Shown: in pieces, positions 1 to 37,553 of the stretch
Position numbering within the stretch: position 1 is the stretch's first letter
Layout: every line of letters starts with the position of its first letter
Virus record (IMG/VR): IMGVR_UViG_3300025872_000143
Location: 1-37,553 of that record
Source of the DNA: a virus
Length of the DNA stretch: 37,553 nt
Strand: one strand, 5' to 3'
Notes under the pieces: model-generated
Seen by the model: the letters and a program-made list of their open reading frames with translations, nothing else
The model's database searches: none
What the model was told of the DNA's origin: nothing
Made by a program: the position numbers and the translations under genes

Positions 1-41
1 CCCTCCTCGCCAGGCTGCGGGAGAAGGGGGTGGTGGGATGA
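1..41 (+). CDS. 3' end of an unidentified rightward gene (partial)
   Basis: Frame 3 is open from the window edge and reads LLARLREKGVVG before a TGA at 39-41. Only 12 residues are visible, so no family can be named. The stop overlaps an ATG at 38-40 in the ATGA arrangement typical of coupled phage genes. This is the main reason to treat it as the tail of a real upstream gene in the same rightward operon as the next two genes. Confidence 0.45.
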   Translation, partial: LLARLREKGVVG

Positions 42-299
42 GCGACGGCCCCGGAATACCGCATCCGCACACTGGCGGATATCTGCGCCATCCCCGCCGA
101 CCGACGGAAAGCGTTCGTCGCTGATCTGCTGATGTGGTTGGAAACGCGCGAGAGCTTCGCGGATCAGTTGAACGCCGTCTTGAAGGGGCCGCCGGAATAT
201 GCCGCCACGCCCATCCCGCCGTCAGTCTGGTTTACATGGGTTGATGATGGCGTCATCGGGCCGTCCGGCGTGCAGATCGAGATAGGGGGCGCACCATGA
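38..299 (+). pseudogene. Small hypothetical protein gene, apparently frameshifted near its start
   Basis: An ATG at 38 overlaps the upstream stop as ATGA, but its own frame closes after 28 codons. The +1 frame is open to a TGA at 297-299 and reads like real protein, with segments RIRTLADICAIPADRRKAF, ADLLMWLE, VWFTWVDDGVIGPSGVQIEI. Removing one C from the CCCC run at 49-52 would join ATG AGC GAC GGC directly to this frame, giving a protein of about 86 residues starting MSDGPEYRIRTL. So this is a recent frameshift, a sequencing indel, or less likely a programmed +1 shift. If the frame is intact, the only in-frame ATG is at 132, giving 55 residues. The stop overlaps the next start as ATGA. Function unknown. 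Confidence 0.5.
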
Positions 300-478
300 C
301 CCACACCCCACCCCTAACCATCCGCCGCACCGAGGAGCCCCTCCCCCCGCTCTACGCGATCCGCTGCGTCCGCTGGGCAGACGGCACGCCGGGCGAGGAC
401 GCATACCTCGGCGGATGGCTGACGGCCGAGGCGCGCGATGCGGCGATTTTGGCGCGGGGGTGGGTGGAAGACGCTTAG
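296..478 (+). CDS. Small hypothetical protein (60 aa), last gene of the rightward operon
   Basis: The ATG at 296 overlaps the previous stop as ATGA and follows a purine-rich GGGGG stretch about 7 nt upstream. The protein is short and has the segments LYAIRCVRWADGTPGEDAYL and LTAEARDAAILARGWVEDA. It shows no signal peptide or TM segment. I do not recognise a family. It is convergent with the DUF5675 gene and their stop codons overlap by 4 nt (475-478), with no visible terminator between the two operons. Confidence 0.55.
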   Translation: MTHTPPLTIRRTEEPLPPLYAIRCVRWADGTPGEDAYLGGWLTAEARDAAILARGWVEDA

Positions 479-882
479 GCATCCCTCACATCAATCCAGC
501 ACTCCCCCCCGTCCTGCACCGCCGCCGTGATCTTGGCGAATAGGGGCTCGAACGCCATGCGGGATTGGCCGACTGAGTTGGTGCCTCGCGTCACGCCAGT
601 AAGCAAACAACCCTCGGTATCGGCCGCCGTGTTCCCCGGATGGATGCGGATACCCTCGAACCCCGGCACGTCCACCAGCAGAGGAAGCGGGCGTTGGAAG
701 CGGTTGGAAAACGTCACCACCACGCGATACCGCCCCGCCGGGATGGCCGTCTGACCGGGCACCTTGACGCCGGGCGGCCGCACCACGTCTTCACAAACGT
801 AGCACTCGTGGACGCCATCGCAGAACAGTTCGCCGATGGTCGCGCCGTCGTGGCTGGGCTGGCGTTGGAGGAGGAGGTTCAT
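475..882 (-). CDS. DUF5675 family protein, possible lysis-cassette enzyme
   Basis: 135 residues, matching the pattern I know as DUF5675, a family common in phage lysis or tail regions. The most conserved-looking part is GIRIHPGNTAADTEGCLLTG (about residues 78-97), with His81, Asp88 and Cys92 spaced in a way reminiscent of the His...Gly-Cys active site of YkuD-type L,D-transpeptidases. Upstream, TAIPAGRYRVVVTFSNRF (45-62) is a typical beta-rich DUF5675 segment. The start ATG overlaps the RyR-domain gene stop as ATGA. It ends the late operon, just past the holin-like gene. No classical endolysin (muramidase, amidase, CHAP) is visible nearby, so it may fill that role. That is inference only; the family assignment is fairly secure, the activity is not. 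Confidence 0.8.
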   Translation of the reverse strand: MNLLLQRQPSHDGATIGELFCDGVHECYVCEDVVRPPGVKVPGQTAIPAGRYRVVVTFSNRFQRPLPLLVDVPGFEGIRIHPGNTAADTEGCLLTGVTRGTNSVGQSRMAFEPLFAKITAAVQDGGECWIDVRDA

Positions 883-1247
883 GGCGCCGTCACCATGGAC
901 CGACCAAGCGTGGCCACGATCGCGCGGAAAGTATGGTCCTTCACCTTTTGCTCAAAAGGCAACACGTCATACGGCACGATGCAAGGATGCGTTTTCATGT
1001 CCGCATCCTTCTTGTCGCCATAAACCCAGCCGGCGGCGATCTTGTCCGCCATCCATGCGTCATGCTGTGCTGATGCCGGCGCGTTCGGATTGGCAAGCGC
1101 GAACTGCACGCCGGCCATGGCGCTATCGCGTTGCCATTGTTCGGCGTCGGCCCAGGGCCGTTGCGAAAAATCGCCCGCCGCTTCGCATATGGCGCGGTTC
1201 ACCTCATGGCAAACGCACGCGATATGCTGAATATCAAGTTCGTTCAT
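879..1247 (-). CDS. RyR-domain protein
   Basis: 122 residues. The C-terminal half carries the RyR (ryanodine-receptor repeat) signature seen in many phage and bacterial proteins: AQHDAWMADKIAAGWVYGDK followed by KTHPCIVPYDVLPFEQKVKD and HTFRAIV (about residues 60-112). The N-terminal half, with HIACVCHEVNRAICEA and a Trp-rich WADAEQWQRDSAMAGVQFA helix, also fits these phage versions. RyR domains are thought to bind small ligands; the role in phages is not established. A good Shine-Dalgarno (AAGGAAG) sits about 6 nt before the ATG. The stop overlaps the DUF5675 start as ATGA, so the two are probably co-translated. Confidence 0.85.
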   Translation of the reverse strand: MNELDIQHIACVCHEVNRAICEAAGDFSQRPWADAEQWQRDSAMAGVQFALANPNAPASAQHDAWMADKIAAGWVYGDKKDADMKTHPCIVPYDVLPFEQKVKDHTFRAIVATLGRSMVTAP

Positions 1248-1280
1248 GGTGCTTCCTTGGGTTGTGGTATATGAACGTGG

Positions 1281-1481
1281 TCACTTCGGCGCAAATCTCA
1301 GATGCTGCCACCACCAATCGGCTCCGCCATCAAGGTAGTGATGTTTGTGGATGTGCCGCTTCCATACTCGCCGAAGCCAGACAAACCCGGCATCAACGGT
1401 GAAAGTCGGCAACCAAGCGAACGCCTTGATCCATGGCCCCTTGGGATCGCCGAACAAGGGCGCATATGGGTCTGGCCTCAC
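1281..1481 (-). CDS. Small Trp/His-rich hypothetical protein of the lysis region
   Basis: I chose the GTG at 1481 because it overlaps the holin-like gene's TGA as GTGA, the junction style used across this operon. The open frame extends six codons further to a TTG. The product of 66 residues contains PYAPLFGDPKGPWIKAFAWL, VWLRRVWKRHIHKHHYLDGG and a WWWQ motif. Similar Trp-rich small proteins recur beside holin-like genes in alphaproteobacterial phages. The hydrophobic stretch around WLPTFTVDAGFVWLRR is too short for a confident TM call. Function unknown. Confidence 0.65.
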   Translation of the reverse strand: MRPDPYAPLFGDPKGPWIKAFAWLPTFTVDAGFVWLRRVWKRHIHKHHYLDGGADWWWQHLRFAPK

Positions 1482-2005
1482 TTCGGCGCACTCTGCCAAA
1501 GCATCTTGTCTTTCTCCTGCGAGCCGCGCGACGAGCCGAAATAGTATTGCAGAACCGCACCAAGCGCACCGCCGAGCGTGCCGATCATCAGGTTGAGAGC
1601 GGTCGCGTTGGCTGCTGGCACATCCCGGAACGCCATCACGCCGAGCAGGCTAAAGAACCCCATGACCACCCCGGCGGCAATCATGGCCGGTGTGTGATCC
1701 CGAACCGCGATCTCTCGCCCCCGCGCGTTGGCCAAGTCCTCGTAGCCAAGCTGGCTCTCCTGCACGTCCAACTGCCGCATCGCGACCTTGAAGTCGTTGT
1801 CAGCCTTCCGCAGCGCCGCCAACTGTTCCGGCGTGGCGTTCTGAATGGCCGTTGCGATCTGATCCTGCGGGGTCCCCGAAGGAAGCCCAAGCGCATCGCA
1901 CACGAACTGCACCGCCTGACCTGCCAGCGGTCCACCTGCGGCGCGAGCGAGCGTCGGCGCGATGATCCCCAGAGCGCCCTTCGCGAAGTCGATGAAGTCT
2001 GCCAT
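1478..2005 (-). CDS. Holin-like protein with two TM segments
   Basis: 175 residues. A soluble, partly helical N-terminal part (MADFIDFAKGALGIIAPTLA, then QDQIATAIQNATPEQLAALR) is followed by two membrane segments, about residues 106-126 (PAMIAAGVVMGFFSLLGVMA) and 136-157 (LNLMIGTLGGALGAVLQYYF). The charged GSSRGSQEKDKM tail is characteristic of the holin-type proteins of many proteobacterial phages, which would permeabilise the inner membrane at the end of infection. Neighbours support this: a TM/coiled-coil gene just upstream and the small Trp-rich, RyR and DUF5675 genes downstream. It could instead be a membrane anchor with another role, but holin-like is the best reading. Confidence 0.75.
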   Translation of the reverse strand: MADFIDFAKGALGIIAPTLARAAGGPLAGQAVQFVCDALGLPSGTPQDQIATAIQNATPEQLAALRKADNDFKVAMRQLDVQESQLGYEDLANARGREIAVRDHTPAMIAAGVVMGFFSLLGVMAFRDVPAANATALNLMIGTLGGALGAVLQYYFGSSRGSQEKDKMLWQSAPK

Positions 2006-2013
2006 GTCCCCTC

Positions 2014-2382
2014 CTAACCAGCCGTAGCCGTAGAGCCCTTCTCCAACTGAGAACGCCGCCAGATCGACGCCACCTGATTCTGCAATTCCTTGAGTGCGTT
2101 CTCTAGCGACAGCAGCCGCCCTTGCGTCTCGCCCTCAGTCTTGGCCGACTGCCGGCGGTATGCCTCGCTCTCCTTGACCGCGACGGACGCCTCGTTGCGA
2201 ATGTCCGTGATCTGCGAGCGCAGTTCTCGGAATCCGGCCTGCATGTCCCGCACGCCGTCGCGCATGTTCACGAGTTCAATTGCGATCCACCCTAAGAGCG
2301 CCAACGTCCCTGGCAGGACGAACGCGCGAATGAACCGCAAAGCCCCAACACTGTCGATCGTGTCTGCCAGGGTTTGTCGCAT
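2014..2382 (-). CDS. Single-TM coiled-coil protein, possible spanin or lysis accessory
   Basis: The frame is open up to a GTG at 2535, but the ATG at 2382 has a strong GAGGGGGA Shine-Dalgarno 7-8 nt upstream and starts just after the small gene ending at 2396, so I use it (122 residues). A TM helix at about residues 21-37 (AFVLPGTLALLGWIAIE) is followed by a long heptad-like helix with QAGFRELRSQITDIRNEASV and GRLLSLENALKELQNQVASI. One N-proximal TM plus a periplasmic-length coiled coil is the layout of an inner-membrane spanin (Rz-like). No matching outer-membrane lipoprotein is evident, so the role is tentative. Confidence 0.65.
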   Translation of the reverse strand: MRQTLADTIDSVGALRFIRAFVLPGTLALLGWIAIELVNMRDGVRDMQAGFRELRSQITDIRNEASVAVKESEAYRRQSAKTEGETQGRLLSLENALKELQNQVASIWRRSQLEKGSTATAG

Positions 2383-2395
2383 GGCTTCGTCCCCC

Positions 2396-2566
2396 TCAGC
2401 CGGGTCCGCCAGCGCCCTCGGAACCGCCACTGCCGGTGTTGCCGGCCTGCTGGCTTCCAGGGTTGGGGTTGTTGGGGTCGTTGATGTCATTCCCCGGTTG
2501 CGTCCCGTCGTTCTGGCCCGTGCCAGTGGCGTCACCCAAGGCGCCGCCTGTTTCAGTTCCCGACAT
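2396..2566 (-). CDS. 56-aa Gly/Asn/Pro-rich peptide
   Basis: An ATG at 2564-2566 is preceded by AAGGAG at an 8-nt distance, the best Shine-Dalgarno in this part of the operon. The frame runs to a TGA at 2396-2398. The product (MSGTETGGALGDATGTGQND at the N-terminus, then Asn/Pro- and Gly-rich repeats) looks low-complexity and disordered. Its coding region overlaps the open frame extending upstream of the TM/coiled-coil gene, which is why the larger gene's start is better placed at 2382. No function can be assigned; it could also be a leader peptide for translational coupling. Confidence 0.5.
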   Translation of the reverse strand: MSGTETGGALGDATGTGQNDGTQPGNDINDPNNPNPGSQQAGNTGSGGSEGAGGPG

Positions 2567-2630
2567 TGTGAACACTCCTTATCAACGCACCGTGAAACGA
2601 ACGTGAAAACAGCCTTGGTGCGGGTGGCCG

Positions 2631-2726
2631 TTAGAGAGAAAATGAGGTAACATGAGGCGCGAAGTCTATCAGCGCCTTGCCGAGCGTCAGGGCAATCGCG
2701 CCGACGATGATGATTTTGACGATCAT
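2631..2726 (-). CDS. 31-aa single-TM peptide
   Basis: The ATG at 2724-2726 overlaps the LamG-like gene's TGA as ATGA and has GGAG 6 nt upstream. The product MIVKIIIVGAIALTLGKALI plus DFAPHVTSFSL is one predicted membrane helix (residues 2-20) with a short polar tail. The in-frame ATG four codons earlier (2738) is less well placed. Very small TM peptides at phage lysis loci can act as pinholins or regulators, but nothing in the sequence proves that here. Confidence 0.55.
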   Translation of the reverse strand: MIVKIIIVGAIALTLGKALIDFAPHVTSFSL

Positions 2727-3565
2727 GCGTTTCTCCATCGCACTACACGGGGGAAGAACGACGAGGCCGGGGCGCGCGGGAGCCCGATCTTTTGGGGCGC
2801 GAACGGCCGCCACGGGGTAGAGTATAGCTGCCACACCTCCGATTGGGTCAGGGTGCGCGACCACATGCGGATGTCCTGCATGTAGCCGGTATTCCAGAGC
2901 GAAGCAGCGCCTCGGGACATGACGTAGAGCGTCGAGTTGGCGAACGTGCCAGTCGTTGTCGTGTCCGTCCCGAACCGGGTTGTAAGGGTCTGCGCGATGC
3001 CATTGATATAGACTGCGACGATCTTCCCGACGCCGGAGATCGTGTAGTCATAAACGACAGCCCAATGGTTCCAAACGGCGGCGGTTGGCTGCGGGAACGT
3101 TACGTCAACGAAAATGCCGGCCGCCAGCGTCGATTTGCAGGCCATCTCAACCGTGCCAGGGAACCCACCGCTATTGGGGTCGATCATGAAGCCGCCCAGC
3201 GTGGCGCCGAACATATTCGGCGTGAACTCCATAAACATATTGTCGCCGGAGCCGTTGGTGGTGTTCACACCCCAGAACGAAACGCTTAACTTGTTGTAAC
3301 TGGTCAGGTTCAGCGCAACGGAAAGCGCATTGTTGGAGCCGTTGAACGACAACTGCTTGCCAGATCGCTTCCACGAGGTCCATGTCGGCGGCGTCGCGGT
3401 CAACGCCATGTCGGCGCCCTTCGCAATCAGATTACGACCGTATAGGCCGCCGCCATCCGTCAGAGGCCATGCATGAATTAGCCCTGTGGCAAGCGGGTCC
3501 GTCCAATCCACTTTCGAGGATGGGAGCGGCGGATAAGCCCCGAACCTGCTACGGCGGAACGGCAT
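2723..3565 (-). CDS. LamG/concanavalin A-like lectin-domain virion protein
   Basis: 280 residues. After a basic N-terminus, the segments LATGLIHAWPLTDGGGLYGR (about 26-45), QLSFNGSNNALSVALNL, LSVSFWG, WNHWAVVYD, IVAVYINGIAQTL, and YMQDIRMWSRTLTQSEVWQL with a terminal YSTPWRPF form the standard order of a LamG-like jelly-roll (laminin G-like/pentraxin-like lectin). Such domains bind glycans. Lying among tail fibre genes, it is probably a virion-associated receptor-binding or adhesion protein. The C-terminus, RPFAPQKIGLPRAP, resembles that of other phage LamG proteins. No signal peptide. Domain call is firm; the exact receptor is unknown. Confidence 0.8.
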   Translation of the reverse strand: MPFRRSRFGAYPPLPSSKVDWTDPLATGLIHAWPLTDGGGLYGRNLIAKGADMALTATPPTWTSWKRSGKQLSFNGSNNALSVALNLTSYNKLSVSFWGVNTTNGSGDNMFMEFTPNMFGATLGGFMIDPNSGGFPGTVEMACKSTLAAGIFVDVTFPQPTAAVWNHWAVVYDYTISGVGKIVAVYINGIAQTLTTRFGTDTTTTGTFANSTLYVMSRGAASLWNTGYMQDIRMWSRTLTQSEVWQLYSTPWRPFAPQKIGLPRAPASSFFPRVVRWRNA

Positions 3566-3568
3566 GGG

Positions 3569-4063
3569 TTACGAGTTGGTGTAGTAGACGCCGGTGTATT
3601 CGGCGAAGCAGTTGGAGGAAGACGAGTCCGTGTTCTGGCCTGTGTAGTTGCGCAGAACGAAGCCCCACTTGTAGGGCATCACGCCGCCAAAAAACTGCGC
3701 AATCGGGATCACCGCGCGATACGTCGTGCTGGTTGATGGGCACGCGAGCACGACTGGGCCGAGTAGGTTTGTCGGGCTATCAATCGTCACCGCCCCATCC
3801 GTGCCGACGCTTTCCGCCGAGGATGCGTTGTAGATGCTGTCCGCGCCTGCGCCGAAGATATAGATGTAGCACGCCTTGTCGTTCGCGAGCGCCGACGCCG
3901 ACGTTTTGATTGAGATCGTCAGCAGCGCATCGACATACAGATTGCTCGAATTGTCGATGGCCGTGCAGCCGCGCCCCGCCGTCGCCGATGACGCCAGACT
4001 AGTGAGCGTGCATGTGATCGCGGTATTCGAGCCGAAGCTGATTTTGTCAGTCGTGGTAGCCAT
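3569..4063 (-). CDS. Hypothetical virion/fibre-associated protein (164 aa)
   Basis: Ser/Thr/Ala-rich, beta-strand-like protein starting MATTTDKISFGSNTAITCTL, with ACYIYIFGAGADSIYNAS, LLGPVVLACPSTSTTYRAVI and PIAQFFGGVMPYKWGFVLRN. I recognise this as a type of small protein often encoded between the tailspike and lectin genes of such phages but cannot name a family. The start overlaps the previous stop as TAATG (4063). The gap to the LamG gene is 3 nt. Likely a structural protein, from context only. Confidence 0.7.
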   Translation of the reverse strand: MATTTDKISFGSNTAITCTLTSLASSATAGRGCTAIDNSSNLYVDALLTISIKTSASALANDKACYIYIFGAGADSIYNASSAESVGTDGAVTIDSPTNLLGPVVLACPSTSTTYRAVIPIAQFFGGVMPYKWGFVLRNYTGQNTDSSSSNCFAEYTGVYYTNS

Positions 4064-4581
4064 TAGACCATTACCTCCGCGACTTCATCGGCGGTCACAG
4101 CATTGGGCGCCTCGGCAATACCCATCCACACGTCCACAATCCGAGGGTGGCGCGAGACCGATGCGCTAGTCCCTTGGGTCAGGGCAAGGATAGCATCCCG
4201 AGATGCAGCAGACAGCGCACCGGCTGCAACAAGTGCCGCCATGGCCTGTTCGGCAGCTTCCAGAATGTCCGGCTGGTCGGTTTCAATGACCACGAACCGC
4301 TCCAGCATCCGGGCGAACGACCATGCTGCGGCTGCAATCGGTGTGTCGCCGGCTGCAAGTTTGTTGATGGCGTAGAGTTCGCTAGTCGGAACAACAATCC
4401 GCTGCACGGCCGCCGATGTGACGCCGATGCGGATGGGCGAGCCCTCGGTAACGGTCGGCGCATTGAGGCTGGACGCGATAGCCGACGCGCTCATCCCTTT
4501 GTATTCCGCCGCGCCAACCTCTGCGCGCAAGGCGGCTCGCGCGTCGTCGTTCAAGGGCGCCCGTGCTGATGTGTCGCTCAT
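4063..4581 (-). CDS. Hypothetical protein (172 aa) downstream of the tailspike
   Basis: The ATG at 4581 overlaps the tailspike TGA as ATGA; the frame is open further upstream but within the tailspike gene, so this start is preferred. Ala-rich, mostly helical protein: APLNDDARAALRAEVGAAEY, VVPTSELYAINKLAAGDTPI, AAAWSFARMLERFVVIETDQ, ILEAAEQAMAALVAAGALSA. No signal peptide or TM segment. It may be a chaperone or assembly factor for the spike or fibre encoded just upstream, as is common at this position, but there is no direct evidence. Confidence 0.7.
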   Translation of the reverse strand: MSDTSARAPLNDDARAALRAEVGAAEYKGMSASAIASSLNAPTVTEGSPIRIGVTSAAVQRIVVPTSELYAINKLAAGDTPIAAAAWSFARMLERFVVIETDQPDILEAAEQAMAALVAAGALSAASRDAILALTQGTSASVSRHPRIVDVWMGIAEAPNAVTADEVAEVMV

Positions 4582-7500
4582 GGAACCTTCACCGTGAAAA
4601 AGACGGAGCCGCCAGCCGCCGCCGTGCCGCCGACCACAAGCCAAAGATGCTGGCCTGCTGATAGCGTGTTCGCAGCCGTCGCCGTACCGATAGTGTCAAC
4701 CGTCGTGCTGTTCGATGTGATCGAAGACAGTCCCGTGATCGCCGTATAGGTCCCCGGCGCACCAATGGCCCCGCTATACGTGATCGTGCCGCTGGCAACG
4801 TGCGCGTAAGAGTTCAGCACCGTTCCGCCATTGATGAATGGTCCGAGGTCATATGTCCCCAGCGGCAGCGTGTTCACAAGATCGTTTGAGAGCCCGAGCA
4901 CAATCGTATTGCTCGGAACAATCGTTCCCGACGTGATCGTCCAGCCGGTCGGCAAAACTGCCCCGGTCGGCGCCGCACCCGCCCCGCCGCCGATGACGAC
5001 GGAGTTAGCGGCAAGTGCCCCGGACGAAAGCCAAGACGTTCCGCTATTGAAGTAGGGGATGCCGCCAGACGTGCCTGCGACCGTGAGCGCGAGCGTGCCG
5101 CTGGTTGTGATCGGCGAGCCGGAGACGGAGATGATGCCGCCAGTGAACGTCTCCGCCACGCTGCTGACCGTGCCGACTGCCGTTCCGTTGACGTAGAACC
5201 CACCAGACGCATTGACCTTGCCGTAGCCGAGTGCGCCGCCAGTAGGCGCCCCAACCTCGTAACCGTCCGGCCCCTTGAACGCGAGGGAGTCATAGACGGT
5301 CATCTCGCCAGTCGGAACGCCATCGACGGCAAGCCGCCCGCGTATCGCGGTCGATGCGTTGGTGCCGACCGACCACTGCAACTGAGCGCGCGTGTCGTCC
5401 GACGTGATGAACAGCGGGCCTTCAATCAGCGAGATGATCGAATACGCGGTGCCGACCGTTGGGGCGCCCGTGAACGTCGCGGCGGAGCCCTGCAAGGACC
5501 CGACTGTCGCCGTCTTTGTCGATCCGTTGTAGGCGGTGATCTGCCGCGTTTCGCCGCTGATGACTAGCGCGCCGCCCGTGTAGTAGTCGTTGGTTGCGGA
5601 AGCGCCCGCGTCCAGTACGATCGCCGATGTAGTCGAGCCGGTGCCGACCGTGCTGTTGCGGCGGTTATCCGTCCGCGAGTCAATCAGAATATCGGTGCCG
5701 CCGGTCGAAAGCTGCTTGATGTCGAACGAAAGCGACTGGCCGGAATAGATCGAGATGCCGTTGCCCGCACCCGCGCCGAAAATCCGCAAGTCCGTGAAGG
5801 CGCAATAGGCCGGAATGCCGCTTGTCGTCGTCCCGTAGAACGCAATCCCGGAGTATCCAGCGGGGGGCGAAATGACGGAAAGGCTAACAAAGTCAATCTT
5901 CTGGATCGACTGGAATGTGGTGGTCGGAGAGCCGAACTTGATGAGGTCGGAGTTGGCAACCGCCTGATCCGAGCCTTCATACTCAATTCGGCAAGACGTG
6001 ACTTTGATCGTCTTCGCCTGCTTAAACCAGAAGACGCCACCCTGCGGGCCGATGAAGGCGCATTCGACAAACTGCGTCTCGTTGGTGGCGTTGCCGGATG
6101 TGGCGGCATCAAGAATGATCTGCGGTTGCGAAGTGGTGCCGCAGGATCGCGTCATCACGTTGCGAACCATGCTTTCGCGGAGGTATGCCCGCGAGGTCGC
6201 GTCCGTGTATCCGCTAGTGAGGACGCCGGCCATGTTTTCGACCAGCATGTCTTCGAGCCACAGCCCGTCAACGCGGTCGTAGCAGCGGACGGCATCGGGC
6301 CGAACCGTCGTGGATTGGTTGCCGCCGATAGCCATAAGCGCGATGCGGAGCCGGTTCGTCAGGCTCGACGTGGTGTAGATCGGCCCGGAAATGTCAAACT
6401 GCCCAGCGCTAGGAAACAAGTTCTTCGGCGCCAACACCCATGCGCCCGTGTAGCCCTCCGTCACCTGGATGCGGGAAGACGCAGGCCCGTCGCCGAAAAT
6501 GTCGCCCGCCCGCGTGATTTTGGGCAGGCCAGAACCCGAGAACAGGCCGTAGATGCCCGCCGGCAGTCGCGCCGAGACCTGCGACGTGGAAGCGTTGAAG
6601 GCATTAAGCCAATCAGATAGCGCCGTGAAGTTGTCGGTGCCGTATTGGAATTTGCCCGTCCGTGTCCAAGAAATAGTGAACGTCGCGCCAGTGCCGCCAG
6701 TCGGGCTAGATGCGCCTGTGGCGACGGGATCAGTCGGCACAACGGTGTAATCACCATCCACCGAAGGCGCCGCCGCCATCACGTCCATGTTTGCGCTGAT
6801 CGTGGCGCCAGTCACCCCGCTGCCGGTTATGGTGATCGGAATGGCCGAAAGCGTGCCGGGATTGGTCGTGAAGACGCCATTGCGGGTGACAAGAACGGAA
6901 GTCACTCCGCCGCCGGAAACGACGCAGGTTCCCTTTGCGGGGGCGCCGACGCCCGCACTCGTCTCCCAGCGATACCGCCCGTCCGTGCCGCCAGAACCGG
7001 CCGCAGATATCGCAACCGACGACGCGCGAATTTGCGTCTTCACCACAGTCAGAACCGTGGTGGTCGCGGCGGTGCCGCCCGTTACGGTCATCGTATCGCC
7101 GGGCGCGTAGTTGCCGGACGAACCGGCATCCACCACCGTCGCCGTGTTGGCGTAGTAGTTGGAGCCAATCGCATTCGTCGCTGGGCTAGTCAGGACCACT
7201 GTGCCGCTGTTGATGACGGACGAGATCGTCGTCAGCAGCGGCGCGCTCCCGACGCCGAGCGCATCGGAAACCTCAATCGGCTTGTTCAGATCGCCCGCAA
7301 CAAACGGATTGGACGGACAGACCAGCGTATCCGGGGCGCCAAGCGTGATCGTGCCGTCCTGATACTGCACACAATCACCGACCGCGCCGTAATCCGCCAC
7401 CGCGTCGAGATAGGCCGCCGGGCCGGTCGGGCCAGTCGGACCAGTCGGGCCGCCAGAAGGGCCTGTCGGCCCCTGCGGACCCTGCGGCCCAAAGCCGCCA

Positions 7501-8054
7501 GTCGCCGACTTGACGATCAGGTTCGCCCGCAGCAGCGTAATGCTATTGGATGCCTGATTGGTCTGCGCGCAAATGTCAATCGTATCGCCGGCCGTGAACG
7601 CCGCAACAAACTGCCACGCCGTCGTCACCGGGCTCGTCGGCACACGGTCAGTCGCGCGGTTGTTCCCCAGCGCGGTGCCGTTCTTTTGCACGCCATAGAT
7701 GACGTTCGACGTGGCGCTGCCAGACGTGGCCGAAAGCGAGACCTCGACTTCGTATGTGCCAGAGTTGGTGACAATCAGGCTGTCCGTCGAGAACGTGAAG
7801 CCATTCACGGTCCCCGTTACCCAACCGTTCGTCAACTTGTAGTCGGTGTTCGCCGACGGCATCGACACGGCGCTAGTGGTCGTGTTGACACGCATCTCGC
7901 CGATGTAGGTCGGGTTTGTCGCCTGAATGTAGGCATTCACCTCCGTCATGGAGGCGTTGTAGTTGGTCGGATCGCCCGACCTGACGACGGGGACCACATC
8001 GGAAGCCACGAGGCTCCCGATGTCGGTCATCGCGGAGATTTTCTCGTTGGCCAT
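4578..8054 (-). CDS. Large tailspike with C1q/TNF-like, collagen and pectate-lyase-fold regions
   Basis: 1158 residues. An N-terminal stretch of about 45 residues (MANEKISAMTDIGSLVASDV) looks like a virion-attachment segment. Residues ~50-185 resemble a C1q/TNF-type beta-sandwich (YEVEVSLSATSGSATSNVIY, IDICAQTNQASNSITLLRAN). A short collagen-like run at about 189-212 (GPQGPQGPTGP and TGPTGPTGP) leads to AYLDAVADYGAVGD, the hallmark entry of the pectate_lyase_3/tailspike beta-helix. A long Gly/Ser/Thr-rich parallel beta-helix follows, then a beta-rich C-terminus (PLGTYDLGPFINGG ... SVFFTVKVP) that may trimerise or bind receptor. Likely a trimeric polysaccharide-degrading or -binding spike that sets host range. 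Catalytic residues cannot be picked from sequence alone. Confidence 0.85.
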   Translation of the reverse strand: MANEKISAMTDIGSLVASDVVPVVRSGDPTNYNASMTEVNAYIQATNPTYIGEMRVNTTTSAVSMPSANTDYKLTNGWVTGTVNGFTFSTDSLIVTNSGTYEVEVSLSATSGSATSNVIYGVQKNGTALGNNRATDRVPTSPVTTAWQFVAAFTAGDTIDICAQTNQASNSITLLRANLIVKSATGGFGPQGPQGPTGPSGGPTGPTGPTGPAAYLDAVADYGAVGDCVQYQDGTITLGAPDTLVCPSNPFVAGDLNKPIEVSDALGVGSAPLLTTISSVINSGTVVLTSPATNAIGSNYYANTATVVDAGSSGNYAPGDTMTVTGGTAATTTVLTVVKTQIRASSVAISAAGSGGTDGRYRWETSAGVGAPAKGTCVVSGGGVTSVLVTRNGVFTTNPGTLSAIPITITGSGVTGATISANMDVMAAAPSVDGDYTVVPTDPVATGASSPTGGTGATFTISWTRTGKFQYGTDNFTALSDWLNAFNASTSQVSARLPAGIYGLFSGSGLPKITRAGDIFGDGPASSRIQVTEGYTGAWVLAPKNLFPSAGQFDISGPIYTTSSLTNRLRIALMAIGGNQSTTVRPDAVRCYDRVDGLWLEDMLVENMAGVLTSGYTDATSRAYLRESMVRNVMTRSCGTTSQPQIILDAATSGNATNETQFVECAFIGPQGGVFWFKQAKTIKVTSCRIEYEGSDQAVANSDLIKFGSPTTTFQSIQKIDFVSLSVISPPAGYSGIAFYGTTTSGIPAYCAFTDLRIFGAGAGNGISIYSGQSLSFDIKQLSTGGTDILIDSRTDNRRNSTVGTGSTTSAIVLDAGASATNDYYTGGALVISGETRQITAYNGSTKTATVGSLQGSAATFTGAPTVGTAYSIISLIEGPLFITSDDTRAQLQWSVGTNASTAIRGRLAVDGVPTGEMTVYDSLAFKGPDGYEVGAPTGGALGYGKVNASGGFYVNGTAVGTVSSVAETFTGGIISVSGSPITTSGTLALTVAGTSGGIPYFNSGTSWLSSGALAANSVVIGGGAGAAPTGAVLPTGWTITSGTIVPSNTIVLGLSNDLVNTLPLGTYDLGPFINGGTVLNSYAHVASGTITYSGAIGAPGTYTAITGLSSITSNSTTVDTIGTATAANTLSAGQHLWLVVGGTAAAGGSVFFTVKVP

Positions 8055-8060
8055 CAGCCG

Positions 8061-8879
8061 TTACTCCGGCGCCCCGACCATTCGGCAGGTCGTCTCACCG
8101 ACCCCGGTGACTTCCAGTCCCCCGTTCACCGTGTCGGCCTTCACGTCCAAAAAGGCATTCCCGGATCGCTCGAACTCGCGCCAAGTGGTTGTCTCGGCCC
8201 CGTCGCCACGTGAGTAGACGCCCCACACAACCGCGCCCTGCCCCGTGCTGTTCGACGCGATCAGCATGACGGCGCGGGTGAAGTTGTCCGGGATGTTGAA
8301 CGTATTCCACCCGTTCGGCGGTCCACGGTCGGCGGTCAGGCGGCCGTTCGTCCCGTAGAGCGTGCGGCCCTTGACGGTGGGCGGGACGTAGGCCGGACCC
8401 GGAGGACCGGGAATGCCTGGCTCCCCTTGCTCGCCCTTCTCGCCGGGCGGCCCGGCCTCGCCTCGCTCGCCCTTCTCGCCGGTGTCACCCTTCTCGCCAG
8501 TCGGGCCGGGCGGCCCCTGTTCACCCTGCGGCCCCCGGTCGCCGGTGTCACCCTTCTCGCCGCGCTCGCCAGGCGGTCCTTGCTCACCCTGCAAGCCCCG
8601 GTCGCCGGGATCGCCCTTCTCGCCTTTCTCCCCACGCTCGCCGGGCGCCCCCTGCTCGCCGGCCGGCCCGGCGGGACCGCGCTCACCCCGGTCGCCCTTG
8701 GCGCCCTTCGGGCCGTCCGCGCCGACCATGCCGCGTTCGCCGCGCTCGCCCTGCTCACCGCGCTCGCCGGGAGGCCCCGGAGGACCTTCCGGCCCAACCG
8801 GGCCACGGTCGCCGATGTCGCCCTTCGGCCCCTTGGTCGGGTCGCCCTGTTCGGCCGACGGGATCAGGCTGAAACTCAT
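8061..8879 (-). CDS. Collagen-like tail fibre protein
   Basis: 272 residues. After MSFSLIPSAEQGDPTKGPKG, an almost uninterrupted Gly-X-Y array runs from about residue 18 to 162, rich in GERGE, GEKGD and GPPGP triplets with Pro before Gly and Glu/Lys/Arg in Y, the ideal composition for a stable triple helix. A roughly 110-residue beta-rich C-terminal domain follows (LYGTNGRLTADRGPPNGWNT, FTRAVMLIASNSTGQGAVVW, GGLEVTGVGETTCRMVGAPE), probably a trimerisation or receptor-binding head. Overlaps the upstream gene as ATGA and lies 6 nt before the tailspike start. Probably a rod-like virion fibre. Confidence 0.85.
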   Translation of the reverse strand: MSFSLIPSAEQGDPTKGPKGDIGDRGPVGPEGPPGPPGERGEQGERGERGMVGADGPKGAKGDRGERGPAGPAGEQGAPGERGEKGEKGDPGDRGLQGEQGPPGERGEKGDTGDRGPQGEQGPPGPTGEKGDTGEKGERGEAGPPGEKGEQGEPGIPGPPGPAYVPPTVKGRTLYGTNGRLTADRGPPNGWNTFNIPDNFTRAVMLIASNSTGQGAVVWGVYSRGDGAETTTWREFERSGNAFLDVKADTVNGGLEVTGVGETTCRMVGAPE

Positions 8880-9079
8880 GGCGCGATCTCCAGAAGGACC
8901 AGGCCGGAGCCGTCCTCCAACTCGATGAACCCGGAGCCGTCTTCCAGTTCGATGTAGAATGTCTCGCCGCCCCCGCTGGCCGTTGGGAGCGACACGCCCA
9001 TCCGCACGCCGGAATTGCCTGGCGAGCCGCCCAACCCGAAGTTGAGACTGAGGTCAAACGTGGACGGGTTGTCGGACAT
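8876..9079 (-). CDS. Small fibre-region protein with IELEDGSG repeat
   Basis: The ATG at 9079 starts 2 nt after the previous gene's stop; the open frame extends further upstream only as a shadow of that gene. The 67-residue product begins MSDNPSTFDLSLNFGLGGSP and ends with a tandem of FYIELEDGSG, FIELEDGSG and LVLLEIAP. This Leu/Glu-Asp-Gly-Ser repeat is known to me from small proteins beside fibre genes in other phages, where its function is unassigned. Stop overlaps the collagen-like gene start as ATGA. Confidence 0.65.
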   Translation of the reverse strand: MSDNPSTFDLSLNFGLGGSPGNSGVRMGVSLPTASGGGETFYIELEDGSGFIELEDGSGLVLLEIAP

Positions 9080-9081
9080 GC

Positions 9082-9357
9082 TCAGGAAGTCGTGATGGTG
9101 TTGTAGGCGTTGGCGACGACGGCGGTGCCGACGGTGTACTTGGTGCAGGCGAACGGCAGGATGTTGGTGCCGAGCGCGAGATAGGCCACGGCGGTCGAGC
9201 CATCCGCGAACGTGAACGTGCAGGTCCCCGCCGTGGTGGCGTAGAGCATGATGCCCTGCCGCCAACCGTTGGTCGCCGTAGTGTCGTTGGTCAGCGCCTC
9301 GACCCCCTGGATGGGCGCTCCGGCCGACATGGGGTGGCCAATGAGTGAGTAGGTCAC
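9082..9357 (-). CDS. Hypothetical fibre-region protein (91 aa)
   Basis: Starts with GTG at 9357 (AGGAG about 9 nt upstream). The protein has TNGWRQGIMLYATTAGTCTF, TFADGSTAVAYLALGTNILP and CTKYTVGTAVVANAYNTITT. The pattern of a short beta-sandwich with a conserved Gly-Trp turn resembles small head/fibre decoration proteins of phages. No signal peptide or TM. The gene lies between a YadA-like fibre and the collagen-like fibre, so a structural role is likely. Confidence 0.65.
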   Translation of the reverse strand: MTYSLIGHPMSAGAPIQGVEALTNDTTATNGWRQGIMLYATTAGTCTFTFADGSTAVAYLALGTNILPFACTKYTVGTAVVANAYNTITTS

Positions 9358-9390
9358 GACGGTGATCTCCTGTCCCTAGTGGTATACATG

Positions 9391-9408
9391 GCGGGGGGAT
9401 ACCCCCGC
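9391..9408 (-). terminator. GC-rich hairpin between fibre genes, possible weak terminator or RNA structure
   Basis: A perfect inverted repeat GCGGGGG / CCCCCGC (7-bp stem, 4-nt loop) lies 3' of the fibre stop and 5' of the next Shine-Dalgarno, in one of the few gaps in the operon. There is no U-tract on either strand, so it is not a classical intrinsic terminator. It may attenuate or stabilise the mRNA between fibre genes. Confidence 0.4.
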
Positions 9409-9410
9409 AA

Positions 9411-11060
9411 CTAGACGTTTCTCAGCGTGATCAGGCGCAGATAGCAGATCGCCCAGAATGTGTCGGTGTTGCCGGTGGGCGGGGTGTAAGACACGTTGAA
9501 GCCGCCGTTGGTGGTGTCCGCCGTGATCGTCGGGTTGGCCGCCAGCGTGAACGGACTGGCCGAGGCCGGGCCTGCGGTGATGCCGCCGCCGTTGAGCGTC
9601 ACAGTCGTGCTTGCCGCGTTGGCAGCGCGCTCGATCAAAGACTGATCCACGTAGAACGTCGCGGACTTGTTGGTGGTGATGTCGAAGATCAGGATTTCGG
9701 CCGTGAAGGACGCCGCCGAATTGTTCGCCAGGTTGGCGATACTAGTCGAGGACGCCGACCCGCCATCGGCCGTCAGACGAACAGCAGTCGCGCCGGTCGT
9801 CGTGGCGTAGAGCATGTATTCTTCGATCTGGCTTGGCCCGCTCTTGAGCGCGTTGCCGGTGATGTTGCCAGTCGAACGGGCGAGCGCGCCCTTGTTGCCG
9901 TGGTCGGTGGCGTTGTAGCCGAACGTATATGAGTTGGCGCCGCTGGCCGCTCCATTCCACCCGAACCCGCCAGCGAAGGCCCCGGTGATGTTGTTGCCCT
10001 TGCCAAAGGCCATCGCCGTCGAGCCGGTCTGCACGACGTTGCTGTTGCCAACCGCGATGGAGTCCGTGGTGGCGGCGGTGTTGTTGTAGCCGAACGTGAC
10101 CGAGGTCGTACCGCTCGACGTGTTGGAACTGCCGAACGAGACCGAGGTCCCGCCCGATGCGGTGTTGCCGTCGCCGAATGCCGTCGAGGCGTTGCCCGAC
10201 GCGGTGTTCGACCGGCCGAACGCCCACGCGCCGAACGCGCCCCCGGACGCGGCGTTGCCATAGCCGATGGCCGAGCCCTGCGTGCCCGACGCCACGTTGC
10301 CCGCGCCGAACGCGGATGACGTGGTGCCGCTGGCTACCTGCGTCGCGGCAAAGCGGATGGTCTGGAAATCCAGCGCATTCGCGCCTCGCGCGTTGCCTCC
10401 GATTGCCGCCGTGGGGATGCTTGGCACCCAGTTCGATACGGCGCTGCTCGCCAGTGTGTAGAGCGCGGGATGCGGCAGGACGAGGTAGTTGGTCCCGTTC
10501 GACACGATCCGCGCGCCGAACCCGGTCATCAGATAGAACGCCGTCGAGCCCCCGATGGTCGAGGTTGTCGGGGTGATGGTGACTAGCCCAGTGCCAATGT
10601 TTTGCACATCGGTGTAGTAGCCATCGAGGAAGTTCCCACCCCCGCCCGCCTGCGGCAACGTGACCGCGATGGCCGACGCATTGGAGAAGGTGACGAGCTT
10701 GCCGTTGTCCGTCGTCAGGATCGTGTAGGTCGTGCCGGTCTGCGCGTTGGTCGTCTCGGCGGTTGGCCCGGTCGCGCCTTGCGCCCCTTGGGCACCTTGC
10801 GCTCCCTGAGCACCTTGCGAGCCTGTCGCGCCAGTTGCGCCCGCCGCTCCTTGGGCGCCTTGGGCGCCCGTTGCACCTTGCGCGCCCGCCGCTCCTTGGG
10901 CGCCTTGGGCGCCTTGGGCGCCCGTCGCGCCCGTCGCGCCCGTCGCGCCTGTGGGGCCACTCGGAACGGCGGCGGCGATGGTGCCGTCGTTCACCACGAG
11001 GCCCGCCCCGACCTCGATGACCACTCCCGCCGACCAATCCTGTTGGATGTTCCTCGGCAT
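9411..11060 (-). CDS. Tail fibre with collagen-like stalk and YadA-head-like repeats
   Basis: 549 residues from the ATG at 11060, which overlaps the previous stop as TGATG. N-terminus [20 protein letters not shown] and [17 protein letters not shown] leads into about 20 Gly-X-Y triplets dominated by GAQ, GAT and GAA (low proline). Then a [20 protein letters not shown] segment, typical of phage fibre domains. A middle region of about 130 residues has repeating motifs such as [40 protein letters not shown] and [20 protein letters not shown], the (S)xAxGxxN pattern of YadA/Hep-type trimeric adhesin heads. The C-terminal beta-rich domain has [17 protein letters not shown]. Probably a trimeric adhesive fibre. 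Confidence 0.85.
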
Positions 11061-12067
11061 CAGAAGCTCGACAGCGCAACGCGCTTCCAAGTGTTTGTGC
11101 CCGTCGCGATGTAGAGATACGACGAATCCCAGGCATACGAACCAACTAAACCAGAGGCGCCTGCCGAAGTCGGGGCGTTGCCAGAGGATTGCACCAGCCG
11201 ACCGGCCAGGAAAATGCGATCCTCAAACGTTGCAATTCCTGTGACGTATGTCGTCGAACCAAAAGTCGCCGCCCCGGTGACGGACGCTGCCCCGCCAATC
11301 GTGGCCGCGCCGCTGATGTTGGCCGTGGACCCAAACGTAGCCGCGCCCGTCACAGATGCCGCGCCACCGATAGTCGCGGCGCCGCTGATATTGGCCGTCG
11401 ATCCAAAACTGGCCGCGCCGCTCACGCTGGCCGCCCCGGTGATCGTCGTGGCGCCGACAAGCTGGATCGATCCCGCCGTCCCGCCGCCACTACCAGCACT
11501 TCCGGCCGTAATGACGACGCTGCCGCCATTGCCGACATTGCCAAGCCCGGACACGCTGCCGCCCGAAATGGATACCCCGGCCGCGTTGCCGTTCAACACC
11601 GACGCAGAACCGCCCGTAATCGCGATGCCGCCCGCAGTGCCGGCAACACCTGCCGTCGCCGAGCCGCCGGCCAGATTGACAGAACCGCCCGTCCCGCCTG
11701 CCGTGGCCGCCTTGCCGACGACATCAAGCGAACTATCGCCGCCCGTAACGGCGCTGACCGTCGCGGAGCCTGTGACTACAAGATCAATGAATTGAGCATT
11801 GAGCAGCGCCGTCGTGATCTGCTGATAGACCACATATTGCCCGCTCGCGCTCGCAACCGCCGCCCCCGTGTGCTTGTAGCCATTCATCGGCAGGTTCGCG
11901 CTCGGCTGCCCCTGGCCATCCCGCGTCAGCGTGTTGCCAAAGCCCGCCGTCGCTACGGTGTCGAACTGACTATCCATCCGCGACGCCGTGATCGGAATGC
12001 CCGCAGCCGCATCCGCGACCCAGCTATACGGGAGAGTGAAAGTGCCTGAACCGTTCCAGCCGGCCAT
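11060..12067 (-). CDS. Tail fibre protein with 24-residue tandem repeats
   Basis: 335 residues. The N-terminus, [20 protein letters not shown] plus [10 protein letters not shown] and [20 protein letters not shown], is the standard opening of one family of podovirus tail fibre proteins (virion-attachment part, roughly residues 1-90). The middle is Gly/Ala/Ser/Val-rich with GGSV/GGSA strands (100-205), suggesting a repetitive beta-structured shaft. Residues 221-268 are two identical 24-residue units, with a partial third. The C-terminus [20 protein letters not shown] and [10 protein letters not shown] is a common fibre tip ending. Possibly the connector to which the other fibres attach, given that it is the first gene of the fibre block. 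Confidence 0.8.
11264..11407 (-). repeat. Two tandem 72-bp coding repeats in the fibre gene
   Basis: They encode two identical copies of [20 protein letters not shown] plus GAAT (residues 221-244 and 245-268); a third, degenerate unit begins [12 protein letters not shown]. The DNA copies differ at several synonymous positions, so the duplication is not very recent and the amino-acid sequence appears to be under selection, or was homogenised earlier. Copy number could vary and change shaft length. Confidence 0.75.
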
Positions 12068-12070
12068 GTG

Positions 12071-13987
12071 TTACCTCTGCGGGGAAATGCGCAACGGAGG
12101 AGGTGCGCGATCATTAGAAATGGCGTTACCTGTAACTGCCGCGCTACTCAAGCGCGGCATAGCGAATTGGAACCCATTGGGGTTCATGGACGATTCGATG
12201 GCCCTCTCTGCCAAAGTGCGCGATCGCAAAAGCGATTGAGCCAGCCTATTCACTCCCATTGCGCCGCCGAGCCCGGCCGTCGTCCCTGCAATAGTGACGC
12301 CGAGCGGAACGCCAGTCTGTTGCGTCGTGGCCAAAGCAGCGGCCAAAGCAGCGATCTCGCCCCCTACACCGCGAATGCCTTGGTTGATGAGGTTGCGCTG
12401 TCCTGTGCCGCTGTCAGGTGGCTCCTTCAAAAAACGCTGCCCGATTCGAGCAAGATCGTTCAACGGAACGTCGCCAATATCAGCCCGCGCCGCGTTCGTG
12501 TAGGACTTGTTCACCGCCTGCCGGAGCGCAATCGGGTCAATGTCGCCGGTAGAAGCCCGCGCTCCGCCGACAACATCCCCCCGAACAGTAAGTGGCTCAA
12601 TCGTTGCCTCAGCCTTCCATTCGCGTCTAGCCTGCTTCAACGCGGCGAGATCATCAGGATGGGCATTGCGCTGTAGGTTGTCGTCAAGCACTTCACGAAG
12701 ACGCACGCCGTAGTGCTTAATGTTTGGATCGGGCGATCGTGCCATGTCGCTCAACGGAGTGCCAAAGCGCGTCAAACTCTGGTAAGCCTCACCACTGATA
12801 TTGCCGCCGTTTTGAGCCGCTGTGTTGATGATGTTCATAGCCTGCCGTTCTACGGCAGGGGGAACGTCCGCTCCTGAGTTCATTTTTGCGTGGTCGATTA
12901 CGTCCTGCAACTCTTGCAAGAACGTATTGTTCATGGGAATGGTAGTGCGGTTGGCAACGTCGTCCATGACGGCGCCAATCCGCGCCCGATTTTGCGACAA
13001 CGCTTCTGGAGTTGACACATCGGCGTCAATCCCCGCCTGCTTTAGCACCGCTCGATTCCACGACGACCGCTGGTTTTCTGCAAACTTATCCGCGCCACTC
13101 ATAGGCCAACGACCGCCCTCCGACGTTAGGAATCGGACGAGGCGGTTGTTCGACAGTTGACCGGCACCAAGAGGAATGTCGTAGTCACGCAAAGCGGACT
13201 GCGCTAACCTCGCTTCCTCAAGCGGCAATGTTCCTCCAGCGCGAGGAAGGAAACGATTGCCGATGGCCCCGGCACCATACGCGCCAAGCGTGTTCCCGAT
13301 CAGCGCTGCCGCTAGAGGGGAACCAGGGAACCGCTCTACCGCCTCTCCCCCCACGGCGGCACCGACCGCGCCAGGAAGAAGCGCGCGAGCGGGACCAGTG
13401 ACGCCACCAGCAAGACCCGTTGCTGCGTCCAAAGCTCGACGCCCGGCCCAAGACTCGGGCTGATATTCAGTGCCCCTGGTGGCGTTATAGATCGTGTCTT
13501 TTGCCGTTTCAAAATCAGAGAAAATCGGCTTGTTGGCCGGGCCGCGCGCCGACTCTATCGCTCGTTTCGTGCCAAGATCGGCGCCGGCAAGAGACCCCGC
13601 ATAATCAATCCCCTGCGCCGCTAGGTTGGGAAGCGAACCGAGCCCAGCAAGCAAATTTGCCCCCGCTGTCCCGGCAAAGCGCGCTGCATCCTTTACCCAA
13701 GAACCAGACGGGCCGGAAATCGCGTGCGACGGCGCCGGCCGGTTGTCCGGGAACAACTGCTGCGGCATCGGGCCGCCAACTTCGCCAGCGGCGGCTGCTG
13801 GCTCAGGAATGCCCCATTGGGCTTTGGCGCGCGTTTCAACGTCACCCTTGGATGTGACCGCCGGCACGGCGCCGAGGAACCGATCCAAGAACGAAGGCCC
13901 CTGTTCAACTTGCTTAGGCGCAACAGGCGCCGTCGCTTGCGGTTGCGTCTCGGTCGCCAGATAACGATCTACAAACGACCCGCTCAT
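12071..13987 (-). CDS. Large internal virion / DNA ejection protein
   Basis: 638 residues from the ATG at 13987 (ATGA overlap with the upstream stop). The N-terminus (MSGSFVDRYLATETQPQ, then PSFLDRFLGAVPAV) is followed by a hydrophobic, Gly/Ala-rich stretch (ANLLAGLGSLPNLAAQGIDY, GVTGPARALLPGAVGAAVGG, GSPLAAALIGNTLGAYGAGA) that could insert in membranes. A long helical C-terminal half follows (VPPAVERQAMNIINTAAQNG, VRLREVLDDNLQRNAHPDDL, AALKQARREWKAE). This architecture is that of podovirus ejection proteins that form or traverse the trans-envelope conduit. Placed directly after the transglycosylase-domain protein. No enzyme motif recognised. Confidence 0.7.
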   Translation of the reverse strand: MSGSFVDRYLATETQPQATAPVAPKQVEQGPSFLDRFLGAVPAVTSKGDVETRAKAQWGIPEPAAAAGEVGGPMPQQLFPDNRPAPSHAISGPSGSWVKDAARFAGTAGANLLAGLGSLPNLAAQGIDYAGSLAGADLGTKRAIESARGPANKPIFSDFETAKDTIYNATRGTEYQPESWAGRRALDAATGLAGGVTGPARALLPGAVGAAVGGEAVERFPGSPLAAALIGNTLGAYGAGAIGNRFLPRAGGTLPLEEARLAQSALRDYDIPLGAGQLSNNRLVRFLTSEGGRWPMSGADKFAENQRSSWNRAVLKQAGIDADVSTPEALSQNRARIGAVMDDVANRTTIPMNNTFLQELQDVIDHAKMNSGADVPPAVERQAMNIINTAAQNGGNISGEAYQSLTRFGTPLSDMARSPDPNIKHYGVRLREVLDDNLQRNAHPDDLAALKQARREWKAEATIEPLTVRGDVVGGARASTGDIDPIALRQAVNKSYTNAARADIGDVPLNDLARIGQRFLKEPPDSGTGQRNLINQGIRGVGGEIAALAAALATTQQTGVPLGVTIAGTTAGLGGAMGVNRLAQSLLRSRTLAERAIESSMNPNGFQFAMPRLSSAAVTGNAISNDRAPPPLRISPQR

Positions 13988-15783
13988 TTTCTCGCCGCAG
14001 CAGCCTTCCACTGCGCGTCAAACTCTTCAGGAGAAATGCCCTCAGCAGCGGCGGCATCACGCCCTTCATGATAGAATTTTACGCCTCCGGCGCCACGCAG
14101 CGTCATGGGGACATCGCGGATAAAGCGCGTCCACGCGCCCTGCGCGCCGTCGTAAGTTTTGTTCTGCGCATACCACTTTTCGTAGAAATCAGCGCGTTCC
14201 ATCTGCCGCATGGCCGCACTTTCGACCATCCGCATGAGCAGGTCATTCGCTTCCATCGTGTTCGTGGCCTTAGCGAACTGCTCGCGCATACGCGCCGCGT
14301 CGCCCTCAGTCTGAACGCCCTTCTGCCGGAGTTGCTCTCCGAGAACGATGGCCGACAAAGCGCCGTTGAATGCCTGAAGCGTCTGTGCATCGCGCACCCG
14401 AGTCGTGTCTTTTACGCCGAGAGCATCTAGCACAGACCCAATCAATTCCTTGGCAGGCGCAAGGCGGCTTGTTTCAGCGCCGATGTTGCGAAGTTGCCGA
14501 ACTTGATCGATGGTAGAAGCCGCCACGTCGGCTTGATCACGCAGCGCCGCCGCCTGCTTGGCAAGCGTCTGCCCACGCTCCGTCGCCTCTGCGTTGGGGC
14601 CGCGCTGGTCCACAGTCACCATCGGCCCCGGCGTCGGGGCCGATTGTCCAATCGCCGAATCACGCGAGGCATACACCCAACGAGGGTTGCCCTTTTCATC
14701 CACGCCATTCTGCACAACAACGGGTTGCTGCGTGCGATCTTCATTACGCACCAGAACGCGACCACTTGCGTCCACCAATGCGCCGCCGGGCGAAAGAGAG
14801 TGCGTCTGCGGCTTCTCCATACCCAACTTGGCATACATATCCGCCTGCGCCTTATATGCAGGGGCCTGCGTCTTGATGAACGGATTGGTCGAAGCCTCTG
14901 CCGCTTGGTAGCGACGCAGGTATTCTTGGGCCAGCGCCATATACTGCCCGGACTGCGGATCGGCACGAGGAGCGCCACCCTGCGGCATTCCGCCGCCGCC
15001 ATCCCAAGCGCGATACGGCGCAGCAACTTGGCCGGCCGTCTGTTGCGCCAACTGCGGGTTAGCCTTCAAATAGGCCGCAGCCTGTTCGGGCGGCAAACTC
15101 GTCTGAATGATTGAAGCGGCTGAGGCGTTCGGGTCCGCTTTCCACATCGCGGCGGCAACACCAGGGCCGAGAAAGTGTGCAAGCCCCTTAGCTCCGTTGG
15201 TCGGCTGAACGCCGGCCGACTGCAACACAGGAGCATTCTGCGCCCCATACCATTCAATCGCATCACGCGCGATGGCCGGATCGTTTCGGGCAGCCAAAAC
15301 CTGCTGCGGGTCCATTCCCTGAAACCGCTGAGGATTGGCCTGCGCAAACTGCATCCACGTCCCGTTGGTGAACTGCCCGATGCCGTTGGCAGAAGACATG
15401 GGGTTCTGACCGCGCCCCTCGCGCTGGTCGATCAGGTCTGTATAACCACCGCCAGTCGTAGGCACCGGCAACGACTGAGGCTGCCCACCCTGCGGCACGC
15501 TTCCACCCATAGGCAGATCGCCCGGCCCATCTTCGTTGCCGTATTGGAGGAAGTTTTTGGCCTTCCTCTGCATTGTTTCGCCTTCGGCCTTAATCTCATT
15601 CTCAGCGCCGCTCGCCATCTTCGTCCCGACGTAAGCGTTCGCCAGCCGGGCCAGCGCCTGCCAGGGCGACGCGGGCGCAACCGAAGACGCCTCCTGCGCC
15701 ATGTCCAGCCCCGCCTGCTGACGCCGGATAGCCGTCGCAAGAGCCGGATTGGAGAGATACAGCGAGGTTAGCGAGTTGCTCAT
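13984..15783 (-). CDS. Ejection protein with lytic transglycosylase-like domain
   Basis: 599 residues from the ATG at 15783 (ATGA overlap). The opening MSNSLTSLYLSNPALATAIR is typical of internal virion proteins. Residues ~113-200 contain YTDLIDQREGRGQNPMSSAN, GIGQFTNGTWMQFAQ and a helix ending RDAIEWYGAQNAPVL. This is an SLT-like muramidase motif order, with E122 the likely catalytic glutamate and the S-NGIGQF-TW signature after it. The rest is a long Gln/Ala-rich helical region (AAYLKANPQLAQQTAGQVAA; YMALAQEYLRRYQAAEAS; RTQQPVVVQNGVDEKGNPRW; KELIGSVLDALGV). It would locally degrade peptidoglycan during genome ejection. Domain call is good, the overall role follows from family context. Confidence 0.8.
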   Translation of the reverse strand: MSNSLTSLYLSNPALATAIRRQQAGLDMAQEASSVAPASPWQALARLANAYVGTKMASGAENEIKAEGETMQRKAKNFLQYGNEDGPGDLPMGGSVPQGGQPQSLPVPTTGGGYTDLIDQREGRGQNPMSSANGIGQFTNGTWMQFAQANPQRFQGMDPQQVLAARNDPAIARDAIEWYGAQNAPVLQSAGVQPTNGAKGLAHFLGPGVAAAMWKADPNASAASIIQTSLPPEQAAAYLKANPQLAQQTAGQVAAPYRAWDGGGGMPQGGAPRADPQSGQYMALAQEYLRRYQAAEASTNPFIKTQAPAYKAQADMYAKLGMEKPQTHSLSPGGALVDASGRVLVRNEDRTQQPVVVQNGVDEKGNPRWVYASRDSAIGQSAPTPGPMVTVDQRGPNAEATERGQTLAKQAAALRDQADVAASTIDQVRQLRNIGAETSRLAPAKELIGSVLDALGVKDTTRVRDAQTLQAFNGALSAIVLGEQLRQKGVQTEGDAARMREQFAKATNTMEANDLLMRMVESAAMRQMERADFYEKWYAQNKTYDGAQGAWTRFIRDVPMTLRGAGGVKFYHEGRDAAAAEGISPEEFDAQWKAAAARK

Positions 15784-16679
15784 CGGCCAAACCACCCACG
15801 GATCGCCGCGCTACCGAGGCCGGCCAAGCCGCCGAACATCGAGTTCTGCGAGCCCAACTGTGCGTTGTAAGCGTTCATCGCCTGCTGGTTGGCCGCGTTC
15901 GTCGCCCCGATCACATCCGTGTTCGCCACGTTGATCGCGCTCGGCTGCGTGATCGGCTGCGTCGGCGAGGACGGAGACGCACCAAAGAGCGCTTGAAGGT
16001 TCTGCAACGGATTGGTCTGCGCCAACTGCTGCTGCGCTAGGTTTTGCTGCTGACCAGCAAGCGCCATGTTAAACAGATTGCCAGCCGCCGAAGTGCCGTT
16101 CGCAATCGCCCCCTGCTGCGCCGCATCATAAGCCTGCGTGCGCGCATTGTTGAAGTTGCTCATCGCATTCGAGTAGGCTTCCGAGCCCACCGGAATACCC
16201 TGCCGCGAAAGTTGGTCCTCCAACTGGCGCTGCTGCGTCTGCCACTGCGGATCAAGGAAACCCTTGGCCTTGGCAAAGGTCGCGTCGGCCGCCCGGTCGC
16301 TCAACTGCTGCGGCGTCGAGTTCAAAAGCCCGGACTGCGCAGTGTTGAAGTCCAGCGGGTTGCTCAACGAATACGCCGCGCCGCGAGAGAGCGTGTCGGC
16401 AGTCGGCATCAGGTTCGCCGCGACCGTCTGCTGGCCACTGAGAATCGTCTGGCCCAAAGGCGACAAGGCCGTCGTCTGCGTATAGCGTGGAACGACCTGA
16501 CCATCCGGCGTCGTGTAGGTGCCCGTCGTATCGTAGCTGACGCTACCATACGGAGTCACCTGATTCATGTAGTTCAGCGCGGCATTGGCCGCCGCCGTAT
16601 TGACGTTCGCGCGTCCCTGCGCTGCTGCGGTTACGTTCGGGTCAGCAACCGAGGGAACGTCTGGAGAGCCCTTTGACAT
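15780..16679 (-). CDS. Internal virion / ejection-associated protein (299 aa)
   Basis: Gln/Asn/Ala-rich protein. Segments NYMNQVTPYGSVSYDTTGTY, QTTALSPLGQTILSGQQTVA, QLEDQLSRQGIPVGSEAYSN and AMSNFNNARTQAYDAAQQ match a family that consistently sits just before the transglycosylase ejection protein in podoviruses. The C-terminus ends LGSQNSMFGGLAGLGSAAIR with a Gly-rich hydrophobic patch. AGGAAGG precedes the ATG, and the gene overlaps the GNAT gene by 38 nt. Exact function not established. Confidence 0.7.
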   Translation of the reverse strand: MSKGSPDVPSVADPNVTAAAQGRANVNTAAANAALNYMNQVTPYGSVSYDTTGTYTTPDGQVVPRYTQTTALSPLGQTILSGQQTVAANLMPTADTLSRGAAYSLSNPLDFNTAQSGLLNSTPQQLSDRAADATFAKAKGFLDPQWQTQQRQLEDQLSRQGIPVGSEAYSNAMSNFNNARTQAYDAAQQGAIANGTSAAGNLFNMALAGQQQNLAQQQLAQTNPLQNLQALFGASPSSPTQPITQPSAINVANTDVIGATNAANQQAMNAYNAQLGSQNSMFGGLAGLGSAAIRGWFGR

Positions 16680-17076
16680 CGCCTTCCTCTGACAACCACC
16701 GGGCCGCGCGAGCCTTCAGTAGTCCGTAAGATACGGCATCACCAGTCGGCAAAGCGTCCCGATGGATGCCCTCTTGCTCAAACCCAAGGCGACAGAGGAA
16801 TGCGCGGGCGCGCTGGTTCGTGGCCTCAGTTGTCGCCGTTATACGACGACAACCCAATTGGTCAAAGGCATATCTCATTACTGCCCTAAGCACAGCCGGC
16901 GTCGCCCATCGCGGCGAGGAAGACCAGATCGAAGCCTCTATGTTAGGCCACCGAAACTCGCTGAAAACGATTACCCCGATTAAAGCGCCATCTCGAACCA
17001 CCCCGAACGATCGGCATTTCTCCCACGTCCGACCAGAAAGCCCCAACCGCTCGCCCGCATAGGTCGCCAGCGGCAC
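16642..17076 (-). CDS. GNAT family N-acetyltransferase
   Basis: 144 residues from the GTG at 17076. Strand-helix order of a GNAT fold: FGVVRDGALIGVIVFSEFRW, then AVMRYAFDQLGCRRITATTE and ATNQRARAFLCRLGFEQEGI (the RimJ/RimL-like motif with N..A..F..LGF near the acetyl-CoA site). Such acetyltransferases occur inside the structural operons of many podoviruses; substrates are unknown and could be virion proteins. The same frame is open upstream, reading ILVHGPEYDVPLATYAGERL, and an ATT at 17101-17103 has GGGGA about 4 nt before it, so the real protein may begin at 17103 with a rare ATT start that overlaps the previous stop codon. Fold call is firm. Confidence 0.85.
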   Translation of the reverse strand: MPLATYAGERLGLSGRTWEKCRSFGVVRDGALIGVIVFSEFRWPNIEASIWSSSPRWATPAVLRAVMRYAFDQLGCRRITATTEATNQRARAFLCRLGFEQEGIHRDALPTGDAVSYGLLKARAARWLSEEGDVKGLSRRSLGC

Positions 17077-17096
17077 GTCATACTCTGGTCCGTGAA

Positions 17097-18629
17097 CTAG
17101 AATGCGTTCCCCGCTTCAACGCGAAGGTCAGTGCGCAGCCATGCGCAAGGTTCCGTGGACGACAACGAGATGCCCCATCCTACCGCAGTCCCGGAGCCCC
17201 CGCCGATCCGCCAGCGCACATCCACAGAGTTCTCAGTGGACCATGGCGCGATGTCCCAATAGGACACGTCCCAAGGCGAACCATACGCCGTCGTGACCAC
17301 CGGCACCGGGATCGTCAAAGGCTGGTAATCGAACCCAACCCCGAACTCATACGTCAGCGAACCCGCCGTCTGGATCACCGGACGAACCGCTGAAACGCGC
17401 TTGCGCTGCGGCGAGTCCAACTTGTTCCAAGCCTGCTGCGCCGTCGCAACAACCGGGCCTAGATTGTCGAGCGCCCCCGTGTCCGCGAGATACACCTTGC
17501 CGGCAGCGGAACCGAAATACAGATCGTTGTCATGCACGATCCAGCAATTCGATTGCATCCCCGTGAACCGGCACCAAGGCTTCGCCGGCAGCGAAGTGTT
17601 GCACACATGCTGAATGAATGTGCCGTCCGTCTGCGGAATGTTGAAAATCAGCCGACGCCCCTTGGGGTAGAATAGCGCCTGCCACCCGTCCAGGTGACGC
17701 CCCTCTTCCACCGCCTCCGCAACCGCCGTTGACACCTTGCTCCTGGGCGGTAGGTTGCCCTCCATGAGCGCCACAAGCACGTCATGCAACGGGACATGAT
17801 CGTCGAACGTCGTGGCAAACGCATCGCCGCCATAGGTCGTCATGGCCCGATAGTTCACGGGAGGCGCCAACCGGAAACGGCCGACCAACTGCCATGCCGC
17901 TATGGAACCCGGATCATTGCCGAAATACACCAACGAGTCGCCCGACGTGAGCATGAACACCGCAAAATCGTTCACGCCGTTCGAGCCATCGTGCGTGAAG
18001 TTCGTCATCACACGCATGTTCCCGCCATTTGGCGAGAACGCGGCTAGGTCGTAGAACGTCAGCGCGCCCGTGATCGAGTTGAGCGGCGCGTAGTAGAACC
18101 CCGTCGAGTTGGCCGACCAAAAATACAACCGCTGCTGATACTGCCAGCCACCAATCAGCGTCGAGAGCGTCGCTCCGGTAAACGTCGATGCCGTCAACGT
18201 CGAGCCATCGTAAACCTGCATCGTGTCCACGCCGTTCATGAAGAACAGCCGGCCAAGGAACGAAACCGTTTGCCATTGATCCGAAGTGAAGCCAGTGCCC
18301 AGCGTCGCGATCGAATCAGGGTCCGTGATATCGTAAATGTCGCCATCGGCAGCCGCGAGCATCTTCAACGTGCTGCCCGACTGATACGTCGCCAACGTCT
18401 TGATCGCACCCGTCGCGCCGGTCGCTGCGTATTCCTGAAACCCGTTGCGGACGTAAACGCCACCTTTGTCCGGGAACCAATTGTCGAGCGTCACCGCGTC
18501 CAACGGGTCCATCGCGTCGTATTGATCCCGAGTGTTCCACCCCTTGACGGGAGGGGGCATCGGGATCGGCGCCGTCGTTGGACGGGCGCCTATCTGGAAC
18601 CTGCGCGCGAAGGGAAGGATCGTGGGCAT
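17097..18629 (-). CDS. P22 gp10-like tail hub / DNA stabilisation protein
   Basis: 510 residues. The N-terminal PMPPPVKGWNTRDQYDAMDP, LDAVTLDNWFPDKGGVYVRN and GFQEYAATGATGAIKTLATY match the opening of a podovirus tail protein family that forms a beta-propeller-like ring below the portal (gp10-like). Repeated propeller-like strands follow: LYFWSANSTGFYYAPLNS, DSLVYFGNDPGSIAAWQL, WCRFTGMQSNCWIVHDNDLY, YFGSAAGKVYLADTGALDNL. The C-terminal part (TYEFGVGFDYQPLTIPVPVV, SSTEPCAWLRTDLRVEAG) is beta-rich. It starts 2 nt after the adaptor gene, the same order as P22 4-10. In the virion it would close the portal and stabilise packaged DNA. Confidence 0.8.
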   Translation of the reverse strand: MPTILPFARRFQIGARPTTAPIPMPPPVKGWNTRDQYDAMDPLDAVTLDNWFPDKGGVYVRNGFQEYAATGATGAIKTLATYQSGSTLKMLAAADGDIYDITDPDSIATLGTGFTSDQWQTVSFLGRLFFMNGVDTMQVYDGSTLTASTFTGATLSTLIGGWQYQQRLYFWSANSTGFYYAPLNSITGALTFYDLAAFSPNGGNMRVMTNFTHDGSNGVNDFAVFMLTSGDSLVYFGNDPGSIAAWQLVGRFRLAPPVNYRAMTTYGGDAFATTFDDHVPLHDVLVALMEGNLPPRSKVSTAVAEAVEEGRHLDGWQALFYPKGRRLIFNIPQTDGTFIQHVCNTSLPAKPWCRFTGMQSNCWIVHDNDLYFGSAAGKVYLADTGALDNLGPVVATAQQAWNKLDSPQRKRVSAVRPVIQTAGSLTYEFGVGFDYQPLTIPVPVVTTAYGSPWDVSYWDIAPWSTENSVDVRWRIGGGSGTAVGWGISLSSTEPCAWLRTDLRVEAGNAF

Positions 18630-18631
18630 CG

Positions 18632-19627
18632 TTACCCGGAACTGCTAGGCGTAGCCGGGAAGTTCCCCTCCTGGGTGTTAAACGGCGACAGCAGCCCATT
18701 GCCCCAAGTTGGCGTCATATCCAGAATCGCCGTGCCGCCATCCCGCGCGACCGCCTTGTCCACTTCCGTCTCGTATTCGGACATTTCCTCGTTGTAGGAA
18801 ACGCCCATTCGACGCAGCAGTCTCCACTTGACCCCAAGCGTCAGAAGATACTCGTCAATGACCCCGTAATCAGTGTCAGCGAGCCACTGAGACTGCCGCG
18901 CCCCGGTTGAAGCGTTCGCGCACCACCCGTTCGAGACATACTCGAACACAAGGTTCGCACCGTTGTCCACGGGAACCGGGTCAATCGAGAAAATGTTGAT
19001 CGAGGGCGTTCCGGTCGCGGTCGAGAGCCAGTCCGAGTTACGAAACCGATAGCGCCGCTGCACCGTCGTCTTGCCGAAGATCGAGGACCGATAGAACTGC
19101 CACTGCTGCGCCGACAGAACGCCGCGCATCTGCCAGTAGCGCGTCCTATCCCACATCGTCTGGTCAACGGGCCGCTCATAGTCGCTCGGAAGCGAATAGT
19201 CCGTCTTGGAGAAATAGAAGTTCCCCGTCGTCGCGTCGTCCGACATGGGCAGATTGAGCGTGTAGGTGTAGTTGACCCCGGGCGTAACCGCCGTCACCAC
19301 CGCATTGTTGTAGAGCGACGGACCTGAAATGATCCAGCCATACGCTGCAATGCCTGAACCAGCGGAGCCTGTAGTCGTGACCGTCGCATAGCCCCCGACA
19401 TTCGCGACAGACCCCGCAATCGGCCCATACGAAACCGTCGAAAAATCATACTCCCGGATCATCGACACCCAGCCCGCCGGATTGCGCCGCGTCAGGGAGT
19501 TGCCGGCCTCGTTCGCCAAGGCAAGCAGCAGGATCGCCGATTCATTCGAGGTGTTGCCCACGATCGAACTCGGCGCCGCAATCGGCACCGCGTTACAAGC
19601 CGCTTGGCAGATGGAGAGAAGAGTCAC
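18632..19627 (-). CDS. P22 gp4-like head-to-tail adaptor with an inserted beta-domain
   Basis: 331 residues, starting with GTG (GTGA overlap). The N-terminus (SSIVGNTSNESAILLLALAN, SLTRRNPAGWVSMIREYDFS) and the second half (YSLPSDYERPVDQTMWDRTR; AQQWQFYRSSIFGKTTVQRR; DEYLLTLGVKWRLLRRMGVS plus YNEEMSEYETEVDKAV) fit the gp4-type adaptor family that connects portal and tail. Between residues ~64 and ~140 lies a Gly/Thr/Val-rich segment (GSVANVGGYATVTTTGSAGS; IISGPSLYNNAVVTAVTPGV; NYTYTLNLPMSDDATTGNFY) that looks like a small beta-sandwich insert seen in some homologues. It sits just before the gp10-like gene. Well supported. Confidence 0.85.
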   Translation of the reverse strand: MTLLSICQAACNAVPIAAPSSIVGNTSNESAILLLALANEAGNSLTRRNPAGWVSMIREYDFSTVSYGPIAGSVANVGGYATVTTTGSAGSGIAAYGWIISGPSLYNNAVVTAVTPGVNYTYTLNLPMSDDATTGNFYFSKTDYSLPSDYERPVDQTMWDRTRYWQMRGVLSAQQWQFYRSSIFGKTTVQRRYRFRNSDWLSTATGTPSINIFSIDPVPVDNGANLVFEYVSNGWCANASTGARQSQWLADTDYGVIDEYLLTLGVKWRLLRRMGVSYNEEMSEYETEVDKAVARDGGTAILDMTPTWGNGLLSPFNTQEGNFPATPSSSG

Positions 19628-20424
19628 ATCCCATCCTTGTCAGTGTCGCGCTTCTTGTCGCCGTCCCGATCCGTGTCCTTGCGCTTGCCACGATCCTTCG
19701 CTTCAAGACGCCGCGTGACCTCCTTGACGCCCTCAGCCACATCAGGATCGCCCTTGTTGATCGCGTTCATCGCCTTGGAACCGACCTTCTTCGCAGCGGA
19801 CTTTTTGACGACGTATTCCCCCTTGTCGAGCGCGGCGTAGCCGTCATCAGGGCCGGCGGGGTCTGGGCCACCAAGCGTCTTCACCGGGCCGCCCTTGGCC
19901 AACCCAGGAGCGCCCCCCGCCGTATTTGCCTCGGCCTCGGCGTTCAGTTGCTCCAAAGCCTCGCCGGATACCATGCCGTCGTTGCCGGAAAGCCCATCCA
20001 TGATCGCGCCCGGCATCCCGGCAAAGGCCGCCTTCGCCCCCGACATCGCGTCGCGGAACTCCTGCATGTTCGGCATTCCGCCAACAGCGCGCTCACCGCC
20101 TGCCATCTGCGCGCCTTCGCCCTGCGGAATCATCCCGCCCGTCGCCATCGGCGCACCCCCGGCACCCGGCATCGCGGCCGACTTCTGAGCGTTCATCGCG
20201 GCGATAATCGCATCCACATCAACGTGCGGAGGCGTGGTCTGATAAGCCGGCGGCTGATACCCAGCGAGCGCCGCGACAAGCGGGTTCTGCACGCCACCCG
20301 CATCTGCCGGCGCCATCGCGGAACGCATTCGCGTCGCATAGTCCCCAAGCGGCACGTTCTGTCCGGGAGACTGATCCACAACGCCAGCCCACCAGGGCGC
20401 GGCAGAATACGGGTTAGGCGGCAT
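19624..20424 (-). CDS. Hypothetical virion-region protein with Asp/Lys-rich tail
   Basis: 266 residues. Gly/Ala/Met-rich with PHVDVDAIIAAMNAQKSAAM, MQEFRDAMSGAKAAFAGMPG and a conserved-looking DDGYAALDKGEYVVKKSAAK element at about residue 192, followed by NAINKGDPDVAEGV. The element resembles the 'GEYVV' box found in many phage head or tail proteins of unknown role. The C-terminus is strongly charged (RRLEAKDRGKRKDTDRDGDK, then KRDTDKDGM), suggesting an interaction with DNA or with an oppositely charged partner. Its stop overlaps the adaptor start as GTGA. Confidence 0.6.
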   Translation of the reverse strand: MPPNPYSAAPWWAGVVDQSPGQNVPLGDYATRMRSAMAPADAGGVQNPLVAALAGYQPPAYQTTPPHVDVDAIIAAMNAQKSAAMPGAGGAPMATGGMIPQGEGAQMAGGERAVGGMPNMQEFRDAMSGAKAAFAGMPGAIMDGLSGNDGMVSGEALEQLNAEAEANTAGGAPGLAKGGPVKTLGGPDPAGPDDGYAALDKGEYVVKKSAAKKVGSKAMNAINKGDPDVAEGVKEVTRRLEAKDRGKRKDTDRDGDKKRDTDKDGM

Positions 20425-20448
20425 TGCGGATCACTCCATTCTAACCGC

Positions 20449-21210
20449 TCAAGCGGCGGCTTCGGCTTCCTCTTTCCGGGGACGCCCCGGACGGCGACGC
20501 ATCATCTCAAGGCCGTCGAGCGAAGACGCGGCAGGCGCCTCCATTGGCGCCGCCTGACGAAGTGCTTCAAGCGGATCAACCTGCATCGGCGCCATGGCCT
20601 GAAGCGCGTTCGGCGCATCCGCCATCTGCATCCGCTGCGTGTGCCACTGCGTCATCATGTCGGCCTGCTGCCGCACAAGGGCTTCAAGTTCCGCAACGCG
20701 CGTTTCAAGGCGCTCATTCTGCGCCGAAAGCTGCGAAGTCAGCGCCATGGCCTTCGAGTCATCAAGCCAAATCTGCGCGGCGTTCCGAATGGCTCGCGCG
20801 CCCATCGGCAGACGGTGCATATCCGAGTCATTGATCGCGGCACACGCTTCAACTGTGTGGATGTTGAGCGCCTTCAGTTCCGCCACCTGCGCGCGGCTGA
20901 GAAGCGCCCATTGCTCAATCGGCGTGCCGTCAGCAGACTGCGTAGTGCCCGCCTTGAACGCCTTGTATTGCTCCGGCCATCGCCGACGATGTTCGTCCGT
21001 CACGCGCTTGACCGGCTGGTTCAGGCCGCCGGGGATGATGAGTTCAACGCGCTCCTCATCCCGGAAAATCGCACGCCCCGCATGTTCGGACGCAACCTGA
21101 TCGTGAACCGCCTCCATGTAGAAGCGAGGAATGATCGGATCGCGCCCGTTCTGCGCCATGGCGCCGTCGAGACCGCTGCGGACGAAGGAGTTCTGGCGAA
21201 GATCGCTCAT
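20449..21210 (-). CDS. Hypothetical protein with coiled coil and C-terminal AT-hook-like motif
   Basis: 253 residues from the ATG at 21210; the frame is open to 21387 but the first part is a shadow of the neighbouring gene. Segments: NGRDPIIPRFYMEAVHDQVA, VELIIPGGLNQPVKRVTDEH, SRAQVAELKALNIHTVEACA (a helix-hairpin-like turn), then a heptad region LTSQLSAQNERLETRVAELE (about 165-195) and LVRQQADMM. The tail RRRPGRPRKEEAEAAA contains PGRPRK, the core of an AT-hook that would grip the minor groove. Proteins of this layout are common between capsid and adaptor genes in podoviruses; function unknown. DNA contact inside the capsid is a guess. Confidence 0.7.
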   Translation of the reverse strand: MSDLRQNSFVRSGLDGAMAQNGRDPIIPRFYMEAVHDQVASEHAGRAIFRDEERVELIIPGGLNQPVKRVTDEHRRRWPEQYKAFKAGTTQSADGTPIEQWALLSRAQVAELKALNIHTVEACAAINDSDMHRLPMGARAIRNAAQIWLDDSKAMALTSQLSAQNERLETRVAELEALVRQQADMMTQWHTQRMQMADAPNALQAMAPMQVDPLEALRQAAPMEAPAASSLDGLEMMRRRPGRPRKEEAEAAA

Positions 21211-21212
21211 GC

Positions 21213-21581
21213 TTAAGCCCCCAGCACCGCGACCCATTTCAGCCCGCCGGGCATGAAGATCGCTCCCTTGGCGTTGGTAACAGAGAACGCAGCGCCAGCC
21301 GAAAGAGCGTTGATCGACTCCGACGTGCCGGTCACATACACGCTGAGAGCGTTCGCGCCGCCGTTGTAGATCGCGACAGGGCCGCAAGTGGACTGAGCCG
21401 GCGGAAGCAGAACGCAGCCACCAGACGCAACGGTCGAGAAGGAGTTCACCGTCCCGCTGAGGGTCGAAGCCGTCGCCTTGGTCGTCGCCGTCGCGCTCTG
21501 GCCCGTGGACTCGATCGCACCAAGAAGCCCAACCTGAGCAGGCGGCATACCAAGGCCGATGAGGTTCGTCTGAGTAGCCAT
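21213..21581 (-). CDS. Small virion-associated hypothetical protein (122 aa)
   Basis: Beta-rich protein: MATQTNLIGLGMPPAQVGLL, ATASTLSGTVNSFSTVASGG, CGPVAIYNGGANALSVYVTG and KGAIFMPGGLKWVAVLGA. The VxIYNxGxxxLxVY and (P)GG..W.. patterns resemble small fibre or decoration proteins that pack around Gly-Gly turns. It ends 2 nt before the AT-hook-like gene. No membrane segment. Confidence 0.65.
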   Translation of the reverse strand: MATQTNLIGLGMPPAQVGLLGAIESTGQSATATTKATASTLSGTVNSFSTVASGGCVLLPPAQSTCGPVAIYNGGANALSVYVTGTSESINALSAGAAFSVTNAKGAIFMPGGLKWVAVLGA

Positions 21582-21590
21582 GTTACTCTC

Positions 21591-23051
21591 CTATGCGGCA
21601 GCCGCCGCTTGTTCGTGGTCAACCTTTGCCTGTGCCGCCGCATAGGTGGCCGCAAGCTCCCTTGCGATGCTTGGTAGCAACCCCGCGCCATGCACCGCAA
21701 TCTCTATGTCTGGCACGGCATCCTTGAGCGCACCGACCACTGAGGAGAACGCCTCGGCTTGCGCATACATACCAATATTGGTCAGAAACCTTGCCGGGCC
21801 GTGCCAAACCTCAATAATCCTGGACTCCTCATCCGTCATCGGCTGCGCCAGCAAATGCGTTTCCGAGTCACGGAACGAGGAGTCGAACCCGAACAGGTTC
21901 AGGCGCCGAAACCCCATTACGGCAGCAATGACCATCGCGGTCATGCCCACAGTCGGCCCACCACCAACCAAAGGCGCTCCCGGCGGCAAGTGCGGTCGCA
22001 TTTCCTCCGCGCCGAAGTGATACATGATCGCCTGATCGCCCGCAGCCGCGAACACCGCAGGATGGCAGTGCGACGCGATCAGCCACGCTTGCAGCGGCCG
22101 GCATCCCTCGATGAACCGAGTGTTGCCCTCACGCATGTCCAGCATCACACCAAAGTCCGGCGTAATGCCCTCATTCATCAGCCACCGAACCGCGCCGTTC
22201 AACCCAAACACGGTGGCGCCATGCGCAACCATGTCTCGAATAAGCGGCAAATCATCTCGCGCAGAAGGCCCTGAACCTACGATCACGGCCACCCCATGCC
22301 GAGCCGGCGACACGTCCAACGTCTCCCTCGGCGTTTTCAGGTTCTCCCTGATCTGCGCCGCTGCCGTCGCCGCATCCGTGTTCGTCGCGATCTTGACCCG
22401 AACGCCCGGCCCAATCTCCAACCACTCCCGGCAATACGCCGTCATCCAAGCCTTGCGCGGGCCTCGAAAATGCAGCACGACGCCGCGCCGCGCAGCCTCG
22501 TCATCCGCCGGGTGCAATGGAGCGAGGTTGTATGGATCGCACGCGACCTCTGCCACAGTCAGCCGGCTAACCGCCAACGCATCTCGAAACGCCCTCTGGT
22601 CGTCGCCCCACTCCCCGCCGCACCGCTCAATCGCGTCAGCCCAAACATGCGCGACTTTTTCTGGGTTTGGAATGAAAATCGCGCCCATGTTGATGCGGCA
22701 GTCGGTGAACCGATCATCCACTGTCACCAGAATGTCCGCGTCCCCGATCAGCCAAGAGAACACCTTCGGATCAGCCGCCAGAACGCAGTCGGCTCCCGTC
22801 AGCAGTGTGGGAACCCCCGCGTTCATCGGGTCAGAGAGATAGTCGTATTGAACCTGAAGGAACGCCAACATCAGATTGTGGGGCAACCCATGGATCACAT
22901 AGGCATCATCGCCAACCGATGGATCGTCCGTTAGCACCACATGCTTGTGGCCGTAACGCTCGCAGGACTCACGCAGCAAATTCAAGAATGGCGTGTAGTC
23001 CTGAAAGAACGGATGATCGGGCCGAGGAGCGTAGAACGATACGACGTTCAT
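21591..23051 (-). CDS. Two-domain glycosyltransferase / MptE-like (DUF115-type) enzyme
   Basis: 486 residues. Residues ~1-215 look like a GT-A nucleotide-sugar transferase: MNVVSFYAPRPDHPFFQDY, VPTLLTGADCVLAADPKVFS (acidic D88-x-x-x-x-x-D94 region), CRINMGAIFIPNPEKVAHVW, EWGDDQRAF and VVLHFRGPRKAWM. Residues ~250-450 match the MptE-like/Maf (DUF115) fold: GVAVIVGSGPSARDDLPLI, ATVFGLNGAVRWLMNEGITP, GGGPTVGMTAMVIAAVMGFR and LNLFGFDSSFRD. Maf-type proteins transfer or bind nucleotide-activated sugars such as nonulosonates. Both domains in a phage structural operon, beside an acyltransferase, suggests modification of a virion or host surface glycan. Fold calls good, reaction not known. Confidence 0.75.
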   Translation of the reverse strand: MNVVSFYAPRPDHPFFQDYTPFLNLLRESCERYGHKHVVLTDDPSVGDDAYVIHGLPHNLMLAFLQVQYDYLSDPMNAGVPTLLTGADCVLAADPKVFSWLIGDADILVTVDDRFTDCRINMGAIFIPNPEKVAHVWADAIERCGGEWGDDQRAFRDALAVSRLTVAEVACDPYNLAPLHPADDEAARRGVVLHFRGPRKAWMTAYCREWLEIGPGVRVKIATNTDAATAAAQIRENLKTPRETLDVSPARHGVAVIVGSGPSARDDLPLIRDMVAHGATVFGLNGAVRWLMNEGITPDFGVMLDMREGNTRFIEGCRPLQAWLIASHCHPAVFAAAGDQAIMYHFGAEEMRPHLPPGAPLVGGGPTVGMTAMVIAAVMGFRRLNLFGFDSSFRDSETHLLAQPMTDEESRIIEVWHGPARFLTNIGMYAQAEAFSSVVGALKDAVPDIEIAVHGAGLLPSIARELAATYAAAQAKVDHEQAAAAA

Positions 23052-23824
23052 ACCGGGTGGTGCTCCACCTTATGTTCCAAGGGTGCAAGATACGGCATCG
23101 CTTTCTTGCGTTCAACCCACGCCACCGTCGCTTTTGGCCCGACCGCTCGATATCCAGGGTGGACGCTCTCTGCCACCACAGCCCCCGCCGCAACCGTTGC
23201 GCCGGTTCCAATCCGAACGCCAGGAAGCAGGTTCGCGCCACTTCCAATCAGCACGCCATCCTCGATGATCGGCGCGTGCGAGCCGAGATACTTGTATTCC
23301 CCCAAGTTCGGCCACCGATCGCCACTCATCACAACGCCAGCCCCCAGCAAGCACCCGTCCCCAATGCGGGCGTTCTCAGCGACGAACGAACCGTCCATGA
23401 TGCGCGTGTCATCCCCGATCACGGCACCAAAATTGATCGTTACGTTCCGTCCGATCACACACCGGCTTCCGATCCGAACGTCTTCCCGAATTGAAGCGCC
23501 GTCCCCAATCAGCGTGTCATCCCCCACGATCAAGCCGCCATACAGCGTCGTGTGGGGACCAATCTCGGTTCGCGCGCCAATCCGCATCCACTTCTGCGGA
23601 TTACCCGGATGCGCCAGAGCCTTCATTTGCGTCGGTAAGTGCCCGACCAGAGCGAAGGGGTGGATCACCACCCCTTCGTCCAGAAGCACCCAAGATTGCA
23701 CGGAGGCGAGTGGCGAAATGCGAACCGGGATGCTGCGTGCTTTTTCCGCTTCGGACAAGCGTGCAGCATTGGGGGGAACAAAACGCCATTCCATGTCCAT
23801 TTCTGGAACCTCCGTGTAATCCAT
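23048..23824 (-). CDS. Left-handed beta-helix (hexapeptide repeat) acyltransferase
   Basis: 258 residues from the ATG at 23824 (TAATG overlap with the decoration-type gene). After an N-terminal region of about 45 residues, hexapeptide turns run from about 85 to 240: MRIGARTEIGPHTTLYGGLI, VGDDTLIGDGASIREDVRIG, RCVIGRNVTINFGAVIGDDT, VLIGSGANLLPGVRIGTGAT and VAAGAVVAESVHPGYRAVGP. The final GYRAVGPKA turn is typical of sugar O- or N-acyltransferases and of transferases acting on UDP-sugars. The stop overlaps the glycosyltransferase start as ATGA, so the two probably work in one glycan-modifying step. Substrate unknown. Confidence 0.85.
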   Translation of the reverse strand: MDYTEVPEMDMEWRFVPPNAARLSEAEKARSIPVRISPLASVQSWVLLDEGVVIHPFALVGHLPTQMKALAHPGNPQKWMRIGARTEIGPHTTLYGGLIVGDDTLIGDGASIREDVRIGSRCVIGRNVTINFGAVIGDDTRIMDGSFVAENARIGDGCLLGAGVVMSGDRWPNLGEYKYLGSHAPIIEDGVLIGSGANLLPGVRIGTGATVAAGAVVAESVHPGYRAVGPKATVAWVERKKAMPYLAPLEHKVEHHPV

Positions 23825-24348
23825 TAGGCCGTGGCTCCCTGCGCGACGGGCCACTGAATCAGCGCGAGAACCGTGGAGGTGGCCGAAGCCACCGTCGCGG
23901 CGTTGCTCGTGATGAGTTCAAGGACCTGCTTGCCGGAAGCCGCCGTGGACATCAGACGCCCGGCCGTCGCGCTGATATACAGCTTCACGGCGGGGTTGAC
24001 CTTCACGGCAGTCTTCTTGATGACCGCAGTGCCGCCGACCTGATACCAGCCATAGAGGCCAGTCGTGCAGGCAGCCATGGCCACCGCGAGCGGCGCACCA
24101 AGGTTGGCGGTGTTCGGCACCAGGGTCGTCGTGCCAGCATAGGCGTTGTAGGACACAACCGAGCCAACAACCGTGGAAGTGACGCCCTTCAGGTAAATGA
24201 AGGTGCCAGCGCCATAGTTGGACCCGGACGCGCCGAGAACGTCCTGCGCGTTGACGACAGTGCCCAGCGGATGCTGAGCCGTCGAGGAAGTCTGGGCGAT
24301 CGGCTGGATGCCCAGGAGTGGCGTAGTAGCGCCATACGAGTTAGCCAT
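23824..24348 (-). CDS. Probable capsid decoration / cement protein
   Basis: 174 residues, Ala/Thr/Val-rich and beta-rich: MANSYGATTPLLGIQPIAQT, HPLGTVVNAQDVLGASGSNY, AGTFIYLKGVTSTVVGSVVS, LYGWYQVGGTAVIKKTAVKV and AVKLYISATAGRLMSTAASG. The G-x-x-x-Y-L-x-G opening and Y-G-W-Y-Q-V-G-G turn followed by a small beta domain match a family encoded directly after the major capsid protein in many phages, where it is likely to decorate the head. Gap to the capsid exon is 24 nt. Position gives most of the weight. Confidence 0.7.
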   Translation of the reverse strand: MANSYGATTPLLGIQPIAQTSSTAQHPLGTVVNAQDVLGASGSNYGAGTFIYLKGVTSTVVGSVVSYNAYAGTTTLVPNTANLGAPLAVAMAACTTGLYGWYQVGGTAVIKKTAVKVNPAVKLYISATAGRLMSTAASGKQVLELITSNAATVASATSTVLALIQWPVAQGATA

Positions 24349-24372
24349 CGTCGGATTCTCCTTGCCAATCCA

Positions 24373-25218
24373 TCAAGCCGTGATCACGCCCTGAAGGAAA
24401 CGATTCGACATCGCCATATTCCCAGCCCAGGCGATGAGTTTGACCATCGCGTCCTGATTGACCGAGAAACGGTCGGGATCAAGCGGGACCATGTTGCGCT
24501 CCGAGTGCGGACGCAGGAACAGGTAGTTGGTGTTCAGCGCATACAGGTGCGAAGAAGGCGCACCCGAACCGCTGAGCCACGAACCGCCCGAACCAAGCAC
24601 CGAAACGTTGCCGGCAGAGGTGCCCTGGAAGCCGCCGTCATACACCACGTCAGACGTGTGGAACTTCAGCGACTGGAAGCCGGCACTAGCAGTCGAATCC
24701 GACGCAATGCGCTGGATCGCCTGGAGCGACTCCCAATAGTAGCGGTAGTAGGTGTTGTCGCCGATCCACAGGTCCGGCGTGTCGCGACCGCGAGCAAGAT
24801 TGAGCCACACGCGGTTCATCATCGTCTGCATCGTGGACGCGCCCGGAGTGAGCGAGTTCGAGGCAAACGAACCGACGTAGTTCTGCCAGAAGCCCCAGGT
24901 GCCAGCGGCAATGCCGCCCACAGTGCCGGAGTTGTTCACGTCCGCGACGAGCAACTGAAGGCCACCGATCTGCTTACCACCGCTGGCAGTGCCATCGGAG
25001 TAGCAGTCGTTGGACAGGTTGTTCATCATCGTCCGTTCAGCGTTGCCGATGCGGCTTTCGAGCAGATTGATCATCCGCTCCTTGCCGTCGTTCTGGAGCA
25101 TTTCAAGCCCAGAAATCGACACCGCAACCGCAGCCTGCGTGATGGAATACTGCGCAGCAGTAAACACATCAGACGGTGAAATATTCAACGTATCGTAGCC
25201 GGAATATCTCTGGAAGGT
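24373..25218 (-). CDS. Major capsid protein, exon 2 (3' part)
   Basis: 281 codons plus stop. With exon 1 (62 codons) the spliced product is 343 residues, a normal HK97-fold capsid length. Reading starts in frame at ACC TTC CAG AGA after the intron's last G, giving TFQRYSGYDTLNISPSDVFT, AAQYSITQAAVAVSISGLEM, LQNDGKERMINLLESRIGNA and later NYVGSFASNSLTPGASTMQT, RGRDTPDLWIGDNTYYRYYW, LRPHSERNMVPLDPDRFSVN and AMSNRFLQGVITA. The strand YSGYD...L-P-S-D and QAAVAV-x-I-S-G-x-E are hallmarks of a capsid family in P22-like podoviruses. The long frame upstream of 25218 is antisense to the HNH gene and not real protein. Splice boundary supported by P1 pairing and by family sequence continuity (ENG/TFQRYSGY). 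Confidence 0.9.
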   Translation of the reverse strand, partial: TFQRYSGYDTLNISPSDVFTAAQYSITQAAVAVSISGLEMLQNDGKERMINLLESRIGNAERTMMNNLSNDCYSDGTASGGKQIGGLQLLVADVNNSGTVGGIAAGTWGFWQNYVGSFASNSLTPGASTMQTMMNRVWLNLARGRDTPDLWIGDNTYYRYYWESLQAIQRIASDSTASAGFQSLKFHTSDVVYDGGFQGTSAGNVSVLGSGGSWLSGSGAPSSHLYALNTNYLFLRPHSERNMVPLDPDRFSVNQDAMVKLIAWAGNMAMSNRFLQGVITA

Positions 25219-25415
25219 CGATTGTGTTATCGCAGAACTGTTTATGCTCTGCTTCTGCATCTTGTGCCGAATCCTCGATGCAGTCCTGACTATATCTTCA
25301 CCGTTGCTGCGGTGGCGGGCGCTCGTGGGGGGATTATTGTTTCCGCACCCCCTAGTCGATACACCTTCATCGGCCCTGGCGCCATAAGGCGTTACGTCCG
25401 ACGCTTGGCTCGGGA

Positions 25416-25444
25416 TTGCCATCATGTGAGAAAACGAGTATGAT
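25416..25444 (+). promoter_or_regulatory. Sigma70-like promoter inside the intron core for the antisense HNH gene
   Basis: TTGCCA at 25416-25421, a 17-nt spacer, and TATGAT at 25439-25444, each one mismatch from consensus. Predicted start of transcription around 25451, giving a leader of about 60 nt before the HNH ATG at 25510, whose Shine-Dalgarno is GAAAGG (25497-25502). Lies on the + strand, overlapping the Q element of the ribozyme on the other strand. Good match and good placement, but a chance hit cannot be excluded. Confidence 0.6.
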
Positions 25445-25509
25445 GCACTCGCTTTCTTCCGGCGATGGGTTTCCCCGAATTCACCCGCTGTTCTCTGAAA
25501 GGTTAACCG

Positions 25510-26181
25510 ATGCCAAAGGGCGTTCCCAAAATCGTAACTGTTTGCGAAGTCTGTTCCATCGCATTTGAGCGCACGCCAGCATTCCACCGATCCGCCGAAG
25601 CGAAGGGGGGAAAGGTTAGGTTTTGCTCTCAAAAGTGCTTTGGAATAGCAAAGTCCGCAGGGAAGGTTGTCGTCACTCCCTACAAACCGAAGCAAGACTT
25701 CACTTGCGATGCGTGTGGTTCCGTTTTTCAACGGTGGCCATCCGCGATTCGCTTTGCAGAAAAACACGATATCGGGATTAGATTTTGCTCCAAGGAATGC
25801 CATGGACGAGCCCGCACGACGGGCATCCTGGAACTTCCTGCGCGGAGCGATGAGTCCAAACAACGCAGTTCCGACGCCATGCGCAAAACGTGGGGACGAA
25901 CCCCACATCCCGACACGGTTATGAAATTGCCCAAGCAACGGAGGGCATACATCGCGAGAGGCACGAACTTCACGCCCGCCCAAAAGAGAGCGTGGATTGA
26001 TTCGTGTTGCGCGCGCTGCGGTGCCACAGAGTCGCTTGAACTCGATCATATTATCTGTGTCGCGGCTGGCGGTGAGTCGGTGCGAGAAAACGCACAAACC
26101 CTTTGCCGTCCGTGCAACAGATGGAAGAAGGACCACGTTGATTTGCCTTTGGCTCGTAAACAGACCCCTTCAGGAGGCTAG
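25510..26181 (+). CDS. HNH homing endonuclease with two N-terminal Cys4 zinc modules, antisense in the intron
   Basis: 223 residues; ATG at 25510 with GAAAGG about 7 nt upstream. Two Cys4 modules, C12-C15...C39-C43 (VCEVCSIAFE, RFCSQKCFG) and C66-C69...C93-C97 (FTCDACGSVFQRWPSAIRFA, RFCSKECHG), look like treble-clef/zinc-ribbon DNA-binding units. The HNH nuclease domain is C-terminal: C-AxC pair at 167-170 (CARCGATESLELDH), D179-H180, N194, C199-C202 and N203 with LCRPCNRWKKDH; the ELDH...N...C-xx-C-N pattern is characteristic. It would cut intronless capsid genes to spread the intron. It is encoded on the strand OPPOSITE to the capsid gene and intron, which is unusual, and needs its own transcript. 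It ends 2 nt before the intron's guide-sequence hairpin. Confidence 0.9.
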   Translation: MPKGVPKIVTVCEVCSIAFERTPAFHRSAEAKGGKVRFCSQKCFGIAKSAGKVVVTPYKPKQDFTCDACGSVFQRWPSAIRFAEKHDIGIRFCSKECHGRARTTGILELPARSDESKQRSSDAMRKTWGRTPHPDTVMKLPKQRRAYIARGTNFTPAQKRAWIDSCCARCGATESLELDHIICVAAGGESVRENAQTLCRPCNRWKKDHVDLPLARKQTPSGG

Positions 26182-26182
26182 T

Positions 26183-26205
26183 GGAAAACAACCGGAGTGT
26201 TTTCC
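26183..26205. other. Inverted repeat at the 5' end of the intron, possible HNH terminator and alternative P1
   Basis: GGAAAACA (26183-26190), a 7-nt loop and TGTTTTCC (26198-26205) form a perfect 8-bp stem. On the + strand it follows the HNH stop directly and could end that transcript, although no clear U-tract follows. On the intron strand it pairs intron nucleotides ~6-13 with the same guide sequence that must pair with exon 1 in P1, so it is a competing hairpin that could regulate or slow 5' splice-site choice. Confidence 0.5.
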
Positions 26206-26210
26206 TGTTC

Positions 26211-26396
26211 ACCATTTTCCGAGTATTCAAGCTCCTGGACAATCGCCTGACCGCCATCGAACGGCTTGACGTTCGATTTCTGCTCAAGTCGATTCAGAAG
26301 CGCATTGTTTTTCGTCACGTTGTCCGCCAGCTTGCGCGAGCGGTTGTAGAGGGTGGTGGTCGCGATTTCCGACCACGTGGACGAGGGAGTAGCCAT
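26211..26396 (-). CDS. Major capsid protein, exon 1 (5' part)
   Basis: 62 codons from the ATG at 26396, starting MATPSSTWSEIATTTLYNRS and ending GQAIVQELEYSENG. The open frame carries on 10 codons into the intron (EQENTPVVFH) before a TAG, which would give a truncated 72-residue protein if splicing fails. Family knowledge predicts the continuation ENG-TFQRYSGYD, supplied by exon 2. It starts 16 nt after the scaffold gene stop. N-terminal region of an HK97-fold capsid protein. Confidence 0.9.
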
Positions 26397-26412
26397 GATT
26401 GGCTCCTAGCGA

Positions 26413-27609
26413 TCAGCGTCCGAATGCATCGGCGGCTGCGCGCGAAAGTTGTTCACGGAGGGACAGATCGCCGACTGCGCGGTGGTCGCCATGGCCGGTG
26501 CCTGGGGCTCCGGTGACGGGCGCTGCGGCTCGCTGCGCTTTAGCCGCACGGGCACGGGCCTGCTCTGCGCGCTGACGTTCCTGAGCCTGCCGCTGGGCCT
26601 CTTGGGCTGCGGTTTGGTCGGCCAAGTAACGTGAGCGCACAACGGGGTGCGCGTAAACGGCTTGTTCGTATAACTCAGCAAGCGCAGGAATGTCACCCCC
26701 TTTTCGACGGGCGAGTTCTGCGAGGTCGGCCATGGTGTCTTCCACCTCCGCAAAATACGGATGTAGAGGCTGGCCATCGGGACCGACTGCTGAGGCAAAC
26801 TTCTGGATTTCGGACTGAACGCGCGTCGCGGCATCGCGCATTGAGGCTTCCTGTGCCGCGCGCTGGCGCTGTTCAAACGAGTCCACTTTCTGGACAACGC
26901 TCTGAAGAACCTGCTGAACTTCCGGCGGAAGCACGATCTGTCCGTTCTGCGCGGTTGGCTCTGGAGGCGTGCCATCCGAAGACGCCTGCTGGGCCGGACG
27001 ATAGCCGAACTGCTGAAGGACCGCGCCGGGGTCGATGTTGTAGCCCTTCATGATCTGGGCCACAGTTGCCGCCGCGCTCTGCGGATTGGCCAGCGAGGTT
27101 TCGGTTTCTACCCATCCCTTGATGAGCGATGCCGGCGACATGCCGCGCTCACGCATGACCTGCTGATGCGGCTCGAACATCTGCCGGACGGGCTCGAACT
27201 CGCGAATGAACGCGGCGCGCTGCTGCGTTTTGTGCGTGTAGTCCGCTTCCATCTCTTTGTAACGACGGACAACGAACTCCTTCGCTTCGGGCGGCAGTTT
27301 GCCAAACATTTCCTTGTCGGCCGCGCGCCACGTCGGGGGCGGTTCGACTGCCGGCGACTTTTCGACTGGTTTGTCGGTAGAGTCCTCAGCCTGCGCAACC
27401 GGCTCGGAAGGCGCTTCGGGTTCAGGCGCTTCGGGCTCTGCGGACTGTTTCGGGGCAAACCTGCCACGTTCATCGCGCGGTTGGCCGTTTTCATCAACAT
27501 CCTGGGATTCCGCTGGCACCTCGTTCTGCGCCGGGGCGGGTTCCTGTTCCATGGAAGCGAACGCAGCCTCAACGGAAGCGCGAATGCTGTCGTCTGTCGT
27601 TTCAGACAT
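26413..27609 (-). CDS. Capsid scaffolding protein
   Basis: 398 residues, highly acidic and Gln/Ala/Glu-rich. It begins MSETTDDSIRASVEAAFASM, has a long disordered Pro/Glu region (EPEAPEPEAPSEPVAQAEDS), then helical repeats (PPEAKEFVVRRYKEMEADYT, QTQ-rich, VQQVLQSVVQKVDSFEQRQR), then a coiled-coil ending in EAQRQAQERQRAEQARARAA (about 340-360). The short terminal TGHGDHRAVGDLSLREQLSR, a basic, compact end, is where scaffolds usually bind the capsid protein. Directly upstream of the capsid gene, as in P22-like phages. Well supported by order and composition. Confidence 0.8.
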   Translation of the reverse strand: MSETTDDSIRASVEAAFASMEQEPAPAQNEVPAESQDVDENGQPRDERGRFAPKQSAEPEAPEPEAPSEPVAQAEDSTDKPVEKSPAVEPPPTWRAADKEMFGKLPPEAKEFVVRRYKEMEADYTHKTQQRAAFIREFEPVRQMFEPHQQVMRERGMSPASLIKGWVETETSLANPQSAAATVAQIMKGYNIDPGAVLQQFGYRPAQQASSDGTPPEPTAQNGQIVLPPEVQQVLQSVVQKVDSFEQRQRAAQEASMRDAATRVQSEIQKFASAVGPDGQPLHPYFAEVEDTMADLAELARRKGGDIPALAELYEQAVYAHPVVRSRYLADQTAAQEAQRQAQERQRAEQARARAAKAQRAAAPVTGAPGTGHGDHRAVGDLSLREQLSRAAADAFGR

Positions 27610-27623
27610 GAATGCCCCTTGTG

Positions 27624-27959
27624 TTAGAGCCAGCCAAGAATCTTGCTGCCGGCCAGTTTGATGTCAGCGATGCGTTGGTCTCGTTCCCGGCGCTCTTGCA
27701 CCCAGGACTTTTGCGGGACGGCGGACTCGTTGCCGACCTCAACGTAGTTGTTGCGCGAAAGGAACTCACGGTGCTGCCGGCGCCCGCCAATGACGGGGGC
27801 GATTTTGCCCTGATCGGCACCGGCTGCCTTGTATGGCTCGATGTCACGAATGATCTGCATCCCCTCACCGACCTTCGGCTCTTGGGGAATGTTCGTGCCT
27901 TCGGTGATTTCGACCATGGTGTCCAGGTCGCGATCGTAAACAAAGGTTCTACGAGTCAT
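27624..27959 (-). CDS. Hypothetical head-region protein (111 aa)
   Basis: Start ATG at 27959 with GAAGGA about 6 nt upstream. Sequence MTRRTFVYDRDLDTMVEITE, ...GMQIIRDIEPYKAAGADQGK, APVIGGRRQHREFLSRNNYV and AVPQKSWVQERRERDQRIAD. A small, soluble protein whose set of I-R-D-I-x-P-Y-K and GGRRQHREFLxRNxY(V)E(V)G motifs is recognisable to me as a conserved protein that follows the portal gene in podoviruses of this type. Function unknown. Confidence 0.75.
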   Translation of the reverse strand: MTRRTFVYDRDLDTMVEITEGTNIPQEPKVGEGMQIIRDIEPYKAAGADQGKIAPVIGGRRQHREFLSRNNYVEVGNESAVPQKSWVQERRERDQRIADIKLAGSKILGWL

Positions 27960-28140
27960 TGTTGTCCTTCTTGGGCTTTACACCCGCAATGCGTTTCGCC
28001 AAAGCAAGATATTCGGCGCGCTCCTTCTTGCGCGTGGCAACGTCAGGAGTCCTCCGGTTGATCCCCTCCCGCTCCAACGTTTTCTCCAGCGCCAGAATCG
28101 CCGCGCGATACCTTTTTGTGTCCAGCGGCCCGTTCCTCAT
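27949..28140 (-). CDS. Small hypothetical protein (63 aa) overlapping its neighbour
   Basis: I use the ATG at 28140, which has GGAGG 7 nt upstream, rather than the longer open frame. It encodes MRNGPLDTKRYRAAILALEK plus TLEREGINRRTPDVATRKKE and RAEYLALAKRIAGVKPKK, a basic, helical protein. It overlaps the preceding gene by 98 nt in another frame and the next gene by 11 nt. Function unknown. Confidence 0.55.
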   Translation of the reverse strand: MRNGPLDTKRYRAAILALEKTLEREGINRRTPDVATRKKERAEYLALAKRIAGVKPKKDNNDS

Positions 28141-28288
28141 CCATCTGCCTCCGATGATGAAGCGCCCAATCAGGAATGCCAGTCTCAGGGTCGATCGGGC
28201 GGAACCCCATGACGCGCTCCGTTTCCTTGTTGAACTCAGCAAGTTGCGAAGCGAGGGCGGCAAAAGACGATCGATCAGACACGCTCAT
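28043..28288 (-). CDS. Small hypothetical protein (81 aa)
   Basis: The ATG at 28288 follows a strong AGGAGG Shine-Dalgarno at 4-5 nt. It reads MSVSDRSSFAALASQLAEFN, KETERVMGFRPIDPETGIPD and WALHHRRQMDEERAAGHKKV, with a Gly/Asp-rich end. The longer open frame upstream is shadow. Overlaps the previous gene by 14 nt and the next by 98 nt. No known family recognised. Confidence 0.6.
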   Translation of the reverse strand: MSVSDRSSFAALASQLAEFNKETERVMGFRPIDPETGIPDWALHHRRQMDEERAAGHKKVSRGDSGAGENVGAGGDQPEDS

Positions 28289-28475
28289 ACGCCTCCTGAA
28301 AAGCGCGAGCGAGCGTCGCCCGACGCTGCGGAATGCCAACCGGACCAGCCGGCGCTCGGTTCAACTCCGCTCGCAAAACCGAGAACTCGATGCGGCGTCC
28401 GTGGCGCTCAACAACGAAAAAGCAGTGCTCGCCGTCGATGCTGCTTTCGATGATCTCGGTTTCAGGGTTTAGCAT
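28275..28475 (-). CDS. Small hypothetical protein after the portal (66 aa)
   Basis: Starts with ATG overlapping the portal stop as TAATG. It reads MLNPETEIIESSIDGEHCFF, VVERHGRRIEFSVLRAELNR and GIPQRRATLARAFQEAYERV. The beta-strand opening with a FFVVERHGRRIEFSV hairpin followed by an alpha-helix suggests a compact alpha/beta domain. No name can be given. Confidence 0.65.
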   Translation of the reverse strand: MLNPETEIIESSIDGEHCFFVVERHGRRIEFSVLRAELNRAPAGPVGIPQRRATLARAFQEAYERV

Positions 28476-30916
28476 TACTCAATATCCCCCGCTGACCGCG
28501 TGACAGAACGCTGCGCCTGAACCGCGCGCTGAGCATCGGCTTCCGAAGCCTGGATCGCGAGTTGGGTCATGTTGCGCTGCTGTTCGGCATTGATGCGCTC
28601 GCGAGCGATCATCGCATCCTCTTGCGCTTTCTGGTGCTTCTGCCAAATCGCCATGCGTTCGGTCTGGGCTTTCTGATCCGTGTCGTGCATGTCGGCCTGG
28701 ATTTTGGCTTGTTCGATCTGTGGATCGGGACCGGGCTTCGCTTGTGGCCCCTTGGGCGGCGTCGGCGGCATCCCGGAAAGCGAGTCGAACAACTGCTCGA
28801 TGCTCTCTTCCATGGAACGCGCAATCGGGAAGCCTCGAACGCCGAACAGAACCAACTGCTTGCCGAACTCGGCCATGGCTGGATTGCCCATGGCGACAGG
28901 AACGATCTGCTGCATGAGCGGAAGAAGCGAGCCGATGAACTGAGTGCGATCGGCCCGGTCCTGTTCTTCGTCAACCGCGATGGTCGAGTCCGTCTCAATG
29001 TCCAGACGAAAGCCGGTCACACCATCTTTCTTGATGAGCGCCACCGCGTCGTCAAACATCTTCTGCTTCGCCGAGTTCATGGCGATGACCTGAGCGCGGG
29101 CCTGGGCGATCTTCTCCCACTGCTCATACGCCGGGTTCGGCATCATCTGCGGCATACCCGGCGGCTGCATTCCAGGCTGCATTCCGGGACCGGGCACGAC
29201 GTTGCCGCCCTGCGGAGGCTGCCCCATCGGCTGCGGCGGGGCGGGGATTTCACGCGGAGGAGGCGGCTGAAGATCAGGAACCGGCTGCAACTCGGGATAG
29301 CCGGTGATCGCCGAAATCGTCGCTGGCGAGAAGTGTTCCGCCACCACGGCACCCACCAAACGAACCAGATCACGCGCAAAACGGGCCACACGCTTCTGTT
29401 CTGGCACCTGACGGCGCGTCGAGAAGGACGCTTTGAGTTTCTGTGCCGCAGCCGTTTCCATCGGCTGTGTCGCGCCACGAATGATGTCGCCAATGCCGGT
29501 GATTTCGTAGATGATCTGCTTGCAGCGGTCCCGCATGTCCTGAAGCTGGATTAGGACCTCGGCAACCTGCTTGATCGGCATCCACTGGATCATGTCGGAC
29601 AGGCCGCCCTTCTGCGCGAAGGACATCCAATCCTCAACCGGGATCAACTTGTTCTCAGTCCCGTCGTCAACCAACTGCTGAAGAACGTGCTTTTCCGAGC
29701 CGGGATAAACGCCGGAAACCTTCAGCGCGCGGGCAAGGCGGTCGATCCGCGCCGTGAGCATGTCCAACTCATCAGCCTGATCCTGATACTCGGTGTAATC
29801 AGGGACCGGAACGCGCTTGTCCGTTGTCGTGGTAGCAAGCAGCGGATCGGGGCTCGGGAAAAAGTCAGGCAGCCCAAGGGGGTCATCAAGCTCATCAAGA
29901 ATGAGGTTTGGCGTCCCTGGAGCCAGCCAAACGACCTTGCGCTTGGACTTGTCCCAGAACTCATAGACGATCGCCTTCTTGTAAACATCCGGCGGGGGCC
30001 ATTCCTGCTTGCGCGACGTGTCGTGCCCCTTGGGGGTGTAGTCCAGATTGACCTTCTTCCCCTTCTGTCGGCCAAATCGGGCGATCAACTCATCGCGTGT
30101 CATGTAAGCGGCGTAGCGAAGCCACGACACCTCATCCCACGTCCTGGCCGGCGACTCACGGTAATCGCCCCAGAACACATACTTCAGCGCAGCCTCTTCA
30201 TAGACCGGCATCTCAGGTTCGTCTTGTTCGGCCGCGCCGGCGGGCTGCATTGGCGTCAGGTCATCCCGCATAAACGCAGGCGCCCCACCGGAGGGACCGC
30301 CAGACATTCCGGCGATGCCGCCGCTTGCCGAAAGGCCGGTCAATCCGCCAAAAGCGTTCGCGCCTTCAGGGCCGAGGCCGGTCATCGCATCGCCCGGACC
30401 AGCGATCAGCGCGGGGCCTTGTTCGAGCGGTTTGAAGTTTTCTCCCGGCTCCGCAGAGTAGTGCGGCACATACATCACGCGCGCCACACCGCGCCCCGGC
30501 AGCAGACGATCCAGCACAACCGGGTTCATCACGCTGTCGAAGTCAGACCGATCTAGCGAATACGCGATAGCGCGTTCCAGCAACGTCGAAGCCAAACGCC
30601 CAACCGGGTCCTTATCCAAAAATCGCCGCTGAACCACAGGCTTTGGCGTGCGCGCGTAAAGAACGGGAGCAAGGGTTTGAACATTGGACCATAGGATGTT
30701 GAACTTGTGAACTGCGCGGGAAGGACCGTCAGGTCGCTCATCGCGATACCGCTGGATCACGCGGTCGCCACGACGGCGCCACTTGTCCTCTTCCTTTTCA
30801 GCGATCTTGTCCTGGCCCATCCAATAGGACCAAAGCGCCTCATCACCATCACCGAAATCCTTATAGGTTTCGGCTTGGAAGCCACTTTGCGTCCCGATGG
30901 ACAGCGAGTCAGACAT
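28475..30916 (-). CDS. Portal protein (P22-type, 813 aa)
   Basis: Large portal of the podovirus type. N-terminal YWMGQDKIAEKEEDKWRRRG, DRVIQRYRDERPDGPSRAVH, KFNILWSNVQTLAPVLYART and PKPVVQRRFLDKDPVGRLAS match the portal wing and clip start. The core has PVLLDRLLPGRG-like text (LDRLLPGRGVARVMYVPHYS), the YVFWGDYRESPARTWDEVSW element, and IDRLARALKVSGVYPGSEKH with DRCKQIIYEITGIGDIIRGA. The C-terminal half is a Pro/Met/Gln-rich linker (residues about 555-610) then QARAQVIAMNSAKQKMFDDA and a barrel-like helical tail with KAQTERMAIWQKHQKAQEDA. It forms the dodecameric ring through which DNA enters. Upstream of it is terL, 3 nt away. Confidence 0.9.
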   Translation of the reverse strand: MSDSLSIGTQSGFQAETYKDFGDGDEALWSYWMGQDKIAEKEEDKWRRRGDRVIQRYRDERPDGPSRAVHKFNILWSNVQTLAPVLYARTPKPVVQRRFLDKDPVGRLASTLLERAIAYSLDRSDFDSVMNPVVLDRLLPGRGVARVMYVPHYSAEPGENFKPLEQGPALIAGPGDAMTGLGPEGANAFGGLTGLSASGGIAGMSGGPSGGAPAFMRDDLTPMQPAGAAEQDEPEMPVYEEAALKYVFWGDYRESPARTWDEVSWLRYAAYMTRDELIARFGRQKGKKVNLDYTPKGHDTSRKQEWPPPDVYKKAIVYEFWDKSKRKVVWLAPGTPNLILDELDDPLGLPDFFPSPDPLLATTTTDKRVPVPDYTEYQDQADELDMLTARIDRLARALKVSGVYPGSEKHVLQQLVDDGTENKLIPVEDWMSFAQKGGLSDMIQWMPIKQVAEVLIQLQDMRDRCKQIIYEITGIGDIIRGATQPMETAAAQKLKASFSTRRQVPEQKRVARFARDLVRLVGAVVAEHFSPATISAITGYPELQPVPDLQPPPPREIPAPPQPMGQPPQGGNVVPGPGMQPGMQPPGMPQMMPNPAYEQWEKIAQARAQVIAMNSAKQKMFDDAVALIKKDGVTGFRLDIETDSTIAVDEEQDRADRTQFIGSLLPLMQQIVPVAMGNPAMAEFGKQLVLFGVRGFPIARSMEESIEQLFDSLSGMPPTPPKGPQAKPGPDPQIEQAKIQADMHDTDQKAQTERMAIWQKHQKAQEDAMIARERINAEQQRNMTQLAIQASEADAQRAVQAQRSVTRSAGDIE

Positions 30917-30919
30917 CCA

Positions 30920-33652
30920 CTAAATCCTTCCCTCAAAGGGACCACGCGGCCGGGCAAGGCGCCACGCCTCGTCAAGCGTCATTTGCCCAATACCACGCAT
31001 CGGAGTTTCGACGGAAGGCTTGCGATACCAAGGCCGAGCCATTACACAATATCTCGCTGCGTCAGCGGAATGATCTTCGGACTTGGTGTCGATATCTTCG
31101 GGGCGAATATCATCATGTTGCAAAACCGGCACCGTGCGGATGAAATCGACCGCCGTGTTGAACGCATACAGCATGGGGCCGCCATCATCGCCCAGCAGGC
31201 GGTCCCGCACCATCGTCCATCCGGCAATGCGCGAATTATCCGCCGGTCGGAGGGATACGCCATTGCGCCCCATGATCTCGGCGTGTGACGGGCCGCCATC
31301 CACTTTCCAACAGGCCGGGTCAGCAACGCGGAAGTCGATTTTTTCGCCGTATTCGCGCTCTCGAATCCCCCGCGCGATATCAGCCGTCGCCATGCGAAGG
31401 CCCTCGTTCGAGGAACCCTCCTTCGCGCCATACCACTCTCTATATAGTATCATCGCCCCCTGCGGGAATTGCCGCGTCCGCGCGTTCGGCGCCTCCCGAT
31501 ACGGCACATACACTGGGTTGCCGTCACTAACCGCCCACCATTGAGCGCAAAAAGGCCGGGCCGACCCCCAATCGAACCCCATGAACCGAACCCAATGCGG
31601 CGGGATTTCAAACGGTTCAATGACGTGCCGCTCCGTGTCGAAACAGTCGAAAAACGCGCCGGCAACAACGTTCCAATCGCCCGTGAGCCACGCCTTCACC
31701 AACGCCTCGGACCCAACGAGATACAGGCGATTGACGTAATCAGGGTCTCGCGCCAGCAGCGCCTTGTTGTCCTGAACCCGGCTCGGGATATACACATACC
31801 GATGCGATCCGCCGCTCGGCAGCTTGCGCTCCATCACCTTCATGCCCTGCGGCGCCGGATCAATGAACCGCCGCTTGATCCACTGATGACCAGCACCCCC
31901 AGGGTTTGCCGTCATCGTCAACTGCGTAGGCACACCCTTGACCGAACGCAACGCACCAAAAAGCATGTCGATCGGTGCGCTTGTGGAATAGTTGCCCGCC
32001 TCCTCGACTGCCGCGTCGCTCAGATTCTGCCCCTGATACTTCGATGCGTCTGCGGAACTTTCCAGTGGGCGAAACCGAATGCGAGCCCCGCTTTTGAACA
32101 CAAACGTCTTCTGCTGCTCACGCCAAGACGCACCCAGCGGGGCGTAAATCTCCTTGGCGCGCTCGATCAAGTCATCAGTCTGCGGCATCTCCTGCCGAAA
32201 AAATACGGCGTTGACGCCAGAGCCGTATCTGCTCGCTTTGATCGCCCACTTGCCAAGAATGCCGTCTGTGTTGTGCGTCGCGATCATGGTCTTCCCGACA
32301 AGATACAGACCATCATCATGTGCGACTTTGATGCAGCGCATCGGAACGGGAGCAATTTTCGACACAGAGACGATGAATCTCCGGTTCACCGTTGGGCGCA
32401 TCTCATCAAATTTCTGCCGCTCCAACTTTCTCGGCAAATGAAACGCAGGGAAAGGCGCCAAAAACTTGATACGCCACGTCGTCCCAACGTCCCGTCCGTT
32501 GATCGTCGCCTGCTTGGATCGAATCACTCCCTTAATGCCAAGGGATGACAGCAAATCAAGCGTGTCTTCGATCAGGTCAAGATTGGAAAACCCGATTTCG
32601 ATTTGGCCTCGCTGGTCGCAATAGCCGTCCGTGTCCAAAATCCCACGCAACAATTCGCGCCTCTGTTCAAGCGAGGCTCGTAGGTATTGGGGGGGAATGC
32701 GTTTCACATCCGCAAGGCCAAGATGACGCAACTTCGTCGTCATTCCCTCAAATCGGACATCCACGAACGGCGTCTTTCTCGGCGGCTGATCATCCACACT
32801 CATCCAGGCCGGCGGGGGAAATTTGTGGGCCAAAACCTCCCAATCCGGTTGTCCTATGCCGATGTAACCGCCACGCTGATACCCGTCGCCCAGCCATGCG
32901 CCAAGCACGTAAGGATCAATCGGCAACTCGACAGCCGGCAATTCGATCGGACTCGTTAGAGCAATCGAGTGATTGACCTCCTTGCCATCCATCAAGGACG
33001 CCGCGATCTTCGCCGTTGTGCGAATACCCCCCGTCGATGCCTCCTTATACTCATGAAGACGCTCGCGGTTCCTTTTTGTCACATCCGCCGACACACCCGG
33101 CTTCTGACTAACCGCCTTGGCCCGCGACGGACGCGAAGCACGCCGCTTTGCGCGCCACTCCTCATTCGCCTTGGCAGCATATTTCCGTTCTTTCGCCGTC
33201 ATCGTGTGCCAAAGATGCTCGGCATCAGCCAAGATCACATCGCCGGTATTGAACAGAACCTCATACGATTCAGGCGCCTCCATAATCGGAGACACCCACT
33301 CCACCTCGACAGGTTCCCCACGCGGAGAAAATACGCGATCTCCTACAGATACAGTCCCCATGGTCTTGTAGCCAGACGGATCAGTGTCGAGCGTAACCGG
33401 CACTAATGTCTCAGTCCAAAGACGCTTCCCTCCGCCTCGACTACCTCCGAAGAGCACTTCTGCTACAGGGCAATCAACATATGCTTTCTGTGGTCCTGAC
33501 TGCGGGGACCAAACTACTTCATCTTTCTGCGGATTTAGTTTGAGGCCAGCCGCAGAGTGAAACTCAGGCGCCCGGTATGCCGCATCGGCAGCCCGCTTCT
33601 TGTATTCGCGCCCAGCGTTGGCTGCCGCTTGCCTGGACGTGAACCCGCTCAC
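30920..33652 (-). CDS. terL: Large terminase subunit (terL), interrupted by an intein
   Basis: 910 residues as translated; about 525 after splicing. Starts with GTG at 33652 (GTGA overlap with terS). ATPase domain: EVVWSPQSGPQKAYVD, LFGGSRGGGK at 67-76 (Walker A, split before its Thr), continuing after the intein as TDGILGKWAIKASRYGSGVN; Walker B-like LSDAAVEEAGNY; motif III TMTANPGGAGHQWIKRRFID. Nuclease domain (RNase H-like) with VRFMGFDWGSARPFCAQWWA, FRVADPACWKVD and PEDIDTKSEDHSADAARY carrying the acidic metal-binding residues. It packages DNA into the prohead with the small subunit and portal. Correct activity requires intein removal because the insertion splits the P-loop. Confidence 0.93.
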   Translation of the reverse strand: MSGFTSRQAAANAGREYKKRAADAAYRAPEFHSAAGLKLNPQKDEVVWSPQSGPQKAYVDCPVAEVLFGGSRGGGKRLWTETLVPVTLDTDPSGYKTMGTVSVGDRVFSPRGEPVEVEWVSPIMEAPESYEVLFNTGDVILADAEHLWHTMTAKERKYAAKANEEWRAKRRASRPSRAKAVSQKPGVSADVTKRNRERLHEYKEASTGGIRTTAKIAASLMDGKEVNHSIALTSPIELPAVELPIDPYVLGAWLGDGYQRGGYIGIGQPDWEVLAHKFPPPAWMSVDDQPPRKTPFVDVRFEGMTTKLRHLGLADVKRIPPQYLRASLEQRRELLRGILDTDGYCDQRGQIEIGFSNLDLIEDTLDLLSSLGIKGVIRSKQATINGRDVGTTWRIKFLAPFPAFHLPRKLERQKFDEMRPTVNRRFIVSVSKIAPVPMRCIKVAHDDGLYLVGKTMIATHNTDGILGKWAIKASRYGSGVNAVFFRQEMPQTDDLIERAKEIYAPLGASWREQQKTFVFKSGARIRFRPLESSADASKYQGQNLSDAAVEEAGNYSTSAPIDMLFGALRSVKGVPTQLTMTANPGGAGHQWIKRRFIDPAPQGMKVMERKLPSGGSHRYVYIPSRVQDNKALLARDPDYVNRLYLVGSEALVKAWLTGDWNVVAGAFFDCFDTERHVIEPFEIPPHWVRFMGFDWGSARPFCAQWWAVSDGNPVYVPYREAPNARTRQFPQGAMILYREWYGAKEGSSNEGLRMATADIARGIREREYGEKIDFRVADPACWKVDGGPSHAEIMGRNGVSLRPADNSRIAGWTMVRDRLLGDDGGPMLYAFNTAVDFIRTVPVLQHDDIRPEDIDTKSEDHSADAARYCVMARPWYRKPSVETPMRGIGQMTLDEAWRLARPRGPFEGRI
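32270..33424 (-). mobile_element. Class 3-type intein with LAGLIDADG homing endonuclease, in the terL P-loop
   Basis: 385 residues, R77 to N461 of the precursor. The insertion is between Lys and Thr of the Walker A (GGSRGGGK / TDGILGKW). It has an N-terminal block A-like LWTETLVPVTL...GTVSVGDRVFSP without a Cys/Ser/Thr at position 1. Block B has ADAEHLW (W148), block F has MRCIKVAHDDGLYLVG (C440), block G ends ATHN (T459, H460, N461) followed by Thr. Trp-Cys-Thr is the signature of class 3 inteins, which use the block F Cys as first nucleophile. The insert holds two DOD motifs: PYVLGAWLGDGYQ (about 247-259) and ELLRGILDTDGYCD (333-346), the LAGLIDADG endonuclease. Confidence 0.9.
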
Positions 33653-34362
33653 TCCTCAGGCTCCACGTCAATCGCGTCTTTCCTCGGCTTCGAGGCCGAA
33701 TAAACCTCTTCCCAGGACTCGGCATCAAGCACTTCGCCCGACACGATCTTGACCTTGGCGCTCACATCCACGTCCACCTTGGCCACGAACATCTGCAAAT
33801 GCTCGCCCAAAGCACGCCAAGCCGCAACGCGACTGGCCGGCGTGCTGTCCGTCTCCCCGCTGACCTTCTTGAACTGCCCACGCGCTTCCTTCAACAAACC
33901 ATTCAGCACCACGTCCTGCGTCACCGCATTCTCGCGCGCCCGACGCTCTAATAGATAGACAAGCGCCTTCCCAACCGTGCGGTTCGCTTTCAGCGCACGC
34001 ATCGAATGCGGAGACACGGGATACCCGGCCGCCTTCGCCGCCTCGCGATAGTCCATGCACTCGACCATCGTTGTCACGAACGACAACTGCTGAGGCGTCA
34101 GCGACCGCAACGGGCCACTGCCATCCTTCAAAAACTTCTCGATCGGCGTCGTCACGCTCCAAGTCTGCTGACCATTGCGCCACTTCGAGTTGCGTTCACG
34201 ATCAAAGTCAGCATCATCCGCCTTGACGACCGCCTTCGTCGCCTTGGCCACATCCCCGATCAAGCCGTCGATTTCAGAGCCCTGATACTGCTTGCTCGAA
34301 ATGCGAACGCGCGGCTTCTCGTCGCCACCCGATCGAACGCTATCCCACCAAGCCGCCGGCAT
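33649..34362 (-). CDS. terS: Small terminase subunit (terS)
   Basis: 237 residues; ATG at 34362 with AAGGG upstream. Characteristic terS segment LTPQQLSFVTTMVECMDYRE, AAKAAGYPVSPHSMRALKAN, RTVGKALVYLLERRARENAV and TQDVVLNGLLKEARGQ, i.e. an N-terminal helix-turn-helix-like DNA recognition unit and the T-x-x-x-V-L-x-x-L-x-x-E-A motif common in small terminases. It begins with MPAAWWDSVR and a basic linker. The stop overlaps the terL start as GTGA, the usual terS-terL gene order. Sequence-based call supported by position. Confidence 0.85.
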   Translation of the reverse strand: MPAAWWDSVRSGGDEKPRVRISSKQYQGSEIDGLIGDVAKATKAVVKADDADFDRERNSKWRNGQQTWSVTTPIEKFLKDGSGPLRSLTPQQLSFVTTMVECMDYREAAKAAGYPVSPHSMRALKANRTVGKALVYLLERRARENAVTQDVVLNGLLKEARGQFKKVSGETDSTPASRVAAWRALGEHLQMFVAKVDVDVSAKVKIVSGEVLDAESWEEVYSASKPRKDAIDVEPEE

Positions 34363-34963
34363 TCGTTTCCCTTTCAGCCTTCTTTGCCTTCAACCGACGC
34401 ATCCGATCCAGAACGCTCTCCTCCTGAACCTCCCCACGTAATTTCGCCAAATAGTGAAGCACCGCCGGAAGTTCCTTCAGTTTCTCCCGCTCATCGCGGC
34501 GCAGTTCCAGCGCCAGCTTCTCCGCACGCAAGCGAACCTCGGACTCCTCAAGCCCAGGCTCCATCTCCGCTATCTCATCCGCCAGCGCCGCCATGATCGC
34601 CATGGCCACGTCACTCGTTATCGCGTCACGGCGCCAAGCCCCCTGGTTCGGGACGATCCCGTCACGCAGTTCAGAATACGCAAGCCCGCGATCCTTCTGC
34701 TTCTGCAAGTGAGACCGCAGGCCGTTCCCCAGCAGCCAATATTTCGTCTCCTCCGGGAACCCGTCGAGCGCCCACTCCATGTGGCCCTCTGCCCCATCCG
34801 TCAGCAAAAGATGGCGCTTCACGTCGATTTCCGTTTTGAAAGCCGGCGACCCACGCGGCTTCATGGGCTTCTTCTTCGACGGCGCGCTATTCAAGGAACG
34901 CAGTGGCCTCTGAACAACTCTCGGTTCGACTTGTGGGAAACCTAGATCAACGCCGAAATCCAT
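34340..34963 (-). CDS. Hypothetical protein, first gene of the leftward late operon
   Basis: 207 residues from the ATG at 34963, which has GGGAG about 6 nt upstream; a GTG at 35005 would give 221. Segments LTDGAEGHMEWALDGFPEET, KYWLLGNGLRSHLQKQKDRG, LRDGIVPNQGAWRRDAITSD and VAMAIMAALADEIAEMEPGL, then a long basic helix. It has no motif I recognise. Overlaps terS by 23 nt. Being the first gene of the operon it may regulate late genes or assist DNA packaging, but this is only positional. Confidence 0.6.
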   Translation of the reverse strand: MDFGVDLGFPQVEPRVVQRPLRSLNSAPSKKKPMKPRGSPAFKTEIDVKRHLLLTDGAEGHMEWALDGFPEETKYWLLGNGLRSHLQKQKDRGLAYSELRDGIVPNQGAWRRDAITSDVAMAIMAALADEIAEMEPGLEESEVRLRAEKLALELRRDEREKLKELPAVLHYLAKLRGEVQEESVLDRMRRLKAKKAERETNAGGLVG

Positions 34964-35080
34964 ACCTTGCTCCCGCGTCTCGCTATCCCACAAACCACTC
35001 GCCACAGATGATATCCCTTGCGAACCGCTTCTTTATATGCCTCCCTTCCAACCCGGTGCAACCATCTTGCGGAGTTCTCC

Positions 35081-35497
35081 ATGCCCGCTCCCATCACGAT
35101 CACCGAGGAAACACTCCACATCGTCCGCCGGCTTCGAGAAAACAAAGCCACGCTCGACGTGATCGCCGAACGCATAGGATGCTCCAGAACAACCGTTACA
35201 GACATCCTCAATCGTCACGGCATCCCACGCAACGGCCGATCACCCCATCCGCCCCGCCCCATCACCACCCAAACCCGCCTCGACCCCAATCGAAACGCCC
35301 TCATCTACCCACTCACCCCCGAAGCCCGCGCGCTCCGGCCACTCAATAAGGCCGACGAACCACTCCCCGCCGGGCACCCCCTCACATGGGGACTCATCCA
35401 ACCCCAAACCAAATACCCCCAAGACGCAACACCCAAGCTCCTGCGCCCAATCCAGCGCGAGCCAGGATGGACAGACCCTAATCCGTGGCGGGTTTGA
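35081..35497 (+). CDS. Helix-turn-helix DNA-binding protein
   Basis: 138 residues from the ATG at 35081 (GGAG 6 nt upstream); the frame opens earlier at a TTG (35018) that lacks a good ribosome site. Residues 8-48 form a homeodomain-like HTH: TEETLHIVRRLRENKATLDV, IAERIGCSRTTVTDILNRHG, similar to resolvase/HTH_38-type recognition domains. The C-terminal part is Pro/Arg-rich with PLTPEARALRPLNKADEPLP and AGHPLTWGLI, a motif seen in proteins of alphaproteobacterial phages. It is divergent from the late operon and next to a candidate operator (35516-35532). Probably a transcriptional regulator of early/late switching. Confidence 0.75.
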   Translation: MPAPITITEETLHIVRRLRENKATLDVIAERIGCSRTTVTDILNRHGIPRNGRSPHPPRPITTQTRLDPNRNALIYPLTPEARALRPLNKADEPLPAGHPLTWGLIQPQTKYPQDATPKLLRPIQREPGWTDPNPWRV

Positions 35498-35512
35498 GGG
35501 CTATATGCCCCC

Positions 35513-35542
35513 TTGCGTCGTTTCTTACGACGGCCATAAAAT
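35513..35542 (+). promoter_or_regulatory. Candidate promoter with embedded inverted repeat upstream of the VapE gene
   Basis: TTGCGT at 35513-35518 and TAAAAT at 35537-35542 are separated by 18 nt. Within them CGTCGT (35516-35521) and ACGACG (35527-35532) form a 6-bp inverted repeat with a 5-nt spacer, the shape of an operator. It could bind the HTH protein encoded just upstream. Matches are moderate, so this is tentative. Confidence 0.4.
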
Positions 35543-35545
35543 AAA

Positions 35546-35573
35546 AGCCTCCCGGTCGGCAAACCGGGAGGCT
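35546..35573 (-). terminator. Intrinsic terminator oriented leftward, in the leader of the VapE gene
   Basis: A perfect 11-bp stem AGCCTCCCGGT / ACCGGGAGGCT with a 6-nt loop. On the minus strand the stem is followed by TTTATTTTATGG, a U-rich tract; on the plus strand no such tract follows. So it should stop leftward transcripts, not the rightward VapE mRNA, although the same hairpin lies in that mRNA's leader. No leftward gene is visible to its right in the window, so the source of such a transcript is unclear. Confidence 0.65.
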
Positions 35574-35626
35574 CAACAAGGTGTGCGGTGCTAGCCGCTC
35601 GCCTAACGCATAAGGACAGTTATGCT

Positions 35627-36919
35627 ATGGCTATCAGCGACTTTAGCGGCCCAAACAACGACATGCAAGCGGTCGATCTATCCTCGGAACGCGGGAAAAG
35701 GGCCGTGGCCGCCAACTTAGCTAGAAATGAGTCTAACGTTCCTTACCCAACCCTAGACAACATCCTGACGATCTTTCGTCACGATCCAGCCCTTCAGGGC
35801 ATTTCGCAACTCAATGAGTTCAACCAAACCGCATTTCTCATGCGGCACCCGCCCGCCATCGAACACGCGGCTCACAATCTTCCAGGCCCATACCCTAGGC
35901 AGTGGACCGACGTGGATAAGTCATTCATTTTGGCTTACATTCAAAGGAAATGGATCAGCAAGGCAACAATAGGGCAAATCGACGCAGCCGTTCATGCAAT
36001 GGCCGCCATCGAAAGGTTTCACCCCATCAGAGACTGGCTCGGCTCTTTGAAGTGGGATGGCGTGCGCCGGATCGACACATGGCTACAAAACGCATTCGGG
36101 ACTGAAGACACGCCCTACACCCGAGATGTCGGCATCAAAACGCTCGTCGCATCCGTTAGGAGAATTTTTCACCCGGGATGCAAGTTTGACCACATGCCAA
36201 TTCTCGAAGGGCTTCAGGGAATCGGAAAATCAAGAGCTATTCGGGTTCTCTACGGAGAAGCCTATTTTTCCGACTCAATAACACACGACCTCTCGTCCAA
36301 AGACGCGGCCATCAATCTAAGAGGCGTGTGGGCTGTTGAAATGGCCGAAATCGGCCAACTTCGCCGCAACGAGGTTGAGGTCATCAAGGCTTACATAACC
36401 AGACAAGTCGATAAATTCCGAGCCCCATACGACCGAGAGGACACAATCCGCCCGCGCCAAAACATTTTTTGGGGAACCACAAACGCATCAACATACCTTC
36501 AAGACGCTACAGGGAACAGGCGCTTTTGGCCAATATCATGCACTCGATCAAACGTGGCATGGATCATCGAAAATCGCGATCAATTATGGGCAGAAGCAGT
36601 CGCCGTCGAAGACGCCGGTGAACCACTATGGCTTGAAAACGAAGACTCCGCAGCCATCGCACACGAGGTCCAAATCACTCGCGTTGACGACGAAGATGTG
36701 TGGGATAGCAAAGTCGCAGAATACGTATCCAACAAAGAAACCGTGGCCATCTCAGACTTCCTGGAAACAAAACTCTCCATCTTCCCAGGGCAACAAGACA
36801 AGCGGCACCAAATGCGCGTCGCCGCCATCCTCAAACGCCTAGGGTGGGAGCGAAAGACCATGCGAATGAACGGAGCAGTCACCAAAACGTGGGTGAAAAA
36901 AGACGCTGTTACCACCTAA
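35627..36919 (+). CDS. VapE-like (virulence-associated E) superfamily helicase/primase-associated ATPase
   Basis: 430 residues from the ATG at 35627 with AAGGA about 10 nt upstream; the frame opens further up at a non-ATG codon. N-terminal helical region to ~130, then IERFHPIRDWLGSLKWDGVR, the typical pre-ATPase segment of VapE. Walker A GLQGIGKS (195-202), Walker B GVWAVEMAEI (233-242), NIFWGTTNASTYLQDATGNR and RFWPI with an Arg finger region (279-303). This SF3/AAA+-type family replaces or supports replicative helicases in phages and satellites. C-terminal region (DDEDVWDSKVAEYVSNKETV; LKRLGWERKTMRMNGAVTKT) forms a winged-helix-like end. The stop lies within a GTTACCACC iteron. Likely involved in phage DNA replication with the adjacent iterons. 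Confidence 0.85.
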   Translation: MAISDFSGPNNDMQAVDLSSERGKRAVAANLARNESNVPYPTLDNILTIFRHDPALQGISQLNEFNQTAFLMRHPPAIEHAAHNLPGPYPRQWTDVDKSFILAYIQRKWISKATIGQIDAAVHAMAAIERFHPIRDWLGSLKWDGVRRIDTWLQNAFGTEDTPYTRDVGIKTLVASVRRIFHPGCKFDHMPILEGLQGIGKSRAIRVLYGEAYFSDSITHDLSSKDAAINLRGVWAVEMAEIGQLRRNEVEVIKAYITRQVDKFRAPYDREDTIRPRQNIFWGTTNASTYLQDATGNRRFWPISCTRSNVAWIIENRDQLWAEAVAVEDAGEPLWLENEDSAAIAHEVQITRVDDEDVWDSKVAEYVSNKETVAISDFLETKLSIFPGQQDKRHQMRVAAILKRLGWERKTMRMNGAVTKTWVKKDAVTT

Positions 36920-37177
36920 GAAGCCAAGAGGTGGTAACGAGAGGCCAAGAGGTGGTAACACAACAAACGTTCCCCGCGAGCCACGGAATCCCATTTTCTG
37001 AGAAAAAAGGTGGTAACAAACAATAGGTGGTAACGGGGGTGGTAACGCCCCAACCCACTGTAACTGTTATGTTGTTACCACCGTTACCACCGTTACCACC
37101 TATATCATCACTATGCACACGCGCACGCAGGATAGGGGGTTTTGAAAATTAGGTGGTAACGTGGTTACAGTGGTAAC
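36908..37177. repeat. GGTGGTAAC iteron array, candidate replication origin or regulatory region
   Basis: The 9-mer GGTGGTAAC occurs at 36930, 36951, 37009, 37026, 37038 and 37152 on the + strand (start positions), and its complement GTTACCACC at 36908, 37074, 37083 and 37092. A one-mismatch copy AGTGGTAAC is at 37169. The first two forward copies lie in a 16-bp identical unit GCCAAGAGGTGGTAAC spaced by 21 bp (about two helical turns); three inverted copies are exact 9-bp tandems. CCACTGTAAC (37055-37064) and GTTACAGTGG (37164-37173) form a further inverted pair. Ten exact copies in about 250 bp cannot be chance. Position just after a replication ATPase suggests initiator binding. Confidence 0.75.
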
Positions 37178-37553
37178 AGATGGCCCATCCGCGATGCGAT
37201 CCGTAGTGAGCGTGCATGGGACCCGGGACTCCCAGGCCGGGAACCCGCGGCCGGTTTTTGCACCCCCCGGGGGGTCTGCCCATGGCGTGGGAAATTCGAC
37301 ACCCCCCCGGCCCCTAGCCTGCTGACGCCGGCCTCGGCGCCGGCCAAGCTGTCACTCTACGCACGCCATGCCGTTAAGCCGCCTTAGCGGTGCTGACTGG
37401 CAGGGCGTGGGAAGCCGAGGCGAGGCGGCGCAGGGCGGTGCGAGGCAGGGCATGGGGCGCAGCGCTGGCGCCAACCAGGCAATTCACGCATTGGTTGCGT
37501 GGAACCTTGCATACGTATGCAAGGTCGGCGATGCGGGGGAAGGGGCGCCGACA
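37178..37553. other. Non-coding GC-rich region at the right end
   Basis: No convincing gene: only short shadow frames are open on either strand. It holds an ACCCCCCGGGGGGT 14-bp palindrome at 37262-37275, several GC-rich short repeats (GCCGGCC, GGCGTGGG/GGCATGGGG variants) and a 20-bp palindrome at 37505-37524, listed separately. It may be part of the origin or regulatory region started by the iterons, or a leader of the next gene beyond the window. Nothing more can be supported. Confidence 0.5.
37505..37524. promoter_or_regulatory. Perfect 20-bp palindrome, candidate operator or origin site
   Basis: CCTTGCATACGTATGCAAGG is its own exact reverse complement. A palindrome of this length with no loop is the classic form of a dimeric repressor operator or a resolution/replication site, not a terminator. 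It sits in a non-coding, GC-rich region near the right edge and may control a gene just outside the window. Site is seen directly; role is inferred. Confidence 0.55.

Follow-up and report, generated by a model that had tools for sequence, protein, structure and literature searches.

A group I intron in a phage major capsid gene with an antisense HNH endonuclease gene, and the antisense lineage to which the gene probably belongs

The major capsid gene in the window (the whole stretch of viral DNA analyzed, 37,553 nucleotides) very likely carries a mobile group I intron whose HNH homing endonuclease is encoded on the opposite strand and belongs to a lineage that is stably antisense. The evidence came from the splice junction, the ribozyme structure, the coding frame within the intron, and homologues of the HNH protein in introns of related capsid genes.

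Capsid gene and splice junction

The exons and the intron of the capsid gene were located as follows.

26211..26396, minus strand: major capsid protein exon 1, 62 codons (translation, alignment to uninterrupted relatives)
24373..25218, minus strand: major capsid protein exon 2, 281 codons and stop (translation, phrog_9953 match)
25219..26210, minus strand: group I intron, 992 nt, after codon 62 in phase 0 (junction compared with 101 uninterrupted capsid loci)

Exon 2 matched the phrog_9953 major head protein family (E=1.3e-85, profile 64-328), and its nearest isolates were Bradyrhizobium phage ppBjS10J-1, Stenotrophomonas phage BUCT555, and Myxococcus phages Mx8 and Mx9. The junction AATGGT/ACCTTC was read as ENG-TFQ in phase 0, and excision of the intron gave a capsid protein of 343 residues that aligned continuously, end to end, to intronless relatives. 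Among the viral contigs, the best relative of the spliced protein was L002, with 86% identity over residues 1-343. The initial annotation had proposed a survey of relatives for intronless capsid genes, and the assembled set supplied 101 such loci. Because the joined protein matched this uninterrupted family from end to end, the insertion is genuine and its junction is placed exactly. A long sense frame at 24373-26136, which runs from the intron into exon 2, was discarded, being out of frame with exon 1 over an intron of 992 nt. A second phage, L017, possessed an intron end at the same site (codon 62/63); positions 1-73 of its contig are the final 73 nt of the intron.

Structure of the ribozyme

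25255..25567, minus strand: ribozyme core, Rfam Intron_gpI, 58.4 bits, E=1.8e-12, minus strand only
26183..26220, minus strand: P1, exon 26220-26211 with guide 26192-26183, 10 bp, U.G at the splice site
25353..25357, minus strand: P7 5' strand, GACTA (Rfam match, family alignment)
25288..25292, minus strand: P7 3' strand, TAGTC (Rfam match, family alignment)

Both strands were scanned with the Intron_gpI covariance model, a check suggested in the initial annotation. The plus strand gave no match, and on the minus strand the RF00028 score, 58.4 bits, exceeded the gathering score of 50. In P1, the final ten exon bases (GGAAAATGGT) paired with GTTGTTTTCC (26192-26183), forming a U.G pair at the 5' splice site; the last base of the intron was G.

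The named structure was also assessed on an alignment of 18 related cores, in which L015 aligned poorly in P3-P4. Paired cells made up 97.0% compared with 79.2 in shuffles, and two-sided changes were found in 25 of the 41 pairs, compared with 14.7 in shuffles and 4-10 in slid versions. None of 500 shuffles matched any of the measures observed, and sliding the partners by 1-3 columns reduced the paired cells to 32-39%. Covariation was present in P3, P4, P5, P6, P8, and P9. P7 was invariant across the 18 cores; in L039, of the same core family, GAGCA/TGCTC was seen by eye to replace GACTA/TAGTC, which is a compensatory change. A P3-P9 core on the spliced strand, a P1 with U.G together with the terminal G, and the joining of the exons were all found. 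Together, the structure, the covariation, and the junction show a group I intron on the capsid strand, one that we infer to be self-splicing. The intron at 25219-26210 that had been recognized initially was borne out by the agreement of the junction, P1, P7, the RF00028 match, and the intronless relatives.

The HNH gene inside the intron

25510..26181, plus strand: HNH endonuclease gene, 223 aa, antisense to the capsid gene and the ribozyme; Pfam HNH_5 and HNH; homologues in L015, L027, L048, and L281
25497..25502, plus strand: Shine-Dalgarno-like GAAAGG, spaced 7 nt from the HNH ATG and antisense to sequence adjoining P3

The antisense gene with its start and Shine-Dalgarno-like site, also noted initially, was confirmed by Pfam matches above the cut-off (HNH_5, E=1.9e-9; HNH, E=1.3e-8). 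The start codon was ATG, the protein contained the HNH (beta-beta-alpha metal) motif, and the HNH endonuclease in PDB 4h9d matched it with E=2e-4. Some 20 nt separated the start codon from P3 (5' strand), and at the other end the stop codon ended one base before the P1 guide, so the gene fills the P1-P3 interval. Divergence among the homologues was 61-70% at codon position 3 and 37-48% at positions 1 and 2, and this third-position divergence supports the prediction that the frame codes for protein. Short patterns built on the single HNH protein retrieved no close relatives from the viral contigs; for that, an alignment of three sequences was required. Matches of the protein to isolated phages mostly covered the shared HNH core.

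Recurrence of the HNH lineage in capsid introns

Four more homologues of the HNH protein were found in group I introns, and all four were antisense (five of five with the window).

L015: capsid codon 70, phase 1, antisense; core by family alignment
L281: capsid codon 70, antisense; Rfam core on the capsid strand, 35.5 bits
L027: capsid codon 67, phase 1, antisense; Rfam core on the capsid strand
L048: homologous tyrosine codon of a divergent capsid gene, antisense; Rfam core on the capsid strand, 47.8 bits

L281 was found through its ribozyme sequence and was thus unselected for the HNH gene. The insertion points of the lineage were three (after codon 62, inside codon 67, and inside codon 70) and spanned 22 bp, a distance similar to that covered by an HNH homing site. 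As the points are clustered in this way, a single recognition region could explain all three, and judged by the clustering, the lineage probably shares one. Homologues associated with introns (the five antisense genes in capsid introns) occur alongside the 101 uninterrupted loci.

Introns were also found in the capsid gene after codon 27 and at about codons 58, 105-107, 138, 162-166, and 290. Sense genes in capsid introns encoded GIY-YIG endonucleases (after codon 27 in L026, L027, and L200; also in L323, L324, L330, L346, and L296), an HNH of a different kind (L040, L281, and L332), or a LAGLIDADG protein (L033). The sense gene of the codon-27 introns sits in P8, while the antisense HNH lineage sits between P1 and P3, and L027 and L281 each hold both arrangements within one capsid gene. 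Therefore, orientation tracks the endonuclease lineage and its position in the intron, not the host gene. Antisense placement is a stable arrangement, as its persistence at different sites and in divergent capsid genes shows. The lineage is a natural set for asking how such genes are expressed, and the introns with sense genes elsewhere in the capsid gene, with both kinds in L027 and L281, provide an internal control for comparing the two arrangements.

The capsid gene family was a hot spot of related group I introns, with at least nine insertion points (L332, L258, L033, L027, L026, L038, and L281), and L332 had up to four Rfam group I matches in or around one capsid gene. In L029, a gene at 4245-4883 (minus strand) near capsid codon 290 carried AGLFDGDG and was related to a sense gene in L079. 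It gave no Pfam match, and the insertion, which has group I-like segments, gave no Rfam match, so it was regarded as only a probable case of an antisense LAGLIDADG-like gene. L303 seemed to hold a further antisense HNH relative, but this was rejected, as the match arises from the L027 frame overrunning the antisense of the ribozyme core. Antisense frames in L086 and L103 looked HNH-like by eye and had no Pfam match; they were not counted.

Proposed mechanism of homing

In the proposed mechanism, the capsid-strand RNA would fold as a group I ribozyme, excise itself, and join codons 62 and 63. The HNH protein would make a nick or a break in intronless capsid genes in the region of codons 62-70, and repair would copy the intron in. 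Cleavage and homing are proposed because the protein has an HNH domain, capsid sites are found both occupied and empty, and phage HNH homing enzymes are known. The recognition region is probably common to the members of the lineage, and an intron at any of the three points would destroy it. The antisense orientation would be an inherited trait of the HNH lineage.

It is also conceivable, but unlikely, that the HNH gene is independent, occupying a resident intron as a safe site and having another target, so that the intron is not mobilized by it. Related cores without an endonuclease gene (L026 codon 70, L033 codon 105) and related cores with unrelated sense genes in P8 (L026, L027, and L200 after codon 27) indicate that core and gene are separable. 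However, the five HNH homologues all occupied capsid codons 62-70 or the homologous site, and none was found at the other intron sites, which argues against such independence.

Expression of the antisense gene

Endonuclease genes of phage introns are thought to ride on the transcript of the host gene. All recognizable genes upstream of 25510 in the window were on the minus strand. Because no plus-strand gene of recognized function lies upstream there, the HNH protein would need a plus-strand transcript initiating within the intron or exon 2. One sigma-70-like site was observed.

25416..25444, plus strand: promoter-like TTGCCA-17-TATGAT, sigma-70-like; 0.8 expected by chance in the scanned stretch

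The search for a conserved promoter of the antisense gene gave none: one of the four homologues reached a 9/12 match, and the others reached 8/12 or less. No terminator-like site was found directly after 26181 on the plus strand. By geometry, an HNH mRNA is complementary to the P1-P3 interval and, should transcription continue past the gene, to the 5' splice site as well.

These features bear on a second alternative, in which the antisense orientation acts as a regulatory device: early endonuclease would come from a plus-strand promoter, and the antisense RNA would delay splicing or capsid synthesis. The complementarity, the lack of a terminator-like site just past 26181, and the one promoter-like site would all suit such a device, but that site is at chance level and poorly kept among the homologues, and we consider this quite improbable. 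A related extension is very unlikely: the lineage would be locked in the antisense orientation as this orientation works, its own plus-strand promoter would supply enzyme whether or not the capsid gene is transcribed, and the resulting RNA, being complementary to the intron's 5' part, would tune capsid splicing. That the frame is a decayed or unexpressed remnant, as the missing plus-strand neighbour to supply transcription might suggest, is highly improbable against an intact frame of 223 codons, retained HNH motif residues, third-position divergence, and a start with a Shine-Dalgarno-like site.

Frequency of antisense placement

The sample consisted of phage contigs picked by a short core motif carrying no endonuclease information. 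Group I matches were found in 92 of the 100 contigs searched, and four Pfam endonuclease families were mapped in 46 of the 92. In these 46 contigs, the endonuclease-domain hits lying no more than 800 nt from a group I core were 27 sense and 1 antisense; the count includes a few genes hit twice, as two pieces or by two models, and proximity to a core does not place a gene inside the intron. The result was in agreement with the initial statement that phage intron endonucleases are normally in sense, and sense orientation is a strong rule for them. The sole antisense case was an HNH_3 gene in L065 (record G007, 89960-90085, minus strand), which adjoins a group I core of an unrelated phage and falls outside the HNH lineage of the window. 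A scan of bacterial genomes with the ribozyme motif yielded mostly chance matches in GC-rich genomes; one, L461, passed the core filter.

Leu-Ala-Ala tails in related introns

When the unspliced exon was read into related introns, the in-frame stop often followed Leu-Ala-Ala, which is the end of the ssrA degradation tag (a ClpXP degron). The tail is encoded by a hairpin, likely P2, and a GUAA or GUGA loop supplies the stop.

L015, 3128-3160: PLAA
L026, 3741-3775: PLAA
L027, 2156-2175: ALAA
L038, 3638-3665 and 4228-4255: SLAA and ALAA
L029, about 4210-4250: GLAA

Further loci were L095, L103, L108, and L493-L518. The insertion phases varied, with phase 0 at codon 138 in L038 and phase 1 in the others. 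A frame-blind DNA pattern of the element gave 22 distinct cases, in 21 of which no frame stayed open longer than the Leu-Ala-Ala frame. With the Leu codon left free and group I context judged by simple sequence cues, 30 of 34 cases were in frame, and Leu preceded Ala-Ala in 20 of these 30; the same relaxed pattern outside group I context gave a frame split of 24:12:12 (24/48 in frame). Of 47 read-through tails roughly assembled from wider samples, five ended in Leu-Ala-Ala, and no other triplet recurred among those listed. The read-through of the window's own intron ended in VVFH. The tails suggest that, in some phage group I introns, the truncated protein made from unspliced mRNA is marked for ClpXP-type proteolysis; less probably, only the stop is under selection and the hairpin stem is conserved with it.

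Intein in the terminase gene

The large terminase gene (30920-33652) contained a LAGLIDADG intein at 32270-33424 (minus strand), inserted in the Walker A motif (GGSRGGGK/TDG). The first residue was Arg, with W148, C440, and T+1, which we take to fit class 3 inteins. Its best solved relatives were 6rix and 6bs8, whose chains are named replicative DNA helicase and which are probably the mycobacterial DnaB intein.

Comparison with known systems

The genes of I-HmuI, I-BasI, and I-PfoP3I are in the sense orientation. Like the gene in the window, they encode HNH endonucleases within phage group I introns, but theirs lie in DNA polymerase introns (PMC3428280), and no close sequence relation of the window protein to enzymes of this kind was found. 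In the literature covered, which excludes most subscription journals, no publication was found on an antisense HNH version, the P1-P3 placement, its conservation across sites, or a count of sense and antisense genes.

Antisense placement has precedents, since the LittleE capsid intron and nuclear rDNA introns already have antisense genes. The capsid intron of the mycobacteriophage LittleE (Omegavirus) has a leftward, bottom-strand LAGLIDADG gene, gp14, and its splicing was shown by RT-PCR (Pope et al. 2013, PMC3706429). In the LittleE record, the core was found at 1859-2062 (L058) and the antisense endonuclease gene at 2065-2598, 3' of the core. The two introns are alike in being capsid group I introns with an endonuclease gene opposite the ribozyme strand, and in both the exon ends in U and the intron in G. 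They differ in that the LittleE gene encodes a LAGLIDADG protein 3' of the core, whereas the window has an unrelated HNH protein encoded between P1 and P3. Furthermore, the nuclear rDNA group I intron Dsq.L2066 of Didymium squamulosum possesses antisense I-DsqI, which is expressed in vivo from the opposite strand (PMC9548176). It resembles the window intron in its antisense endonuclease gene, but it is eukaryotic and nuclear, and its gene encodes a His-Cys endonuclease, lies in P9, and contains a spliceosomal intron. An antisense endonuclease gene in a group I intron is a known arrangement, and a rare one.
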